64,000 bases of DNA from Streptomyces sp. NBC_01314 (GTDB lineage: Bacteria; Actinomycetota; Actinomycetes; Streptomycetales; Streptomycetaceae). Made by a program: the position numbers and the translations under genes. The stretch spans positions 1,426,001 through 1,490,000 of the forward strand of contig NZ_CP108394.1 of NCBI RefSeq assembly GCF_041435215.1. Reading direction: 5' to 3'. The notes beneath the pieces were generated by a model that was given only the letters and a program-made list of their open reading frames with translations, was not told where the DNA came from and did not search any database. This document shows positions 1 to 64,000 of this stretch, piece after piece; the stretch's first letter is position 1; each line of letters opens with the position of its first letter.

Positions 1-2794
1 CCTCGGGCCGAGCTCCGCCGAACGCGGGCAGCAGGGCGGTGGCCGCCTTGAGGAAGGCGTTGGACCAGCCGGTGGCGGGATCGCCGTCGAGCATGGCGGC
101 GGGCAGGGTGTCCGGGCGGCCCGAGTAGCTGGCGTCGGCGAAGGGGTGGTCGGCGGCGGCTGGGTGATCCGGCTCGAACTCGGCGGCCGGTGTCGTCGCC
201 CCGCCGCGCGCCCAGGCGGCCCGGACGCCGACCTTCCCGGTCCGCAGGCCCTCTGCCCGCGCCGTCACCGTGACCGTGCCCGGCTCGACCCCGGCCCGGA
301 CGATCGCGAGGGCCTTGCCGCCGAACGCGGTCCGGGTGGTGGCCTGGTAGCGCTCGGCGCTCTCCTCGCGGCCGTTGTCGAGTCCGGCGAGGGAGCCTCC
401 CCGTACGTCGAAGGAGATCAGTTGCTCGGCGTCGGGCACCACCACGCCCCGGGCGTCGACGATCTCGGCGGTGACGAAGGCCAGTGAACGTCCGTCCGCC
501 CTCAGGGACTTGCGGTCGGCGGTCAGGCGCACGGTGTGCGGCGCACCGGCCGTGCGCAGGACGTCGGTGGCGACGGTCCTGCCGTTCCGGCGTGCCACGG
601 CCTTCAGTTCGCCCGGCGCGTACGGCACCTGCCAGGTGAGGTGGAGCTTGCCCGCGCTGCCGTTGGGGCTGGTGTAGCTGCCGGGGTACGGGCCGCCGGT
701 GAAGGTCTTGTCATCTCCTGTCGCCTCGGTGGTCTCCAGGTAGGGGCGTCCGTCGACGGTCTTCTTCTCGTCGAACTTCCGTGTCCCGAGCGACTTTCCG
801 TTGAGGAACAGCTCGACGGTGTCGACATTGGAGTAGGCCCACACCTCGACGGTGTCGCCCTTGTCGTGGTTCCAGGTCATCGGCAGCAGATGGACCATCG
901 GCCGGCTGATCCACTGGCTCTGGAACAGGTAGTACATGTCCTTCGGGAAGCCGGCCGTGTCGACCGCGCCGAAGAAGGAGGCCTTCACCGGGAAGACGTC
1001 GTACGGCGTGGGTTCGCCGATGTAGTCGATGCCCGACCAGAGGAACTGGCCGGCGAACCACTTCCGGTCGCGGTCCTTCTTGTGCCCGTACTCGCCGCTC
1101 ATGGTCCAGGAGGCGAGGTTGTTGTCGTAGGACGAGACGCCCCGCTTGCCGGGGGTGTGGTTCTCGCCGGTGTTGAGATGCTTCGGCTCCTGGTAGACGC
1201 CTCTCGTCGAGGTCTCCGAGGACGACTCCGACTCGAAGAGGAACAGGTTCGGGTAGCGGGCGTGCAGGGCGTCCACCGACCTGGCGGTGTTGTAGTTGAG
1301 GCCGAGGCCGTCGAGCTTGGCCAGGATCAGGTCACCCGGGGTACCGGGGGCGGGGACGCTGCGGTGGCGGTGGGAGCCGATGACGACGGGGCGGGTGTCG
1401 TCGGCGGCCTTGACGGCGGCGATCAGCCGGTCCGCCATGGCGAGGCCGGAGGTGGAGGTGAACTCGGAGATCTCGTTGCCGATCGACCACAGGAGGACGG
1501 CGGGCGAGTTGCGGGCCGCGAGCACCATCTCGGTGACGTCGCGGTCGGCCCACTCGTCGAAGAAACGGCCGTAGTCGTAGCGGGTCTTGGGGCTCCTCCA
1601 GCAGTCGAAGGCCTCGACCATCATCACGATGCCCAGTTCCTCGCAGACCTCGATCATCTCCGGCGAGGGCGGGTTGTGCGAGGTGCGGAAGGCGTTGACG
1701 CCCATCGACTTCATGATCGTCATCTGTCGGCGGATCGCGTCGGCGCTGACGGCGGCGCCGAGCGCGCCCAGGTCGTGGTGGAGATCGACGCCCTTGATCT
1801 TGTGGTGGGTGCCGTTGAGGTGGAAGCCCTCGTCCGGGTCGAAGCGGAAGCTGCGGATACCGAAGGGCGTGCGATGGGTGTCGGTCGTTCTGCCGCCGAC
1901 GCGCAGCTCGGTCCTGAGGGTGTAGCGGTGCGGGGCCGCGAAGTCCCACATCCTGGGTTCGGGGACGGTGAGTTCGTGGGTCTCGGTCGCCGTGCCGGTG
2001 ACGGCCACCGTGGAGGAGGCACGGGCGACCGTGCGGCCGCGCGGGTCGACGACGCGGGAGACGACCTCCACGTCCGCCGCGGCGCCGGAGGCGTTCACCA
2101 CGGAGGTCCGTACGCGGACGAGGGCGCGCTCCTCGGTGATGTCCGGCGTGGTGATGTGGGTGCCCCAGCGCGCCACGTGCACCGGCTCGGTGACGACGAG
2201 GCGGGCCTCGCGGTAGATGCCGCTGCCGGAGTACCAGCGGCTGCTGGGCAGCCGGTTCTGGACCTTGACCGCGATGACGTTCTCGGTGGTGCCGTCGGTG
2301 TGCAGCAGGTCGGTGAGGTCGAGGGCGAAGCCGGTGTAGCCGTAGGGGTGGTGGCCGACCTCGGTGCCGTTGCAGAAGACGTACGAGTCCATGTAGACGC
2401 CGTCGAACTCGACGGAGATCCGCTTCCCCGCGAGGGCGGGTGGCAGCGTGAACGTGTTGCGGTACCAGCCGAGGCCGCCGGGGAAGAAGCCGGTGCCGCT
2501 GGTCGTGCCGTACCGGGTGGTCGGGGCGAGTTCGATGCTCCAGTCGTGCGGGACGGCGACCTGACGCCAGCCGGAGTCGTCGAAGCCGGGTTCGGCGGCG
2601 TCGGCGTACTCGCCGGTCGGGTCGGTGAGGCCACCCGGGTCGACGAGGGCGAAGCGCCAGCCGTCCCGGAGCGGGACGGCCCGGCCGGCGGACGAGGATC
2701 TCGCCCGGGGCGCGGCGGACGCGGTGCCCGCCAGCGCTCCCACCATCGGGGCGGAGGTGCCCGCGACGATTAAGGACCTGCGCGTGACGTTCAT
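1..2794 (-). CDS. Secreted GH2 beta-galactosidase-like glycosidase (3' end cut by window edge)
   Basis: Glycoside hydrolase family 2 enzyme, probably a retaining exo-glycosidase of the beta-galactosidase type acting outside the cell. The first 931 residues are visible. The N-terminus has a twin-arginine-like signal (R5-R6, hydrophobic stretch, A-x-A near residue 28). A sugar-binding jelly roll, an Ig-like domain and a TIM barrel follow. The GNE motif places the acid/base at E441, and the segment ending in TRGVY places the likely nucleophile at E523. After the barrel come further Ig-like modules typical of long GH2 proteins. Codon 8 (2771-2773) is TTA, inside the signal peptide, so translation should need the bldA tRNA. 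The ATG at 2794 is the start that gives the intact signal peptide. Substrate is not decidable from sequence alone. Confidence 0.92.
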   Translation of the reverse strand, partial: MNVTRRSLIVAGTSAPMVGALAGTASAAPRARSSSAGRAVPLRDGWRFALVDPGGLTDPTGEYADAAEPGFDDSGWRQVAVPHDWSIELAPTTRYGTTSGTGFFPGGLGWYRNTFTLPPALAGKRISVEFDGVYMDSYVFCNGTEVGHHPYGYTGFALDLTDLLHTDGTTENVIAVKVQNRLPSSRWYSGSGIYREARLVVTEPVHVARWGTHITTPDITEERALVRVRTSVVNASGAAADVEVVSRVVDPRGRTVARASSTVAVTGTATETHELTVPEPRMWDFAAPHRYTLRTELRVGGRTTDTHRTPFGIRSFRFDPDEGFHLNGTHHKIKGVDLHHDLGALGAAVSADAIRRQMTIMKSMGVNAFRTSHNPPSPEMIEVCEELGIVMMVEAFDCWRSPKTRYDYGRFFDEWADRDVTEMVLAARNSPAVLLWSIGNEISEFTSTSGLAMADRLIAAVKAADDTRPVVIGSHRHRSVPAPGTPGDLILAKLDGLGLNYNTARSVDALHARYPNLFLFESESSSETSTRGVYQEPKHLNTGENHTPGKRGVSSYDNNLASWTMSGEYGHKKDRDRKWFAGQFLWSGIDYIGEPTPYDVFPVKASFFGAVDTAGFPKDMYYLFQSQWISRPMVHLLPMTWNHDKGDTVEVWAYSNVDTVELFLNGKSLGTRKFDEKKTVDGRPYLETTEATGDDKTFTGGPYPGSYTSPNGSAGKLHLTWQVPYAPGELKAVARRNGRTVATDVLRTAGAPHTVRLTADRKSLRADGRSLAFVTAEIVDARGVVVPDAEQLISFDVRGGSLAGLDNGREESAERYQATTRTAFGGKALAIVRAGVEPGTVTVTARAEGLRTGKVGVRAAWARGGATTPAAEFEPDHPAAADHPFADASYSGRPDTLPAAMLDGDPATGWSNAFLKAATALLPAFGGARPE

Positions 2795-2862
2795 GGTGTT
2801 TCCCTTCGTCGTACGTGCGGGTCGACGTTCCTGGAGCCGAGAAGCGCGAGGCCCCACAAGCA

Positions 2863-2874
2863 ATCACAAGTGAT
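2863..2874. promoter_or_regulatory. Palindrome ATCAC-AA-GTGAT, candidate operator
   Basis: Perfect 5-bp inverted repeat, 69 bp upstream of the GH2 start, in the divergent region between the glycosidase and the PAS/PP2C gene. It is a plausible repressor site, but nothing links it to a particular regulator. Confidence 0.35.
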
Positions 2875-3040
2875 CGTGACCAAACAGAATCTGACGAAGC
2901 GCCCCAGAGACGTCAAGAGCCCCTCGCGTCACTCGACGAACACCGGCGCGACAGATCGCACGGAGGTGCGGTTTCCCGTCCGCTTTTCCGGCGGAACGCA
3001 TAGGCTGGATTTCACCCGTAAGCCCGTTCGGTCCGGCGAA

Positions 3041-5470
3041 ATGGAACTCGCGACGATGAGGAGCCGCAAGGTAACGCACGGCGACATCCCTGCGTATGCC
3101 CTGGACGGTGCCGCCACGGCGCGGGCGGCCATGGACGGCGACGGCACGGTCGTCGAGTGGAACGAAGGCGCGAGACGCCTGCTGGGCTGGCCCGCGGCCG
3201 ACGTCGTGGGCCGCCCCGCCGAGGAGCTGCTGGCCCCGGGGGGCTCTCTCCGGGCGCCCCAGCCTGGCAGCCTCAACTGGAGCGGCACGCTCGCGTTGCG
3301 TCACCACGACGGCCGGACGGTGACCGCGTGGCTGCTCGCCCACCGCCGTAACTCGAAGGACGGCGACGGCAGCGGCGGCTGGCTGGTTCTCTGTCCCCTG
3401 GACGATCCCGGCCCGCTGGTGCGGGACGATCCGCTGGCGGCGGCGATCATGGTCCAGTCGCCGTGCGCCATGGCGGTCTTCGACGACCGGCTCAGACTGC
3501 GCGGCATCAACGACGTGATGGCGGACGCCGTGGGGATGGGGGAGGAGAACCTCCGGGGGCTGCACATGTCCGAGATCGTGGGCGGCCGGCAGGGCGAGAA
3601 GCTGGAGCGGCACCTGCGCGAGGTGCTCGCCCAGGGCCGCCGCAAGGACGTGCAGACCTTCCTGCGGGCCGCCGACGAGAACCGCGCCCACGCCTGGTCG
3701 GCGGCGATCGCCCCGCTGACCGACGACTCCGGGGTGCCGATCGGGGTGTGTGTCACCGGGCACGACATCACCGAGCAGTACCTGGCCCGACAGCGGCTGC
3801 AGCTGGTGAACGAGGCGAGCATCCGCATCGGGACCACGCTCGACGTCCAGCGCACCGCCCAGGAGCTGGCGGATGTGTGCGTCCCGGTCCTCGCCGACTT
3901 CGTCAGCGTCGACCTCATGCAGTCGATCGACCACGGCGACGAACCGCACGAGGGCCCGCTCTCCCCGCCGTTCACCCTGCGCCGCACCGCCCACCAGTCG
4001 GTCACCCCGGGCTGCCCCGAGGCGGTGGTCGAGGTGGGCCGGACGGACGTCTACCCGGCCACCTCCCCGCAGGCGGCGTCCCTGTCGGTCGGCCACACGA
4101 TCGTGGCGACCGACCCGGCGAACACGCTGTCGGACTGGCTCTCCTGGGACCCGATACGCGGCGCGCGGGTCAAGGAGCTGGGCGTCCACACCACCATGTC
4201 GGTGCCGATCCGGGCCCGGGGCACCACCCTCGGGGTGGCGGTCCTGACCCGCTTCCAGCGGCTCGACCCGTACACCGCCGACGACGAGCTGCTGGCCGAG
4301 GAGGTGACGGCCCGGGCCGCCGTCTGTATCGACAACGCCCGCCGCTACTCCCGCGAACGCGAGACCGCCCTCGCCCTGCAGCGCAGCCTGCTCCCCCAGA
4401 CCCTCCCCCGCATGCCCGCACTGGAGGCGGCCTCCCGGTACCTTCCGGCGGCGCAGGCCGGGGTCGGCGGCGACTGGTTCGACGTCATCCCGCTCTCCGG
4501 GATGCGGGTCGCCATGGTGGTCGGCGACGTCGTCGGCCACGGCATCCAGGCCTCCGCCACCATGGGCCGCCTGCGGACCGCCGTACGCACCCTCGCCGAC
4601 GTCGACCTCGCCCCCGACGAGCTGCTCACCCACCTCGACGACCTCGTCGTACGGCTGTCCGCGGAGGCCGGCAGCGACGGCGTGACCGGTGAGGTGGGTG
4701 CCACCTGCCTGTACGCCGTCTACGACCCTGTGACCCGCCGCTGCACCTTCGCCCGTGCCGGGCATCCGCCGCCGGTCGTGCTGGACCCGGACGGGCGGCC
4801 CATGGAGGTGCACGTGCCGTCAGGACAGCCCCTGGGCCTGGGCGGACTGCCCTTCGAGTCCGCCGAACTCGAACTGCCCGAGGGCACCGTCATCGCCCTC
4901 TACACCGACGGCCTGATCGAGACCCGGGACCGGGACATCGACACCGGGCAGCAGCTGCTGGCCGAGGCGCTGTCCGGCCGCAGCGGTTCCCTGGACGACA
5001 TCTGCGAGGACGTCATCCACTCCCTGCTGCCCGCGAACGGCGCCCCCGACGACGTGGCCCTGCTGCTTGCCCGTACGCGCGGGCTCCAGGCGGCACAGGT
5101 CGCGACCTGGTCCATACCGGCCGACCCGGCGTTCGTCGCCCGCACCCGCCAGTACGTGCTGACGCAGATGGCGCTCTGGGGCATCAGCGAGTCGGCCTTC
5201 ACGGCGGAGCTGGTGGTGAGCGAGCTGGTCACCAACGCGATCCGGCACGGCGTCCCGCCGATCCAGCTGCGCCTGATCCACGACGACACCACGCTGATCT
5301 GCGAGGTGTCGGACGGCAGCGGCACCGCCCCGCATCTGCGTCGGGCCAAGACCTTCGACGAGGGCGGGCGCGGCCTGCTGCTGGTGGCCCAGCTGACCCA
5401 GCGGTGGGGCAGCCGGCACACCGAGGACGGCAAGACGATCTGGGCGGAGCTGACACTCTCCGAGGAGTGA
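3041..5470 (+). CDS. PAS-GAF-SpoIIE (PP2C) phosphatase with C-terminal HATPase domain
   Basis: Multi-domain RsbU/SpoIIE-type serine phosphatase of about 809 residues. In order: a PAS domain (about 20-135), a second PAS domain (to about 250), a GAF domain (about 265-440), a PP2C/SpoIIE catalytic domain starting near residue 446 (LPQTLPRMPALEAASRYLP, then GGDWFDV and VGDVVGHG), and an RsbW-like HATPase_c domain from about 685 with N-box ELVTNAIRHG near residue 728. Such proteins dephosphorylate STAS anti-anti-sigma factors; the fused kinase-type domain may bind sigma factors or phosphorylate the same partner. Start is uncertain: ATG 3041 and ATG 3056 both lack a strong ribosome site, and the frame stays open further upstream. 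It is divergent from the GH2 gene. A STAS protein lies at 36.7 kb, but no partner is adjacent. Confidence 0.93.
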   Translation: MELATMRSRKVTHGDIPAYALDGAATARAAMDGDGTVVEWNEGARRLLGWPAADVVGRPAEELLAPGGSLRAPQPGSLNWSGTLALRHHDGRTVTAWLLAHRRNSKDGDGSGGWLVLCPLDDPGPLVRDDPLAAAIMVQSPCAMAVFDDRLRLRGINDVMADAVGMGEENLRGLHMSEIVGGRQGEKLERHLREVLAQGRRKDVQTFLRAADENRAHAWSAAIAPLTDDSGVPIGVCVTGHDITEQYLARQRLQLVNEASIRIGTTLDVQRTAQELADVCVPVLADFVSVDLMQSIDHGDEPHEGPLSPPFTLRRTAHQSVTPGCPEAVVEVGRTDVYPATSPQAASLSVGHTIVATDPANTLSDWLSWDPIRGARVKELGVHTTMSVPIRARGTTLGVAVLTRFQRLDPYTADDELLAEEVTARAAVCIDNARRYSRERETALALQRSLLPQTLPRMPALEAASRYLPAAQAGVGGDWFDVIPLSGMRVAMVVGDVVGHGIQASATMGRLRTAVRTLADVDLAPDELLTHLDDLVVRLSAEAGSDGVTGEVGATCLYAVYDPVTRRCTFARAGHPPPVVLDPDGRPMEVHVPSGQPLGLGGLPFESAELELPEGTVIALYTDGLIETRDRDIDTGQQLLAEALSGRSGSLDDICEDVIHSLLPANGAPDDVALLLARTRGLQAAQVATWSIPADPAFVARTRQYVLTQMALWGISESAFTAELVVSELVTNAIRHGVPPIQLRLIHDDTTLICEVSDGSGTAPHLRRAKTFDEGGRGLLLVAQLTQRWGSRHTEDGKTIWAELTLSEE

Positions 5471-5476
5471 GAGGGG

Positions 5477-5500
5477 CCGCGTCGTGAGGCTTCACCGCGG
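5477..5500 (+). terminator. Hairpin after the PP2C gene
   Basis: Stem CCGCG/CGCGG and GTGA/TCAC with a two-base bulge and GGCT loop, just after the stop codon at 5470. There is no T-run, which is usual for Streptomyces hairpin terminators. Confidence 0.4.
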
Positions 5501-5609
5501 GGAGTGAGATGGGCCTCATCGCAGGGTCGTACAGGCGTTCGTCGGGCGCTACCGGACAGCTGTAGGGTGCACCGGTCCCCGCGCCGCCGAACGTCCCGAA
5601 AGCCCTGCC

Positions 5610-6869
5610 GTGAACACCGCCCTCGCCGAGGTCCTGTCCGTCGTCCTGCTCGTCGTCGTCCTCGGCTGCGCGGTCGCCCGCCCGTTCGGACTGCCGGAGG
5701 CGGTGGTCGCGGTCCCGGCCGCCGGGATCACGGTCGCCGCCGGTGCCGTCTCCCTCGACCACGCCCGCGCCGAGGCCGAACTGCTGGGCCCGGTGCTCGG
5801 CTTCCTGGCCGCCGTGCTCGTGCTGGCCAGGCTCTGCGACGACGAGGGGCTCTTCCGGGCGTGCGGGGCGTGGATGGCGCGCGCCTCGGCGGGACGGCCC
5901 CGGCACCTGCTGGGCTCGACGTTCGCGCTGGCCTCCGGCATCACGGCGGTGCTCAGCCTGGACGCGACGGTCGTGCTGCTCACCCCGGTGGTGTTCGCGA
6001 CCGTGGCCCGGCTGGGCGCCCGCCCCAAGCCGCATGTGTACGCCACCGCGCATCTGTCGAACACGGCCTCGCTGCTGCTGCCCGTGTCCAACCTCACCAA
6101 CCTGCTGGCGTTCACGGCGAGCGGGCTGACCTTCACCCGGTTCGCGCTGCTGATGGCGGCACCCTGGGCGGTGGCCGTGGCCGCCGAGTACGTGGTGTTC
6201 CGCCGGTTCTTCGCAGCCGACCTGGACGCCCGGACACCACCCGTCGAAGAGTCCGTCGAGGCGCCCGAGCTGCCGATGTTCGCGCTGGTCACGGTGGTGT
6301 GCACGCTCGCCGGGTTCGTGGTGACGTCCGCGCTCGGGATCGAGCCCGTGTGGGCGGCGCTGGCCGGGGCCGTGGTGCTGTCGGTCCGCGCGCTCGTCCG
6401 CCGCACCACCGCCCCGGTCGCGCTGCTGCGGTCCGTCTCGCTGCCCTTCCTCGCGTTCGTGCTGGCGCTGGGCATCGTGGTCCGTGCGGTGGTCGACAAC
6501 GGCCTCGCCGACGCACTCGGCCGTGTGATGCCCTCAGGCACCGGACTGCTCGCCCTCCTCGGTGTCGCCGCCCTCGCCGCCCTCCTCTCCAACGTCATCA
6601 ACAACCTGCCCGCGGTCCTCGTCCTGGTGCCCCTGGCCGCCCCGCTCGGCACGGGCGCCGTCCTCGCCGTGCTCCTCGGCGTCAACATCGGCCCGAACCT
6701 CACCTACGCCGGTTCCCTGGCCACCCTCCTCTGGCGCCGTATCGTCCACCAGCACGAGCACGACGTGGACCTGGGCGAGTTCACCCGCCTCGGCCTCCTC
6801 ACCGTCCCGGCGGCGCTGCTCTCCTCGGTGGTGGCGCTGTGGCTGTCGCTGCTCGCCTTCGGGGGCTGA
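5610..6869 (+). CDS. ArsB/SLC13-type membrane permease
   Basis: Integral membrane protein of 419 residues with about ten to eleven hydrophobic segments, belonging to the ion-transporter superfamily that includes ArsB, NhaD and SLC13 carriers. Typical features are the repeated hairpin-containing halves, the loop around LPVSNLTNLLAF and the mirrored segment SNVINNLPAVLVLVP with conserved Asn/Pro. These point to ArsB-like anion efflux or sodium-coupled transport. No arsR, arsC or arsA gene lies nearby, so arsenite as substrate is only one possibility. Starts with GTG at 5610; the ribosome site is weak. Likely monocistronic, followed at once by the convergent AraC gene. Confidence 0.85.
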   Translation: MNTALAEVLSVVLLVVVLGCAVARPFGLPEAVVAVPAAGITVAAGAVSLDHARAEAELLGPVLGFLAAVLVLARLCDDEGLFRACGAWMARASAGRPRHLLGSTFALASGITAVLSLDATVVLLTPVVFATVARLGARPKPHVYATAHLSNTASLLLPVSNLTNLLAFTASGLTFTRFALLMAAPWAVAVAAEYVVFRRFFAADLDARTPPVEESVEAPELPMFALVTVVCTLAGFVVTSALGIEPVWAALAGAVVLSVRALVRRTTAPVALLRSVSLPFLAFVLALGIVVRAVVDNGLADALGRVMPSGTGLLALLGVAALAALLSNVINNLPAVLVLVPLAAPLGTGAVLAVLLGVNIGPNLTYAGSLATLLWRRIVHQHEHDVDLGEFTRLGLLTVPAALLSSVVALWLSLLAFGG

Positions 6870-6899
6870 GCCGACCGGCCGCGCCGGCGAGAGGCTCCG

Positions 6900-7901
6900 T
6901 CAGTCGCGGTCCCGCAGCCCCTGCCGGTACTCCCCCGGCGGCACCCCGTAGCGCTGTCGGAACACCCGGCTGAAGTGGAACGGGCTGCCGAACCCGGAGG
7001 CGGCGGCCACGCGCTCCACGGGCAGTTCGGTGGCCTCCAGGAGGCGGGCGGCGTGGCGGAGGCGGGCGTGGCGGAGGGCACGCATGGGGGAGTGGCCGAG
7101 TTGCTCGGTGAAGAGGTGCGCGAAGCGGGACGGGGAGAGGGAGACGCACTCGGCGAGGGAACGGACCGTGTGCGGGGCTCCGGGGTCGGCGGCGATCAGG
7201 TCCTCCGCCCGGCGGATCCTCGGGTCCGCCCCCGACCGGCGCGGCTCGGACCGGGCGGCGGTGAGCAGCACGACCTCCTCCAGGGAGCACAGGGCGAGTT
7301 CGCGGGCCGCCGTGCCGTGCGCCACGGCGACCTCACCGCCGGGAGGGGCGGCCCTGGGCGCCGGCGGTGTGCCGTCCCCGACCGGCGTGGCGGTGCCGGA
7401 CGCCGGCGGTGTGTGCCCGCCGCCCGGCGTGGCGGCATCGAGTTCCGGCGGGGTGCCCTCGCCGGTCCAGCGGGCGTCGGCGAGCATCCGGCGGAAGGCC
7501 GCGTCGACACGGTCGCGGGTGCCGCCGGGGGCCGACGGCACGGCGTACAGCCGGTCGCCGGTCCCGTACGGGCGCAGCCAGGCCGTCCAGGACGCCCGTG
7601 GCTGGCAGTGCACCCACCAGAACGCCCAGTGCCCGGCGCCGGGCCGGACCGTGTAGTGCTGCGGCACCCCCGGACCGAGGACCACCAGGTCGCCCGGGGC
7701 CGCCGCTGTCTCCGCCGTGCCCTGCCGCAGCAGGCCGCCGCCGCCCGTGGTCCAGGTGAACAGCCAGCTGTCCGCGCCGCGCGGCCGGTTCACGGCGTAC
7801 GGCGGCAGCTGGTCGAATCGCCCGATGATCACCTGGCCGGGCGGCGGCGACGGGTCCGCCCGCGCAGCAGTTCCAGGCACGTCGTCAGCACGCACAGGCA
7901 T
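6900..7901 (-). CDS. AraC-family transcriptional regulator
   Basis: 333-residue regulator with an N-terminal cupin-type ligand-binding domain (about 20-140) and two C-terminal AraC helix-turn-helix motifs (about 222-328, ending SPFHFSRVFRQRYGVPPGEYR). Between them is a Pro/Gly/Thr-rich linker (about 146-196) made of near repeats of TPP-x-x-x-ATP-x-GG units, not usual for the family. It is divergent from the PhyH dioxygenase gene with only 64 bp between starts, the classic arrangement for a regulator that controls its neighbour and itself. Ligand unknown; the family typically senses sugars or small metabolites. Confidence 0.92.
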   Translation of the reverse strand: MPVRADDVPGTAARADPSPPPGQVIIGRFDQLPPYAVNRPRGADSWLFTWTTGGGGLLRQGTAETAAAPGDLVVLGPGVPQHYTVRPGAGHWAFWWVHCQPRASWTAWLRPYGTGDRLYAVPSAPGGTRDRVDAAFRRMLADARWTGEGTPPELDAATPGGGHTPPASGTATPVGDGTPPAPRAAPPGGEVAVAHGTAARELALCSLEEVVLLTAARSEPRRSGADPRIRRAEDLIAADPGAPHTVRSLAECVSLSPSRFAHLFTEQLGHSPMRALRHARLRHAARLLEATELPVERVAAASGFGSPFHFSRVFRQRYGVPPGEYRQGLRDRD

Positions 7902-7965
7902 CCTCCCGAAAGGCGCTCGGACCTAGCGTGGAGCACGGTCGACGACGGAGGGAAGGGACGCGCGG

Positions 7966-8760
7966 ATGACAGTCACAGGCAAGACGGAGTTCGAGGAGAA
8001 CGGCTATCTGGTGGTGCGGGGGCTGTTCCCGCCCGCCGAGATCGAGGAGCTGTGCGACCGGTTCGCGGCCCTGCGGGAGGGCGGCCCGATCCCGGGGCAC
8101 TTCCAGCCCCGCCCTCCCGCGGCGGACGGCCCGGCCGACCCGCTGCACGTCCACCCCCGGGTGATGCACCCGCACCGCATCGACGAACTGTCGCTGCGGG
8201 TGCTCCTCGACGCGCGGCTGCGGGACATCCTCGAAGGGCTGCTGGGTGAGGAGGTCCTGGCCGCGCAGAGCATGTTCTACTTCAAGCCGCCGGGCGCCCG
8301 GGGGCAGGCGCTGCACCAGGACAACTTCTATCTGCGGGTCGAACCGGGCACGTGTGTGGCGGCGTGGATCGCCTGCGATGTGATCGACCGCGCCAACGGC
8401 GGTCTGGAGGTCGTGCCGGGGACGCACCGCATGGATCTCTTCTGCCCGGAGGAGGCGGACGCGGAGGTGTCCTTCGTCCGTGAGTACGTTCCGCCGCCGC
8501 CCGGTCTGGCCTCCGTGCCCGTCGACATGGCCCCGGGGGACGTCCTGTTCTTCAACGGCAGCCTCGTCCACGGCTCCCAGCCCAACCGCACCACCGACCG
8601 TTTCCGGCGTTCCTTCATCGGCCACTACGTGGGCCGTTCGACCGAACGCATCGGCCGCTACTACGACGTGCTGACGATGAGCGGCGCCCCGGTGCCCCTG
8701 GCGGAGAGCGAGGGGGCGGGCCCGTGCGGCACGGAGTTCGAGCCGCTGGGCGCCCACTGA
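7966..8760 (+). CDS. Phytanoyl-CoA dioxygenase (PhyH) family enzyme
   Basis: Fe(II)/2-oxoglutarate-dependent oxygenase of 264 residues. The metal-binding facial triad is visible as H117-x-D119 (LHQDN) and H202 (LVHGSQ), with an Arg in RRSFIGHY about a dozen residues later for 2-oxoglutarate. Members hydroxylate varied substrates from phytanoyl-CoA to ectoine and antibiotic intermediates; the sequence does not fix the substrate. ATG at 7966 follows a GGAGGGAAGGGA ribosome site. Divergently transcribed from the AraC regulator, which probably controls it. Confidence 0.92.
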   Translation: MTVTGKTEFEENGYLVVRGLFPPAEIEELCDRFAALREGGPIPGHFQPRPPAADGPADPLHVHPRVMHPHRIDELSLRVLLDARLRDILEGLLGEEVLAAQSMFYFKPPGARGQALHQDNFYLRVEPGTCVAAWIACDVIDRANGGLEVVPGTHRMDLFCPEEADAEVSFVREYVPPPPGLASVPVDMAPGDVLFFNGSLVHGSQPNRTTDRFRRSFIGHYVGRSTERIGRYYDVLTMSGAPVPLAESEGAGPCGTEFEPLGAH

Positions 8761-8779
8761 CCAGAACGTGCCTGCCGGG

Positions 8780-9445
8780 TCAGCCCAGTTCGAGCAGCCC
8801 CCGCCGGACCGCCTCGGACACCGTGCTCGCCCGGTTCTCGGTGCCGAGCTTGCGGTAGACGCGGACCAGGTGCGTCTTGATCGTGGCCTCGGTGAGGTGG
8901 AGGGAGGCGGCGATGGCACGGTTGCTGTGGCCCAGCGCCAGCAGCCGTACGACCTCGATCTCCCGGCCGCTCAGGGCGGTGCCCGGATCGGCCAGGTGAC
9001 CGGCGAGGTGTCCGGCGGCCTCCGGGGCGAGTCCCATGCCGCCGGCCGCCGCGGCACGCACGGCCCGGAACAGTTCCTCGGGCGGGCCCGCCTTGAGGAT
9101 GTAGCCCCGGGCGCCGGCCTCCATGGCCCGTACGACGTCGCCCTGGGTGCCGGAGCTGGTGAGGACGACGACCCGGCTGCCGGGGGTCCCGGCGGTGATC
9201 CGCCGGGTCGCGTCGAGGCCGTTGACCCGGGTGCCGGGGGTCGTGTCGTCGGTCAGCCGGAGGTCCATCAGCACGACGTCGGGGCCGAGCCGCGCGGCGA
9301 GCCGTACGGCCTCCTCGCCGTCACCGGTCTCCCCGACGACGTCGAAGCCGGGTTCGCCGGTGAGGAGGGCGCGCAGCCCGGCCCGTACGACGACGTGGTC
9401 GTCCACGATCAGGACGCGCAGCGGGGTGCCGGTCGGGTCGTTCAC
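8780..9445 (-). CDS. NarL-family response regulator
   Basis: 221-residue two-component regulator. Receiver domain with acidic pocket D15-D16, phospho-acceptor D61 (VVLMDLRL) and K118; C-terminal LuxR-type helix-turn-helix (about 150-215, LSGREIEVVRLLALGHSNRAIA). Its GTG start overlaps the stop of the upstream kinase gene in a GTGA arrangement, so the pair is translationally coupled. It acts as the DNA-binding output of the kinase encoded at 9442-10647. The signal is unknown. Confidence 0.95.
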   Translation of the reverse strand: MNDPTGTPLRVLIVDDHVVVRAGLRALLTGEPGFDVVGETGDGEEAVRLAARLGPDVVLMDLRLTDDTTPGTRVNGLDATRRITAGTPGSRVVVLTSSGTQGDVVRAMEAGARGYILKAGPPEELFRAVRAAAAGGMGLAPEAAGHLAGHLADPGTALSGREIEVVRLLALGHSNRAIAASLHLTEATIKTHLVRVYRKLGTENRASTVSEAVRRGLLELG

Positions 9446-10647
9446 CGGTTGCCCGCCGGACCGGCCAGGGCGAGGGCGGCGCCCACGGGAAGGCTGGCGC
9501 GGGCCAGGGTGCCGCGGCCGGGTGCGCTGCGGACGGTGAGCGAGCCGCCGAGGGCGTCCAGGCGCTCCCGGCCGCCGGTCAGGCCGAGCCCCCGGTCGCA
9601 GGGCATCGCCGTCGCCGCCCTCGGGTCGAAGCCCAAGCCGTCGTCCCGTACCTCGACCGTGACGGTCGTGTCGTCGCGGTGGTCGAGGGTGACCCAGACG
9701 TGCCGGGCGCGGGCGTGCTCACAGGCGTTGGCCAGCAGACCCTGGGCGACGCGGAGCAGGGCGGCGGCCCGGTCGGCGGTCAGGTCGCCCGGCTCGCCCT
9801 CGGTGCGGAACAGCACCCGTGAGGGCGTGGCCGTGTCGCGGGCGCAGAGGGTGCGCAGCGCGGTGGTGAGGTCGTCGTGCTGCAGGGCGGGCGGGGTGAG
9901 GTCGCTGATGATGGTGCGGGTCTCCGCGAGGTTGGCGCCGAGCGCGTCCACGACCGTACGGACCTGGGTCCTGGCGAGGTCGGGGCGGCGGTCCCAGTCG
10001 CGGTCGGCGGCCTGGAGGAGCATGCGGCTGCCGGCGAGTTCCTGGGCGAGTGTGTCGTGCAGGTCGCGGGCGATCCGGGCGCGCTCGGCGAGCCGGCCGG
10101 CCTCGCGCTGACCCTGCGCCAACTCGGCCCGGGTGCACCGCAGTTCGCCGAGGAGTCGCTGTTGCGTGCGGTAGAGGGCGACCGTGGCCCAGAGCGCGGC
10201 GGCCGGCGGGACGACCAGTTCGGGGTGGAGGGTCCCGGAGGTCCGGGCGGTCAACAGGACGAGCAGCACGGTGATCACGCCGACGACGGTGACCGCCGTG
10301 CGGCCCGTGAACATGCGCAGGGCGAGGATCGCCAGGGGGAGCGCCAGCCAGGTGTAGGCGGTGGCGGTCGGGGCCGGCATCTCCCAGGAGGCCCGGCACC
10401 ACAGCGTCAGCAGCGTGCCGAGCCAGAGGGGGCCCCACCGCCCCAGCCGGTCCCACAGGGCGAGCCCGCCCACGTATCCGACCGCCAACAGGGTGATGAG
10501 CGGGACCAGTTCCCAGCACAGGGCCGAGTTCAGGTCGACGAGGCGGACGACTCCGCCGATGACGACGGTCAGGAACAGCAGGTCCGGCAGCCGTCGCGGC
10601 GACAGTGGACCTCGGTGGACTAAGGCGGGGGCGGCGAAGGCGGGCAC
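9442..10647 (-). CDS. NarL-type sensor histidine kinase, TTA-containing
   Basis: Membrane histidine kinase of the HisKA_3 type, 401 residues from the GTG at 10647, which has AGAGGGA at a proper distance; a GTG at 10683 is the longer alternative but has no ribosome site. About five transmembrane segments in the first 160 residues are followed by a coiled linker, the H-box RIARDLHDTLAQEL (H197) and the ATPase domain with N-box LLANACEHARA and G-box DDGLGFD. It pairs with the overlapping response-regulator gene. Codon 9 in this numbering (10621-10623) is TTA, suggesting bldA dependence of the whole two-gene unit. Confidence 0.92.
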   Translation of the reverse strand: MPAFAAPALVHRGPLSPRRLPDLLFLTVVIGGVVRLVDLNSALCWELVPLITLLAVGYVGGLALWDRLGRWGPLWLGTLLTLWCRASWEMPAPTATAYTWLALPLAILALRMFTGRTAVTVVGVITVLLVLLTARTSGTLHPELVVPPAAALWATVALYRTQQRLLGELRCTRAELAQGQREAGRLAERARIARDLHDTLAQELAGSRMLLQAADRDWDRRPDLARTQVRTVVDALGANLAETRTIISDLTPPALQHDDLTTALRTLCARDTATPSRVLFRTEGEPGDLTADRAAALLRVAQGLLANACEHARARHVWVTLDHRDDTTVTVEVRDDGLGFDPRAATAMPCDRGLGLTGGRERLDALGGSLTVRSAPGRGTLARASLPVGAALALAGPAGNR

Positions 10648-10770
10648 GGCGGCGATTCCCTCTGCGACGGTCCGGACGGGCACGGGGCTGGCGGGGCCAG
10701 CCGAGTGTAGACAGGGACACGTGTGACCGGGGTAAAGGAATGCGCGTACCCGCCGTGACCGGCGGGGTGG

Positions 10771-11949
10771 TTACCGCCCGGGGTGCAGGCCCAGGAAGCC
10801 CGGCGTCGGGTCGCCCTTGACCTCGCCGAAGTAGAGGGCGAAGGTCTGCTTCCAGCGCTCGACCTGGGCGCGGTCCTCCATGAATCGGGGGAAACCGTCG
10901 AGGTGCGCGTTGCGGTAGGTCCAGATGGGCTTCAGGCCGCCGGCGGGGGTGACGTCCGTGCGGACGGACCAGCCGTTGAAGGTGGCCTGCTGACGTTCGG
11001 TGGACAGCGCCCAGTTGAGGTACAGCTTGGCGGCGGTGGGATTGGCGGCCTTCTTGAGGATCGCGGCGCGCTGGCCCCAGGCCATGAAGGGGTGCCCGTC
11101 GGCCACGGCGAAGCGGGTCGCGGCGGTCGGAGGCGCGGTCAGCGAGCCGGACCCGCCGACGCCGACGGCCTTCTGCCTGCCGTTGACCGCGACACCAGGG
11201 GTGTGCGAACCACGGTTGAACTGCGGCTTCTGCGCGGCGAACTTCGCGATCCAGTCCCAGCCGTACGCCTCCTGGTAGAGGGAGAAGAGGTAGAGCACCG
11301 CGTCGTCGTCGTGCGGGTAGGAGGAGGCGATGGCGTCCTTCCAGCGCGGGTCGACCAGCTCGTACGGCGACTTGGGCGCGTCACCGGCGACGGCGTCGAC
11401 GCCGTACATGTAGCTGAAGGCGATGACGGCGACGGCCGTCCAGGCGCCCTGCGGGTCGCGGAAGTCCTTGTACAGCTTGGAGAAACCGGCGGCCCTGTAC
11501 GGCAGCAGCTTGCCCTGGCTCTTCCAGCGGGTGAAGTCCTGCAGTGTCTGGAGCTGGACGAGGTCGGGGACCAGGGTGTCGGTCGCCAGCTGGTTGTCGA
11601 CGCGGACGTCGTGGTACTTGCTGTAGTCCACGACCATCGTCAGGTCGATGTCAGGGAAGCGCGTGCGGAACGCCTGGGCCGTGGAGTTCCCTTGGGTGGC
11701 GGTGTCGCCGCCCGCGTAGATCACGAGCCTGCCGCCCTCGGCGACCGCGTCACGGTACAGCTCGTCGATCGAGCGGGTCTCCTCCGGGCCCGACGCCGCC
11801 GTACGGGAGCCGGCCGCCGACGCGGTGGCCGCCGACGCGGTGGCGGCCGACGCGGTGGCGGCCTGTGCGGCGCCGGTCGCGACGAGCCCGCCGAGCGCGG
11901 CGCCCGCTCCGGTGGTGAGAATGCGTCGCCTGCTGAAACTGCTGGCCAT
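10771..11949 (-). CDS. Tat-exported ABC solute-binding protein (family 1), orphan
   Basis: 392-residue extracellular binding protein of the iron/polyamine/thiamine type (type II periplasmic fold). The N-terminus SSFSRRRILTTGAGAALGG is a twin-arginine signal; after it comes an Ala/Thr/Ser repeat, then the mature domain (RLVIYAGGDTATQGNSTAQAF onward). No permease or ATPase gene is next to it, so either it uses a transporter encoded elsewhere or it has a sensory role. It lies between a two-component system and the LuxR ATPase regulator and is divergent from the latter. Ligand unknown. Confidence 0.88.
   Translation of the reverse strand: MASSFSRRRILTTGAGAALGGLVATGAAQAATASAATASAATASAAGSRTAASGPEETRSIDELYRDAVAEGGRLVIYAGGDTATQGNSTAQAFRTRFPDIDLTMVVDYSKYHDVRVDNQLATDTLVPDLVQLQTLQDFTRWKSQGKLLPYRAAGFSKLYKDFRDPQGAWTAVAVIAFSYMYGVDAVAGDAPKSPYELVDPRWKDAIASSYPHDDDAVLYLFSLYQEAYGWDWIAKFAAQKPQFNRGSHTPGVAVNGRQKAVGVGGSGSLTAPPTAATRFAVADGHPFMAWGQRAAILKKAANPTAAKLYLNWALSTERQQATFNGWSVRTDVTPAGGLKPIWTYRNAHLDGFPRFMEDRAQVERWKQTFALYFGEVKGDPTPGFLGLHPGR
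11819..11863. repeat. Three 15-bp tandem repeats in the binding-protein gene
   Basis: Three head-to-tail units of GACGCGGTGGCSGCC encode ATASA repeats just after the signal peptide of the solute-binding protein. Because the unit is a multiple of three bases, copy-number change alters only spacer length. Confidence 0.85.
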
Positions 11950-12058
11950 GTGGGGGAAGGTCCTTCCAGGGCTTGACTCGTACGGCGCTGCCGCTGCGGC
12001 GGCACCGTAAGTCTGTGATCGACGGCGTCCGCCGCGCGTCGCCCGGAAGCCGCTGACG

Positions 12059-12080
12059 CGTTCAATCGTTCGGTTGAACG
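12059..12080. promoter_or_regulatory. 22-bp inverted repeat CGTTCAA-N8-TTGAACG
   Basis: Perfect 7-bp arms around an 8-bp spacer, in the divergent region between the solute-binding protein (start 11949) and the LuxR ATPase gene (start 12209). Size and symmetry fit a dimeric repressor or activator site. Confidence 0.5.
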
Positions 12081-12187
12081 GACCTCATCCGTCACAGGTC
12101 GATCACCTCGTACCGCTCTCGCCCGATGCCCCGGTGCGGCGGGTCCGCGCGCTGCTTGAATGAGGCGGCTCCACCAAAACCTCATAC

Positions 12188-12204
12188 GGCCTTCACGGAA
12201 GGCC
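12188..12204 (+). promoter_or_regulatory. Hairpin covering the ribosome site of the LuxR ATPase gene
   Basis: GGCCTT-CACGG-AAGGCC, with the GGAAGG ribosome site (12197-12202) in its loop and 3' arm, five bases before the TTG start. In the mRNA this could limit initiation. Confidence 0.4.
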
Positions 12205-12208
12205 CCCG

Positions 12209-14971
12209 TTGAAGGGCGTCGGCGTGGTTCTCAAGGGGCGGGTCAGGGAACGTGAGCGGCTCGACCGGCTGGTGGCGGAGGTTCGGCAGGGGCTGAGCGG
12301 GGTCGTGCTGCTGCGGGGCGACGCCGGGATCGGCAAGACGGTGCTGCTCGATCACGCGGGCCGGGAGGCCGCCGACCTGCGGGTGTTACGGGTGGCGGGC
12401 GTGGAGTCGGAGTCGGGCTTCCCGTTCGCCGCGTTGCAGCGGCTCCTCCTGCCGTTCCTGGACGGGCTGAAGGAGCCCGGTGTGCTGCCGCCGTCACAGG
12501 CCGAGGCGCTCCGGGTGGCGTGCGGGCTGGCCGACGGGCCGCCCGCCGACCGGTTCTTGGTGGGACTCGCGACGCTGACGATGCTCGCGGAGGCCGCGAA
12601 ACGGCGGCCGGTGCTGGCCTGTGTGGACGACGCGCAGTGGCTCGACGAGGAGTCGCTGGGCGTCCTCGCCTTCGTGGGGCGGCGGGTGCACGCGGAGGGG
12701 GTCGGGCTGCTGTTCGCGGCCCGGACCGGGTTCGAGGCGCCCGCGGGCCTGCCGGTCACCGAAGTGGCCGGCCTTGAGGAGCCGTTCGCGCTTGAGCTGC
12801 TGCGGGAGGCCGTCGCCGGGCCTCTGGACGCCCGGGTGGGCGGGCGGATCGTGACCGCGACCGCCGGGAACCCGCTGGCGCTGGCCGACCTGGGGCAGGA
12901 GCTGACCGCCGACCAGCTCTCCGGCTCCCTCGCCCTGCCCGAACCGCTGCCCCTGGGCGGCCGGTTGGAGGCGCACTATCTCCGGCGGGTGCGCGAGCTT
13001 CCGGTGGCGGCACAGACCTGGCTGCTGCTGGCGGCCGCCGCGCTCGGCGGCGACCTCGGGTACGTCACGAGTGCGGCGCGGCGGCTCGGGATCGGGCCCC
13101 AGGACTCGGGTCCGGCCGAGGCGGCGCGGCTGGTGGTGCTGCGCACCGCCGTCGAGTTCCGGCATCCGCTGGTGCGGTCGGCGGTGTACGGCGGTGCCAC
13201 CAGCGTGGAGCGGCGGCGGGCCCACCGGGCGCTGGCCGAGGTGACGGACCGGCCGACCGACCGCGACCGGCGGGCCTGGCATCTGGCGGCGGCCGCCCTC
13301 GGGCCGGACGAGGCGGTGGCCGCCGAGGTGGAGCGTTCGGCCGACCGGGCGGGCTCGCGGGGCGGCCACGCGGCTCGCGCCACCTTTCTCAGCCGGGCCG
13401 CCGAGCTGACCCCGGGCGATGTCGCGCGGGCCGGCCGGCTGCTGGCGGCGGCCGAGGCCGCGATGTCGGCGGGGGCGCCGCTGCAGGCGGAGTCGCTGCT
13501 GGACGCCGTCGACGTCGGTCTCCTGGGCGACGTGGGCCGGGGCCGGGCCCTGCTGGTGCGCTCCCACTCGGTGACGCTGCTCGGCGACGCCGGCTCGTTC
13601 GCGGCGGCGCCCGCACTGTGTCTGCGCGCCGCGCGGACCCTCACCGACGGGGCTCCGGAGCTGGCCCGGGAGGCGTTGCTGTGGGCGGTCCAGGGCGCGA
13701 TCACCTCCGAGCACCTCATGCGGGACGCGACCGTCGCCGACATCGCGCGCGCCGTGGACGACCTGCTGCCCCGCACGGCGCCCGCGACCGGCGTCGACCT
13801 GGTGCTGCGTGCCTTCGCCGTCCTCGTCACCGACGGCTACGAGCAGGCCGTGCCCCATATGCGGCAGGCCCACGAGATGCTGCGGGACCCTCGGACCTCG
13901 GAAGAGGACGTGCTCCGCGCCTATCTGCCCACCACCACCCTGACGATGATGCTGTGGGACGAGGAGGCCCAGCGCGCGGTCATGCTGCGGGCCGCCGATG
14001 TCGCCCGCGGCACCGGCGCCCTGCCACAGCTGGACACCGCCCTGTACTGCTCGGTGATGCATGAGACCAACCTCGGCGAACTGGCCCTCGCGGACGACCT
14101 GCACGCCCAGGGCCACCAGATACGGGCCGCGATCGGTGCCACCGACGACACGTGGGCCATCTACCGGCACCCCGAACTGCTCGCCTGGCATGCGGACACC
14201 GACGAGCTGGAGGCCGTCCTGCGCGGCTCCATGGAAGCCGGTACGTGGCTGGGCAACGGCGCGGTGGAGTCCATCGCCCGCATCGGCATGGCGGTGCACG
14301 CCCTCGGCTCCGGCGACTACGCGCGAGCCCGCGCGATCACCCAGGAGCTGACCGGCCACGACACCTTCGCCCATCACTCCCGGCTCCTCCCGCACCTGGT
14401 CGAGGCCGCCGTCCGCTGCGGCGACCGCGTCCTCGCCACGGCGGCCCTGCGCACCCTCGCCGCGCGGGCGACGGCCACCGGCACCCCGTGGGCGCTCGGC
14501 CTGCTCGCCCGCTGCCGGGCGCTGCTCGCGCCCGCGGGCGACGCCGACCCGCTGTACCGCGAGGCGATCTCCCTGCTCTCCGGCAGCGGCGCGCGGGCCG
14601 ACCTCGCCGTCGCCCATCTGCTGTACGGCGAGTGGCTGCGCCGCCGCAAGCGCCGCAAGGACGCCCGTGAGCAGTTGCGTACGGCCCTGGCGATGTTCGA
14701 CACCATGCGGGCCAGGGGCTACGCGGCGCGCGCCGCACAGGAGTTGGCGGCGACCGGGGAGCATCCGCGGCGCGGGCCGGCGGGGGCGGGCAGCGCGCTG
14801 ACGCCGCAGGAACTGACCATCGCGCGGCTCGCCAAGGACGGCGCGACCAACGCCGAGATCGCCGCCCGGCTGTTCATCAGCGCGAGCACGGTCGACTACC
14901 ACCTGCGGAAGATCTTCCGGAAGCTCGACGTCACCTCGCGGCGGCAGCTGTCGCGGGTCCCGGAGCTCTGA
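12209..14971 (+). CDS. Large ATP-binding LuxR-family regulator (LAL), TTA-containing
   Basis: 920-residue LAL/MalT-class transcription factor. Walker A is GDAGIGKT (37-44), Walker B lies in [10 protein letters not shown] near 138, a long helical sensor region follows, and the C-terminus carries a LuxR helix-turn-helix (about 855-915, [22 protein letters not shown]). It starts with TTG at 12209 after GGAAGG; a GTG at 12224 is less well placed. Codon 60 (12386-12388) is TTA, so expression should depend on bldA. LAL regulators usually act as positive, often pathway-specific activators. The downstream hydrolase genes are the obvious candidate targets, but this is inferred from position only. Confidence 0.93.
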
Positions 14972-15120
14972 GGCCGCGGTGGCGGGGTGGAGGGCCTCGG
15001 CCCAGCGTCGGGCCCCGGGGCACGACCACGCGTCACGACTACGCGTTCCACAGGATTCGGCGCGGCCCCGGCCCGCCGGAGGATGCACGGGTCGGACACG
15101 CCCGCAGACGGGAGCACGCC

Positions 15121-15945
15121 ATGCCGTACGTCACCGCAGCCGACGGAGCACAGATCTACTACAAGGACTGGGGTCAGGGCCGCCCGGTCGTCCTGAGCCA
15201 CGGCTGGCCACTGAACTCCGACAGCTGGGAGGCCCAGCAGCTGTTCCTGGCCACGCACGGTTTCCGTGCCGTCGCGCACGACCGGCGCGGTCACGGCCGG
15301 TCCACCCAGACCTGGCACGGCAACGAGATGAACACCTACGCCGACGATCTGGCCACCCTGATCGACACCCTCGACCTGCGGGACGTCACGCTCGTCGGGT
15401 TCTCCACCGGCGGTGGCGAGGTGGCCCGCTACATCGGCCGGCACGGCACCGGGCGCATCGCGCAGCTGGTGCTGGTCTCCGCCGTGCCGCCGTTCATGCT
15501 CAGGACCGACGACAACCCCGGCGGCGTGCCCGTCGAGGTGTTCGACGCGATCCGCGCCGGGTCGCTCGCCGACCGGTCGCAGCTGTACCGGGACCTCGCC
15601 GACGGCCCGTTCTTCGGCGACAACCGGCCCGGGGCCCATGTGTCGCAGGGAGTGCGGGACGCGTTCTGGCTCCAGGGCCTGCAGGCCGGGCACCGGAACG
15701 CGTACGAAAGCGTCGCCGCCTTCTCCGCCACCGACTTCCGCACCGATCTCGACGCCGTCGACGTGCCCGCCCTCGTCATCCACGGCGACGACGACCAGGT
15801 CGTGCCGTTCGAGGTGGGTGGCAAGGCGTCGGCGGCCCGCATCAAGAACGCGACGCTGAAGGTCTACCCGGGCGCCCCGCACGGCATCACGGACACACAC
15901 AGGGACCAACTCGGCGCGGATCTTCTGGAGTTCCTCAACTCCTGA
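15121..15945 (+). CDS. Alpha/beta hydrolase, non-heme chloroperoxidase-like
   Basis: 274-residue alpha/beta hydrolase of the cofactor-free haloperoxidase/esterase group. Catalytic triad: S95 in GFSTGG, an Asp in [10 protein letters not shown] (about 224) and H254 in GAPHGI; oxyanion region [11 protein letters not shown]. Such enzymes hydrolyse esters or lactones and give perhydrolase or haloperoxidase activity in vitro. ATG 15121 is preceded by GGAGCACGCC. It starts 149 bp after the LuxR ATPase gene and leads a run of three hydrolase-type genes. Confidence 0.93.
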
Positions 15946-15974
15946 GCGCACAGGCCCTGATCGTCCCGTTCCCC

Positions 15975-16010
15975 TCGTTCATCCCGTTCTCCTCGTTCGT
16001 CCCGTTCTCC
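15975..16010. repeat. Two 18-bp tandem repeats between the hydrolase genes
   Basis: Units TCGTTCATCCCGTTCTCC and TCGTTCGTCCCGTTCTCC are head to tail, preceded by a degraded partial copy at 15961-15974. Pyrimidine-rich on this strand; no coding role. Confidence 0.7.
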
Positions 16011-16044
16011 TGTTCACCTCGTTCCAGTTCCTGGAAGGAAAACG

Positions 16045-16842
16045 ATGAGCAGTCCCGACACGATCGTCCTGATCCACGGATTCTGGGTGACTCCCCGGAG
16101 CTGGGAGCACTGGATCGCCCACTACGAGAAGCGCGGCTACCGGGTCCTCGCACCGGCCTACCCGGGCTTCGAGGTGGAGGTCGAGTCGCTGAACGCCGAC
16201 ACCACCCCGATCGAGAAGGTGACGGTCGCCCAGATCGTGGACACCCTGGTGACCCTCGTCCAGGGCCTCGACAGGCCGCCGATCCTCATCGGCCACTCCG
16301 CGGGCGGTGTCTTCGTACAGCTCCTTCTGGACCGGGGCCTCGGCGCGGCCGGCGTGGCGATCAACTCGGCGCCCACCGAGGGCGTCGCCGTGCTGCCGCT
16401 GACGCAGATCAAGTCGGCGTTCCCGGTGCTGAAGAACCCCGCCAACCGGCACCGCGCGGTCGGTCTCACCTTCGAGCAGTGGCACTACGCCTTCACCAAC
16501 ACCTTCCCGGAGGAGGAGTCGAAGGCGCTGTACGAGCGGTACGCCGTCCCGGCGTCCGGCAGCATCTTCTGGGACAGCGCCCTGGCCACCCTGCGCCCCG
16601 GCCACCAGAGCACCTATGTGAACTACCACAACGACGACCGGGCGCCCCTGCTGTTCGTCTCGGGCGAGAAGGACCATCTGATGCCGCCCAAGGTGCAGCA
16701 GTCCAACGCCAAGCACTACAAGTCGCACACGGTCACCGAGGTCAAGAAGTACCCCGGGATGCCGCATCTGCTGCCCGCCGCGCCCGGCTGGGAGGCGATC
16801 GCGGACCAGGCCCTCGACTGGGCGGTCTCGCACGCGCGGTAG
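16045..16842 (+). CDS. Alpha/beta hydrolase
   Basis: 265-residue hydrolase with nucleophile S85 in GHSAGG, an acid in SGEKDHLMPP (about 212) and a His in PGMPHLLP (about 247). HGFW near the start forms the oxyanion hole. The family covers carboxylesterases and signal-degrading hydrolases. It is preceded by TGGAAGGAAAACG at a good distance from ATG 16045. It is co-directional with the hydrolase upstream (99 bp gap) and ends before a strong hairpin, so the two may form one transcript. Confidence 0.92.
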   Translation: MSSPDTIVLIHGFWVTPRSWEHWIAHYEKRGYRVLAPAYPGFEVEVESLNADTTPIEKVTVAQIVDTLVTLVQGLDRPPILIGHSAGGVFVQLLLDRGLGAAGVAINSAPTEGVAVLPLTQIKSAFPVLKNPANRHRAVGLTFEQWHYAFTNTFPEEESKALYERYAVPASGSIFWDSALATLRPGHQSTYVNYHNDDRAPLLFVSGEKDHLMPPKVQQSNAKHYKSHTVTEVKKYPGMPHLLPAAPGWEAIADQALDWAVSHAR

Positions 16843-16853
16843 TCCTCGCCACA

Positions 16854-16881
16854 CCCGGGGCGGCTATTCGGCCGCCCCGGG
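16854..16881 (+). terminator. Strong hairpin terminator
   Basis: Perfect 11-bp stem CCCGGGGCGGC/GCCGCCCCGGG with a 6-base loop, 11 bases after the stop of the second alpha/beta hydrolase. It also lies 23 bases before the next start, so the downstream gene probably has reduced read-through or uses the hairpin as a leader. Confidence 0.7.
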
Positions 16882-16904
16882 ACCGTTCCGGAAGGGACCT
16901 CCGT

Positions 16905-17696
16905 ATGACCGGCGTCCGCGTCACGCACATCGGCGGCCCGACCACCCTGATCGAGATCGGCGGGCTGCGTCTGCTCACCGACCCGACGTTCGACACGCCG
17001 GGCCGCCGCTACGCCTTCGGCTGGGGCACGTCGTCCCGCAAGACCGCCGGACCCGCGCTGTCCGCCGCCGAACTGCCCCCGTTGGACGCGGTGCTGCTCA
17101 CCCACGACCACCACGGCGACAACCTCGACGACGCCGGCCGCGCCCTGCTCCCCGGCACGCAGACCGTGCTCACCACCCCGTCCGGGGCCCGACGGCTGGG
17201 CGGCAACGCACGCGGACTCGGCCCCTGGGACACCTGGAAGCTCTCCTCCTCCGACGGCACGACCGTCGAAGTGACCGCCACCCCCGCCCGGCACGGCCCG
17301 CCCCTGTCCCGCCCGGTCGTCGGCGAGGTCACCGGCTTCGCCCTCGGCTGGCCGGGCCAGCGGCACGGGGTGCTGTGGATCTCCGGCGACACGGTCCTCT
17401 TCGAGGGCGTACGGGAGGTGGGCCGCCGCCTGACCGTGGGCACCGCCCTGCTCCATCTCGGTGGCGTCGGCTTCCCGGTCACCGGCCCGCTCCGCTACTC
17501 GATGACCGCCGCCGAGGCCGTGAGCGTCTGCCGGCTGCTCCGTCCCCGTACCGTCGTGCCGGTGCACTACGAAGGGTGGAGTCACTTCCGCGAAGCCCGC
17601 GCGGCGGCCGAGCGGACGCTCTCCGAGGCTCCGGCCGAGGTGCGCGACGTCTTCCGCTGGCTGCCGATGGGGACGGCGACGGAGCTCAGCGTCTGA
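16905..17696 (+). CDS. Metallo-beta-lactamase-fold hydrolase (UlaG/RomA-like)
   Basis: 263-residue protein with the signature metal motif H67-x-H69-H70-x-D72 (LLTHDHHGDN). Further ligands are plausible at the His in PARHGPP, the Asp in SGDTVLF and the His in PVHYEGW. It resembles L-ascorbate-6-phosphate lactonase or NAPE-PLD-like members. ATG 16905 follows GGAAGGGA. Its 3' end overlaps the convergent flavoprotein gene by 11 bp. Confidence 0.92.
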   Translation: MTGVRVTHIGGPTTLIEIGGLRLLTDPTFDTPGRRYAFGWGTSSRKTAGPALSAAELPPLDAVLLTHDHHGDNLDDAGRALLPGTQTVLTTPSGARRLGGNARGLGPWDTWKLSSSDGTTVEVTATPARHGPPLSRPVVGEVTGFALGWPGQRHGVLWISGDTVLFEGVREVGRRLTVGTALLHLGGVGFPVTGPLRYSMTAAEAVSVCRLLRPRTVVPVHYEGWSHFREARAAAERTLSEAPAEVRDVFRWLPMGTATELSV

Positions 17697-18276
17697 CGGC
17701 CGTGCCCTCGTCGTCGCCCGCCTCCAGCAGGTCCAGTGCCCGTTCCCAGTGGAACTCCCCGCGCCCGCCGTCCTCCTCGGCCCCGCCGGCGTAGGGGTCG
17801 CCGAAGCGGACACCCATGCCGCGCAGCCGCTCCAGGCTCGCGCGGTACGCCGGATGTGCGGCCAGCGCGTCGGCCACGCAGGGCAGGACGGCGATGGGGA
17901 CGCCGAGGCCGTACGCCTCGCACAGGGTGCCGACCGCGAGGGTGTCGGCCAGGCCCCCGGCCCACTTGTTGACGGTGTTGAAGGTGGCGGGCGCGACCAC
18001 GACGGCGTCCGGCGGTGGGAAGGGGCGCGGGTCGCCGGGCCGCCGCCAGGCGGAACGGATCGGGCGGCCGGTCTGCGCCTCGACCGCCGCCGTGTCGAAG
18101 AAGCCGCCCATGGCGACGGGCGTCGCGATGACCCCGACCTCCCAGTCGCGCTCCTGCGCGGCGGTGATCAGCTTGCTGACCTCCACGGCGATCCCGGCCG
18201 CGCAGACGACGACGTAGAGGAAGGGTTTCCCGCCCTGCCCGGACCCGGCTCCGGTCGCGTCTCCAGTCGCAGTCAC
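17686..18276 (-). CDS. Flavoprotein of the phosphopantothenoylcysteine decarboxylase family
   Basis: 196-residue FMN-binding fold. Visible features are the nucleotide-binding start FLYVVVCAAGIAVEVSKLI and the family segment DAVVVAPATFNTVNKWAGGLADTLA. The family includes CoaC, EpiD and prenyl-FMN transferases. The exact reaction is not evident; the usual CoaC active-site context is not obvious, so a specialised flavoprotein is likely. Convergent with the metallo-hydrolase gene. Confidence 0.88.
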   Translation of the reverse strand: MTATGDATGAGSGQGGKPFLYVVVCAAGIAVEVSKLITAAQERDWEVGVIATPVAMGGFFDTAAVEAQTGRPIRSAWRRPGDPRPFPPPDAVVVAPATFNTVNKWAGGLADTLAVGTLCEAYGLGVPIAVLPCVADALAAHPAYRASLERLRGMGVRFGDPYAGGAEEDGGRGEFHWERALDLLEAGDDEGTAVRR

Positions 18277-18311
18277 CGTCGAACCCTATAGAACCGGGCT
18301 CGGCCCCCGGG

Positions 18312-19328
18312 TCACCTTTCGACGAAGCGTTCGACGTCGTCGGCGGTCGGCCGGAGCAGTCCGTCGCGTACGGCGAGGGCGGTGGCCTCGGCGCGAGAGG
18401 CGGCGCCGGTCTTGCGCAGCAGATGCTCGACGTGGGTGTGCACGGTGCGCGGGGACAGGAACAGCGCCTGGGCGATGGCCTGGTTCGTCTGACCGGTGGC
18501 CGCCCGGGTGAGCACCTCCAGCTCGCGGGGGCTGAGCCCGTACGGCAGCGGGGCGGGCGTCTCGTGGACGAGGACCGCCCGGCGTACGACGGCCGAGCCG
18601 AGGGTGTGGCGGCGGAGGGTGACCCGGTACCAGTCGGACCCGACGGGCCAGAGCAGGCGCAGCCGGGTGCCGTGCGAGTCGGCGAAGGCGCGCAGGAGGC
18701 GGCGGAACTCGGTGTCCTGGAGGACTGCGGCGGGGTCCCGGCCGGGGAGTTCGAGGGTGTCGTCGGCGACGACCAGGCTCGCTCCGCCCTCCGCCGGGAG
18801 GTCGGGGAGGTCGCCCGCGTGCGCGGTGGGGTCGGCGAGGACGCCCAGGGCGGGCAGCAGGGAGGCCAGCAGATGGCGGGTCCCGGTGTCGTAGGCGTCG
18901 GGGGTCGCGGTGGAGAGGGTGATCAGGCCGACCAGGCGGCCGCGGTGGCGCAGGGCGCCCGTCACCGCGTCGCGGACGCCCGCCGGGCGCATGCGCTCGG
19001 CGTAGAACCAGCCGTCGCGGTAGCGCTCGCCCGGGTCCTCGACGTCCTCGCAGATGGAGGGCGGGATCTCGCTGCGCAGGACGTTGGCGTACCAGGGGGT
19101 CGCGACGAACTCGGCGGCCAGGGCGGCGGAGACGTCGGCGTCGTAGCCGACGCCCGCGACCTGGGCGTAGGTGCCGGTGATCGGGTCGATCTCCAGGAGG
19201 GTGGCGGCGTCGAGGGGCAGGGCGCGGCCTAGTTCGTGGAGGGCCTCGGCGCAGGCGGAGGCGGTGTCGCGTTCGCGGGTGAGCATGCCGATACGGGTGG
19301 CGGCGGCGATCTGGTGGTGGGTGAGCAT
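18312..19328 (-). CDS. GAF-domain LuxR-family regulator
   Basis: 338-residue regulator from ATG 19328, chosen because GGGAGG lies just upstream; the frame stays open another 240 bases but without a ribosome site. N-terminal GAF-like sensor domain (about 15-170) and a C-terminal LuxR helix-turn-helix (about 265-325, LSPRELEVLTRAATGQTNQAIAQALFLS). There is no receiver aspartate, so a ligand rather than phosphorylation is the likely signal. It is divergent from the ABC-transporter/amidohydrolase operon, with a 285-bp region holding repeats between them, and is the best candidate for controlling it. Confidence 0.92.
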   Translation of the reverse strand: MLTHHQIAAATRIGMLTRERDTASACAEALHELGRALPLDAATLLEIDPITGTYAQVAGVGYDADVSAALAAEFVATPWYANVLRSEIPPSICEDVEDPGERYRDGWFYAERMRPAGVRDAVTGALRHRGRLVGLITLSTATPDAYDTGTRHLLASLLPALGVLADPTAHAGDLPDLPAEGGASLVVADDTLELPGRDPAAVLQDTEFRRLLRAFADSHGTRLRLLWPVGSDWYRVTLRRHTLGSAVVRRAVLVHETPAPLPYGLSPRELEVLTRAATGQTNQAIAQALFLSPRTVHTHVEHLLRKTGAASRAEATALAVRDGLLRPTADDVERFVER

Positions 19329-19391
19329 GCGAGCCTCCCGGGGCCGCCCCGAGACCGGAGAGGTCTTTTGGGCCCTAACGATAGAGGGGTG

Positions 19392-19422
19392 CGGATCGGT
19401 GGACAAGGCATTCACCGATCCG
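19392..19422. promoter_or_regulatory. Inverted repeat CGGATCGGTG-N11-CACCGATCCG
   Basis: Perfect 10-bp arms, 64 bp upstream of the LuxR-family regulator start. It could be an operator or an mRNA leader hairpin. Confidence 0.5.
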
Positions 19423-19449
19423 TGACCCGGAAGCCCGCCGCCGCTCCCC

Positions 19450-19507
19450 CGCCGTACGCGTTCGTGTCCCCCCGCCGTACGCACTCCCAGGTCCCACCGC
19501 CGTACGC
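19450..19507. promoter_or_regulatory. Three direct repeats of CGCCGTACGC, candidate activator sites
   Basis: Copies start at 19450, 19473 and 19498, spaced 23 and 25 bp, each holding the palindrome CGTACG. They lie in the divergent region between the GAF-LuxR regulator and the binding-protein gene; a further partial element, TTGTACGG, follows near 19517. Confidence 0.5.
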
Positions 19508-19613
19508 ACTCGGTATTTGTACGGATGGTGGGCCGGGGCGCGGGGGTCTTTTCTGTTCGGCACAGCATGATGCCCGCCGCTGACGGGCCCCGTCCCCCTT
19601 GGAGATCACCGCC

Positions 19614-20651
19614 ATGACCAGACGCCCCCTTTCCGTCACCCCGGCCTCACGCAGGCAGTTCCTCGCGTGGTCCGCCGGCGCGCTCACCGCGACCGGACTG
19701 GCCGCGACGGGCTGCAGCGCCCCGGAGAGCAGCTCCGGTTCGGCGAAAGCGGCGGGCGCGTCTCCCTCCGCGAAGAAGCTCACGCAGATCGGCCTCGACT
19801 ACCCCTTCACCCAGATCCCGCTCTACAGCACCCTGGTGAAGCTCTCGACGGCCGCCGCGAAGAAGCACGACGTCGAGCTGCTGACGACGAGCGACGCGAG
19901 CAACCCCGACACCCAGGCCAGCAACCTCAACACCTGGGTCGCGCGGAAGACGCAGGCGATCGTGTCGTTCCCGATGGTCTTCGAGGCCACCGAGTCGATC
20001 GCCAAGGCTGCGCTCGACGCGGGCCTGATCTGGGTGACGTACGGCGGGACGCTGGAGAACCAGAGCGCCGACATCCGGTTCAGCTTCCGCGAGAGCGGCA
20101 CGCTGCTCGGCGAGTCGGCCGCGAAGTGGGCCGACGAAGAGCTGAACGGGAAGGGGAAGATCGCGTTCCTGGTCGACAACACGATCGAGCTGGGCCGGGA
20201 GCGTACGAAGGGCATGATCGACGCGTTCACGAAGCTCGCGCCCGGTGTAGACGTGGTGGCGCAGGAGCAGGCCATCGACCCCGACACGGGTCTGTCGAAG
20301 TCCAACGCCCTCCTCGCCAAGCACCCCGACCTGAACATCATCCTCGGCATCACGGACGCGGCGGCGTACGGCGGGTTCAAGGCGTTGCAGCAGGCCGGGC
20401 GGAAGAACGGCGACAGGAAGACGTTCGTCGGCGGCCAGGACGGCTCGGCCCCCTCCCTCCTCGCCATCAAGCAGGGCACCTTCTACCGCGCCTCCTCCGC
20501 CCTCGCACCGCTGGACATCTCCAACGCCATCGTCGACGTACCGCTCGCGGTCGCCGCCGGAAAGGCGAAGCCGAGCGTCGAGGTGCCGGTCAAGCTGATC
20601 CAGCGCGGCGACACGGCGGAGATCGACGCGCTGCTCGCCCAGAACGGGTAG
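19614..20651 (+). CDS. Sugar-type ABC transporter substrate-binding lipoprotein
   Basis: 345-residue binding protein of the LacI/RbsB-like fold. Twin-arginine motif SRRQFLAW and lipobox ending ATGC (Cys34) mark it as a Tat-exported lipoprotein. ATG 19614 has GGAGAT at ideal spacing; a TTG 15 bases upstream is rejected. It is the first gene of an operon with an ATPase (9 bp away), a permease overlapping the ATPase, and an amidohydrolase. The neighbour suggests that the ligand may be an amide or cyclic nitrogen compound rather than a sugar, but this is inference. Confidence 0.93.
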   Translation: MTRRPLSVTPASRRQFLAWSAGALTATGLAATGCSAPESSSGSAKAAGASPSAKKLTQIGLDYPFTQIPLYSTLVKLSTAAAKKHDVELLTTSDASNPDTQASNLNTWVARKTQAIVSFPMVFEATESIAKAALDAGLIWVTYGGTLENQSADIRFSFRESGTLLGESAAKWADEELNGKGKIAFLVDNTIELGRERTKGMIDAFTKLAPGVDVVAQEQAIDPDTGLSKSNALLAKHPDLNIILGITDAAAYGGFKALQQAGRKNGDRKTFVGGQDGSAPSLLAIKQGTFYRASSALAPLDISNAIVDVPLAVAAGKAKPSVEVPVKLIQRGDTAEIDALLAQNG

Positions 20652-20660
20652 GGCCGCGCG

Positions 20661-22520
20661 ATGGCCGACATGAGCGACACCGCCGCGACAGCCAATCCGC
20701 CGAATCTGCGGATCACCTCCCTGAGCAAGTCCTTCGGTGGTGTGCGGGCGCTGGACGAGGTGGACCTCACCGTGCCCGCGGGGCAGGTCCATGCCCTGCT
20801 CGGGCACAACGGCGCCGGCAAGTCCACGCTGATCAAGTGTCTCGGCGGCGCGTTCCCGCCGGACGCCGGGACGATCGAGGTGGGCGGCGTCCCGTACGCC
20901 CGGCTCAGTCCGCGTGAGTCGATCGCGGCCGGGGTGGCGATCATCTTCCAGACGCTCAGCGTCGTGGGCTCCCTGACCGTGGCCGAGAACATCTTCCTCG
21001 GCCAGGAGTGGACCCGGTACGGCCGCATCGACCGCCGGGCCCAGGAGAAGGTGGCCGCCGAACTCCTCGACCGGGTCGCCGCGAGCTGCTCGCCCCGCGA
21101 CCGGGTGGGTGAACTGCCCATGGGCCAGAAGCAGTTGGTCGAAATCGCCAAGGCCCTCAGCCGCAGCGCGTCCGTCCTGGTCCTGGACGAGCCCACGGCC
21201 GCCCTCTCCGGCACCGAGAGCGAGGCCCTCGCCACCCGCGTGGAGGACCTGCGCACCCAGGGCCTCGCCATCGTCTACGTCACCCACCTCCTGGCGGAGG
21301 TCGAACGCCTGGCGGACGCGGTGACCGTGCTCCGCGACGGCCGGGTCGCCCATCACACGGCCACGGGGGGCCACCACCGCCGGGACCTGGTGGAGGCGAT
21401 CACGGGCAGCCGGGGAGCCGGGTCGGCGGTACCCGCCGGGAACGGGCCGAGTGCGGCCGGTGGCTCGGCAAGCGGGACCGCGGACGCCACCGCCCCCGAG
21501 GCCGCGGTCGGCCCGGACCGCGGCGACGCCCCGCACGGCGAACCGAGCCCCGCCGGGCCCCGCGGCCGCGAGGGCCACTTCTCGGCGGAGGCGGACGACC
21601 GCCCCCTCCGCTCCGGCGGCCCGTCGCCGAGCGCGGGCGGGTCGGCGACGCGCCGGACCGCCACGCCCGGTGGTGAAGCTCCGGCCCTCTCCTCCCCCGG
21701 TACTCCCTCCCCCGCCCGCCTCACCGTCCGTGGCCTGCGCGGCCCCGGCTTCGGTCCCGTCGACCTGACCGTCGGCGAAGGCGAGATCGTGGGTTTGTAC
21801 GGGCTCATGGGGTCCGGCCGTACGCGGGTGCTGGAGACCCTGTTCGGCAGGCGGCGGGCTCTGGAGGGGGCGGTGCGCGTCGGGGGGCGGGCCGTCGCGC
21901 CGGTCCGCCCCGCCGACGCGCTGGCCGCCGGGATCGCGCTCGTGCCGGCCGACCGGCGGGCACAGGGGCTGTTCGCGGGGCTGAGCGCGCAGGACAACGT
22001 GCTGCTGCCGAGCGTGCGGACGCTGGCCCGGCACGGGGTGCGGGCGCTCGGGGCCGAGCGGCGGGTGTTCGGCTCGCTCGCCGAGGCGGTCGGGCTGCGG
22101 CCCGCACGGCCGGGGCTGCCGGCCTCGGCGTTCTCCGGCGGCAACCAGCAGAAGCTGCTGCTGGGCCGGTGGATCAACGAGGCCCGGTCCGTCGACGTCC
22201 TGCTCCTCGACGAGCCGACCCAGGGCGTCGACGTCGGCGCCCGTCAGGAGATCTACGACGTCGTGTCCTCGCTCGCCGGACAGCGCGGCACGGCCGTGCT
22301 GTTCGCCTCCAGCGACCCGGAGGAGGCGGCGACCCTGGCCCACCGCTGTCTGGTCGTCGACCGGGGCCGTATCGTCGCCGAACTCTGCGGCGCGGACCTC
22401 ACCGAGGAGTCCCTGCTGGCCGCCGTCCACGACGCGGGGCCGGCCGCACGACAGCCGCACCACGCGTCGGACGGCGATCCGACCGCATCGCCCACCCTCC
22501 CCCACGAAGGAGCAGCATGA
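20661..22520 (+). CDS. Double-domain ABC ATPase (RbsA-type) with about 100-residue linker
   Basis: 619-residue ATPase with two nucleotide-binding domains. NBD1 has Walker A GHNGAGKST (48-56), a modified signature LPMGQKQ and Walker B VLVLDEPTAAL. NBD2 has the degenerate Walker A GLMGSGRT, signature FSGGNQQK and Walker B VLLLDEPTQGVD. Between them, about residues 250-352 form a Gly/Pro/Ala/Ser-rich low-complexity linker, so the protein is some 100 residues longer than ordinary RbsA. It energises the permease encoded next, with which it shares an ATGA overlap. Confidence 0.94.
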   Translation: MADMSDTAATANPPNLRITSLSKSFGGVRALDEVDLTVPAGQVHALLGHNGAGKSTLIKCLGGAFPPDAGTIEVGGVPYARLSPRESIAAGVAIIFQTLSVVGSLTVAENIFLGQEWTRYGRIDRRAQEKVAAELLDRVAASCSPRDRVGELPMGQKQLVEIAKALSRSASVLVLDEPTAALSGTESEALATRVEDLRTQGLAIVYVTHLLAEVERLADAVTVLRDGRVAHHTATGGHHRRDLVEAITGSRGAGSAVPAGNGPSAAGGSASGTADATAPEAAVGPDRGDAPHGEPSPAGPRGREGHFSAEADDRPLRSGGPSPSAGGSATRRTATPGGEAPALSSPGTPSPARLTVRGLRGPGFGPVDLTVGEGEIVGLYGLMGSGRTRVLETLFGRRRALEGAVRVGGRAVAPVRPADALAAGIALVPADRRAQGLFAGLSAQDNVLLPSVRTLARHGVRALGAERRVFGSLAEAVGLRPARPGLPASAFSGGNQQKLLLGRWINEARSVDVLLLDEPTQGVDVGARQEIYDVVSSLAGQRGTAVLFASSDPEEAATLAHRCLVVDRGRIVAELCGADLTEESLLAAVHDAGPAARQPHHASDGDPTASPTLPHEGAA

Positions 22521-23509
22521 CCACCGTGACCGCCGCCGAGCGCGTCGTCCCCGGCCCGCGCGCGCTGGCCGCGCACGGGCTCACGACGGTGCGGCGCAAT
22601 CCTCTGCTCGTCGTCCTCACCCTGCTGGTGCTGGTGTTCCAGCTGTCCACCGGCAGCTTCCTCGACCCCGGCAACCTGCGCGGGATCGCCACCGACGCGG
22701 CCGCCCTCGCGATCGTCGCCGTCCCCCTGGCCCTGCTGGTCATCAGCGGCTACCTCGATCTGTCGGTCGGCTCGACCCTGGCGCTCGGCGCGCTGACGGC
22801 GGGCTGGCTCGCGGGTGAGCAGGCCCAGTCGCCCGTGGTCGCCGTCGTCGGGGCGCTGGCGGTCGGCGCGGCGGTCGGTGCCGTGAACGGGCTGCTCTGC
22901 TGCTATCTGGGGCTGTCTCCGTTCATCGTGACACTGGGCATGCTGGCGGCCGTGCGCGGACTGGCACAGCAGCTCTTCCCGCTGCCGCTGAGCGGCTTCG
23001 GCGACGGCTTCGCGTGGCTGGGCGGGGCGCGGATCGCCGGGATCGCGGCGCCCGTGGTCGTCGCGGCCGCCGTCCTCGTCGCCGGGGCGCTGTTCCTGGC
23101 GTACACGCCGACCGGACGGCATGTGTTCGCGATCGGCGTCAACCGGGAGGCCGCCTACCTCTCCGGCGTCGATGTCCGCCGTACGCCGTTCGCGCTGTTC
23201 GTGGTCACGGGTACGGCCGCCGCGCTGGCCGGGGCGATCAAGGCGTCCGTGCTGGACAGCGTGGTCGCGGGCACCTCGGGCACGGGATTCGAGCTGACCG
23301 TGCTCACGGCGGTGCTGCTGGGCGGGGTCGCGCTGAGCGGCGGATCCGGTTCGGTTCTCGGGGTGCTGCTCGGCGTGCTGTTCCTGGGTTGCCTGCAGAA
23401 CGGGCTGACGCTGATGAGCGTGCCGACGTTCTGGCAGCAGATGGCCCAGGGCGTGGCCCTGGTGGCGGGCGCCGCGCTCGCCTACTTCGGCCCACGAGCG
23501 ACCCGGTGA
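22517..23509 (+). CDS. ABC transporter permease (BPD_transp_2 family)
   Basis: 330-residue permease with about eight to nine membrane segments and the family motif [21 protein letters not shown], followed later by LLGGVALSGGSGSVLG. These are typical of ribose/rhamnose-type permeases that function as homodimers. ATG 22517 overlaps the ATPase stop (ATGA), so the two are translationally coupled. It forms the importer with the binding lipoprotein and the double ATPase. Confidence 0.94.
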   Translation: MTTVTAAERVVPGPRALAAHGLTTVRRNPLLVVLTLLVLVFQLSTGSFLDPGNLRGIATDAAALAIVAVPLALLVISGYLDLSVGSTLALGALTAGWLAGEQAQSPVVAVVGALAVGAAVGAVNGLLCCYLGLSPFIVTLGMLAAVRGLAQQLFPLPLSGFGDGFAWLGGARIAGIAAPVVVAAAVLVAGALFLAYTPTGRHVFAIGVNREAAYLSGVDVRRTPFALFVVTGTAAALAGAIKASVLDSVVAGTSGTGFELTVLTAVLLGGVALSGGSGSVLGVLLGVLFLGCLQNGLTLMSVPTFWQQMAQGVALVAGAALAYFGPRATR

Positions 23510-23567
23510 CCGGCGCCCCACGGCCTTGTTGTCCTCCACCGCACCAAGACACCCCAGAGAGGTCCTC

Positions 23568-25265
23568 GTGAGCGACACTTCCCCCACCCTCGTCCTGACC
23601 GGCGGTCAGGTCATCACCGTCGACGCCGGTTTCACGGTCGCCGAGGGGGTGGCCGTGCGCGGTCGGGAGATCGTCGCGGTCGGCACGGACGCCGAGATGC
23701 GTGCCCTGGCCGGGCCGGCGACGAGGATCGTCGAGCTGGCCGGGCGGACCGTGCTGCCGGGCATCAACGACTCGCATCTGCACGGCGCCGCGTACGGGCT
23801 GTCGAGGCCGCCGTTCTCCCTCTGCGTAGGCCATCCGGCGGTCGGCTCGATCGCCGACATCGCCGAGGTCGTGGGGGCGGCGGCGCGGGCCGCGGCGCCC
23901 GGCGAGTGGATCGTCGGCCTGGGCTGGGACCCCGGCTACCTCGCCGAGTGCCTCGCCGATCCGGGGCGCCTCCCGCACCGGGGTGACCTGGACGCGGTGG
24001 CACCCGACCACCCCGTCTGTCTGACCGACTTCTCGCAGCACATGGTGTGGGCGAACAGCGCGGCACTGCGCCGGTGCGGGATCGACGCCGGCACGGAGGC
24101 GCCCGACGGCGGGGTCGTCGACCGGGACGCCGACGGCCGGCCCACCGGAATCCTGCGCGAGGCCGCCGGCGTCCTGCTGCAGGCCGCGCTGCCCTCCCCC
24201 ACCGTCGCCCGGCGCCGCCGGGCCATCCGGCAGGTCGTCGCCGAACTCCACTCCCGCGGCATCACCAGCTACACCGAGCCGGGGCTCGGCCCCGGCGGCT
24301 CCGAGACCCTGTTCGGCGGGCTGAGCACCGACAACTGGACCGCGTACGCCGACCTGGCCGCGACCGGCGGTCTGCACGCCCGGGTCAGCGTCCTCCTCCT
24401 GCCCGCGCCGATGGGCGGCTCCGCCGACGGCGTCCGCAAGGGCCTCGCCGAACTCCACCGCCCCGAGTCCGCCGACCCCCGGCTGCTCAACGCCATCGGC
24501 GTGAAGATCTTCGCCGACGGGGTGCCCCCGAACCGTACGGCCTGGATGAACGAGCCCTATCTCGACGGCGGCCACGGCTCCCTCTGTGTGCACGGGCGTA
24601 CGCCCGAACTCCAGGTGGACGAGCTGTTCGAGATGATCCGCGTCGCCCATGAGGCCGGATACCAGCTGGGCGTCCATGTCACCGGCGACCGGGCCATCGA
24701 TCTCGTGGTGGACGCGTTCGTGGCGGCACAGCGGGCCGTGCCACGCCCCGACGCCCGGCACTACGTCATCCACGGCGACTTCATCGGTGCGGACAGCATC
24801 GCCCGGCTGGCCGAGCACGGCTACGGCGTGAACATGAACCCCGCCATCAAGTGGACGATCTCCGACCTGATGGCGGAGGTCGTGGGCGCGCAGCGGTCGG
24901 CGTACCAGTGGCCCGCGCGCTCGGCCTTCGACGCGGGCGTCGCGGTGTGCGCCAGTTCGGACGCGCCGATCACCGAGCCCGACTGGCGGCAGGGCGTCGC
25001 CGGGATGCTGCTGCGCGAGTCGAAGGCCAGCGGCCGGGTCAGCGGTCCCGAGCAGCGCGTGGAACTCGCCGAGGCGCTGCGGGCGTACACGATCAATCCC
25101 GCGCGGCAGGACTTCGCCGAGGAGTGGAAGGGGTCCGTGGATGTGGGCAAGGTGGCCGATCTGTGCGTCCTGGACCGGCCGCTGCTGGACCTCGACCCGC
25201 GTGACATCACGGGTGTCGAGGTGGACATGACGGTGTTCGACGGCGAGGTCGTCTTCGAGCGCTGA
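23568..25265 (+). CDS. YtcJ-type amidohydrolase
   Basis: 565-residue metal-dependent hydrolase of the amidohydrolase_3 group. Metal ligands visible: H70-x-H72 (NDSHLH), the Lys segment GVKIFADG, His in GVHVTGDRAID, His in YVIHGDF and Asp in SSDAPI. It starts at GTG 23568 after GAGAGGT. The family acts on N-acyl or cyclic amide bonds and usually metabolises an imported compound in the cytoplasm. It is 58 bp after the permease gene, so transport and hydrolysis are probably one pathway. Confidence 0.92.
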   Translation: MSDTSPTLVLTGGQVITVDAGFTVAEGVAVRGREIVAVGTDAEMRALAGPATRIVELAGRTVLPGINDSHLHGAAYGLSRPPFSLCVGHPAVGSIADIAEVVGAAARAAAPGEWIVGLGWDPGYLAECLADPGRLPHRGDLDAVAPDHPVCLTDFSQHMVWANSAALRRCGIDAGTEAPDGGVVDRDADGRPTGILREAAGVLLQAALPSPTVARRRRAIRQVVAELHSRGITSYTEPGLGPGGSETLFGGLSTDNWTAYADLAATGGLHARVSVLLLPAPMGGSADGVRKGLAELHRPESADPRLLNAIGVKIFADGVPPNRTAWMNEPYLDGGHGSLCVHGRTPELQVDELFEMIRVAHEAGYQLGVHVTGDRAIDLVVDAFVAAQRAVPRPDARHYVIHGDFIGADSIARLAEHGYGVNMNPAIKWTISDLMAEVVGAQRSAYQWPARSAFDAGVAVCASSDAPITEPDWRQGVAGMLLRESKASGRVSGPEQRVELAEALRAYTINPARQDFAEEWKGSVDVGKVADLCVLDRPLLDLDPRDITGVEVDMTVFDGEVVFER

Positions 25266-25282
25266 GCCGATGTGCGAGAGGT

Positions 25283-25310
25283 GGCCGGCGCCGCGAGTGC
25301 GGCGCCGGCC
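25283..25310. terminator. Bidirectional terminator hairpin
   Basis: Perfect 12-bp stem GGCCGGCGCCGC/GCGGCGCCGGCC with a GAGT loop between the convergent amidohydrolase and LuxAB-like monooxygenase genes. Confidence 0.75.
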
Positions 25311-25338
25311 TCGCCGTGCCCGTCGGCGCCGTCACCCG

Positions 25339-26280
25339 TCAGCCCGTCAGCGCCGTCACCCGCCGCATGACCTCCTCGCAGAAGGCGCCCACTCCGTCGG
25401 GGTCGTCGATGAACTGGTTCGGCTTGACGCAGAAGGTCGTGAAGCCCTGCTCCAGCTGTTCCGGTATCGAGGCGAGGGCCGCGCCGAGGTCCGCCGGGGC
25501 GTGGTCGTCGGGGAAGACCGCCTGGGTGCCGCCGATCATCTCCAGGTCGGCGGCGTCGCGTCCGGCCGCGGCCATCGCCTCGTCGAGCGCCTTCAGGTCG
25601 TCCGGGGTGGGCCGCCCGAGCGGGTGGAAGCCGTGGCCGTACCGGACCAGCCGGCGCAGTACGGGACCGTGCAGGCGCTGCCCGCCGAACCACAGCCTCG
25701 GGCCCTCGGGGCGGTACGCCTTGGGCTCGAAGTAGACGTCCCGGAACGGGTAGTGCTCGCTGTCGTGGGAGATCGGGGACGGCCCCCAGGCCTTCGCCCA
25801 GACGTCCAGGTGCTCGTCGAGCAGCCGGCCGCGCCTGCCGAAGGGCACACCGAGCGCGTCGTACTCGTCCTCGCTCCAGCTGACCGTGGGCTGCACCAGC
25901 AGCCGTCCCTCGCTGAGCAGGTCGAGGGTGCCGAGTTCCCTGGCCATGAGGAGGGGGTGGCGCAGCGGGGCGAGGACGGCCGCGGCGGCCAGGCGCAGGC
26001 GTTCGGTGACGGAGGCGATGGAGGCGAGGAGAAGCAGGGAGTTGGGCCAGGGGGTGTACGGGTCCTGGTTGCCGGGGAGGGCGTAGTCGCGGGGGTTTCC
26101 CATGATGCCGTCGGCGGCGGCGTCGGGGCCGAGCACGATGTGCTCGCTGACCATGACGGAGTCGAATCCGGCGTCCTCGGCCTCGCGCGCCCACCGTACG
26201 GCGGCGGGCAGGTCGGCCCGGCCGCCGGTGAGTGTCCAGTTCTCGCTGAGGACCAGCAGCATGCGGGGGGTGGTGCTCAT
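25339..26280 (-). CDS. LLM-class (luciferase-like) flavin/F420 oxidoreductase
   Basis: 313-residue TIM-barrel oxidoreductase of the bacterial luciferase family. Features include DSVMVSEHIVLGPDA, SITERLRL-like AASVTERLRLAAAAVL, and LLSEGRLLVQPTVSWSEDEYDALGVPFGRRG, the last common in F420- or FMNH2-using members. ATG 26280 follows GGAGGAGAGG. Divergent from a MarR regulator with about 130 bp between, the likely controller. It is convergent with the amidohydrolase operon and could take part in the same catabolic route. Confidence 0.9.
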   Translation of the reverse strand: MSTTPRMLLVLSENWTLTGGRADLPAAVRWAREAEDAGFDSVMVSEHIVLGPDAAADGIMGNPRDYALPGNQDPYTPWPNSLLLLASIASVTERLRLAAAAVLAPLRHPLLMARELGTLDLLSEGRLLVQPTVSWSEDEYDALGVPFGRRGRLLDEHLDVWAKAWGPSPISHDSEHYPFRDVYFEPKAYRPEGPRLWFGGQRLHGPVLRRLVRYGHGFHPLGRPTPDDLKALDEAMAAAGRDAADLEMIGGTQAVFPDDHAPADLGAALASIPEQLEQGFTTFCVKPNQFIDDPDGVGAFCEEVMRRVTALTG

Positions 26281-26412
26281 GGTGGATTCCCTCTCCTCCG
26301 TACAATTTGATCCCGAATGACCGAACGACCGAATGTCCGCACGAACGAAGTGCCGGAACCGGAAGGGCCGCGTACGGCCGTCCGGTCCGGCCGTGAGACC
26401 GAAGGAGCGCCC

Positions 26413-26985
26413 GTGCCCGGCCAGCGATCCATCACCGAAGCCGAGAAGCTCGCCGCGGCGAAGCTGGGGGACTTCCCCATCCGCCGGGACCAGATGGCGG
26501 CGGTGGCGAACATCTACCGGGCCGCCTCGGCGGTGCGGCAGCACCTGGAGAACTCCGTACTGCGCGGCTCGGACCTGACCTGGACGGCCTTCGTGGTGCT
26601 GTGGGTCGTGTGGGTGTGGGGCGAGTCCGAGACCCGGCACGTGGCGGAGGAGGCGGGCATCTCCAAGGGCACGCTCACGGGGGTGGCCCGCACGCTGGAG
26701 TCGCGTGGGCTGGTGCGGCGGTCGGCCCATCCGACGGACGGACGGCTGGTGCTGCTGGCCCTCACCGACGAAGGCGAGGAGCTGATGCGGCGGGTGTTCC
26801 CGGCGTTCAACGAGGAGGAGGCCTTCGTCACCGGGCAGCTCAGCGACACGGAGTGCCGGAGCCTCGCGGAGGGGCTGCGCGGTGTCGTGCTCCAGGTCGA
26901 GGAGCACGGCGAGGAGCGCCGCCGCACCCTGCTGAACGGCGCCGAGCCCGCACCCCGTCGCAGCGGCCGGCGTCCGAAGGCCTGA
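26413..26985 (+). CDS. MarR-family regulator
   Basis: 190-residue winged-helix regulator from GTG 26413, preceded by GAAGGAG; an in-frame ATG at 26317 would add 32 residues but lacks a ribosome site. The wing region ISKGTLTGVARTLESRGLVRRSAHPTDGR is diagnostic. MarR proteins are dimeric repressors released by small aromatic or lipophilic ligands. The divergent LLM oxidoreductase is its most likely target. Confidence 0.9.
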   Translation: MPGQRSITEAEKLAAAKLGDFPIRRDQMAAVANIYRAASAVRQHLENSVLRGSDLTWTAFVVLWVVWVWGESETRHVAEEAGISKGTLTGVARTLESRGLVRRSAHPTDGRLVLLALTDEGEELMRRVFPAFNEEEAFVTGQLSDTECRSLAEGLRGVVLQVEEHGEERRRTLLNGAEPAPRRSGRRPKA

Positions 26986-27036
26986 GGTCCCGTCGGGCGG
27001 TGGCGCCCCTGTCCGCCCACGCCGCCACCTCCACTC

Positions 27037-27060
27037 ATCTCGTTTGGGTTCAAACAAGAT
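27037..27060. promoter_or_regulatory. 24-bp near-palindrome, candidate operator upstream of LysE
   Basis: Arms ATCTCGTTTG and CAAACAAGAT (9 of 10 complementary) around GGTT. It lies 52 bp after the MarR gene and about 210 bp before the LysE start; length and symmetry fit a MarR- or HxlR-type site. Confidence 0.5.
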
Positions 27061-27133
27061 ATGCGGGGGCGGAAACCGAGGTCAAGAGCTGCCGGTGAAT
27101 CGACCACGCCACAGCCGGCGGTAATTCGTTTGC

Positions 27134-27154
27134 GGGGCCGGAGCGTCCGGCCCC
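27134..27154 (+). promoter_or_regulatory. Leader hairpin GGGGCCGGA-GCG-TCCGGCCCC
   Basis: Perfect 9-bp stem upstream of a short open frame and the LysE-type gene. It may be an mRNA leader structure or a terminator for transcripts from the MarR side. Confidence 0.45.
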
Positions 27155-27165
27155 AGGATCTGCCC

Positions 27166-27273
27166 ATGCTCATCACCGACGCCTTCCTGCCGCTGACCCT
27201 CGCCACCGCCTCGCCGGTGCGGGGGCAGCAGCAGTCCGGCCGACCGTGGGGACCGACACCGCCCCGGTCATGA
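27166..27273 (+). CDS. Possible 35-residue leader peptide overlapping LysE start
   Basis: Short frame starting ATG 27166 after AGGA, with a hydrophobic beginning MLITDAFLPLTLATAS and stop TGA at 27271-27273 overlapping the LysE ATG (ATGA). The position would couple its translation to LysE. There is no homology I can recognise, and it may simply be chance. Confidence 0.25.
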   Translation: MLITDAFLPLTLATASPVRGQQQSGRPWGPTPPRS

Positions 27274-27908
27274 CGGCCGCGCTCGTCGCGGGCCTCCTCG
27301 CCGGCTATGGCATCGCCATCCCCGTCGGAGCCGTCGCGACCTACCTCGTCTCCCTCACCGCCCGCACGTCCCTGCGGACCGGAGCCTGCGCCGCGCTCGG
27401 CGTCGCGACGGCCGACGGACTGTACGCCCTGCTCGCCACCCTCGGCGGTACGGCCCTCGCGGCCACCCTGCAACCGGTGCTGGTGCCCCTTCGCCGGGCC
27501 TCTGCCCTGGTGCTCCTCGCGCTGGCGGTACGCGGCGCGGTCACGGCCCTGCGTCAGTACCGCGCCCGGCGGCTCACCACCCGCCCGCGGCAGGATCCGG
27601 TGAGCCCGGCACGCGCCTACGCCGCCCTCCTGGGGGTTACCCTCCTCAACCCCACCACGGTCGTCTACTTCGCCGCGCTCGTGCTCGGCAGCCGCGCCAC
27701 CGACGCCGTCGGCCCCCTCGAACAGACCGTGTTCGTGCTCGCCGCCTTCCTCGCCTCCGCGAGCTGGCAACTGCTGCTCGCGGGCGGTGGCGCGCTGCTC
27801 GGCCGCGCGCTGACCGGACACCGGGGGCGGCTGGTGACGGGACTCCTGTCGAGTGCCGTGATCGCGGTACTGGCGGTGCTCATGCTGGGGCCGTCACCCG
27901 GTGCGTGA
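27270..27908 (+). CDS. LysE/RhtB-family exporter
   Basis: 212-residue membrane protein with about six transmembrane segments and the family start AALVAGLLAGYGIAIPVGAVATYLV plus the later LLGVTLLNPTTVVYFAALVLG motif. Family members export amino acids such as lysine, threonine or homoserine. The start is placed at ATG 27270; a GTG at 27246 is possible. The upstream 24-bp palindrome and leader hairpin suggest regulation of its transcript. Confidence 0.88.
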   Translation: MTAALVAGLLAGYGIAIPVGAVATYLVSLTARTSLRTGACAALGVATADGLYALLATLGGTALAATLQPVLVPLRRASALVLLALAVRGAVTALRQYRARRLTTRPRQDPVSPARAYAALLGVTLLNPTTVVYFAALVLGSRATDAVGPLEQTVFVLAAFLASASWQLLLAGGGALLGRALTGHRGRLVTGLLSSAVIAVLAVLMLGPSPGA

Positions 27909-28027
27909 CACGGTCCGTGACGGCGGGCAGCGGGTCCCGTGCGCGCGTGGCGCGATGACGATGTTTCCTGGAGAGACAGGTGTTGAATGCAAAGGACATC
28001 TGTACGCGACAGCAAGGGACGGTTGCC

Positions 28028-28474
28028 ATGCCACTTGAGGGCGAGTACGTGCCCAGCCCCACGCAGTGGGTGCGCGAGCAGGTCGAGCTGTACGAGAGCT
28101 CGGGCGGCACGCAGGGGACGACGTTGATGGACACGGGCCTGCCGGTCGTCGTGCTCACCACGCGCGGCGCGAAGAGCGGGAAGCTCCGCAAGATCCCGCT
28201 GATGCGGGTGGAGCACGACGGGCGGTACGCGGTCGTGGCCTCACAGGGCGGCGCGCCCAAGCACCCGGTCTGGTATTACAACCTCACGTCCGACCCGCAC
28301 GTGGACCTCCAGGACGGGCCCGCCCTCCAGGAGCTGACCGCGCGCGAGGTCACCGGGGACGAGAAGGCCGAGTGGTGGGACCGGGCGGTCGAGGCGTACC
28401 CGCCGTACGCGGACTACCAGAAGCAGACCGACCGGGAGATCCCCGTCTTCGTACTGGAGCCGGCGAAGGCGTGA
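28028..28474 (+). CDS. Deazaflavin-dependent nitroreductase (DDN/Rv3547-like)
   Basis: 148-residue split-barrel protein of the F420H2-dependent DDN family. Diagnostic stretches are [32 protein letters not shown] (F420 phosphate contacts) and [19 protein letters not shown]. Such enzymes use F420H2 to reduce quinones or nitro groups and help manage redox stress. ATG 28028 is preceded by AGGGACGG; the frame extends upstream but without a better start. Confidence 0.92.
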
Positions 28475-28599
28475 CGCCGCGCCGGACGAGTCACCGGACG
28501 GCTCACCCGCGGTAGGAGCGGGTCGCGGGGGCCGGGGAGCGCGGCGAAAGAACTTTCGACGCGTCCCGCATGATCCCCCGCGCACCGGGCACCCGAGTC

Positions 28600-29640
28600 T
28601 CAGGCCCCGCCGCGTTCCCCCGTCGCGGCGGGGCTTTCCCCTGCCCGCTCCCCCGGCCCCGTCCTGTCCGTCACGTCGAGGAAGATCTGGTCGGCCTCGG
28701 GGACGACATGGGCGATGGAGCCCTTGATGCGGACGGCGACCTCCTCGACCTCCTCGCTGTCGAGACCGGGGACGATGTCGACGCGGGCCGCGACAAGGGT
28801 GGAGTCCAGGCCGAGTCGCATGGTGAGCAGGGCCTCGACACTGTCGATCTCGGGCTGCGCCTCCAGCAGGGAGCGGATCCTCCGGCTGGGTTCGGGGTCC
28901 GCGGCGACCCCGATGAGCTGTTCGCGGGCGTCCCGCCCGAGCCAGTAGGCGACGTACACGAGCAGCGCCCCGATCGCGAACGAGGCGGACGCCTCCCAGA
29001 TCACCTGGCCGGTCACCATGTGCAGGGCCATCCCGGCGATCGCGAGGGTCACGCCGAGCACCGCCGTGCCGTCCTCGGCGACGACCGTCCGCAGCGCCGG
29101 GTCCCGGAGTCCGTCGACGCCGCCCTGCCCCCGCACCTGGTGCAGGGCACGCAGCAGTGAGGCACCTTCGGAGAGGAGGGCCACACCGAGGACGGCGATG
29201 CCGACGACATAGCCGTCGTAGGACTCCGCGCTCCCGGCCGTCAGGGCGTGCACCGCCTGGTAGAAGGAGAAGCAGCCGCCCATCACGAAGATGCCGACGG
29301 CGGCGAGCAGGGACCAGAAGAAGCGCTCCTTGCCATAGCCGAAGGGATGCCGGCTGTCGGCGGGGCGGCGGCTTCGGCGCAGCGCGGCGAGGAGGAAGAC
29401 CTCGTTCAGGCTGTCGGCGACCGAGTGGGCGGCCTCCGAAAGGAGGGCCGGCGATCCGGCGACGAGTCCGCCGATGGTCTTGGCCGCGGCGATCACGAGG
29501 TTGGCGCCGAGGGCGACGAGAACGGTGATCCGGGTCCTGTGGTCCGCCTGTGCCTTGCTCTCCGCCCGGGTCCCCGGCCCCTGGAGAACCGCCCCTTCCC
29601 GGTCGTTCGTCGTCTCCGTGTCTGCTGGTGTCCGCGTCAC
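28600..29640 (-). CDS. Cation diffusion facilitator family metal exporter
   Basis: 346-residue membrane protein with six predicted transmembrane helices (about 40-240) and a C-terminal cytoplasmic domain. The first helices hold SEAAHSVADSLNEVFLLAAL, the CDF metal-site region, although the usual paired Asp residues are partly replaced by His/Ser/Asp. ADSRHPFGYGKERFF is the classic H-P-F-G-x-G-x-E-R motif. It exports Zn, Mn, Co or Fe in exchange for protons. It starts at GTG 29640 with a weak ribosome site, divergent from the quinone-reductase-like gene. Confidence 0.92.
   Translation of the reverse strand: MTRTPADTETTNDREGAVLQGPGTRAESKAQADHRTRITVLVALGANLVIAAAKTIGGLVAGSPALLSEAAHSVADSLNEVFLLAALRRSRRPADSRHPFGYGKERFFWSLLAAVGIFVMGGCFSFYQAVHALTAGSAESYDGYVVGIAVLGVALLSEGASLLRALHQVRGQGGVDGLRDPALRTVVAEDGTAVLGVTLAIAGMALHMVTGQVIWEASASFAIGALLVYVAYWLGRDAREQLIGVAADPEPSRRIRSLLEAQPEIDSVEALLTMRLGLDSTLVAARVDIVPGLDSEEVEEVAVRIKGSIAHVVPEADQIFLDVTDRTGPGERAGESPAATGERGGA
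28604..28634 (+). terminator. Hairpin terminator overlapping the 3' end of the CDF gene
   Basis: Perfect 11-bp stem GCCCCGCCGCG/CGCGGCGGGGC with a 9-base loop followed by TTT on the plus strand. It suits the nitroreductase transcript and lies within the last codons of the convergent cation exporter. Confidence 0.6.
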
Positions 29641-29745
29641 CTTCGCCGACTGCCCCGACCGGTCGCGCTCACACCGTGGGTGTCGCGGAAATCGGGGAAC
29701 TCCATCAGGGCATACGTATCCGGACGGACCGGGAGGTCGGACGGC

Positions 29746-30762
29746 ATGAGTGTCGGCGAGGGGAACGAGGCGTACGGGAGGAAGGCGTTCAAGCGGTCCA
29801 GGAGCCACTTCGCGGACCGGATCACGGCCGACGGCCGGGACGGATGGCCCGTGGAGGCGGGCCGCTACCGGCTGGTGGTCAGCCGGGCCTGCCCCTGGGC
29901 GAGCCGAGCGGTGATCTCGCGGCGGCTGCTGGGCCTGGAGGACGCCCTGTCGATGGCCGTCGCCGACCCGGTCCAGGACGACCGAAGCTGGCGGTTCACG
30001 CTCGATCCGGACGGCCGCGACCCGGTGCTCGGCATCCGATTCCTGAAGGAGGCCTACGATGCCCGGGAGAGCGACTATCCGGGCGGGGTCAGCGTCCCGG
30101 CGATCGTGGACGTGCCGAGCGGTGAACTGGTCACCAACGACTACCAGCGGCTCACCCTCGACCTCGCCACCGAGTGGACGGCCCTGCACCGCGAGGGCGC
30201 GCCGGACCTGTATCCGGCGGCCCGGCGCGACGAGATCGACGCCGTCATGGCCGAGGTCTACGAGGACGTCAACAACGGGGTGTACCGGGCGGGTTTCGCC
30301 ACCGGGCAGGAGGAGTACGAGGAGGCCTGTGCCGGGGTGTTCCGGCGGCTGGAGGCGCTGTCGGAGCGGCTGGCTCGGCAGCGCTACCTCGTCGGGGAGA
30401 CGATCACGGAGGCGGACATCCGGCTGTTCACGACACTGGTGCGTTTCGATGCCGTCTACCACGGTCACTTCAAGTGCAACCGCCGGAAGCTGACGGAGGA
30501 CAGGGTGCTGTGGGCGTACGCCCGTGATCTCTTCCAGACCCCCGGATTCGGCGACACCGTCGACTTCGACCACATCAAGCGGCACTACTACCTGGTGCAC
30601 ACGGGCATCAACCCGACCGCCGTGGTGCCGCTCGGGCCCGATCTGGCGGGCTGGCTCACGCCCCACGGCCGGGAGGATCTGGGCGGCAGCCCGTTCGGGG
30701 ACGGGACACCACCGGGGCCGGTGCCCGCCGCCGAGGCCGTGGCCCCGCGGGGTCGTCCCTGA
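29746..30762 (+). CDS. Glutathionyl-hydroquinone reductase-like (Xi-class GST)
   Basis: 338-residue Xi-class GST. The catalytic Cys49 sits in SRACPWASRAVI, and the C-terminal helical domain contains HFKCNRRKLTED and FDHIKRHYYLVHTGINPT, signatures of the YqjG/ECM4 group. These enzymes remove a thiol conjugate from hydroquinones. Actinobacteria use mycothiol, so the physiological substrate is more likely an S-mycothiolyl hydroquinone. ATG 29746 follows GGGAGG. Divergent from the CDF exporter; a DUF4235 gene follows on the same strand. Confidence 0.92.
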   Translation: MSVGEGNEAYGRKAFKRSRSHFADRITADGRDGWPVEAGRYRLVVSRACPWASRAVISRRLLGLEDALSMAVADPVQDDRSWRFTLDPDGRDPVLGIRFLKEAYDARESDYPGGVSVPAIVDVPSGELVTNDYQRLTLDLATEWTALHREGAPDLYPAARRDEIDAVMAEVYEDVNNGVYRAGFATGQEEYEEACAGVFRRLEALSERLARQRYLVGETITEADIRLFTTLVRFDAVYHGHFKCNRRKLTEDRVLWAYARDLFQTPGFGDTVDFDHIKRHYYLVHTGINPTAVVPLGPDLAGWLTPHGREDLGGSPFGDGTPPGPVPAAEAVAPRGRP

Positions 30763-30811
30763 CCCGCGTCATCGCCGCACGCGACATCGCTACACGTAGG
30801 AGGAGGACCAC

Positions 30812-31108
30812 ATGTCCAAGAAGAAGAAGCTTCCGCTCGCCTACCAGCCGCTCGGTTTCGCCCTCGGCTGGCTGGGTGGCGCGCTGGCCTCGGTGGCGTT
30901 CCGCAAGACCTGGAAGCTGATCCGGCACGAGGACGACGCGCCCGACGCGCTGGACCGGGACCGCGGCTGGGGCGAGGTGCTGATCGCGGCGGCCGTGCAG
31001 GGCGCGATCTTCGCGGTCGTGCGCAGCGCGGTGGACCGCACGGGCGCGAAGGTCATCGAGCGATCCACCGGGGTGTGGCCGGCCGCCGAGAAGGGAGGCC
31101 GGGACTGA
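30812..31108 (+). CDS. DUF4235 small membrane protein
   Basis: 98-residue actinobacterial protein with the start MSKKKKLPLAYQPLGFALGWLGG, one or two short hydrophobic segments and the conserved VAFRKTWKLI and VQGAIFAVVRSAVDR stretches of DUF4235. Function unknown. A very strong ribosome site (TAGGAGGAGGA) precedes ATG 30812, suggesting high translation. It ends just before a bidirectional terminator. Confidence 0.9.
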   Translation: MSKKKKLPLAYQPLGFALGWLGGALASVAFRKTWKLIRHEDDAPDALDRDRGWGEVLIAAAVQGAIFAVVRSAVDRTGAKVIERSTGVWPAAEKGGRD

Positions 31109-31114
31109 CGTTCG

Positions 31115-31158
31115 GGGCCTGTCCGGTGACCCGTCGGCCCGGGTCACCGGACAGGCCC
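31115..31158. terminator. Bidirectional terminator, 19-bp perfect stem
   Basis: Arms 31115-31133 and 31140-31158 are perfectly complementary with loop TCGGCC, between the convergent DUF4235 and VOC genes. Confidence 0.85.
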
Positions 31159-31166
31159 TGGCCGCG

Positions 31167-31559
31167 CTAGCCCTGCTTCGGGGCCGTGGAGTGTTCGCGG
31201 CGCAGGGTGAAGGAGTGGCCGGCCGGGTCGGAGTATCCGCGTTCCTCGAACGGCCCGGCCGCCTCCTTCGTCTCCACCGGACGTCCGCCGAGGGACACGA
31301 TCCGCCGCTCGGCCTCGTCCAGGTCGTCGACGTAGAAGTCCAGATGGGCCTGGAGGGAGTTCTCGGGGCGGGGCCAGCTCGGCGGGGTGGCGTTGACGTC
31401 CCGGCGGAACGCCAGCCGGGCGCCGCAGGCACCCTTGATCTCGACGCGGTTGGCCGTCGCGTCCGTCTCCTCCCCGTCGAGCAGCTCCCGGTAGAACATC
31501 GCGAGCTTCTCCGGCTCGGCGCAGTCCAGCACCACGAGGCCCGCCTGTACCAGTGCCAT
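31167..31559 (-). CDS. VOC (glyoxalase/bleomycin-resistance fold) protein
   Basis: 130-residue protein with paired beta-alpha-beta-beta-beta modules (GLVVLDCAEPEKLAMFYRELL and AHLDFYVDDLDEAERRIVSLGG). These are typical of glyoxalase-like metalloenzymes or drug-binding proteins; the first half matches the glyoxalase_6 subgroup. ATG 31559 follows GGAGGAGAC. Substrate unknown. Co-directional with the acetyltransferase gene upstream. Confidence 0.88.
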   Translation of the reverse strand: MALVQAGLVVLDCAEPEKLAMFYRELLDGEETDATANRVEIKGACGARLAFRRDVNATPPSWPRPENSLQAHLDFYVDDLDEAERRIVSLGGRPVETKEAAGPFEERGYSDPAGHSFTLRREHSTAPKQG

Positions 31560-31632
31560 GTCTCCTCCGTACGGGATCCGGGCGCGGGGGACGGTTCCGC
31601 CGCCGCCCATACGCTCCCCGGGTACCCGCCGG

Positions 31633-32109
31633 CTACAGGTTCAGCCGCAGTGTGAGCGCCTGCGGCCGGAACGACTCCCGCTCGTAGAACCGGATGCCGT
31701 CCGCGTTGGCCGCCGAGGCGGTCACCTCCGCGTGCACCGCGCCCTGTTCCCGCGCCCACACCAGGAAGGTGTCGACCAGCCGGGCCCCGACCCGGGCGCG
31801 CCGGTGTTCGGGCCGGACGTACAGCGCCATCAGGGTGGCCGATCCGACGGGGCGCAGGGCGGAGGGACCGGACATCGATCCCGACAGATGGCCCACCACC
31901 TCCCCGTCGTGCAGCGCGGCCAGCAGCAGCCGGCCGGGGTCGTGGAGCGAGGCCGTGAAGGCCTCGGCGCCGTGGGTGCGCGGCCAGTCCACGTTCAGGC
32001 CGGGGTCCCGCTCCCCGCCGTCCTCGGCGAACAGCCAGGAGCTGGAGACGACGATCCCCGGTACGTCCTCGGCGCGGGCGCGCCGCACGATCACCTCTTG
32101 CTCACTCAT
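31633..32109 (-). CDS. GNAT-family N-acetyltransferase
   Basis: 158-residue acetyltransferase with the acetyl-CoA loop visible as ALYVRPEHRRARVGARLVDTFL and a C-terminal NADGIRFYERESFRPQ segment. Substrate not predictable. There is no ribosome site before ATG 32109, and a TAGGTT hexamer is 8 bases upstream, so the message may be leaderless. Divergent from the DUF1304-TetR operon. Confidence 0.9.
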   Translation of the reverse strand: MSEQEVIVRRARAEDVPGIVVSSSWLFAEDGGERDPGLNVDWPRTHGAEAFTASLHDPGRLLLAALHDGEVVGHLSGSMSGPSALRPVGSATLMALYVRPEHRRARVGARLVDTFLVWAREQGAVHAEVTASAANADGIRFYERESFRPQALTLRLNL

Positions 32110-32172
32110 GGACGGGAACCTAGCGGGAGGGTCCGACAACCCGCCGACGACGGTCACGGACACCCGGGGTGG

Positions 32173-32217
32173 CTTCTTGGACAATCGTCCAGCTATAGTG
32201 GACACCTGTCCAAGAAG
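32173..32217. promoter_or_regulatory. Twin TetR-type operators around a TATAGT -10 element
   Basis: Outer perfect inverted repeat with arms CTTCTTGGACA and TGTCCAAGAAG. Inside lie two 12-bp palindromes, GGACAATCGTCC (32179-32190) and GGACACCTGTCC (32200-32211), whose centres are exactly 21 bp apart (two helical turns). TATAGT (32194-32199) lies between them, so bound repressor would block the promoter of the DUF1304-TetR operon. Confidence 0.8.
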
Positions 32218-32254
32218 TTCCGATGCGACGAATGAACGACGGAGACTGTTGACC

Positions 32255-32617
32255 ATGGAGATCCTGGCGAACGTGCTGGTCGCGCTGGTGGCGGTGCTGC
32301 ACGCGTACATCCTGGTGATGGAGATGTTCCTGTGGCAGAAGAAGCCGGGGATGTCGTTCCACGGGCTGGACGCGGAGATGGCGAAGCGGACGGCCTCGCT
32401 GGCCGCCAACCAGGGGCTCTACAACGGCTTCCTCGCCGCCGGCCTGGTGTGGGGCCTGATCGCCGGTGACCCGACCGGCTACCGCGCCCAGATCTTCTTC
32501 CTCGCCTGTGTGATCGTCGCCGGTGTGTACGGCGCCGCCACCGCCAACCGCCGCATCCTGTTCGCCCAGGCACTCCCCGGCGCGCTCGCCCTGGCCGCCG
32601 TCCTCGTCGCGGGATGA
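32255..32617 (+). CDS. DUF1304 membrane protein
   Basis: 120-residue protein with four predicted transmembrane helices, matching DUF1304 (start ILANVLVALVAVLHAYILVMEMFLWQ, then ANQGLYNGFLAAGLVWG). Function unknown; the family often sits with TetR or MarR regulators and drug-resistance genes. ATG 32255 follows GGAGA. Its stop overlaps the TetR start in an ATGA arrangement, so the two are co-translated and share the twin-operator promoter. Confidence 0.92.
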   Translation: MEILANVLVALVAVLHAYILVMEMFLWQKKPGMSFHGLDAEMAKRTASLAANQGLYNGFLAAGLVWGLIAGDPTGYRAQIFFLACVIVAGVYGAATANRRILFAQALPGALALAAVLVAG

Positions 32618-33186
32618 CGCCGGAGGACCCCAGGGCCACGGAGGACCCCCGGGCCGCCCGCACCCGGGCCAGGCTGCGGGAAGCCCTCCTCGACGAGTGC
32701 GCCCGGCACCCGCTGCACGAGATCGGCGTGGCCGCGCTGGTCCGCCGGGCGGGCGTCGGCCGGGCCACGTTCTACGTGCACTATCCGGACCTGGAGGCGC
32801 TGGCCGTCGACGCCTGCGCCGATGTCGTACGGGAGGCCGTGGAGGCGCTGCACGCCTGGCGCGGCCGCCCCGACCCGGTGCGGGCGCCGCAGGCGCTGCC
32901 GGAGTTCTTCGCCGGCCTCGCCCCGCACGCGGCCCTGTACCGCGCCCTGCTGGCGCCCGGTGGCGGCGGGCCGCTCGGCCGCGTCCTCCACCGGGACCTG
33001 CGCGCCTACAGCCTCCGCGAACGCGAGCTCGCGGGGGCCGCGGACGCCCCGCTGGTGGCCTCCGCCGTGGCGGCCACCTTCGCGGGGGTCCTCGCCGACT
33101 GGCTGCACGGCCTCCTCGACGGCACGCCCGAGGAGATCGCCGACCAGGCGTGGCAGCTGCTGGTGGCGCTGCACCGCAGCCGGTGA
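32614..33186 (+). CDS. TetR-family regulator, probably autoregulatory
   Basis: 190-residue repressor with an N-terminal helix-turn-helix (about 18-62, IGVAALVRRAGVGRATFYVHYPDLEALAVDA) and a helical ligand-binding domain. It is translationally coupled to DUF1304. The palindromes in front of the operon are the obvious binding sites, so it most likely represses both genes until a hydrophobic ligand binds. A strong hairpin follows the gene. Confidence 0.92.
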   Translation: MTPEDPRATEDPRAARTRARLREALLDECARHPLHEIGVAALVRRAGVGRATFYVHYPDLEALAVDACADVVREAVEALHAWRGRPDPVRAPQALPEFFAGLAPHAALYRALLAPGGGGPLGRVLHRDLRAYSLRERELAGAADAPLVASAVAATFAGVLADWLHGLLDGTPEEIADQAWQLLVALHRSR

Positions 33187-33217
33187 GCGCACCCCCGAAG
33201 AGGCCCGGGACGTGCGA

Positions 33218-33260
33218 CGGCCCTGTGGGTGACCCGGTGTTCGGGTCACCCACAGGGCCG
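33218..33260. terminator. Bidirectional terminator, 19-bp perfect stem
   Basis: Arms 33218-33236 and 33242-33260 with loop GTGTT, between the convergent TetR and alcohol dehydrogenase genes. Confidence 0.85.
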
Positions 33261-33319
33261 GGGTCACGCGGGGAGGACGTGCCCCGGCGGGAGATGGCTC
33301 CTCGGGACGTCGGAATCCG

Positions 33320-34429
33320 TCAGAACGTCAGCACGGGCTTGATGCTCTTGCCGCCGCTCATGTCGGCGACCGCCTGGTCGATGTCCTCGAACTTGTAGCG
33401 GCTGATGAGCCGGTCGAGCGGGAGCTTGCCCTCCTTGACCAGCTGGACGAGGACCGGGATGGCGGTCTGGATCTCGTTGTCGCCGAGGGTGAGGCCGACG
33501 ACGCGCTTGCCGCCCAGCATGCCGTTGACGTCGAGGGAGACCTCGGTGCCGAACGGCGGGGCGCCCACGATGACGAGGGTGCCGCGCGCGGCGAGGGCGT
33601 CGACGCCCTTGCGGAGCACGAAGACGCTGCCGGTGGTCTCGACGACACCGTCGGCGCCCCGGCCGCCGGTGATCTCCATGATCGCCTCGGTGAGGTCGGC
33701 GACCTCGCCGCCGTTCACCGTGTGCGTGGCGCCCAGTTCCCTGGCCAGCTCCAGCCGTTCGCCGACCTTGTCGACGGCGATGACCGTGGTCGCGGGGGTG
33801 AGGGCCGCGGCCATCACGGCGGAGAGGCCGACGGCTCCGGCGCCGAGGATGACGAGGGTGCTGCCCGCCCGGGGCTCCAGTACGTTCCAGACGGCGCCGA
33901 CGCCGGTCTGGACGCCGCAGCCGAGCGGGGCGATGGTGTCCAGCGGTACGTCCGGGTCGACCTTGACGAGGCCGCGCTCGTCGACCAGGGCTCGCTCGGC
34001 GAAGGAGGACTGGCCGAAGAAGTGGCCGCCCAGGTCCTGGCCGTCGCGGCTGATGGTGCTGGTGCCGTCGGCGCGGCGCCCTCCGAGCAGGTTCAGCGGG
34101 AGCCAGGTGGCGCAGTACGCCGGGTGCCCGTCACGGCAGTTCTGACAGCCGCCGCAGGAGGTGAAGGACAGTACGACGTGGTCGCCGGGCACGACGGAGG
34201 TGACACCGGGGCCGACGGCCTCGACGACACCGGCGCCCTCGTGGCCCAGGACGCCGGGCAGCGGGAAGGGCAGCCCGCCACTGGCGACCCCCAGGTCCGT
34301 GTGGCACAGACCGGCGGCGACCATGCGGACGAGGACCTCGCCCTGTCCCGGCTGGTCGAGGACGACCTCGGAGAGGGTGAAGGGAGCGCCCCCGGACTCG
34401 ACCACGGCGGCACGTGTGGTGGTGGACAT
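33320..34429 (-). CDS. Zinc-dependent NAD alcohol dehydrogenase (class III-like)
   Basis: 369-residue medium-chain dehydrogenase. Catalytic zinc ligands C42, H63-E64 and a Cys in PLGCGVQTG (about 169); structural zinc C92, C95, C98 and C106; NAD-binding GAGAVG. It oxidises or reduces primary, perhaps aryl or aliphatic, alcohols. ATG 34429 is chosen because AAGGAG is 8 bases upstream; the ATG at 34435 is too close. It follows the aldehyde dehydrogenase gene, so together they would interconvert alcohol, aldehyde and acid. Confidence 0.93.
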   Translation of the reverse strand: MSTTTRAAVVESGGAPFTLSEVVLDQPGQGEVLVRMVAAGLCHTDLGVASGGLPFPLPGVLGHEGAGVVEAVGPGVTSVVPGDHVVLSFTSCGGCQNCRDGHPAYCATWLPLNLLGGRRADGTSTISRDGQDLGGHFFGQSSFAERALVDERGLVKVDPDVPLDTIAPLGCGVQTGVGAVWNVLEPRAGSTLVILGAGAVGLSAVMAAALTPATTVIAVDKVGERLELARELGATHTVNGGEVADLTEAIMEITGGRGADGVVETTGSVFVLRKGVDALAARGTLVIVGAPPFGTEVSLDVNGMLGGKRVVGLTLGDNEIQTAIPVLVQLVKEGKLPLDRLISRYKFEDIDQAVADMSGGKSIKPVLTF

Positions 34430-34451
34430 TCTCATGACTCCTTGTCTGTCC

Positions 34452-34480
34452 GTGAGCCGCCGGAGCGGTCCGCGGCTCAC
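34452..34480 (-). terminator. Intercistronic hairpin between aldehyde and alcohol dehydrogenase genes
   Basis: Perfect 9-bp stem GTGAGCCGC/GCGGCTCAC with an 11-base loop. It may attenuate the second gene relative to the first or act as an RNA processing site. Confidence 0.5.
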
Positions 34481-34500
34481 TAGTGATCCCGGGGAGGCGC

Positions 34501-35958
34501 TCAGTCGAGCGAGACGACGACGGACTTGACCTTGGTGTAGGACTCCAGCGCCTCGGGGCCGTACTCGCGTCCGAAGCCGGAGGCCTTCACACCGCCGAAG
34601 GGCACGGCGGGGTCGAGCATCGGCCAGTCGTTGATCCAGACGATGCCCGCCTGGAGGCGGTCGGCGACGCGGTGGGCACGGGTGAGGTCGGTGGTCTGGA
34701 TGCCGGAGGCCAGGCCGTACGGCGTGGAGTTGGCCAGCTCGACGGCCTCGTCCTCGGAGTCGAAGGGCTGCACGGTCAGGACCGGCCCGAACACCTCCTC
34801 CTGGACGACCCGGGAGTCGTTGGTGAGGTCGGCGATGACGGTGGGCTTGTAGTAGTAGCCGCCGTTCAGGTCGAGGCGCTCGCCGCCGCAGACGATGCGG
34901 CCGCCCTCCTTGCGGGCCAGCTCGACGTACTCCTCGACCTTCTTCAGGTGCCTCTCGCCCGCCATCGGGCCGATGACGGTCTCGGGCTGCCGGGGGTCGC
35001 CGATCGGCACGCCGGGCACGGCTTCGGCGAGGATGCCGACCACGGTGTCGTGGACCGAGCGGGCGACCAGCAGGCGGGGGCCGCCCATGCAGAACTGGCC
35101 GGTGTTGAAGACGAAGCCCTTGATGATGGCGCCGATGGCCTTCTCGATGTCGGCGTCCTCGAAGACGAGGTGCGCCGCGTTGCCGCCCAGCTCCATCGTG
35201 ACCTGCTTCAGGCCCTCGCCGGCGACGCTCGCCGCGTGCCGACCGGTCGCGGTGGATCCGGTGAAGGCGATCTTGTCGACGCCGGGGTTGCGCAGCAGTG
35301 CCTCGCCCGCGACCGGGCCCGTGCCGGTGACCACGTTGTAGACGCCGTCCGGGACACCGGCCTCCTTGAGGAGCCCCGCCATGTAGAGGGCGCTGAGCGG
35401 GGTCTCCTCGGCCGGCTTGTGCACGACCGTGTTGCCGGCCGCGAGCGCGGGGGCGATCTTGGAACCGGCCAGGATCAGCGGGAAGTTGAACGGGGTGATC
35501 GCGCCGACCACACCGATCGGGCCGCGCTTGGTGTAGGCGAGGCGATTGTTCGGGACGTCGCGGGCGGAGCCGTCCAGGGACCAGGCGAGGGAGGCGTAGT
35601 ACTCGTAGTCGATGGCCGCGTTCGTCACGTCGACCGCGTGGGCCAGAGTGATGGGCTTGCCGACGTCACGGCTCTCCACGGCGGCGATCTCGTCGGCGTT
35701 CTCCCGGATCAGCTGGGCGACGCGGTTCAGGATCCGGCCGCGCTCACGGCCGCTCAGCCCGGACCACGTGCCGCTGTCGAACGCTTCGCGCGCGGCGCGC
35801 ACGGCGGCGTCGACGTCGGCGGCGCCCGCCTCCGCGACCGTCGTGACCACCTGTCCCGTGGACGGGTCGATCACGTCGGCGCGTGCCCCGTCGGCCGCCT
35901 CGAGCCACTGTCCACCGATGAACAGCCGCCCGGGTCCGCTCTCGAAGGTGGTCGTCAT
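34501..35958 (-). CDS. NAD(P)-dependent aldehyde dehydrogenase
   Basis: 485-residue member of the benzaldehyde/vanillin-dehydrogenase-like branch. Active site is complete: N158 in PFNFP, E256 in MELGGN and C290 in [12 protein letters not shown] 35958 follows GAGGAGTGGGCA. It oxidises an aldehyde to its acid and is the first gene of a two-gene unit with the alcohol dehydrogenase. The promoter region carries two MarR-type palindromes and the divergent MarR gene, so induction by an aromatic aldehyde or acid is plausible. Confidence 0.94.
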
Positions 35959-35968
35959 TGCCCACTCC

Positions 35969-35990
35969 TCAGCCTTGATTCAGCCTTGAT
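35969..35990. repeat. Two tandem copies of TCAGCCTTGAT
   Basis: Exact 11-bp head-to-tail repeat (35969-35979, 35980-35990) in the 5' leader of the aldehyde dehydrogenase gene. Confidence 0.8.
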
Positions 35991-36007
35991 CACTACGTCT
36001 TAAACAA

Positions 36008-36054
36008 ACAGGAATCCTGTTGGTTCGCAGTTTCATTACACACAGGTTTCCTGT
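36008..36054. promoter_or_regulatory. Two MarR-type operators ACAGG-N3-CCTGT
   Basis: Site 1 ACAGGAATCCTGT (36008-36020) and site 2 ACAGGTTTCCTGT (36042-36054) share identical arms, with centres 34 bp apart. They lie between the aldehyde dehydrogenase start (35958) and the divergent MarR start (36076), where they can control both promoters. Confidence 0.8.
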
Positions 36055-36075
36055 CAATGCCTTACGCTGACCGTC

Positions 36076-36504
36076 ATGGTCGGCACCAAGACACCCCCCT
36101 CCCTCCTCTACATGGTCAAGCAGGTCGAGCTCGTTGTCCGCTCGCGCCTGGACGAGCTGGTCAAGCCGGCCGGGATCACGGCCCTGCAGTACACGTCCCT
36201 CACCGTCCTGGAGCGGCACGACGGACTTTCGGCCGCCCAGCTCGCCCGCGACTCGTTCGTCACGGCCCAGTCCACCGCGGATCTCGTACGCAGCCTCGAG
36301 AATCGCGGACTCGTGCGCCGGGAGCGCAATCCGCGCAACCGGCGCGAGCTGCTGATCCTGCTGACCGAGGAGGGGCGCGAGCTGCTTGCCCGCTATGCCG
36401 AGCCCATGCGTGACCTGGAAGAACGCATGATCGGCGACCTCACCGCGCACCAGGCCGACCAGTTCCGGCAGGCACTGTCGAAGGCGTGGCACTCCCTGTC
36501 GTAG
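36076..36504 (+). CDS. MarR-family regulator
   Basis: 142-residue winged-helix repressor. DNA-binding segment LSAAQLARDSFVTAQSTADLVRSLENRGLVRRERNPRNRR with the wing Arg/Asn residues. No ribosome site precedes ATG 36076, but a TTACGCT element lies about 13 bases upstream, so a leaderless transcript is possible. The twin ACAGG-N3-CCTGT sites immediately upstream suggest autoregulation and control of the divergent aldehyde/alcohol dehydrogenase pair. Confidence 0.92.
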   Translation: MVGTKTPPSLLYMVKQVELVVRSRLDELVKPAGITALQYTSLTVLERHDGLSAAQLARDSFVTAQSTADLVRSLENRGLVRRERNPRNRRELLILLTEEGRELLARYAEPMRDLEERMIGDLTAHQADQFRQALSKAWHSLS

Positions 36505-36663
36505 AGGGCTCTGCGCAAAACTCCGGACAGATTGCCGGAGAATTCGAAGACATATGTCAATCGAACATGCTGAAATTCACCCTGACGAGGGTAACTTGCA
36601 GGGCAGGGACGGGTTTTGCCCACACGTCTGTCCTCACACAGTCCGGTTGGAGGCGATGCCGTC

Positions 36664-37059
36664 GTGTCGAGCGACCCCACTCCACCCGCGACCGGGTACC
36701 TGAGCGTCCGCACGGAGCGCGGCCGCACCGTGCTCGAACTGCACGGCGAGATCGACATCGCGGCGGCCGTGGAGATCATTCCGCATCTCGACGCGGCGAC
36801 GAGCCGTACCGGCGCCCGGATCGTGATCGACCTCCGGCACGTCGAGTTCTTCGACTGCTCGGGCCTGCGGCTGCTCTACCGGGCCCGGCAGCGGGTGCTC
36901 GACCGCGACGGCGAGCTGCGCCTGGTCTGCACCCACCCGCTCACCCTGCGCGTCCTCAAGGTCACCGGCCTGGCCCGGCTGCTGCCGCCCGCCCCGTCAC
37001 TGGACGCGGCCCTGGAGCAGCCCGAGGCCGCGTCCGGCACCGCGTCCGGCACCTTATGA
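36664..37059 (+). CDS. STAS-domain anti-sigma factor antagonist, last codon TTA
   Basis: 131-residue RsbV/BldG-like protein. The phosphorylation site is S66 in VEFFDCSGLRLL, preceded by the STAS core LELHGEIDIAAA. In its unphosphorylated state such a protein captures an anti-sigma kinase and frees a stress sigma factor. GTG 36664 is used, with GGAGG 10 bases upstream; the frame extends to 36616 without a ribosome site. The final sense codon (37054-37056) is TTA. No anti-sigma gene is adjacent; the PP2C protein at 3 kb is a possible but unproven partner. Confidence 0.9.
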   Translation: MSSDPTPPATGYLSVRTERGRTVLELHGEIDIAAAVEIIPHLDAATSRTGARIVIDLRHVEFFDCSGLRLLYRARQRVLDRDGELRLVCTHPLTLRVLKVTGLARLLPPAPSLDAALEQPEAASGTASGTL

Positions 37060-37083
37060 CCCCGCCCCGCGGCCCTGGTCGCC

Positions 37084-38037
37084 CTATTCGCGCGACGGCG
37101 CGTCGAACAGGGCGCTGACCGACTCGCCGTTGTGGATGCGCCGCACGGCCTCGGCGAGCGCGGGGGCGATGGAGAGGATTCTCAGCTTGTCGGTGCGCTC
37201 GTCCACGGGGACGGGCACGGTGTTGGTGCAGACGATCTCCAGGATGTCGGGCTGCGCGCTCAGCCGCTTCAGGGCACCCGCCGCGAACAGCCCGTGCGTG
37301 CACGCCACCCGGATCGAGCGCGGCCCCAACTCCCGCAGCCGTTCCAGGAGTTCCATGACCGTGCTGCCCTTGGCGATCTCGTCGTCGAGGACGATCACAT
37401 CCCGCCCGGCGACCTCGCCGATCACCGAGTTGATGCTCACCCGGTCGTCCGCGAACCGCTGCTTGGCGCCTGCGGCGACCTGAGCGCCGATCATCCGCGC
37501 GAACGCCGCCGCCTCCTTGGCGTTGCCCAGGTCCGGCGACACGACCGTCGTACGCGTCAGGTCGTACTGCCGGAAGTGCGCGGCCAGTTCGCGCAGCGCG
37601 TGCAGATGATCGACGGGCACCGAGAAGAAGCCGTGCACCTGCGGTGAGTGCAGGGTCATGGCGAGGACCCGGCCGGCGCCCGCCGCCACCATCAGATCGG
37701 CGACCAGCCGTCCGCCGATGGAGATCCGCGGCGCGTCCTTCTTGTCGGAGCGGGCGTACGAGTAGTGCGGCATGACCACGGTGATCCGGCCCGCCGAGGC
37801 GCCGCGCGCCGCGTCGCACATGAGCAGCAGCTCGACGAGATGCTCCTGGACCGGCGCGACCAGCGGCTGGACCAGGAACACGTCCTTCTCCCGGCAGTTG
37901 GCCTGGAGCTGCACCTCCAGACAGTCGTTGGCGAAGCGGCTCACCCGGGACGGGCTCAGCGGCACCCCCAGGTGCGCGCACACCTCGTCCGCGAGCTCGG
38001 GGTGGGCACTGCCGGTGAAGACGGCGATGTCACGCAC
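37084..38037 (-). CDS. Divergent ribose-phosphate pyrophosphokinase paralogue
   Basis: 317-residue PRPP synthetase-fold protein, the family's usual length. Recognisable parts are the ATP-site region YARSDKKDAPRISIGGRLVADL, the catalytic-loop His in TLHSPQVHGFF and the ribose-phosphate loop region VIVLDDEIAKGSTV. The last differs from the usual DDMIDTGGT: the second acidic pair is lost (D to A-K) and GGT becomes GST. It is therefore probably an extra copy with altered regulation or substrate rather than the housekeeping Prs. GTG 38037 follows GAGGAG. Confidence 0.88.
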   Translation of the reverse strand: MRDIAVFTGSAHPELADEVCAHLGVPLSPSRVSRFANDCLEVQLQANCREKDVFLVQPLVAPVQEHLVELLLMCDAARGASAGRITVVMPHYSYARSDKKDAPRISIGGRLVADLMVAAGAGRVLAMTLHSPQVHGFFSVPVDHLHALRELAAHFRQYDLTRTTVVSPDLGNAKEAAAFARMIGAQVAAGAKQRFADDRVSINSVIGEVAGRDVIVLDDEIAKGSTVMELLERLRELGPRSIRVACTHGLFAAGALKRLSAQPDILEIVCTNTVPVPVDERTDKLRILSIAPALAEAVRRIHNGESVSALFDAPSRE

Positions 38038-38116
38038 GGTCGGCTCCTCGCATGAACATGATCATTACGGGTTGCGGGCTCATGCTACTGGCCGCCCGGT
38101 GTACACCCGGCCGCCC

Positions 38117-38126
38117 GGCGTACGCC
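38117..38126. promoter_or_regulatory. Palindrome GGCGTACGCC in the Prs/DUF4230 divergent region
   Basis: Perfect 10-bp palindrome within the 212-bp divergent intergenic region; ATGATCAT (38058-38065) is a second palindrome nearby. Candidate operators only. Confidence 0.3.
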
Positions 38127-38249
38127 GATTCGGTACGGCGGCCCGGACGCATCGCACCCCCCGTCTACGCCGAAGTACGGACAATCACCAACTCAGCGTT
38201 CCCTCAGGCACTTTGCGGGCATTCGTTGAAGGAGGAAGGAGGCGTCGAC

Positions 38250-38906
38250 ATGACGACGTCCATCAAGCGCACGCGTCTGCCCGGCTGGGCCAAGCTGCTC
38301 ACGGCCGTGGTCATCCTCGTCGTGGTGCTGCTGGCCGCACTGAGGATGCTGGTCTTCGGGGGGCTGGAGGACGTGTTCGGCACCGAGGAGCACGACCGCT
38401 CGGGGCCCACACTCCTGAAGTCCATCCAGGACATGAGCCGTTACGACGCCGCCTCGGGCAACTTCCAGGTGGTCGTCGACCTGGAGAAGGACGCCAAATA
38501 CCTGCCGGACGCGATCCGCGGCACCCGCACGCTCTACGTCGGTGCGGGCACCGTCGACGCCTATGTCGACCTCGGCAAGGTCGGCGAGAACGACGTGAAG
38601 GTCGACAAGGACCGCACGTCGGCCACCATCAACCTCCCGCACGCACGGCTCGGCGAGCCGGCCCTCGACACCGAGCACTCCTACGCCGTCTCCAAGCAGC
38701 GCGGGCTGCTCGACCGCCTCGGCGACGTCTTCTCCGACAACCCCAACGGCGAACAGGCCGTGCAGCGCCTCGCCGTCAAGCACATCGGCGACGCCGCGAA
38801 GGACAGCAAGCTCACGGACCGTGCCGAGGCCAACACCACCGACATGCTCGAAGGGCTCCTGACGTCCCTCGGCTTCAAGGAGGTGAAGGTGACGTACGGG
38901 TCCTGA
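38250..38906 (+). CDS. DUF4230 membrane-anchored protein
   Basis: 218-residue protein with one N-terminal transmembrane helix (about 12-35) and an extracytoplasmic DUF4230 domain (LLKSIQDMSRYDAASGNFQVVVDLEKD to the C-terminus). Function unknown; conserved in actinobacteria and firmicutes. An excellent ribosome site (GGAGGAAGGAGG) precedes ATG 38250. Its stop codon falls inside a 10-bp tandem repeat array. Confidence 0.9.
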   Translation: MTTSIKRTRLPGWAKLLTAVVILVVVLLAALRMLVFGGLEDVFGTEEHDRSGPTLLKSIQDMSRYDAASGNFQVVVDLEKDAKYLPDAIRGTRTLYVGAGTVDAYVDLGKVGENDVKVDKDRTSATINLPHARLGEPALDTEHSYAVSKQRGLLDRLGDVFSDNPNGEQAVQRLAVKHIGDAAKDSKLTDRAEANTTDMLEGLLTSLGFKEVKVTYGS

Positions 38907-38970
38907 CGGGTCCTGGCAGGTCCTGGCAGGTCCTGACGGGTTGCGACGGGTCTCGACGGGCCCTGAGTCG
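38901..38970. repeat. 10-bp tandem repeat array
   Basis: About seven head-to-tail units related to TCCTGACGGG / TCCTGGCAGG, starting in the stop region of the DUF4230 gene and decaying downstream. The period equals about one helical turn. Confidence 0.8.
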
Positions 38971-39304
38971 TCCTCATGGGGCCTGCCGGACGGCCGGCCT
39001 CAGGGAGCCTGCTCGACGGCCGCGCTCTCCCCGAGTTCGGGGAGGGCGCGTCGTACGTCGGCTCATCCGCCGCCTCCGCACGTCCGCGCCCTCCCGCGCC
39101 CTCCCACTCCCGGGTGCCTTCCGGCGCCCCTCGAACGGGAGCGGGCCCCTGTCGCTCCCAGCCCGGAGTGCCCAGGGAGAGCGAAGGGAAACACGCGAAG
39201 GCCGACAGAAGACTTCCCGCACCGGGTCGTACGGCTGGGAGTCGTGGACTTGTTCAGGGGTAACAGCTTGGGGACAGAGGGCAGTTGAAATCGGGAGGGT
39301 CCGC
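38971..39304. other. Intergenic region before VanZ gene
   Basis: Non-coding stretch of 334 bp. It holds a hairpin CTCCCCGA/TCGGGGAG (39027-39044), which may end the DUF4230 transcript, and little else that can be recognised. Reading frames through it lack a proper start and ribosome site. The VanZ promoter is probably in its last 80 bases, but no clear -35/-10 pair is visible. Confidence 0.5.
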
Positions 39305-39988
39305 ATGGCCGGCACCACGTCTCGTTCCCGTTCCACGGCCTCCGGCCGCCGTCCCCCGGCGGCCGGAGACGGTCGACAACCACTCCCGCTGCCCCTGCGG
39401 CTCCTGGCGATGGCACTGGCCTTCATGGCCATGGTGGCCTTCGGCATGGTGCTGGCCGGGCTCACCCTCCAACCGTCCCCGGCGTCCGAGGCGCTCACCC
39501 ACAGCAACCTCCGCCCCGGCAGCTCCCTGCGGCTCTACTGGCACCACCCCGACCCGCGCGACGCGATCAAGCAGATCAGCGGGAACATCCTGCTGGGCGT
39601 GCCGTTCGGGATCCTGCTGCCGGTGCTGGCGCCCGGCGCCCGCGGCCTGCTGCGCGTACCCGCCCTGACCGCGATGGTGATGCTGCTCGTCGAGCTGGTG
39701 CAGGGCGCGCTCGTCACCGGACGCGCGTTCGACATCGACGACGTCATCCTCAACACGACGGGCGCGCTGCTGGGCTATCTGCTGCTGGGCCGACGGCTCG
39801 GCCGCGCGGTGCACGCCCGGGTCCCGCGCGAGCCGAAGGCCGCACCGGCCAAGCCGAAGGCACCGGTCAAGCCGAAGGCATCGGCCCGGCGGAAGGCGCC
39901 GGTCAAGCCGAAGGCGCCGCGCGGCGCCTGGGCACAGCGCCTGCGCGTGAGCCGCCGGGGCAAAGGTGCTAGCGCGGCGTCCAAGTGA
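39305..39988 (+). CDS. VanZ-family membrane protein with Lys/Pro/Ala-rich tail
   Basis: 227-residue protein with about four transmembrane segments and the VanZ motif NILLGVPFGILLPVLAP followed by MLLVELVQGALVTGRAFDIDDVILNTTGALLGYLL. The last 50 residues are a basic histone-like tail of PKAPVKPKA repeats. VanZ proteins give low-level teicoplanin resistance by an unknown mechanism. ATG 39305 follows GGGAGGG. The 3' end overlaps the next, convergent small gene by 20 bp. Confidence 0.9.
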   Translation: MAGTTSRSRSTASGRRPPAAGDGRQPLPLPLRLLAMALAFMAMVAFGMVLAGLTLQPSPASEALTHSNLRPGSSLRLYWHHPDPRDAIKQISGNILLGVPFGILLPVLAPGARGLLRVPALTAMVMLLVELVQGALVTGRAFDIDDVILNTTGALLGYLLLGRRLGRAVHARVPREPKAAPAKPKAPVKPKASARRKAPVKPKAPRGAWAQRLRVSRRGKGASAASK

Positions 39989-40205
39989 GTTTGTCGCCGC
40001 CCACCCAGCGGACCTGGTCGGGGTCGTCGAGGTCGTGGACGACGACCCCGAAGGCCGCCGCGGCCCGCAGCACGTCCGTCAACGTCTTCGCCTCGCCGAT
40101 CACCTGACCGTCGATCTCCACGATCCGGAACGGCGGCGTGCCGGGCTGTACCCCGAGCACCATGACCCGGGGGTGGGAAATGTAGGGGCTCGCACTTTCG
40201 GTCAT
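39969..40205 (-). CDS. Small conserved hypothetical protein
   Basis: 78-residue protein with a compact alpha/beta pattern (HPRVMVLGVQPGTPPFRIVEIDGQVIGEAKTL, then VVVHDLDDPDQVRWVGGDKLTW). I recognise no domain; strong third-position GC bias supports that it is coding. No ribosome site precedes ATG 40205, but CTCTAGAC and TACGCT lie just upstream, so it may be leaderless. Divergent from the PHP protein. Confidence 0.7.
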   Translation of the reverse strand: MTESASPYISHPRVMVLGVQPGTPPFRIVEIDGQVIGEAKTLTDVLRAAAAFGVVVHDLDDPDQVRWVGGDKLTWTPR

Positions 40206-40344
40206 GTCTAGAGCGTAGAGCTGTTCCGGCCTCGGTGACCGGGCGTGGGCCGGGCGGGTGAGTCTCCGGCCGCCCCTGATCGTACGGCCGCCGTGCGGGT
40301 ACCCGGGGGCTGGGCGACGCTGGAAGCGGAGGGCTGGAGGTGCC

Positions 40345-41388
40345 ATGGATCCCGTCGAGGCCCTGGACCGGATCGCTTTCCTGCTGGAGCGCGACCGGGC
40401 CCCCACCTATCGCGTACGGGCGTTCCGTACGGCCTCGGCCGTGCTCGGCGCGCTCCCTGCGGACGAGGTGGCCGAACGGGCGACCGCCGGCTCTCTGGAG
40501 TCTCTGAAGGGCGTCGGGCCGAAGACCGCGCAGGTGGCGCGCGAGGCGCTGGCCGGGGAGGTGCCGGGCTATCTGCGCAAGCTGGAGCAGGGGGCCGAGG
40601 CCCCGCTCACCGACGATGGTGCGGGCGCGGAGCTGATGAAGCTGATCAGGGGTGACTGCCATGTGCACTCCGACTGGTCGGACGGCGGCAGCCCGATCGA
40701 GGAGATGGGCCGGACCGCCGCGCGCCTCGGCCACGAGTGGACGGTGCTCACCGACCACTCCCCCCGGCTGACCGTCGCCCGGGGTCTGTCCACGGAGCGG
40801 CTGCGGGAGCAGCTCGACGTGGTGGCCGCGCTGAACGAGACGTGGGCGCCGTTCCGGCTGCTCACCGGCATCGAGTGCGACATCCTCGACGACGGCTCGC
40901 TGGACCAGGAGCCCGAGCTGCTGGAACGGCTCGACGTGGTGGTGGTGTCCGTGCACTCCAAGCTGCGGATGGACGCGCGCGCGATGACCCGGCGCATGGT
41001 CGCCGCCGTCCGCGACCCGCACTCCGATGTGCTGGGGCACTGCACGGGGCGGCTGGTCACGGGGCGGGGGCGGCCCGAGTCGGAGTTCGACGCGGAGGCG
41101 GTGTTCTCGGCGTGTGCGGAGACGGGGACGGCCGTGGAGATCAACTCCCGGCCGGAGCGGCTGGATCCGCCCCGGCGGCTGGTGCGGGCCGCTGTGGAGG
41201 CGGGGGTGCTGTTCTCGATCGATACGGACGCGCATGCGCCGGGGCAGCTGACGTGGCAGGTGCATGGGTGCGCTCGGGCGGAGGAGTGTGGGGTGCCGAC
41301 GGACCGGGTGGTGACCACGTGGGGGGCGGAGGAGGTGTTGGGGTGGGCTCGGGATCGGGAGGTTCCGGAGGGGGTTTTGAGTGCCTAG
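40345..41388 (+). CDS. PHP-domain phosphoesterase with helix-hairpin-helix (PolX C-terminal-like)
   Basis: 347-residue protein resembling the C-terminal part of bacterial PolX without the polymerase. A helix-hairpin-helix DNA-binding region (about 45-80, LESLKGVGPKTAQVARE) precedes a PHP domain with H106-x-H108 (GDCHVHSDWSDG), TDHSPR, a His in VVSVHSKL, GHCTGR and DTDAHAP, enough ligands for a trinuclear metal site. It probably has nuclease or phosphatase activity. ATG 40345 follows CTGGAGG. Confidence 0.9.
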   Translation: MDPVEALDRIAFLLERDRAPTYRVRAFRTASAVLGALPADEVAERATAGSLESLKGVGPKTAQVAREALAGEVPGYLRKLEQGAEAPLTDDGAGAELMKLIRGDCHVHSDWSDGGSPIEEMGRTAARLGHEWTVLTDHSPRLTVARGLSTERLREQLDVVAALNETWAPFRLLTGIECDILDDGSLDQEPELLERLDVVVVSVHSKLRMDARAMTRRMVAAVRDPHSDVLGHCTGRLVTGRGRPESEFDAEAVFSACAETGTAVEINSRPERLDPPRRLVRAAVEAGVLFSIDTDAHAPGQLTWQVHGCARAEECGVPTDRVVTTWGAEEVLGWARDREVPEGVLSA

Positions 41389-41460
41389 GGGCTCGGCGGG
41401 CTCGGTCCGGTCCGGTCCGGTGGGCTCGGTCGGTCAGGTCCGGTGGGTTCGGCGAGTGCG

Positions 41461-41509
41461 GGTCCGTCGTGGCTTGTCGCGCGGTTCCCCGCGCCCCTGT
41501 CGGGGCGCC
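41461..41509. repeat. Dispersed Streptomyces intergenic repeat, copy 1
   Basis: Contains TTGTCGCGCGGTTCCCCGCG and the reverse complement of CCACGACGGACC. It resembles, in inverse orientation, the element at 61530-61597, and matches a motif I know from many Streptomyces intergenic regions. It overlaps the short gap between the PHP and HAD genes. Confidence 0.6.
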
Positions 41510-41561
41510 GGCCCTCTTCGGCAGCAGAAAGTGAACGTCTCGTCCGGAAGGTAGGTGCCGC

Positions 41562-42227
41562 ATGGGCAGGGCTGCTGTTTTTGATGTCGACGGGACCCTT
41601 GTGGATACCAATCATCTGCATGTCGTCGCCTGGTGGGAGGCGTTTCGGCAGGGTGGGCATCACGTCGCCATGCACGACGTGCACCGGGCGGTGGGGCTGC
41701 CGTCCGGTGATCTGGTCACGCATCTGCTGGGTGAGGAGCGGGACCCGGCGGAGAAGGACGCGCTGAGTGCCGCGCACAAGGCGTTGTACGGGACGTACTT
41801 CGAGCGGCTGCCCGCGTTGCCGGACGCCGGGCGGCTGTTGCGGCGGCTCGACGGGCAGGGCTGGAGCGTGGTGCTGGCGACCTCGGCGAGCGGGACGGAG
41901 CTGGCCGCGTTGCGGCGGGCGATCGGGGCCGACGACGCCATCCTGGCGACGGCGACCGCCGATGACGTGGCCGAGGGGAAGCCTGCGCCCGATCCGGTCG
42001 AGCAGGCCCTGGCGGTGGCCGGGGCGGAGGCCGAACGGTCGGTGTTCGTCGGGGACACGGTCTGGGACATGCGGGCCGGCGCACGAGCGGGGGTGCGCTG
42101 TGTGGCGGTGCTCTGCGGCGGCATCCCACGGCTTGAGCTGGAGGCAGCCGGCGCGGAGGCGGTGTTCCGCGATCCGGCCCATGTGCTGGCCGCACTGGAG
42201 CAGAGTCCGCTCGGCCGGGAGGAATGA
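41562..42227 (+). CDS. HAD-family phosphatase (beta-phosphoglucomutase-like)
   Basis: 221-residue haloacid-dehalogenase-fold hydrolase. Motif I FDVDGTL with nucleophile D8 and D10, motif II Thr/Ser in LATSASG, Lys in AEGKPAPDP, and acidic motif GDTVWDM. The small helical cap places it with the phosphoglycolate/sugar-phosphate phosphatases. Substrate not determined. The region upstream is G/T-rich with tandem GGTCC units and an intergenic repeat. It is followed by a 323-bp gap. Confidence 0.93.
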   Translation: MGRAAVFDVDGTLVDTNHLHVVAWWEAFRQGGHHVAMHDVHRAVGLPSGDLVTHLLGEERDPAEKDALSAAHKALYGTYFERLPALPDAGRLLRRLDGQGWSVVLATSASGTELAALRRAIGADDAILATATADDVAEGKPAPDPVEQALAVAGAEAERSVFVGDTVWDMRAGARAGVRCVAVLCGGIPRLELEAAGAEAVFRDPAHVLAALEQSPLGREE

Positions 42228-42550
42228 CCTGGTGAAAGCCACTGTGGGCGACCTCGCGCGACGTGATGCAGATCACCGGCAATGTCCGGATACGGATGGA
42301 ACACCCGCTGATACTTTCCCGTTGAACCAGCCGTGGGTGTGGATGGGACAGTGTCCCCGGGCCTCACCTTTTGCCCACAGGGACGATCGTTCGGCTGAAG
42401 CCCTGTGGAGCCTTTCGCCGAGAGGCGACCGCCATCCGCACCCACACACAGACCGCCCCGACCGCGATTCCCCCGTCCCGGTCGGGGCTTCCCTCTTTCT
42501 CCCGCACACGCTCGCCCGGTTCGGAAGCGCTCAGGCACCGCGGAAAACGC
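42228..42550. other. Structured 323-bp intergenic region, possible non-coding RNA
   Basis: No convincing gene. It holds an ECF-sigma-like promoter motif (42298-42302 GGAAC, 17 bases, CGTT at 42320), palindrome GGGACA-G-TGTCCC (42345-42357), a longer stem CCACAGGG/CCCTGTGG (42375-42408, 18-base loop with CGATCG) and a terminator-like hairpin (42456-42487). Promoter, stems and terminator in this order suggest a small RNA of about 150 nt, but no known family is recognised. A GTG frame from 42233 soon loses codon bias. Confidence 0.35.
42456..42487 (+). terminator. Hairpin followed by a pyrimidine tract
   Basis: Arms CCCCGACCG and CGGTCGGGG with a 14-base loop, followed by CTTCCCTCTTT. It would end either the HAD transcript or the putative small RNA. 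Confidence 0.55.
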
Positions 42551-43207
42551 TCAGGCGCCGAGTTCCCGAGGCCCGTACAGCGCCGCCGCCGCTCCCGTCA
42601 GCAGGGCCCAGTAACGGTCGCCGTACGACCAGTGCCACCACTCGGTTGGGTAGTTGACCAGGCCGGCCGCGGTGAGGGCGGATCCGAGCGTCTCCCGGTG
42701 GGTGCGGGCCTCGGCGGGGATGCCGTCCGCCCCCGTGTAGCAGGCTCCGGCGCTCTCCTCGGGGTCGGCGTTGAGCCGCGTGCCGAAGTCCAGCTCACGG
42801 CCGTCGGAGTCGACGAGGGTCAGATCCACGGCCGCGCCCGCGGAGTGCGGGGCTATCTCGGGCGGCGAGACATAGCGGCTGGCCGCCGCGCGGATGCGGT
42901 CGGCGGGCCAGTCGGGATGCAGGGCGCGCTGCTCGGCGGCGTACTCCTCGAAGTACTCGCGCTGCAGGGACGGCGGCCGGTAGCCCTCGACGAAGAGCAG
43001 GCGCAGCCCGTCCGGCAGCAGTGACTGGGCCTCGACCAGCCGGTCGAGCACGCCCGCGCGCAGGTGGGCGTAGGCGCCCGTGGCGTCGGCCTTGCGCTCG
43101 TCGACCAGCAGGGGGCCGGCGCGGCGTACGTCGACGAGCGGCTCGTCACAGTCGTGGACGGGTACGGCCGCCACCTTCGGGTCGGACATCAGGATGATCT
43201 CGGTCAT
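42551..43207 (-). CDS. VanX-like D-Ala-D-Ala dipeptidase (M15D)
   Basis: 218-residue zinc peptidase. Zinc ligands H121 and D128 in APHSAGAAVDLTL and H192 in EWWHW; catalytic E189; R77 in GYRPP, all as in VanX. It cleaves D-alanyl-D-alanine-type dipeptides. There are no vanH/vanA ligase genes nearby, so a housekeeping peptidoglycan-recycling role is more likely than vancomycin resistance. ATG 43207 lacks a strong ribosome site; the second ATG (codon 7) is possible. Confidence 0.92.
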   Translation of the reverse strand: MTEIILMSDPKVAAVPVHDCDEPLVDVRRAGPLLVDERKADATGAYAHLRAGVLDRLVEAQSLLPDGLRLLFVEGYRPPSLQREYFEEYAAEQRALHPDWPADRIRAAASRYVSPPEIAPHSAGAAVDLTLVDSDGRELDFGTRLNADPEESAGACYTGADGIPAEARTHRETLGSALTAAGLVNYPTEWWHWSYGDRYWALLTGAAAALYGPRELGA

Positions 43208-43370
43208 GGGGTGATGGTCTCGTGGGGCCGCCCGGTTCCCGCGACAACCGGCCAGGGCGGTGGCCGGGCCGGGCCCCGGCGAGTGTGTCCGGATGCGATC
43301 GCGTACATCCGGGGGGACCGGGTACTCGTGGGCGGCCGTGAAGGTGCGAAGCGCGCGAGAGGAGTCAGCG

Positions 43371-44399
43371 GTGAACGGAGAATCCGGCGGCAGGATCGTG
43401 GTCACTGGCGCCACCGGCAACGTGGGAACGAGTCTGGTGCGTCTGCTCTCGGAGGACACGCGGGTCGGCGAGATACGGGGACTGGCCCGGCGGGTCCCCG
43501 AGTGGGCGCCCGCGAAGACGGACTGGTCGGCCGTGGACCTGGCATCCGAGCAGGCCGATCTGGTCAAGGAGTTCGAGGGCGCCGACGCGGTCGTCCATCT
43601 CGCCTGGGCGTTCCAGCCGACGCACGACCCGGCCTCGACCTGGCGGACCAATGTGCTGGGCAGCATCCGGGTGTTCGAGGCGGTGGCGGCGGCCAAGGTC
43701 CCGACGCTGGTGCACGCCTCGTCGGTCGGCGCCTACTCACCGGGGCCGAAGGACCACGCGGTCGACGAGTCGTGGCCCACGCACGGGTGGCCGGACGCCG
43801 CGTACTGCCGGGAGAAGGCCTATCTGGAGCGTGCCCTGGACTCCTTCGAGCACGAGCATCCCGGGGTGCGGGTGGTGCGGATGCGGCCCGCGTTCCTGTT
43901 CAAGCGGGAGTCGGCGAGCGAGCAGCGCCGCATCTTCGGCGGGCGTTTCCTGCCGGGGCCGCTGGCGCGGCCGGAGCTGCTGCCGTTCCTGCCCGACATC
44001 CCCGGGCTGAGGGTGCAGACACTGCACACCGACGACGCCGCTCAGGCGTACCGGCTGGCGCTGCACACCGGCGTCCACGGTGCCTTCAACCTCGCGGCGG
44101 AGTCGCCCGTGGACGCCGCGCTGCTCAGCGAGGTGCTGGGTTCCCGTCCGATGAGGCTGCCCCGGGTCGCGGCCCGCTCGGCGGTCGCCGCCGCGTGGAA
44201 CCTACGGCTGCTGCCCGCCTCACCGCACCTTTTCGACGCCGTCCTGCGGCTGCCGCTGATGGACTCCTCGAAGGCCCGCGACGAGCTGGGCTGGCAACCG
44301 CAGCGTACGGCGGTGGAGGTGCTGGAGGAGTTCCTGGAGGGGCTGCGGCACGGGGCCGGTGAGCGGACCGAGCCGCTCCGGGGGCGAAAGGTGGGCTGA
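43371..44399 (+). CDS. NAD-dependent epimerase/dehydratase (extended SDR)
   Basis: 342-residue extended short-chain dehydrogenase. Cofactor motif TGATGNVG, ASSVGAYSPG, and Tyr/Lys catalytic pair in YCREKAYLE. Family members act on nucleotide sugars or small carbonyl compounds. GTG 43371 follows GAGAGGAG. It is divergent from the VanX-like gene and is followed by two hairpins, the second a likely terminator. Confidence 0.92.
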   Translation: MNGESGGRIVVTGATGNVGTSLVRLLSEDTRVGEIRGLARRVPEWAPAKTDWSAVDLASEQADLVKEFEGADAVVHLAWAFQPTHDPASTWRTNVLGSIRVFEAVAAAKVPTLVHASSVGAYSPGPKDHAVDESWPTHGWPDAAYCREKAYLERALDSFEHEHPGVRVVRMRPAFLFKRESASEQRRIFGGRFLPGPLARPELLPFLPDIPGLRVQTLHTDDAAQAYRLALHTGVHGAFNLAAESPVDAALLSEVLGSRPMRLPRVAARSAVAAAWNLRLLPASPHLFDAVLRLPLMDSSKARDELGWQPQRTAVEVLEEFLEGLRHGAGERTEPLRGRKVG

Positions 44400-44403
44400 G
44401 GCC

Positions 44404-44453
44404 GAGTACGCCGGTCTCGTCGTACGACCAGACCGGCGTGGGCCGGCGTACTC
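44404..44453. repeat. Nested palindromes after the epimerase gene
   Basis: An outer inverted repeat GAGTACGCCGG/CCGGCGTACTC competes with an inner 30-base near-perfect palindrome (44409-44438) whose arms CGCCGGTCT/AGACCGGCG enclose GTCGTACGAC. The two foldings exclude each other. Confidence 0.7.
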
Positions 44454-44461
44454 GCACGTGA

Positions 44462-44495
44462 CGGCGCCTCCCCGGATCCCACCGGGGAGGCGCCG
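44462..44495. terminator. Bidirectional terminator, 14-bp perfect stem
   Basis: Arms CGGCGCCTCCCCGG and CCGGGGAGGCGCCG with loop ATCCCA, between the convergent epimerase and small acidic-protein genes. Confidence 0.85.
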
Positions 44496-44539
44496 AGTCT
44501 GTGGGTAGCCAGGGACGCTTCGGAACGAAGGACGGGCGG

Positions 44540-44800
44540 TCAGCCGGACGGCTCGTCGGGTACCGGCTGCTCGGGGTCGACGCCACCCGACCGCGTCGCG
44601 CCCTGCCGGCCGGTACCGGCCTCGTCCGTGTCGGGCACGTCGGTGGCCTCGCCGGCCGCCCCCTCGTCCTGCTCGTCCTCGGTGGCACGCGTCGGGGCCA
44701 CCTCCCACGGGTCCTCGCCCTCGTTCGCCTGCTGATCGGGCAGGTCCCTCGGGACGGGATCCCCGTGCTCGCCGGGACCCTCCGGCCGGTGATCGGTCAC
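44540..44800 (-). CDS. Small acidic, disordered hypothetical protein
   Basis: 86-residue protein rich in Glu, Asp, Pro and Gly (GEDPWEVAPTRATEDEQDEGAAGEATDVPDTDEAG), with no hydrophobic core, so probably intrinsically disordered. Start GTG 44800 is set by AAGGAGCACGCC; the frame extends 8 codons further upstream. Small proteins of this type are common in streptomycetes; function unknown. Confidence 0.7.
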   Translation of the reverse strand: MTDHRPEGPGEHGDPVPRDLPDQQANEGEDPWEVAPTRATEDEQDEGAAGEATDVPDTDEAGTGRQGATRSGGVDPEQPVPDEPSG

Positions 44801-44866
44801 GGCGTGCTCCTTCCTGTCGTGCACCGGACGCGGGTACCTCGGCCTGATCGACTCAAACCAGGTGCG

Positions 44867-45841
44867 TCAGGCAAGGTCGCGCAGCTCATCCAGCGCCGCC
44901 GTCAGCTGCGGCGCCACCGCCTCCCGCCGCCACGCGACCTGCTCGTCGTCCAGGGCGCGCGGCACCGCCTCCACCAGCATGATCAAGTAGAGGTAGCTGC
45001 GGTAGAGGGCATACCGTCGGCGCACCGACGGCGTGAACTCGACGGCTCCGCCCGCCTCCTGATAACCCGCCAGGAAGTCGGCGTCCTGCCGGATGTCTCC
45101 GAGCAGCGACAGCGAGACGAAGTCCGCGACCGGGTCGCCCCAGAACATGCGCTCGCCGTCGATCAGGCCGCCGACGCGCGGTGACTTTCCGCGCTCGACG
45201 AGGATGTTGCCCTGCCACAGGTCGAAGTGGACCAGACGCGGCACGGTCACCTCGTCGAGGGCGTCGTACGCGGCCTCCGCCGTGCGGGCCACCTCGTCCA
45301 CGGGAAGGGGCAGCCAGGCCCGGAAGTGGCGGGCGTCGGCGAGTATGGCGTCGTAGAGGGCGGCGAAGGCGGTGCGCCAGTCGGTGGTGAGGGGGCCGAA
45401 CGCGCCGGACGGGTAGCCGAAGCCGAGGCCGGTCACCTCGTGGAGGCGGGCCACCAGACCGCCCAACTCCCGCCGCAGCAGAGCCTTTTGACCATGCTCA
45501 AGACCGTCCCATCCACCACCCGGGCAGTGGGTGAGCAGGAGGTGGCGGCCGGTCGGGGCGGTCTCGTCGAGGGCGGCTCCGGCCACCCGGGGCGCGGGGA
45601 CGCCGACGGTCTCGGCGGCCCGGCAGAACTCGGCCTCCGCGCCGAGGAGTTCGCTCTCGTAGGCCAGGCGGGGGGTGGTTGACGGCGGGGGGATCTTGAG
45701 GATCAGCCGGGTTCCGTCGGTGAGGCGCAGCTCCTCGACGGTGTTGTACGTGCCGCCGCTCAGCGGCAGCCGCTCGGCGAGGCTTTCCGGCGGCAGCCCC
45801 GCCGCCGCCAGGACGAGCCGTGCCCGCTCCCCGTCGTCCAC
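44867..45841 (-). CDS. APH-fold aminoglycoside/choline kinase-like phosphotransferase
   Basis: 324-residue kinase of the APH family. Features: nucleotide-binding start LSGGTYNTVEELRLTDGTRLILK with Lys, Brenner motif VHFDLWQGNILV and the metal-binding LIDGERMFWGDP. Small molecules (aminoglycoside, choline, macrolide or fructosamine-like substrates) are usual; no resistance claim can be made from the sequence. GTG 45841 is the start. A strong hairpin lies directly upstream of it. Confidence 0.9.
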   Translation of the reverse strand: MDDGERARLVLAAAGLPPESLAERLPLSGGTYNTVEELRLTDGTRLILKIPPPSTTPRLAYESELLGAEAEFCRAAETVGVPAPRVAGAALDETAPTGRHLLLTHCPGGGWDGLEHGQKALLRRELGGLVARLHEVTGLGFGYPSGAFGPLTTDWRTAFAALYDAILADARHFRAWLPLPVDEVARTAEAAYDALDEVTVPRLVHFDLWQGNILVERGKSPRVGGLIDGERMFWGDPVADFVSLSLLGDIRQDADFLAGYQEAGGAVEFTPSVRRRYALYRSYLYLIMLVEAVPRALDDEQVAWRREAVAPQLTAALDELRDLA

Positions 45842-45867
45842 TCCGGTCCCCCTCGTCGCGTCGTCCG

Positions 45868-45910
45868 CAGCCGTGCGGGCCCCACTCTGCCAGGTGGGCC
45901 CGCACGGCTG
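45868..45910. terminator. Strong 15-bp hairpin upstream of the APH kinase gene
   Basis: Perfect arms 45868-45882 and 45896-45910 with a 13-base loop. Lying 27 bases before the kinase start, it is either a leader structure of that mRNA or a barrier to read-through from elsewhere. Confidence 0.6.
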
Positions 45911-46139
45911 AACCCCTGTTCACGAACGGCCCGACCGTCGACGGCGCCAACCACCACCCCTCCGCCTCTCCGCCCGCTGGACCGCCACCGGCCGCACCGA
46001 ACCGGTGGCCCGGGCATACACGTCGGGCGTGCGCACGCCCGGCGTGTGGCCACCGACGAGCACCTGGGCGGAGCAGGAGCGGAGTAGCCCTCGCACGAAA
46101 ATCCATTGGCCTCCCCCAATGGCCCGAGTAACTTAGGCG

Positions 46140-46162
46140 AAAACCTAGGGCCCCTAGGTTTT
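46140..46162 (+). terminator. Intrinsic terminator-like hairpin in the FusB-type gene leader
   Basis: AAAACCTAG-GGCCC-CTAGGTTTT followed by GTTGTT, ending 34 bases before the ATG of the FusB-type gene. It is the only T-tailed, A/T-flanked terminator-like structure I saw in the window, and its place suggests attenuation. Confidence 0.55.
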
Positions 46163-46195
46163 GTTGTTCGATCGCCACTTTCTGGAGGAACCACC

Positions 46196-46690
46196 ATGAA
46201 GCCGCTCACCGAGCAGGACATCCGCGGCTCGTTCGTCAACTGCTCCAAGGGCGAGGCGAAGCGGATCTCCCTGCCTCGCGATCTGGAGGAACGACCCTGG
46301 GACGATCTGGACTTCCTCGGCTGGCGGGACCCGGGCGCGCCCGACCGCAGCTACCTCGTGACCGAGCGGGCCGGTCGGCCGTTCGGTGTCACCCTGCGCT
46401 TTCCCTCCGCACAGCGCGGCTTTCTCCATCGGAGCATGTGCTCGTTGTGTCTGACGACCCACCGGGGCGGCGGAGTCTCGTTGATGACGGCCCGGAAGGC
46501 GGGCGCGGCCGGACGCGAGGGAAACTCCGTGGGCCTGTACATGTGCGCCGACCTGGCCTGTTCGCTGTATGTGCGGGGCAGGAAGGCGCTCGACACGGGG
46601 AGCCGGTTCGAGGAGAGCCTCACGCCGGAGGAGCAGATCGCCCGGACGGTGGGCAATCTCTCCGCGTTCCTCGAGAAGCTGTACGACTGA
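46196..46690 (+). CDS. FBP-domain protein (EF-G-binding, FusB-like zinc finger)
   Basis: 164-residue protein of the FusB/FBP_C type. The treble-clef zinc site is visible as C82-x2-C85 (SMCSLCLTTHRGGG) and C117-x4-C122 (YMCADLACSLYVRGR). FusB-type proteins bind elongation factor G and release it from the ribosome, giving fusidic acid resistance or helping translation under stress. The N-terminal half is distinct from staphylococcal FusB. ATG 46196 follows TGGAGGAACCACC. Hairpins directly upstream suggest attenuation. Whether it gives antibiotic resistance is unknown. Confidence 0.88.
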   Translation: MKPLTEQDIRGSFVNCSKGEAKRISLPRDLEERPWDDLDFLGWRDPGAPDRSYLVTERAGRPFGVTLRFPSAQRGFLHRSMCSLCLTTHRGGGVSLMTARKAGAAGREGNSVGLYMCADLACSLYVRGRKALDTGSRFEESLTPEEQIARTVGNLSAFLEKLYD

Positions 46691-46759
46691 GCACACCCCT
46701 TCTCCCGCGGAGAGGAGGGTGCCCCCGCCTCCGGCGTACTGTCCTCGATCAGGAGTTCG

Positions 46760-48046
46760 GTGGAGCGGCGGAACGGGAACAGCGCAAGGATGCGAGACGT
46801 ACGTGGTGTGTGGGGCCTGATCGGCGAGCGGGTCGCGAAATGGCGGCAGGACCCGGTGATCGTGCAGTCGGTGCGGTCGGCGGCGGCGGCCACCGTGGCC
46901 TATGTGGTGGCGCTGCAGGTCAGTTCGGAGGCGGCGCCCCTGACGGCTCCGCTCACCGCGCTCCTCGTCGTGCAGGTGACCCTCTACGCCACGCTCACCA
47001 CGGGTATCCGGCGGGTGAACTCGGTGGTCGCCGGCGTCGTCATCGCCATCGGGTTCAGCGTCCTGGTGGGCCTCACCTGGTGGAGCCTCGCCCTGATCAT
47101 CCTGGCCTCGCTCGCGGTGGGACATCTGGTGCGGGTCAGCGAGTTCGTGCCCGAGGTGGCGATCAGCGCGATGCTGGTGCTCGGGGTGACCAGGGTCGGC
47201 GACACGGCGTGGGCGCGGGTCCTGGAAACGCTGATCGGCGCGGTCGTCGGGCTCGCCTTCAACCTCCTGCTCGCTCCCCCGGTGTGGGTGGAGGCGGCCG
47301 GCGAGTCCATCGAGGACCTGGCCCGGCGGATGCGGCGGCTGATGATCCGCGTCGGCGAGGAGGCCGCGGGCCGCACCCCGGCGGAGGCCGCGGCGGCCCG
47401 GCTGCACGAGGCCAGGAAACTCGACTTCGACATCGTCGAGGTGGACGCGGCCCTCCAGCAGGCCGAGGACAGCCTGAAGCTCAATCCGCGCGTACGGGAG
47501 GGTCTGCTGCACCGGGTCGTGCTGCGCACCGGGCTGGACACGCTGGAGATCTGCACGGTGGTCCTGCGGGTGCTGGCCCGTACCCTGACCGACCTCGCCA
47601 AGGAGCGGGAGCCGAGTCCACTGTTCTCCTCCCAGGTGGGGGCGGCCGTCGAGCGGTTGCTCGCCGAGATCGGCGACGCGGTGGTCAGCTTCGCGGTGCT
47701 GGTCACGACCGATGTCAGCCGTAGCGCCGAGTCCGCGGAGGGCCGGCTCACCGCCGAGCTGTCGGCGGCCACCGCGACCCGCGACAAGCTGGCCCAGCTG
47801 CTCCTCGAGGACGTCCAGCGGGACGCCGGCCAATGGCATCTGCACGGTGCCGTGCTGACGGAGGTCAATCGCATACTGGACGAGCTGGACACCGAGCACC
47901 GCTCCCAGCGGCTCCTGGAGGAACTGGACCGCTGCACCCGCGAACAGCGCGAGCGCTCCCCCCGGCTCACGCGCCTGCGCGACCGCGTGCGCGTCCCGCG
48001 CCTCCTCCAGCGGAACCGGTCCGGCCCCGCCGGACGTACTAAGTGA
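46760..48046 (+). CDS. FUSC-family/aromatic acid exporter-like membrane protein
   Basis: 428-residue protein with five to six transmembrane helices in the first 190 residues (SAAAATVAYVVALQVSSEAAPLTAPLTALLVVQV and onward) and a long helical cytoplasmic C-terminus. It resembles the FUSC/YqjA-type half transporters linked with aromatic acid efflux. GTG 46760 follows AGGAG; ATG 46790 is an alternative. It follows the FBP-domain gene after 69 bp, so co-transcription is possible. Confidence 0.85.
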   Translation: MERRNGNSARMRDVRGVWGLIGERVAKWRQDPVIVQSVRSAAAATVAYVVALQVSSEAAPLTAPLTALLVVQVTLYATLTTGIRRVNSVVAGVVIAIGFSVLVGLTWWSLALIILASLAVGHLVRVSEFVPEVAISAMLVLGVTRVGDTAWARVLETLIGAVVGLAFNLLLAPPVWVEAAGESIEDLARRMRRLMIRVGEEAAGRTPAEAAAARLHEARKLDFDIVEVDAALQQAEDSLKLNPRVREGLLHRVVLRTGLDTLEICTVVLRVLARTLTDLAKEREPSPLFSSQVGAAVERLLAEIGDAVVSFAVLVTTDVSRSAESAEGRLTAELSAATATRDKLAQLLLEDVQRDAGQWHLHGAVLTEVNRILDELDTEHRSQRLLEELDRCTREQRERSPRLTRLRDRVRVPRLLQRNRSGPAGRTK

Positions 48047-48110
48047 CGCCGAATCGAGTTACGCCGTAGCAAGTGACGAGGCACCACACGAGATCGAGGG
48101 GGCGTACGGA

Positions 48111-49217
48111 ATGACCGAAGGCGCCGTGCGGATCGACGGGACCACTCTGCGTCTGCCGGGGGGTGTGCAGGTGCGCTTCAAGCGCACCCTGCGCCTGCCG
48201 GAGACGGGCACGCACCAACTCCCGCCCGGCCTGGGCGACTTCCCGATCCGGCGGGTGGAGGACCACCCACGGACCGCTCCGGAGGAGATGCGGGCGCGCG
48301 GCGGTGTGATGCTCCCCGTGTATCTGCGCGAGGCGATGTGGCTGCACTTCGGCGGTTCCACGGAACCGGCCGCGCTCCAGGTCGGCGTCGGCAAGGTGTG
48401 CGCGGTGTCGGGCAAGCCGTGGAGCGGCACGCTCGCACGCGATCCACAGAACTACGTGGTGCTGCCGCGGCAGCCGTGGCTCGACGGCATCAACTCCGGC
48501 AAGGGCACGGTCAGGCAGTTCGTGGCCGTCCCGCTCGGGCTCGGCGCCACGGTCGAGGGCCAGGTCACCGGCGAGGAGGTGTTCGGCGGGGTCCAGCTGC
48601 AGTCGTTCCCGCTGAACGACGAGCAGCTCGCCCTGTGGCGGGAGGAGGAGCGGCTGCGCGCCGAGCGGGAGCGAGGCCTGCGACAACTCGGTGCCTACGA
48701 CGTCTTCGGCGGCACGGGCCCGGTCCCGATGCCGCCGCCGGGTGCCGCACCTGTGCCGCCCCGGTCCAGCGGGTTCATGGCGGCTCCCGGCGCGGCCCCG
48801 AGGCCCGGCGCTCCCGCCGCCCCGCCCCGGGCGCCTGCCGCGATGGGCCTCGGTGTCGGCGGCTCGATGCGCCAGGAGGTCTACCAGGACACCCGGCCGC
48901 GCGGCAGCTGGGCCGGGACACCGGCCGGGCGGGTCTTCGTGCACCTGGTCACGCCGCCCGAGTGGCACCGGATCACCGGGGAGGCCCCGCCGCCGTCACC
49001 CGTGGACCGTGCGGCCTACACACGGGCCGGGCTCCCCTGGTTCGACTACTACGACCAGGACGGCCACGACCTCGACCCGGCCGACGCCCTCGGCACGGTG
49101 AAGCCCGTCGGCGGCTGGCTCGGGGACGACCTCGACCCGTGGCAGGCACCTGCCCCCGGCCAGGTCAAGCCGCTCGGTGACGCACCGGGCAAGCCGATCC
49201 AGGACGGCGACTGGTAG
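48111..49217 (+). CDS. Conserved hypothetical protein with Pro/Ala-rich hinge
   Basis: 368-residue protein that I do not recognise. The first 190 residues look globular (VMLPVYLREAMWLHFGGSTEPAALQVGVGKVCAVSGKPWSGTL and QNYVVLPRQPWLDGINSGKGTVRQF). Residues about 200-250 form a Pro/Ala/Gly hinge, and a second globular part has an Asp-rich stretch FDYYDQDGHDLDPADA that might bind metal. No signal peptide or membrane helix. It is followed by a terminator hairpin. Confident as a gene, not as a function. Confidence 0.85.
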   Translation: MTEGAVRIDGTTLRLPGGVQVRFKRTLRLPETGTHQLPPGLGDFPIRRVEDHPRTAPEEMRARGGVMLPVYLREAMWLHFGGSTEPAALQVGVGKVCAVSGKPWSGTLARDPQNYVVLPRQPWLDGINSGKGTVRQFVAVPLGLGATVEGQVTGEEVFGGVQLQSFPLNDEQLALWREEERLRAERERGLRQLGAYDVFGGTGPVPMPPPGAAPVPPRSSGFMAAPGAAPRPGAPAAPPRAPAAMGLGVGGSMRQEVYQDTRPRGSWAGTPAGRVFVHLVTPPEWHRITGEAPPPSPVDRAAYTRAGLPWFDYYDQDGHDLDPADALGTVKPVGGWLGDDLDPWQAPAPGQVKPLGDAPGKPIQDGDW

Positions 49218-49240
49218 CCGGTCCCGACAGCCGACGCGAT

Positions 49241-49271
49241 GGCGGGCGTCGCATGGCGCGCGACGCCCGCC
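49241..49271 (+). terminator. Hairpin terminator
   Basis: Perfect 12-bp stem GGCGGGCGTCGC/GCGACGCCCGCC with a 7-base loop, 23 bases after the stop of the hypothetical gene and about 75 bases before the next start. Confidence 0.7.
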
Positions 49272-49345
49272 GTCGCCTTTGCGCGGAGGCGCTCGTACCC
49301 GTCAAGGTGGTGACGGCCGAGACGAGCGACACCCGAGGTGCACGA

Positions 49346-50611
49346 ATGACGAGTGAGGCGGCAGGGGACCGAGGCGGCTGGAGCAGGCGCCACGTCCTGG
49401 GGCTGTTGGCGGGAGCGGCCGTACCGGCCACCCTGGCCGGCTGCGCGGGCTCCGACGGGACGGCCGGCCCCACGTCGTCCTCCCCCGCGCGGAACGCTCC
49501 GACGGCTCCCTCGCCGGAGGCGGAGGCCGGGGCGGGAACCGCGTCCGCGACCGCCACGCCCTCCCCCGCGCCCACCCGGACCGGCCCCCGGCCGCTGTAC
49601 ATCGGTACGTACACCTCGGTCGAGGGCGGCGGCACCGGCATCGGCGTGGCGACGTACGACACCCGCAGCGGCCGGGTCACGGGCAAGGGGACGATCACCG
49701 GTGTCCCCGACCCTTCGTACCTCGCCGTTCACCCGGACGGCCGGACGCTGTACGCCGTGAACGAGCGCACGGAGGGCGGGGTGACCGCCGTGCGCCTGTC
49801 CGACCGCAAGGTCCTCGGCACCCGCAGCAGCGGCGGCGAGGCGCCGTGCCAGCTGTCGGTGCACCCGAGCGGGCGGTGGCTGCTGAGCGCGAACTACGGC
49901 TCGGGCAGTGTCGCCGTGCACCCGGTCGAGGACTCGGGGGCGCTGGGCGAGCGCACGGATCTGGTCGTGCACAGCAGTCCGGCGCCGGGCCCGGGGCAGG
50001 ACGGGCCGCACGCGCACCAGGTCATCACGAGCCCGGACGGCGGGCACGTCCTGGCCGTCGATCTGGGCACCGACACGGTCTACACCTACCGCCTGAACGA
50101 GTCCCGGGGAACGCTCACCGAGGTCTCCCGGGCGCGCACCCGGTCGGGTGCGGGGCCGCGGCACCTCACCTTCCATCCCGACGGCCGGTACGCCTATCTC
50201 GCCAACGAGGTCGACAACACGGTCGTGGTCTGCGCCTACGACCCCGGCAGCGGCCGGCTCACCCCCGGTGACCCGCAGTCGACGGGCACGGGTTCGGGCA
50301 CGAACTACCCGGCGCAGCTGGTCGTGACGCCGGACGGCTCGCACGCGTATCTCGCCAACCGGGGGCACGACAGCCTGACGCGCTACGCGGTCGAGGCGGA
50401 CGGCGCACGGCTGAAGCTCCTCGACAGCGTGCCGGTCGGCGGGGACTTCCCGCGCCAGATCGCCCTCTCGCCGGACGGCGGCCTGCTGTTCGCCGCGCTG
50501 CAGCGGTCGAGCGCGGTCAGTGTCTTCCGGGTCGACCCCGGAACCGGTGAACTGCGGCGCGCGGGCGAGCCGTTCGCGTCACCCGTCGCCGTCTGTGCGC
50601 TGCCGCTGTAG
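49346..50611 (+). CDS. Lactonase-family (7-bladed beta-propeller) lipoprotein
   Basis: 421-residue secreted protein of the 6-phosphogluconolactonase-like (lactonase) fold. A Tat signal WSRRHVLGLLAG leads to a lipobox ending LAGC, then a Ser/Thr/Pro/Ala-rich spacer and the propeller with repeated YLAVHPDGRTLYAVNE, LTFHPDGRYAYLANE and VVTPDGSHAYLANR blades. Cell-surface location makes a role in central metabolism unlikely; extracellular lactone hydrolysis is possible. ATG 49346 follows GAGGTG; the frame extends upstream to 49253. Its 3' end overlaps the convergent DUF2470 gene by 33 bp. Confidence 0.9.
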   Translation: MTSEAAGDRGGWSRRHVLGLLAGAAVPATLAGCAGSDGTAGPTSSSPARNAPTAPSPEAEAGAGTASATATPSPAPTRTGPRPLYIGTYTSVEGGGTGIGVATYDTRSGRVTGKGTITGVPDPSYLAVHPDGRTLYAVNERTEGGVTAVRLSDRKVLGTRSSGGEAPCQLSVHPSGRWLLSANYGSGSVAVHPVEDSGALGERTDLVVHSSPAPGPGQDGPHAHQVITSPDGGHVLAVDLGTDTVYTYRLNESRGTLTEVSRARTRSGAGPRHLTFHPDGRYAYLANEVDNTVVVCAYDPGSGRLTPGDPQSTGTGSGTNYPAQLVVTPDGSHAYLANRGHDSLTRYAVEADGARLKLLDSVPVGGDFPRQIALSPDGGLLFAALQRSSAVSVFRVDPGTGELRRAGEPFASPVAVCALPL

Positions 50612-51304
50612 GGCACGCGGGCAGGACGCGGCGCTCGCCCGGGAGAGCAGGATGTGCATCCGCTCGGTGAGCTGCGCCATGTCGTCGGCGGGCTCGTGGA
50701 ACGTCAGGCGTACGTCGCCGTTGCCGCGGACCCGCTCGATGCGCAGGGTCAGGCCGTGCCGGTCGACGGCGAGCGGCTGGACGCGTACGGCGCCGTGCAG
50801 GCTGTCGTGCGGGACGAGCCGGGTGAGGCGCTCGACGGCGTCGGGGTGCGCGTCGGCGAGATGGGTCAGCAGCCGGGACTCGGCCATGGCCAGCGGATCC
50901 GGCTGGGCGGCGGCGAACTCGTCGAGGTCGACCACGACCGCGCCGGACGGCTCGCGCAGCACGATGCGGGTGGGCCGGAACACCAGGTCGCCGTCCTTGG
51001 GCGCGAACCAGCCGGCGATCCACAGCCGGGTCCGGATACGGTCGCGCACGGGGACGGGTGCCACGTCGGCGAACTCCAGCACGGCCGACGGCTCGCCGCG
51101 CGGCGCGCAGATCGCGGCGGCGACGAGCGTACTGTCCTCGGGGACGCACAGGATCACCCGGCCGTCCTCGGTGACGGTGTGCGCGCCGACGAACTCCTCA
51201 CGGCCGCCCTCGGCGGTCACCGCGCAGGACCACGCCGCCGCGAGCACAGAGCGGGCACGCTCCGCCGCGGCGGGCGCGGCCGTCCAGATGTGACGGTCAC
51301 CCAT
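50579..51304 (-). CDS. DUF2470 protein (HugZ-like fold), iron-regulated
   Basis: 241-residue protein with a split-barrel N-terminal domain and a C-terminal DUF2470 segment (LLTHLADAHPDAVERLTRLV to DMAQLTERMHILL). DUF2470 domains occur in haem-utilisation oxygenases and siderophore-linked proteins. A DmdR1/IdeR-type iron box lies 13 bp upstream of ATG 51304, so the gene should be switched on under iron limitation. GGAGG precedes the start. Haem binding itself is not evident from residues. Confidence 0.9.
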   Translation of the reverse strand: MGDRHIWTAAPAAAERARSVLAAAWSCAVTAEGGREEFVGAHTVTEDGRVILCVPEDSTLVAAAICAPRGEPSAVLEFADVAPVPVRDRIRTRLWIAGWFAPKDGDLVFRPTRIVLREPSGAVVVDLDEFAAAQPDPLAMAESRLLTHLADAHPDAVERLTRLVPHDSLHGAVRVQPLAVDRHGLTLRIERVRGNGDVRLTFHEPADDMAQLTERMHILLSRASAASCPRALQRQRTDGDG

Positions 51305-51316
51305 CCCAAACCTCCA

Positions 51317-51335
51317 TTAGGTAAGCCTTGCCTAA
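51317..51335. promoter_or_regulatory. Iron box (DmdR1/IdeR-type operator)
   Basis: 19-bp site TTAGGTAAGCCTTGCCTAA, close to the actinobacterial consensus TTAGGTTAGGCTAACCTAA. It lies just before the DUF2470 gene start and overlaps its leader. Confidence 0.85.
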
Positions 51336-51388
51336 CCTATCGAAGATCAGGGCGTACGCCAACCACCGTGGGCCGATCCATGGACTTT

Positions 51389-51408
51389 CCGTTCGCCGCG
51401 GCGAACGG
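51389..51408 (-). terminator. 20-bp perfect palindrome after the TetR gene
   Basis: CCGTTCGC-CGCG-GCGAACGG immediately downstream of the TetR stop codon; likely terminator. Confidence 0.65.
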
Positions 51409-51410
51409 AC

Positions 51411-52019
51411 TCACGCGGCGATGACCCCGAAAAGCGCCCGCGCGCACAGGTCCCGCACCTGCTCGCGGGACAGCTCCGAACCCCTCAGCCACTCCAGACA
51501 GACCGCCGTCGTGAACGACAGCCACCCGCGCACGGCGAGCCGCATCTCCGGACGCCCGTCGAGCACCGCCCCGAACTCGGCGTCCGACGCCAGCGCCGCC
51601 AGGATCTGCGCCTCCTGCACGGCCAGCGCCCGCTGATAGACCTTGCGCACGGCCTGGTCGCCGGTGGCGTCGGCACGGTGGAAGGCGCGGAAGCCGTGGG
51701 CGTGCTCCTCGACGTACGCGAGGAAGGCGTCGAGCCCGTTGGCGAGCCGCTCGCGCGCCGACCGGCCCGGGGCGGGCGTCATGATCCGCAGCATCCGCTC
51801 GCTCTCACGCTCCACGACGGCCGCGAAGAAGACCCGCTTGTTCGGGAAGTAGTGGTACAGCAGCCCGCGGGAGACGCCGGCGATCTCGGCCACCTGCTCG
51901 ATCCACACGTCGTCGTACGGGCTCTCCGCGAAGAGCCGCGCCCCGACCGCGAGGAGTTGCTCCCGCCGCTCCTCGGTGCCGAGCCGGCGACGCGGGCGCT
52001 CTCCCTGCCTGGCTGCCAT
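51411..52019 (-). CDS. TetR-family regulator (Bm3R1/FatR-like position)
   Basis: 202-residue repressor with helix-turn-helix VWIEQVAEIAGVSRGLLYHYFPNKRVFFAAVV (about 36-70). It is divergent from a CYP102-type P450, like the TetR repressors Bm3R1 and FatR that accompany fatty-acid-hydroxylating CYP102 enzymes in Bacillus. A GGGTTCAA/TTGAACCC inverted repeat lies between the two genes. Fatty acids or related lipids are therefore plausible ligands, by analogy only. Confidence 0.92.
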   Translation of the reverse strand: MAARQGERPRRRLGTEERREQLLAVGARLFAESPYDDVWIEQVAEIAGVSRGLLYHYFPNKRVFFAAVVERESERMLRIMTPAPGRSARERLANGLDAFLAYVEEHAHGFRAFHRADATGDQAVRKVYQRALAVQEAQILAALASDAEFGAVLDGRPEMRLAVRGWLSFTTAVCLEWLRGSELSREQVRDLCARALFGVIAA

Positions 52020-52039
52020 ACCGTCACCTTACTTGACGT

Positions 52040-52080
52040 GGGTTCAACAACAGGACGAGACTGATCCCGCTATTGAACCC
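52040..52080. promoter_or_regulatory. Inverted repeat GGGTTCAA-N25-TTGAACCC in TetR/P450 promoter region
   Basis: Perfect 8-bp arms at 52040-52047 and 52073-52080. Each arm is also part of a shorter imperfect TTGA..TCAA-like site. TTGACG (52034-52039) could be a -35 element for the P450 gene. Confidence 0.6.
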
Positions 52081-52135
52081 GAGTACAACAGCTGCGACGG
52101 CTCCGGCACGGCGTACGCGCGAGGGAGATGTGGTC

Positions 52136-53734
52136 ATGACGGCGACGACGGGGACCACGACTGTCAGAGGTTTCCGCAGCGCGGAGCTGGGCTGGCCGGA
52201 ACTGAGCCGCATACCGCACCCGCCGTACCGGCTCCCCCTCATCGGCGACGCGCTCGGCACGAACGTGCGTACGCCGGTCCAGGAGTCCGTACGCCTCGGG
52301 CGGCGGCTCGGGCCGATCTTCCGGCGGAAGGCGTTCGGCAAGGAGATCGTGTTCGTCGGGGGCGCGGGGCTCGCGGCCGAGATGGCGGACGAGGCGCGGT
52401 TCGCCAAGCATGTGGGCGTGGGGGTCGCCAATCTGCGGCCGGTGGCCGGGGACGGGCTCTTCACGGCGTACAACCACGAGCCGAACTGGCAGCTCGCACA
52501 CGATGTCCTCGCTCCGGGCTTCAGCCGGGAGGCCATGGCCGGCTACCACCCGATGATGCTCGACGTCGCCGAGCGGCTGATGGAGCACTGGGACCGGGCG
52601 GGCACGGCGGGCGACACCGTGGACGTACCCGGCGACATGACCAAGCTGACGCTGGAGACGATCGCCCGCACCGGCTTCGGCCACGACTTCGGCTCCTTCG
52701 AGCGCACCCGCCCGCACCCCTTCGTCGCCGCCATGGTCGGCACCCTGACGTACGCACAGCGCCGCAACGTCGTCCCCGACCCGCTGGTCCCGCTGCTGCT
52801 GCGGAGCGCCGCCCGGCAGAACCGGGCGGACATGGCGTACCTGAACGAGACGGTCGACGCGGTGGTGCGGGCGCGGCGGTCTTCCGGTGGCAAGGGCACC
52901 GGTGGCGGTGGTGGCGGTCGGGGTGCCGGTGGCGGTGACCTGCTCGACCGGATGCTGGAGACCGCGCATCCGGAGAGCGGGGAGCGGCTGTCCGCCGAGA
53001 ACGTCCGTCGGCAGGTCATCACCTTCCTGGTCGCCGGGCACGAGACCACCTCGGGCGCCCTCTCGTTCGCCCTGCACTACCTCGCCCGGTATCCGGACCT
53101 GGCCGCCCGTGCCCGCGCCGAGGTGGAGCAGGTGTGGGGCGACACCGTGCGGCCCGGCTACGAGCAGGTGGCCAAGCTGCGGTATGTGCGCAGGGTGCTG
53201 GACGAGGCGTTGCGGCTGTGGCCGACGGCGCCGGCCTTCTCGCGGGAGGCCCGCGAGGACACCGTGCTGGGCGGGGTCCATCCGATGCGACGGGGCGCCT
53301 GGGCGCTGGTGCTGACGGCGATGCTGCACCGGGACCCGGAGGTGTGGGGCGCGGACGCCGAGCGGTTCGACCCGGACCGGTTCGACGCGGCGGCCGTACG
53401 CGGTCGGGCCCCGCACACGTTCAAGCCGTTCGGCACGGGTGCGCGGGCCTGCATCGGCCGTCAGTTCGCGCTCCACGAGGCCACGCTGGTGCTGGGGCTG
53501 CTGCTGCGCCGGTACGAGCTGAGGCCGGAGCCGGACTATCGGCTGCGGGTGGCGGAGCGGCTGACCCTGATGCCGGACGGGCTGCGGCTCAACGTGGAGC
53601 GGCGGGTGGGTGCGGCGCCGGACACCCCGCAGGAACCGCCGCCGCCCTCGTCGTCGGCGCCGCCGTCGCCTTCGTCGTCGCCTTCATCGCCGTCGTCGCC
53701 GTCACGCTGTCCAGTGACCGGGGCGGGTGACTGA
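52136..53734 (+). CDS. CYP102B-like cytochrome P450, haem domain only
   Basis: 532-residue P450 strongly resembling the haem domain of P450 BM3 ([38 protein letters not shown]). Oxygen-activation motif AGHETTSG and haem-ligand Cys439 in [12 protein letters not shown] are intact. There is no fused reductase: the protein ends in a Pro/Ser-rich tail ending CPVTGAGD. A Gly-rich insertion ([17 protein letters not shown]) sits before the I-helix region. It matches the stand-alone CYP102B type I know from S. coelicolor and probably hydroxylates fatty acids with separate redox partners. ATG 52136 follows GAGGGAG. Confidence 0.93.
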
Positions 53735-54541
53735 CGTCGGCAGCCGTGTGCCGGTGCTGCCGCGTGCCGCGTTGAGCTGGGGCTGGGTCAGGAAGAAGGC
53801 GCCGGTCAGGTCCGCGTCGGTGAGGTCGGTGTCACGGAGGTCGGCACCGATCAGGTCGGCGCCGCGCAGGTCGGCTCCGGTCAGGTCGGCGGCGATGAGG
53901 TAGGCGCCCCGGAGGTTGGCCTTTCTGAGATCGGCACCCTTGAGGCGGGCACCCATGAGGTCGGCGCCGCGCCGGTTCCGCTTGCGCCCGGCGCCCGCTC
54001 GCATGAGGTCACTGACCCGCAGCAACAGCTCGTTGACGCGCTGCCGGTGCGCGGCGACGTCCAGCTCCCCCAGCTCCTCGGCCGTCCCCCCGGTCAGCCG
54101 CTCGGTCTCGTCCAGTGCCCGACGGAGATCGGCGTGCACCGGGCCGGCGGCGGGGAGGGTCAGCGCCTCGGTCAAGTACCACAGCAGTTCGTGGAGTTGG
54201 CGTACGACCGGGAAGACGTCGAACATGCGCCGGGCGTGCTCGCGGCCGCCCGTACGCCAGTTCTCGCCCCCGAAGGTGACCTGGGAGACCTTCTGCCCCG
54301 CGCCGAAGCAGTCGTAGACCGTGCAGCCGTTGAAGCCCTCGTCCCTGAGCCGGGTGTGGATACCGCACCGGAAGTCGTCCCGGAGGTTGCCACACGCCTT
54401 GCCCGCGGCCTTGTCGACGGCGAAGTCGGCCGAGGCTGCGAAGGGCAGGGCGACGCAGCACAGACCGAAGCAGCTGCCGCAGTCCGCGCGCAGATCGCGC
54501 AGGTCATGCGGGTCGAAAGCCTCACCGGATCCTTGTTCCAT
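53702..54541 (-). CDS. Cysteine-rich pentapeptide-repeat protein
   Basis: About 279 residues. The N-terminal third has a cysteine cluster ([15 protein letters not shown] and further Cys residues up to about 80), reminiscent of a metal- or cluster-binding module. The C-terminal third is a run of A(D/N)L-x-x pentapeptide repeats ([20 protein letters not shown] onward) forming a right-handed quadrilateral helix. Pentapeptide proteins can mimic DNA or mediate protein contacts. ATG 54541 or GTG 54550 may be the start. Its 3' end overlaps the P450 gene by 33 bp. Confidence 0.88.
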
Positions 54542-54593
54542 ACGGTTCACCCTAACGAGAACTCACCGATGAATTCGCGGCTGCCGAGGGGCC

Positions 54594-55148
54594 TCATGAT
54601 CGTCTTCGACTGACATCGGCGAACTCCTGCCGGACGTCGGCGTCCCGCCCCAGATCCAGCCGCCAGTCGTTCGACACGCTCCAGTGGCCCTTCGGGTACT
54701 CCGCGGAGACCTCACCGAGCAACGTGAATCCCGCCCTGCGACACACCGCGTTCGACGCGGCGTTCTCCACACGGGGCAGCGCGTGCAGATGGCGGTGGGT
54801 GTTCGCGTCCCGCGCCACCCCGACGACCTCCCGGGCGGCCAGTACGGCCAGCCCCCTGCGCTGGAACTCGGGCAGCACACCCCATCCGGTCTCCCACACC
54901 GTCTCGCCCTGCCGGTCATGCTCCCAGTAGCCGATCGAGCCGACGGTCTCGCCGGTGCCGGCCAACACGACCCGGTACATCCGCCCGGCCGCCACGGCGA
55001 GATAGCGGCGGTGCCGGGCGGCGAGCTGTTCCTCGGTCTCCGGCCCACCCAAGTGCTCGGTCATCCCAGGCGTGTTGATGCGCCGGAGCAGCCAGAAGTC
55101 GTCCGGGGACCAGGGCTCCAACCGCACCCCGCCCGGCTCGCCCGTCAC
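54594..55148 (-). CDS. GNAT-family N-acetyltransferase (RimJ-like)
   Basis: 184-residue acetyltransferase with the acetyl-CoA segment GVLPEFQRRGLAVLAAREVV and the ribosomal-protein-acetylase-like ending NAASNAVCRRAGFTLLGEVSAEYPKG. GTG 55148 overlaps the PIG-L stop (GTGA), so the two are translationally coupled. It may acetylate the amine exposed by the deacetylase or an unrelated substrate. Confidence 0.92.
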   Translation of the reverse strand: MTGEPGGVRLEPWSPDDFWLLRRINTPGMTEHLGGPETEEQLAARHRRYLAVAAGRMYRVVLAGTGETVGSIGYWEHDRQGETVWETGWGVLPEFQRRGLAVLAAREVVGVARDANTHRHLHALPRVENAASNAVCRRAGFTLLGEVSAEYPKGHWSVSNDWRLDLGRDADVRQEFADVSRRRS

Positions 55149-55888
55149 CGGGGAAACACCTCGAAGGCCACGGCCGGCCTGCCGCCGAACCGCTCCCCCA
55201 TGGTCCGCGCGTACCCCGTGAGGAAGTCGCGGACATACGTCTCGGGGTCCTCCTTCGTCAGCACTTCGATGTAGCTGCGGTGTTCCAGGAGGGAGGCGAC
55301 CGCACGGTCGAGGCCGGGGGTGGCGTCGACGGCGTGGGTGGGGTGGGAGGAACTGGCGACGGCGACCCAGCGGACGCCGTCCCAGGGTTCCAGGCCCTGT
55401 TCGACGAGTTCGGGGAAGATCCAGCGGTTCCCCGCGTCGCCTGCGGCGTCCAGGGTGGCGCGGCCCACCGCCACGTGGTCGGGGGTGTTCCAGGCGACCC
55501 CACTCCAGGTGTCGCGGTGGTTGAGGGTGATGACCAGTTCGGGGCGGTGGCGGCGGATGGCGGCCGCGATGTCCCTGCGCAGGGCGAGCCCGTACTCGAT
55601 GACGCCGTCCTCGTGGTCGAGGAACTCGACCTCCGACACACCCACGACGGCCGCGCTCGCCCGCTGCTCCCTCTCACGTAACGGGCCGCACCGGGCGGGC
55701 TCCAGGGTGTCGATGCCGGCCTCGCCGCGCGTCGCCAGGACGTACGCGACCTCGCGGCCCTCGTCGGTCCACGCGGCGATCGCCGCCGAGCAGCCGTACT
55801 CGAGGTCGTCCGGGTGGGCCACGACGGCGAGGGCGCGCCGCCAGTCGTCGGGCATGGGCTTGAGCTGGTCCTTCTGAGGATCCGTCAT
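55145..55888 (-). CDS. PIG-L/MshB-family deacetylase, TTA-containing
   Basis: 247-residue zinc deacetylase. Metal ligands H25 and D28 in AHPDDLEYG and H138 in TPDHVAVG match the MshB/Mca/PIG-L pattern. These enzymes remove N-acetyl groups from GlcNAc-inositol, glycolipids or mycothiol conjugates. Codon 70 (55679-55681) is TTA, suggesting bldA control. No ribosome site precedes ATG 55888. It is followed by a coupled acetyltransferase gene, an interesting deacetylase/acetylase pair. Confidence 0.92.
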   Translation of the reverse strand: MTDPQKDQLKPMPDDWRRALAVVAHPDDLEYGCSAAIAAWTDEGREVAYVLATRGEAGIDTLEPARCGPLREREQRASAAVVGVSEVEFLDHEDGVIEYGLALRRDIAAAIRRHRPELVITLNHRDTWSGVAWNTPDHVAVGRATLDAAGDAGNRWIFPELVEQGLEPWDGVRWVAVASSSHPTHAVDATPGLDRAVASLLEHRSYIEVLTKEDPETYVRDFLTGYARTMGERFGGRPAVAFEVFPR

Positions 55889-55915
55889 GGGCGCACAGTA
55901 ACCCGCGTCACCGAC

Positions 55916-55942
55916 AGCCGGGCGGACTGGCACCGCCCGGCT
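55916..55942 (-). terminator. Hairpin terminator after the S33 peptidase gene
   Basis: Perfect 10-bp stem AGCCGGGCGG/CCGCCCGGCT with a 7-base loop, between the peptidase stop (55956) and the PIG-L start (55888). Confidence 0.65.
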
Positions 55943-55955
55943 CACCCGCCGTCGC

Positions 55956-57257
55956 TCACTCCTCGTCCCGGGTCAGCGCCAGCAGCCGGTCCAGCACCCG
56001 TGGTCCCCCGGCCCGTACGCCGTCGTGTTCGAACTCGTCCGTGACCCAGGTGCGCAGGCCCCGGATGGCGCGGGCGGTCCGCAGGGAGTGGGCCGTGTCG
56101 ACGTACATGTCGTCGTGGTAGATCGCGGCGGCCACCGGGACCTCGTTGACGGCGAGTTGGTCCGGGTCGTACAGGTGCGGCCAGCCCCGCTCCTCGGCCA
56201 GGTCCCGCGCGGTCTCGCGCAGCGGGCGCAGGGCGGGGTCGTTGTCGAACATCCAGGGGTGCACGGACTCTCCCGTGAACAGCACCGGGCCGTCGCCGGT
56301 CAGCGCCTTGGCGGCGTCGAACTGCGGGAACTGGCGGCGCACCCGCTCCGCCGCCCAGCCCGTGTGGCCCGCGTCCTGCCCGTAGCAAGCCTCGTGGAGG
56401 AGTGCGTACAGCGGGTGGCCCGCGTACGACAGCAGGCCCTGGACCTCCTCCTGGAAGGAGTCGGCGAGGACGGGGCCCCGCGGGGCGCGGACGAAGGCGT
56501 CCTCCAGGAGGAAGTGCAGCCGGTGGCTGCCGTCGCCGCGGCCGAGGAGGATGCCGAGGGACTGGAACGCCTCGACGGTGAACCGGTATCCGTTCGGGAG
56601 GACGACGTCGTGCTGGAGCAGGTGCTCGGCGATCCGCCGGGCCCGCTCGACGTCCTGCGGATAGCGGGCGTAGTGCGCGGCGACCTTGCGTTCGACGCGC
56701 GGGTAGGCCGCCCGGTAGACGTCGTCGGCGTTCCCGTCGAGGGAGGGCAGTCCGCCGGTGATGAGGACGGTGCTCAGGCCCTCGGGCGCCTCGGACAGAT
56801 AGGTGACCGCGCAGAAGCCGCCGAAGCTCTGGCCGAGGACGGCCCAGGGGGCGCCGCCGGTGACCTCGGGGCGGATGGCCTCGCAGTCCCGGACGATGGA
56901 GTCGGCGCGGAAGTGGGCGAGGTAGTGGGCCTGTTCGACGGGGCCGCCGCGCAGCGGGAGGGTCTGGCGGTTGGCGGGGGTCGAGGCACCTGTGCCGCGC
57001 TGGTCCAGGAGCAGGACCCGGTACTCCTCCAGGGCCCGGTCCAGCCACGCCTCGCGGCCGACGAAGCGGTTGGCCCCGAAGCCGGGGCCGCCCTGCAGAT
57101 AGACCAGCCAGGGCAGTTCGGCGTCCGCCTTGTCGCTCGCGACGACCTCGCGCGCGTAGAGCTCGATCCGCTCCCCCGCCGGGTCGTCGTGATTGAGGGG
57201 GACGGTGAAGCGGCGGTCGGTGAGGACGACACCGGGCTGCCGGTAGCTGACGGACAA
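55956..57257 (-). CDS. Alpha/beta-hydrolase peptidase (S33, proline iminopeptidase-like)
   Basis: About 433 residues. Nucleophile Ser in LGQSFGGFC, oxyanion region LQGGPGFG, conserved LLLDQRGTG and a C-terminal EFEHDGVRAG region for the catalytic His. It matches the long proline iminopeptidase branch of family S33, which releases N-terminal proline from peptides. TTG 57257 is chosen because GGGAG lies just upstream and the protein then begins SVSYRQPGVV; a GTG at 57305 is the longer alternative. Appears monocistronic. Confidence 0.9.
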   Translation of the reverse strand: MSVSYRQPGVVLTDRRFTVPLNHDDPAGERIELYAREVVASDKADAELPWLVYLQGGPGFGANRFVGREAWLDRALEEYRVLLLDQRGTGASTPANRQTLPLRGGPVEQAHYLAHFRADSIVRDCEAIRPEVTGGAPWAVLGQSFGGFCAVTYLSEAPEGLSTVLITGGLPSLDGNADDVYRAAYPRVERKVAAHYARYPQDVERARRIAEHLLQHDVVLPNGYRFTVEAFQSLGILLGRGDGSHRLHFLLEDAFVRAPRGPVLADSFQEEVQGLLSYAGHPLYALLHEACYGQDAGHTGWAAERVRRQFPQFDAAKALTGDGPVLFTGESVHPWMFDNDPALRPLRETARDLAEERGWPHLYDPDQLAVNEVPVAAAIYHDDMYVDTAHSLRTARAIRGLRTWVTDEFEHDGVRAGGPRVLDRLLALTRDEE

Positions 57258-57346
57258 CAGGGCTCCCTGAGCGGACGGATTCCAGGCCGTGGTCCAGTCC
57301 AACACAGATTCTTCGCCCGGCCGACCCCGTGGATCAAGAAATTCCC

Positions 57347-57400
57347 GCTGAACCGGGGATCAGCACCTCGGCCGCCGTCGGTGTGCGGCCGCTGAACCGG
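57347..57400. promoter_or_regulatory. Two direct copies of CCGCTGAACCGG, 42 bp apart
   Basis: 12-bp copies at 57347-57358 and 57389-57400 in the short region between the LacI stop and the peptidase start. Spacing equals four helical turns. Function unknown. Confidence 0.3.
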
Positions 57401-57403
57401 CGC

Positions 57404-58429
57404 TCAGCGCGCCGAGAGGCTGGAGCGCCGCACCACCAACTCCGGCTGGAGGACGACCCGCCGGTGCTCGTGCCGGAGGAGCGCGGTCTCGGCCTCGGTC
57501 TCCTCCAGGAGGAGTTCGGCGGCGAGGGCGCCCATGGTGACGGCGGGCTGCCGTACGGAGGTGAGGGGGACGGCGGCCGCGGCGGCGAACTCGATGTCGT
57601 CGTAGCCGACGATGGCGAGGTCCCCGGGGACGCTCACCCCGGCCGCGTACATGGCCTGGAGCACGCCGAGGGCGAGCAGGTCGTTGGCACAGAAGACGGC
57701 GGTGGGGCGGTCGACGAGGCCGAGGAGGCGGGCGCCCGCGTCCCGGCCGGCGGCCACGTCGAGGCGTTCGGTGGGCAACTCCCGCAGGGCGTCGGCGCCG
57801 AGTCCCGCCTCACGCAGGGCGTTCAGGGCGCCCGTACGGCGGTCGCGAACCTGGTTGAGGCCCGCCGGTCCGCTGACGTACGCGATGGAACGGTGGCCCG
57901 CGTCGACCAGGTGACGAACGGCGAGGGCGCCGCCCGCGACGTCGTCGACGGAGACCGAGCACTCGGTGGTGCCCTCGGCGACCCGGTCGACGAGGACGAA
58001 GGGGATGCCGTGGCGGCGGAACGCCGCGATGTTGCGTCCGGTCGCGTCGGCGGGGGTGAGCAGCACTCCGCGCACCCGCTGTTCGGCGAAGAGAGAGAGG
58101 TAGTCGGACTCCTCGCCCGCGCTCTGCGCGCTGTTGCAGACCATCACGCCGAGTCCGGCGTCGCGCGCGGCCCGCTCGGCACCACGCGCGACGTCGACGA
58201 AGAAGGGGTTGCCCATGTCGAGCACGAGCAGCCCCATGATCCGGCTCCGCCCGGCCCGCAGTTGGCGCGCCGACTCGCTGCGGACATAGCCGAGACGGTC
58301 GATCGCCGCCTGCACCCGGGCCCGGGTCCCGGAGGCCACCGAGTCGGGCCGGTTGATGACGTTGGAAACCGTGCCGACGGAGACTCCGGCGGCTGCGGCG
58401 ACGTCCTTGATACCCACCGGCTGCGACAT
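57404..58429 (-). CDS. LacI-family regulator, probable rhamnose-locus repressor
   Basis: 341-residue LacI/GalR regulator. Helix-turn-helix GIKDVAAAAGVSVGTVSNVINRPDSV (about 6-30) with hinge, then a sugar-binding periplasmic-binding-protein-like domain (MGLLVLDMGNPFF, VFCANDLLALGVLQA, IVGYDDIEFA). ATG 58429 is preceded by GGAGG at a slightly long distance. As the last gene of the rhamnose transport/propeller-enzyme unit it most likely represses the operon, with L-rhamnose or a rhamnosyl oligosaccharide as inducer. Confidence 0.92.
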   Translation of the reverse strand: MSQPVGIKDVAAAAGVSVGTVSNVINRPDSVASGTRARVQAAIDRLGYVRSESARQLRAGRSRIMGLLVLDMGNPFFVDVARGAERAARDAGLGVMVCNSAQSAGEESDYLSLFAEQRVRGVLLTPADATGRNIAAFRRHGIPFVLVDRVAEGTTECSVSVDDVAGGALAVRHLVDAGHRSIAYVSGPAGLNQVRDRRTGALNALREAGLGADALRELPTERLDVAAGRDAGARLLGLVDRPTAVFCANDLLALGVLQAMYAAGVSVPGDLAIVGYDDIEFAAAAAVPLTSVRQPAVTMGALAAELLLEETEAETALLRHEHRRVVLQPELVVRRSSLSAR

Positions 58430-58543
58430 CGTACGGGGACCTCCAGGAAGGTATGGAGCGGCGGGCATACGTTCACACTACCGTCGGGGCCGCTACTTGA
58501 ACGGCCCGGTCAGGCGGCAGAATCGTTGCCCTGGGTGCGGGAA

Positions 58544-59968
58544 TCAGGCGGGCAGGGCGAAGTCGACGACACGGAGCGCCGACGGCGTCGTACCGCTGGA
58601 CTTCACCTGGTACATCACGGACAGGACATTGTCCTGGGCGATGCGGCTCTCGTCGAACACGACCTCGCCGAAGGCGTTGAGGCCGCTGGCGTCGAACAGC
58701 ACCTTCCAGTCGGTGTAGCCGGAGGAGGCCGACGCTCCCCATATCCGGCCGAAGGGCAGGATCGCGTACGCGTTGTTGTACTTGTCCAGCGCCAGCTTGG
58801 TGCGCTGGCTGGAGCCGAGCGCGACCGGGATCTCGGTCTTCTGCCAGGTGCCGGAGGAGTTCTTGCGGACGTGGAAGGCGCGGCCGTTCGCGGTGCGGTT
58901 GGTGACGTAGTTCGTCGTGCACTGGCCGAAGCGGCCCGGGACGTAGCTGATGATCGCGTGCGGCCGGCCGGCCGAGTCGGTGGCCTGGCTCTCCTGGTTC
59001 ATCAGGGAGTGGTCCGGGTTCAGCGCGTCGATCACCAGTCCGCTGTCGGTGACGGAGACCTTGTCGGAACCGCCGGTGGTGCCGACGGCGGTGCCCGCGT
59101 TGTTGCGCCAGGTGCGGCCGAGGTCGTCCGAGTAGACATAGCCGGTGTCGTGGTTGGTGATGCCGCCGCCGTTGCACATCACGGCGCCGTTCTGCTCGCG
59201 CCAGGTGAAGAAGGAGTGCAGCCGGCCGTTCTTGTCGTAGTCGATGCCGTGCAGGTACATGTTGCGGACGGTGCTGGAGCCGTGCTCGCTGGTGTACGTG
59301 CCGGTGGAGCTGGTCCACTCGCCGAGGTTGGTCCACGAGGTGCCGTTGTACTCGGCGATGGCGTTGCGGCCGTTGCCGGAGATACCGACGCGGTAGCTCA
59401 GCTGGAGCTTGCCGTCGGGCATCGAGACGAACTGCGGGTACGTGAACTGCGAGGTGAGCGCCAGCCCGTCGAGGGTGGACTGCGGGGCGCCGAAGCGGCT
59501 CGTGGTCCAGCTCAGGCCCGCCGGGTTGTCCATGAGGCCGGCGACCGACTTGACGTAGGTGAAGCCGTCGCTGTGCGAGTCCATGTTGAGGTGGAGACGG
59601 CCGTCGACCTTGGAGACGCCCATGGAGATGACGTTGTGGGAGTCGTTGTAGCGCAGGGTGTGGCCGACCTGGACCGTGGACCAGGTGCTGGAGCCCAGGA
59701 CGCGGCGGCCGACGACGGCGTTGCGGTCGGCGGTGTACCAGACGGCGTACTGGTAGCCCTTGTAGGTCAGCAGACCGTTCTTCTGGAACGAGTTGTTGTT
59801 GACCAGGCCGTCGTAGGACACGAAGAAGATGGCCTGGCTGTCGAGCAGCGTGTTGCCGGTCTGGCTGACGGACGGGCCGGGGTCGGCGGCACGGGCGGTG
59901 GCGGCGCCGAGGACGGGGCTCACCACGGCGCCGGCGAGTGCGGCGCCGAGCAGCGTACGTCTCTTCAT
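58544..59968 (-). CDS. Secreted BNR_4-type beta-propeller enzyme, predicted rhamnosyl-uronate/ulvan-type lyase
   Basis: 474-residue exported protein. Signal peptide with KRRTLLGAALAGAVV and cleavage near ATARA-A28. The rest has BNR/Asp-box features of a seven-bladed propeller (TGYVYSDDLGRTWRNN). H111, H132, Y177 and R193 are placed almost exactly as the four catalytic residues I recall for PL25 ulvan lyase (His123, His143, Tyr188, Arg204). ATG 59968 follows GGAG. Together with RhaM and the rhamnose transporter this suggests cleavage of a rhamnose-uronic acid polymer outside the cell. An alternative is a GH145/PL42-like rhamnosyl-glucuronate enzyme or a non-catalytic propeller. Confidence 0.8.
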   Translation of the reverse strand: MKRRTLLGAALAGAVVSPVLGAATARAADPGPSVSQTGNTLLDSQAIFFVSYDGLVNNNSFQKNGLLTYKGYQYAVWYTADRNAVVGRRVLGSSTWSTVQVGHTLRYNDSHNVISMGVSKVDGRLHLNMDSHSDGFTYVKSVAGLMDNPAGLSWTTSRFGAPQSTLDGLALTSQFTYPQFVSMPDGKLQLSYRVGISGNGRNAIAEYNGTSWTNLGEWTSSTGTYTSEHGSSTVRNMYLHGIDYDKNGRLHSFFTWREQNGAVMCNGGGITNHDTGYVYSDDLGRTWRNNAGTAVGTTGGSDKVSVTDSGLVIDALNPDHSLMNQESQATDSAGRPHAIISYVPGRFGQCTTNYVTNRTANGRAFHVRKNSSGTWQKTEIPVALGSSQRTKLALDKYNNAYAILPFGRIWGASASSGYTDWKVLFDASGLNAFGEVVFDESRIAQDNVLSVMYQVKSSGTTPSALRVVDFALPA

Positions 59969-60027
59969 CTCGGGGACTCCATTGTCGAGCGAAATGGGGA
60001 GGGGGAGGGTGTTGCGACCTGCGGGGG

Positions 60028-60348
60028 TCAGGCGAGGTGGAAGACCTCGGTGAGGGGCTTCATGGCCTCGTCGGGCCGGGCGCCGTCGAGGGACTCGAAG
60101 AACGGCGCCATCTCCTTCTGCCAGCGGGCGTTGACCTCGGCGGCCTCCATGCCGGCGAGTGCCGCCTGGAAGTCCTCGGTCTCCAGGTAGCCCACGAGGA
60201 GGCCGTCGTCGCGCAGGAAGAGGGAGTAGTTGTGCCAGCCGGTGGCCGAGAGAGCCTGAAGCATCTCCGGCCACACGGCTGCGTGCCGTTCGCGGTACTC
60301 GTCGATCCGGTCCTGACGGACCTTGAGGAGGAAGCAGACGCGCTGCAT
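60028..60348 (-). CDS. rhaM: L-rhamnose mutarotase
   Basis: 106-residue dimeric alpha/beta protein that interconverts the alpha and beta anomers of L-rhamnose. Catalytic H22 is present in YRERHAAVWPEM, as in E. coli RhaM, with WHNYSLFLRDDGLLVGYLE following. ATG 60348 follows AGGAGCGG. Lying between the propeller enzyme and the rhamnose binding protein, it identifies the sugar handled by the locus. Confidence 0.93.
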   Translation of the reverse strand: MQRVCFLLKVRQDRIDEYRERHAAVWPEMLQALSATGWHNYSLFLRDDGLLVGYLETEDFQAALAGMEAAEVNARWQKEMAPFFESLDGARPDEAMKPLTEVFHLA

Positions 60349-60398
60349 GAGATACCGCTCCTGGGGTGAGGGGGGTGGCTGTAACGCCGGTTCGGTGA

Positions 60399-61481
60399 TC
60401 AGAAGTCGAACTTGTCGATGTTCGCCTTGTTGAACACGGTGGGCTTGCCGAGGCTGATCACGCCGTCCTTGCCGATGGTGTACTCGCCCATGGCACCGGC
60501 GGTGAAGGTCTCGCCCTCCTTGCCGGTGATCTGGCCGGAGGCCAGCGCCACCGCGGTACGGGCGGCCAGCTCACCGAGCTTCGCCGGGTCCCACAGCTCG
60601 AAGCCCTCGACGGTGCCGTCCTTGACGTACTTGCGCATGTCGTTGGGGGTGCCGAGGCCGGTCAGCTTGACCTTGCCCTTGTACTTGGAGCCCGACAGGT
60701 ACTGGGCGGCGGCCTTGATGCCGACCGTGGTCGGGGAGATGATCCCCTTCAGCTTCGGGTACTCCTGGAGCAGGCCCTGGGTCTGCTGGAAGGACTTCTG
60801 GGCGTCGTCGTCACCGTAGGCGACCTTGACCAGCTTGATGTCCTTGTACTTGGGGTCCTCCAGCTCCTTCTTCATGAAGTCGATCCAGACGTTCTGGTTC
60901 GTCGCGGTCTGCGCGGCCGACAGGACGGCGATCTCGCCCTTGAAGCCGATCTGCTCGGCGAGCAGCTGGACCTCGGTGCGGCCGAGGTCCTCGGCGCTGG
61001 CCTGCGAGACGAAGGCGTTACGGCACTCCGGCTTGGTGTCGGAGTCGTAGGTGACGACCTTGATGTCGTTGCTCATGGCCTGCTTGAGCGCGGTGCACAG
61101 GGCGCCCGGGTCCTGCGCGGAGACGGCCATGGCGTCGACCTGCTGCTGGGTGAGCGTGTTGACGTAGTTCACCTGGCCGGAGGTGTCCGTGGCGCTGGAC
61201 GGGCCGACCTCCTTGTAGCTGGAGCCGAGCTCCTTCAGGGCCGCCTCGCCGCCCTTGTCGGCGGAGGTGAAGTACGGGTTGTTGACCTGCTTGGGCAGGA
61301 AGCCGACGGTCAGGCCCTTCTTCAGCTCGGCGTTCGGGTCGGCCTTGCCGGTGGCCGCCGCGGTGGCGGTGTCGTCCTTGACGTCGGTCTTCGTGGTGCC
61401 GCCACAGGCGGTGGCGGCCAGAGCGAAGGAGGTGACGGCGGCGAGCGCCGCACAGGAACGACGGAGGGTTGCTCTGCGCAT
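60399..61481 (-). CDS. rhaS: Rhamnose ABC transporter substrate-binding lipoprotein
   Basis: 360-residue binding lipoprotein with signal peptide and lipobox ALAATAC, then the RbsB-like fold (GFLPKQVNNPYFTSADKGGEAALKELG, YDSDTKPECRNAFVSQAS). It matches the RhaS-type L-rhamnose binding protein. ATG 61481 follows AAAGGA. The neighbours RhaQ, RhaP and RhaT complete the importer; RhaM directly downstream supports rhamnose as ligand. It is separated from rhaQ by an intergenic repeat, perhaps allowing a higher level than the membrane parts. Confidence 0.92.
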   Translation of the reverse strand: MRRATLRRSCAALAAVTSFALAATACGGTTKTDVKDDTATAAATGKADPNAELKKGLTVGFLPKQVNNPYFTSADKGGEAALKELGSSYKEVGPSSATDTSGQVNYVNTLTQQQVDAMAVSAQDPGALCTALKQAMSNDIKVVTYDSDTKPECRNAFVSQASAEDLGRTEVQLLAEQIGFKGEIAVLSAAQTATNQNVWIDFMKKELEDPKYKDIKLVKVAYGDDDAQKSFQQTQGLLQEYPKLKGIISPTTVGIKAAAQYLSGSKYKGKVKLTGLGTPNDMRKYVKDGTVEGFELWDPAKLGELAARTAVALASGQITGKEGETFTAGAMGEYTIGKDGVISLGKPTVFNKANIDKFDF

Positions 61482-61529
61482 GACGAGGGTTCCTTTACGA
61501 GGAGGAGTGGTGTGACACGCCCGTTTTCT

Positions 61530-61597
61530 CGGGGGCGCGGGGAACTGCTTCTTGGGGGCGCGGGGGTACCGCGCGACCAGCCACGAACGACCGGCAG
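61530..61597. repeat. Dispersed Streptomyces intergenic repeat, copy 2
   Basis: Contains GGGGGCGCGGGGAACTGC and CGCGACCAGCCACGAACG, related to the inverse element at 41461-41509. The GGGGGCGCGGGG part is duplicated within it. It lies between rhaQ and rhaS in the rhamnose operon. Confidence 0.6.
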
Positions 61598-61600
61598 ATT

Positions 61601-62635
61601 TCAGGTGACCGTCCTTCCAACGGTCTTTCCGACGGAGCCACCCGCGGATTTTCGGCCGGCCCGAGCGAGAGCGACCTGCCTCGCCACCCGGGGACCGAGC
61701 ACGGACAGCACGAGCAGGACACCCGTGACGACGATCTGCGACTGCGCCGAGACGTCCTGCAGGCTCATCACGTTCTGCAGGGTGCCGAGCAGGAACACGC
61801 CGGCGATCGCGCCGCCGAGCGTCCCCTTGCCTCCGTCGAAGTCGATGCCACCGAGCAACACGGCGGCGATGACGGAGAGTTCGAGTCCGGTCGCGTTGTC
61901 GTAGCGGGCGCTGGCGTAGTGCAGCGCCCAGAAGATGCCGGTGAGGGAGGCCATGAGGCCGGTCACCGTGAAGAGGATCAGCTTCTGGCGCTTGACACGG
62001 ATGCCGGTGAAGCGTGCGGCCTCCTCACTGGCGCCGATCGCGAACAGGGAACGCCCGAACGGGGTGGCGTGCAGGACGATCACGGCGATGACGAGCAGCA
62101 CCAGGAAGGGGATGAGTGCCCGGGGAACGAAGCTGTCGCCGATCCGGCCGGCCGCGAAGTCGAGGTACTGCGTGGGGAAGTCGGTCACCGCGTCGGAGCC
62201 GAGCACGATCTGCGCGATGCCCCGGTAGGCGGCGAGCGTACCGATGGTGACGGCGAGGGAGGACAGGCCGAGCCGGGTGACCAGCAGGCCGTTGATCAGT
62301 CCGCAGACGACGCCGAGGAGGAGACAGATCGGGATGATCGCCTCGATGGTCAGGCCCTGGTTCCACAGGACGCCCATCACCGCGCCGGACAGGCCGGCGG
62401 TGGAGGCGACCGACAGATCGATCTCGCCGGAGACCACGAGGAGGGTCATCGGGAGGGCGACCAGCGCGATCGGCAGGGTGTTGCCGATGAGGAAGGACAG
62501 GTTGAGCGCGTTGCCGAAGCCGTCCACGGTGGAGAAGGACAGCAGGAGCACGACGATGAACGTGGCACCGACGGCCGAATCCCACCTTTTCAGGGCGGAC
62601 CAGCGGCTCGCGCGCGACAGGGTGGAGTCAGCCAT
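61601..62635 (-). CDS. rhaQ: Rhamnose ABC transporter permease
   Basis: 344-residue permease with about eight to nine membrane helices and the family motif VSGEIDLSVASTAGLSG plus LLGGIDFDGGKGTLGGAIAG. It is the second of two permeases (RhaP/RhaQ) that form a heterodimer in rhamnose importers. ATG 62635 overlaps the rhaP stop by 8 bp. Together with RhaP, RhaT and RhaS it imports L-rhamnose. Confidence 0.93.
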   Translation of the reverse strand: MADSTLSRASRWSALKRWDSAVGATFIVVLLLSFSTVDGFGNALNLSFLIGNTLPIALVALPMTLLVVSGEIDLSVASTAGLSGAVMGVLWNQGLTIEAIIPICLLLGVVCGLINGLLVTRLGLSSLAVTIGTLAAYRGIAQIVLGSDAVTDFPTQYLDFAAGRIGDSFVPRALIPFLVLLVIAVIVLHATPFGRSLFAIGASEEAARFTGIRVKRQKLILFTVTGLMASLTGIFWALHYASARYDNATGLELSVIAAVLLGGIDFDGGKGTLGGAIAGVFLLGTLQNVMSLQDVSAQSQIVVTGVLLVLSVLGPRVARQVALARAGRKSAGGSVGKTVGRTVT

Positions 62636-63668
62636 GGCGGGCGTTCCTCTTCTTCAGGGCTGCAGCCACCCGCAGCGCGACCACACGGTCCACCGCGATG
62701 GCGAGGATGAGCAGGATGCCGTTGATGGCCAGCACCCACACCGAGCTGACGCCGAGGGCGGGCAGCACGCTGTTGATGGAGGTCAGCAGGAGGGCGCCGA
62801 GCGCCGCGCCGTAGACACTGCCGGAGCCGCCGGTGAAGACGACGCCGCCGACCACGACGGCGCTGACGACGGTGAGTTCGTAGCCGTTGCCGGTGCTGGA
62901 GTCGACGTTGCCGAAGCGGGCCAGGTAGAGCGCTCCGGCGAGGCCGGCGAGGGCGCCGCAGAAGGTGTAGGCGACCAGGATCCGCTTGCGGACCGGGATG
63001 CCGGCGAGCCGGGCGGCCTCCGGGTTGGAGCCGAGGGCGTACAGCTCGCGGCCGCTGCCGAAGTGCTTCATGTAGTACGCCGTGGCCACCAGCACCACCA
63101 CCGCGATCAGCGCCAGGTACGGCACCGCGGAGATACCGCCGGAGCCGAAGTCGATGAATCCGTCGGGCAGGGCGGACGCGGTGATCTGGCGGGAGCCGAC
63201 CCAGATCGAGTCGATGCCCCGGATGATGTAGAGCGTGCCGAGGGTGACCACGAGGGCGGGCACCTGGCCGAGGCTGACGAGCAGACCGTTCAGCAGGCCG
63301 AAGCCGATGCCCAGCAGGACCGCCAGGAGCACGGCCACGACCGGGTTCCCGCCGCCCTGGAGATAGATGCCGGCGGCGAAGGCGCTGATGCCGAGGGTGG
63401 AGCCGACCGACAGGTCGACGTTCCGGGTGATGACGACCAGCGACTGGCCTACGGCGACCAGCACCAGGATGGTCGCGTTGAGCAGGAGGTCCTTGATGCC
63501 CTGCTCGGTGAGGAACTCGCTGTTGCCCAGCTGGGTGACGACGATCATCACCAGGAAGACGACCAGGATGGCGAGTTCACGCATCTTGAAGACGCGGTCC
63601 ACGAGCCGGGTGCCGCTGGACTTGGGCACCTCGGCGACGGGGGTGTTCTGAGGGGTGGTCACCGTCAT
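62628..63668 (-). CDS. rhaP: Rhamnose ABC transporter permease
   Basis: 346-residue permease with motif [21 protein letters not shown] and [23 protein letters not shown] 63668 is set by GGGAGGG and shares an ATGA overlap with the upstream ATPase gene. It pairs with RhaQ, encoded directly downstream with an 8-bp overlap, so the operon order is rhaT-rhaP-rhaQ-rhaS. Confidence 0.93.
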
Positions 63669-64000
63669 GCGGCGGCCCTCCCGGTGGCTGCGGCCATCAC
63701 GGTTTCCTCGGTGGCTTCGGAGCGAGGGATCTCGGCGGTGAGCCGGCCCTCGTGCATCACGAGCACGCGGTCGGCCATACCGAGGATCTCGGGCAGATCG
63801 GAGGAGATCATCAGCACGGCCACCCCGTCGGCGGCGAGCTGACTGAGGAGGCGGTGCACCTCGGCCTTCGTACCGACGTCGATGCCCCGGGTGGGCTCGT
63901 CGACGATCAGCACCTTCGGCCCGGTGGCGAGCCACTTGGCGAGGACGACCTTCTGCTGGTTGCCGCCGGACAGCGTGTTGACGCTGTCGGCGATCCGGGC
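63665..64000 (-). CDS. rhaT: Rhamnose ABC transporter ATPase, C-terminal 111 residues only
   Basis: The gene enters from the right window edge. The visible part starts [20 protein letters not shown] (signature of the second nucleotide-binding domain) and contains Walker [20 protein letters not shown] and the switch region [19 protein letters not shown]. It matches the end of a double-domain RbsA/RhaT-type ATPase. ATGA overlap with rhaP shows tight coupling. Confidence 0.9.

What the first reader, a model, noticed from the sequence alone, without database searches (positions are those of the whole stretch)
57404..64000. Rhamnose import operon carrying a secreted propeller enzyme with a lyase-like catalytic pattern
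The locus holds RhaT-P-Q-S, RhaM, a LacI regulator and, between RhaM and LacI, an exported BNR-type propeller. In that protein H111, H132, Y177 and R193 reproduce, within one residue of spacing, the four active-site residues I recall for PL25 ulvan lyase. The locus would link extracellular cleavage of a rhamnose-uronate polymer (ulvan, gum arabic/arabinogalactan-type side chains or another rhamnose glycan) with uptake of L-rhamnose. I do not know this arrangement described in Streptomyces. The residue match relies on memory of the PL25 numbering.
Basis: partly seen in the sequence, partly recalled or inferred. Interest (0 to 1): 0.72.

Follow-up and report, generated by a model that had tools for sequence, protein, structure and literature searches.

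The report
Rhamnose-uncapping lyase in a rhamnose operon
A Streptomyces operon for taking up the plant sugar L-rhamnose also encodes a secreted enzyme that closely resembles a fungal lyase cutting rhamnose caps off plant arabinogalactan, so the cell probably harvests the rhamnose it then imports.

Summary

Context supports this. RhaM-PL42-LacI is kept in 80 of 80 near Streptomyces loci; rha genes accompany ~50% identical relatives in 6 of 6 Nocardiopsidaceae stretches, with shuffled order. Two LacI-type palindromes mark the rhaT/rhaI promoter region; the six other exact copies in the genome lie at five GH78 rhamnosidases and one ABC/rhamnogalacturonan-lyase-like cluster. Three stand-alone PL42 genes carry their own copy. 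One paralogue overlaps a galactanase gene by 4 nt, without the palindrome. Activity is untested, and the genome lacks a GH88/GH105 follow-up enzyme. Enzyme family and regulon are known; their coupling was not found in the papers searched.

The parts
58544..59968 (-). Secreted PL42-type propeller (474 aa; predicted L-rhamnose-alpha-1,4-D-glucuronate lyase)
   Evidence: (BNR_4 PF15892 2.5e-80); ATG preceded by GGAG
59888..59968 (-). Twin-arginine-like export signal of the propeller (about residues 1-27; read by eye)
   Evidence: sequence MKRRTLLGAALAGAVVSPVLGAATARA; low pLDDT at the N-terminus
59636..59638 (-). codon of H111, equivalent of FoRham1 base/acid catalyst His85
59573..59575 (-). codon of H132, equivalent of His105
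59438..59440 (-). codon of Y177, equivalent of Tyr150
59390..59392 (-). codon of R193, equivalent of the charge neutraliser Arg166
60028..60348 (-). RhaM, L-rhamnose mutarotase
60399..61481 (-). RhaS, L-rhamnose ABC substrate-binding protein
   Evidence: TIGR02637 over its cut-off
61601..62635 (-). RhaQ-type permease (by position)
62628..63668 (-). RhaP-type permease (by position)
63665..64000 (-). RhaT, ABC ATPase, 3' end only; gene continues to 65182 in window numbering (L003 7665-9182)
57404..58468 (-). LacI-family regulator (RhaR candidate)
   Evidence: conserved next to the lyase

Best explanation
The propeller is a PL42-type L-rhamnose-α-1,4-D-glucuronate lyase. It is exported and, by β-elimination on the anterior face (H111 as base/acid supported by H132 and D109; R193 neutralising the uronate carboxylate; Y177 in the site), removes terminal L-rhamnose from Rha-α-1,4-GlcA ends of plant type-II arabinogalactan / AGPs, leaving a 4,5-unsaturated glucuronyl end. 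Because it cuts the O4-C4 bond it releases free L-rhamnose, which fits the monosaccharide importer RhaSTPQ. RhaM interconverts the anomers, and the divergent operon (RhaI, RhaB, bifunctional RhaEW, Lut-type lactate oxidation) takes it to DHAP and, via lactate, to pyruvate. The lyase is transcribed within the rhaT-P-Q-S-M-lyase-lacI row under two LacI-type operators in the rhaT/rhaI divergent promoter region, co-regulated with unlinked GH78 rhamnosidases. Shown by computation: gene content, predicted fold, residue identity, context conservation, palindrome distribution. Inferred: activity, substrate, export, regulator binding, single transcript.
Against: No activity measured. The own genome has no GH88/GH105 (PF07470) hydrolase for the unsaturated product, and 49 of 103 PL42-bearing genomes have none, so full arabinogalactan use is not implied. 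The galactanase-coupled paralogue L091 has no palindrome and is only 56% identical; the 4-nt overlap depends on the start codon my script chose. Bacteroides relatives with this active site act on red-wine AGP but not gum arabic (PMC8406133 passages), so the exact glycan may differ. FoRham1 Y26, a rhamnose contact, is F61 here. Many Streptomyces rha loci lack the lyase (72 of 169 RhaS-positive genomes, 77 if fragment-only matches count as lacking), so it is an accessory. The 80 loci are the nearest 80 of 239 found and are close kin.
Confidence: 0.82

Rival explanations
1. It is a PL25/PL24-type endo-lyase of ulvan or another sulphated rhamnose-uronate polymer.
Against: PL42 is closer by sequence and structure; the FoRham1 rhamnose-binding set N275, Q276, R331, E381 is kept in 120 of 120 Streptomyces-search proteins; FoRham1 has only trace activity on ulvan. 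I did not compare PL25 sulphate-binding residues.
Confidence: 0.05
2. It is a BT3686-type (former GH145) retaining alpha-rhamnosidase using a posterior site, rather than a lyase.
For: The second-nearest solved relatives are these Bacteroides proteins; the only NCBIfam match is the BT3686 rhamnosidase model (108 bits).
Against: 108 bits is far below the cut-off of 700; the catalytic His48 of BT3686 is Y69 here (alignment; Y in 113 and H in 7 of 120 Streptomyces-search proteins), while the anterior lyase residues are kept.
Confidence: 0.05
3. It is a PL42 lyase, but for another Rha-GlcA glycan (sulphated or decorated AGP, bacterial capsule or exopolysaccharide) rather than ordinary plant AGP caps.
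For: Bacteroides members cut wine AGP but not gum arabic (PMC8406133); F61 replaces Y26 of FoRham1; only one close AGP-enzyme neighbour was found (L091).
Against: The rest of the FoRham1 binding set is kept; the own genome also encodes a 67% relative of the endo-beta-1,6-galactanase paired with the L091 paralogue.
Confidence: 0.2
4. It is a non-catalytic rhamnose-binding or scaffold propeller.
For: Lectin propellers share the fold at lower Z (about 26-27).
Against: The complete lyase set is invariant or nearly so across 327 aligned proteins, unlike a decayed enzyme.
Confidence: 0.03

Closest known systems
FoRham1, PL42 L-rhamnose-alpha-1,4-D-glucuronate lyase of Fusarium oxysporum (7esk-7esn; PMC8377490, PMC10951650)
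   Same: Fold, His-His-Asp and Tyr/Arg active site, rhamnose- and glucuronate-binding residues, secreted
   Different: 36% identity in the pairwise alignment; bacterial, inside a rhamnose import operon; Y26 to F61; fungal enzyme characterised, this one not
Bacteroides former-GH145 proteins BT3686, BACCELL_00856, BACPLE_00338 (PMC8406133; GH145 was reclassified as PL42, PMC10951650 passage)
   Same: Same propeller (solved for the first two) and anterior lyase residues; AGP-directed
   Different: 23-24% identity for the two; BT3686 also has a posterior hydrolase His48, absent here; found in polysaccharide utilisation loci, not a rha operon
PL25 (PLSV_3936) and PL24 (LOR_107) ulvan lyases
   Same: Fold and catalytic residue layout
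Actinomycetales RhaR (LacI) L-rhamnose regulon (Rodionov et al. 2013, PMC3870299)
   Same: LacI regulator, RhaEW, ABC importer in several genomes, L-lactate dehydrogenase genes, alpha-L-rhamnosidases in the regulon
   Different: No BNR propeller lyase mentioned in the passages I read; binding motif not compared because the logo is in a figure

Membership tests
PL42 | Sequence homology to FoRham1 above other propeller lyases | tested here: met
   8e-33 over residues 59-475; other families far weaker
PL42 | Seven-bladed propeller superposing on FoRham1 | tested here: met
PL42 | His-His-Asp triad, Tyr and Arg neutraliser of the anterior site | tested here: met
   D109, H111, H132, Y177, R193
PL42 | Rhamnose/GlcA binding set of FoRham1 | tested here: met
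   S170, Y202, R220, N275, Q276, R331, E381 kept; Y26 replaced by F, as in 68 of 87 fungal-search members
PL42 | Release of rhamnose and an unsaturated glucuronyl end | not testable with these tools
   needs enzyme assay
PL25 ulvan lyase | His/His/Tyr/Arg spacing of PLSV_3936 | tested here: met
   21/45/16 against 20/45/16; shared with PL42, so not diagnostic
PL25 ulvan lyase | PL25 nearest by sequence and structure | tested here: not met
BT3686-type alpha-L-rhamnosidase (former GH145) | Posterior catalytic His48 | tested here: not met
   alignment: Y69
BT3686-type alpha-L-rhamnosidase (former GH145) | NCBIfam NF052497 cut-off | tested here: not met
   108 of 700 bits
Actinomycetales LacI-RhaR rhamnose regulon | RhaI, RhaEW, rhamnulokinase, ABC importer and LacI regulator together | tested here: met
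   RhaI, RhaEW and RhaS over equivalog cut-offs, rhamnulokinase 476 bits under its cut-off of 528
Actinomycetales LacI-RhaR rhamnose regulon | RhaR binding motif as published | not tested
   motif derived here de novo; published logo not readable as text

The most novel reading that the evidence does not exclude
Actinobacteria run a cap-harvesting strategy. A rhamnose-controlled lyase strips only terminal rhamnose from plant arabinogalactan proteins and imports it, often without the GH88/GH105 enzyme needed to use the uncapped chain, so these soil and root bacteria edit plant AGP ends while leaving the chains. In other actinobacterial members a histidine at the BT3686 His48 position (65 of 120 in the Nocardiopsis-led set) may add a second, hydrolytic site.
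Probability: 0.2. Interest if true: 0.65.

Novelty: new variant of a known kind. Interest (0 to 1): 0.45.

Why it matters
It gives a testable function, with substrate, mechanism, inducer and regulator, to a large set of proteins now mostly named 'BNR repeat-containing protein' (1077 matches, of which the best 120 were listed and the named ones are Streptomyces). It joins an enzyme of arabinogalactan-protein uncapping to the rhamnose regulon. One Streptomyces genome paper lists PL42 under pectin (PMC11475409, one passage); the evidence here points to arabinogalactan instead. A bacterial enzyme of this specificity would also be a tool for AGP analysis.

Tried and rejected
PL25 membership: rejected on relative similarity. 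BT3686-type hydrolase: rejected on Y69 and the NCBIfam cut-off. The PF13088 search of the own genome does not hit this gene. A first phylum sample with the protein found only Streptomyces (6 of 396); a class sample with PF15892 (42 of 394) then found relatives in other families, so understates the spread. BNR_4 proteins at 24-35% identity in other actinobacteria (L143-L147, L154-L157) are another subfamily and were not counted, although L145 stands next to RhaS; three stretches with weak BNR_4 matches (L158-L160) showed no match to the lyase. In family f89, 6 of 8 genomes with a BNR_4 match were fetched; the two with weak matches (G843, G1020) were not. L110's GH43 neighbour is an endo-arabinanase relative, so it does not support the arabinogalactan-II reading. 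L148-L151 hold no exact palindrome; each has one site with a single mismatch, upstream of rhaI (L148) or in the region before rhaT (L149-L151), against 0-0.05 per mononucleotide shuffle: suggestive only. Of the 6 PL42-without-RhaS genomes, G101, G180 and G102 have eroded or missing transporter genes in the same locus and G086 a broken lyase; G085 and G228 were not examined. Only 13 of the 72 RhaS-only genomes were read. No tree was built. Literature: seven searches listed no paper that I recognised as tying PL42 to a rhamnose operon, and for Streptomyces only a CAZyme table; subscription journals are mostly not in that library. Papers were seen as listings, abstracts or passages, except part 1 of 7 of PMC8377490. 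That Uly1 is a PL24 enzyme is recalled.
Full report
Check of the observation. The genes are as described. The propeller ORF, read from ATG at 59968 with GGAG upstream, is 474 aa, starts with a twin-arginine-like signal, and matches BNR_4 (2.5e-80) as its only Pfam family. H111, H132, Y177 and R193 are present.

The operon and pathway. The lyase lies between rhaM and lacI, 59 and 75 nt from its neighbours, on the strand of rhaT-P-Q-S-M. Beyond the window (L003) and divergent from rhaT stand RhaI (TIGR02635, 672 bits), RhaEW (TIGR02632, 1109 bits), a rhamnulokinase (476 bits, under its cut-off of 528) and LutA/LutB-like lactate-oxidation proteins, followed by a frame that I take for LutC by position only. 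Rodionov et al. 2013 predicted LacI-RhaR regulons in Actinomycetales, with RhaEW, ABC importers, rhamnosidases and, in some, lldEFG (PMC3870299 passages); the passages I read name no propeller lyase. FoRham1-type cleavage breaks O4-C4 and frees rhamnose itself, which is what RhaS-type importers carry; this step is inference.

Conservation of context. Of 239 relatives found in named genomes the best 80 were returned, all Streptomyces; RhaM-PL42-LacI stands in that order in 80 of 80, with gaps of 18-177 and 38-87 nt. In 295 Streptomyces species genomes 103 have a match, five of them with small fragments only. Of 20 stretches chosen around mostly low-identity or broken copies, 17 hold rha genes; seven of these (L094-L096, L100, L102-L104) have a diverged RhaPQS set, and in the four tested (L094, L095, L100, L102) a GH78 gene stands between rhaI and rhaT. 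Three do not hold rha genes: L091, L092, L107. In Nocardiopsidaceae six relatives of about 50% identity were fetched and all six stretches hold rha genes, with the lyase after RhaM (L149-L151), between RhaI and RhaEW (L148), one sugar-transporter-like gene (about 2 kb) from RhaM (L153), or about 4.6 kb from RhaB (L152). Repeated neighbourhood in different orders argues for function, not only shared ancestry. PL42 and RhaS co-occur across the 295 (97/6/72/120), not corrected for kinship. Thirteen of the 72 RhaS-only genomes were read: in 12 the LacI gene follows RhaM or RhaS, in one (L187) no LacI match was seen; L189, L190 and L191, from genomes with fragments, keep lyase remnants between RhaM and LacI. 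The lyase is thus an accessory that can be lost.

Regulation. The rhaT/rhaI divergent region holds both TGAAACCTTTCA and TGAA(A/T)CGATTCA in 78 of 78 loci where it could be cut out; none of 80 RhaM-PL42 or 80 PL42-LacI gaps holds TGAANNNNTTCA, so the lyase should depend on the rhaT promoter. The pattern TGAAWSSWTTCA has 8 places in the 11.3-Mb own genome and none for the reversed control: two in the divergon, five at GH78 alpha-L-rhamnosidase genes (L169, with a LacI gene between site and GH78; L170; L171, judged by its length and first 45 residues identical to L170's; L173; L174, with a divergent LacI gene), one before an ABC sugar-binding gene, with a PcRGLX-type rhamnogalacturonan-lyase-like gene further along (L172). 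Other LacI proteins may share the motif. Where PL42 stands apart from the rha operon, L107 and L092 carry a site 34 and 26 nt before the ATG and L153 one in its promoter region. L091 does not.

Substrate. FoRham1 is active on Rha-GlcA and gum arabic, trace on ulvan and larch arabinogalactan, not detectable on RG-I oligosaccharides (PMC8377490 passages). Bacteroides relatives act on wine AGP but not gum arabic (PMC8406133 passages). The L091 paralogue overlaps by 4 nt a GH30 gene matching the S. [quoted passage not shown] PMC13431644 passages), and the window's own genome encodes a 67% relative of that galactanase elsewhere. Against complete AGP use: no PF07470 hydrolase in the own genome; among 103 PL42-bearing genomes 54 have one against 22 of 192 others, a positive but incomplete link, not corrected for kinship.

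Verdict. A PL42-type lyase, very likely for Rha-GlcA caps of plant arabinogalactan, wired into the rhamnose regulon. The family and the regulon are known; their coupling, its palindrome evidence and its presence in two actinobacterial families were not found described in seven literature searches.

Noticed in passing
L091 9728-12639 (unnamed Streptomyces G099): A second PL42 (56% identical) overlaps by 4 nt a gene matching the S. [quoted passage not shown] likely a two-gene arabinogalactan set, without the rha palindrome.
   Followed up: partly
L170 4841-10526 and L171 5348-10785 (own genome): A 1120-aa GH78-type gene with a divergent 476-aa AbfB-type gene appears twice in the own genome, the first 45 residues of the GH78 alike, each with the palindrome; looks like a recent duplication about 5 Mb apart.
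   Followed up: no
alignment, proteins P0243-P0362: 65 of 120 relatives found with a Nocardiopsis query have His at the BT3686 His48 position together with an intact anterior lyase site: candidates for two active sites in one propeller.
   Followed up: no
L145 8610-14395: A distant BNR_4 protein (27% identity) follows a RhaT-P-Q-S set, with a GH28 gene close by; perhaps another rhamnose-releasing propeller subfamily for pectin.
   Followed up: no
L097, L098, L099, L193: Rhamnose loci in which ABC importer genes are eroded or missing while RhaM and the lyase remain; another importer must serve.
   Followed up: no
L102 and L103: Two LacI-type genes in tandem behind the lyase, and a third, more distant LacI-type gene further on.
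   Followed up: no
window 55145-57305: An alpha/beta hydrolase (75 of 80 loci) and a PIG-L deacetylase (62 of 80) gene follow lacI on the same strand; link to rhamnose unknown.
   Followed up: no
protein P0138 (Paramyrothecium foliicola): A fungal relative 68% identical to FoRham1 is named 'Ulvan lyase, long isoform' in a public record, probably a misnomer.
   Followed up: no
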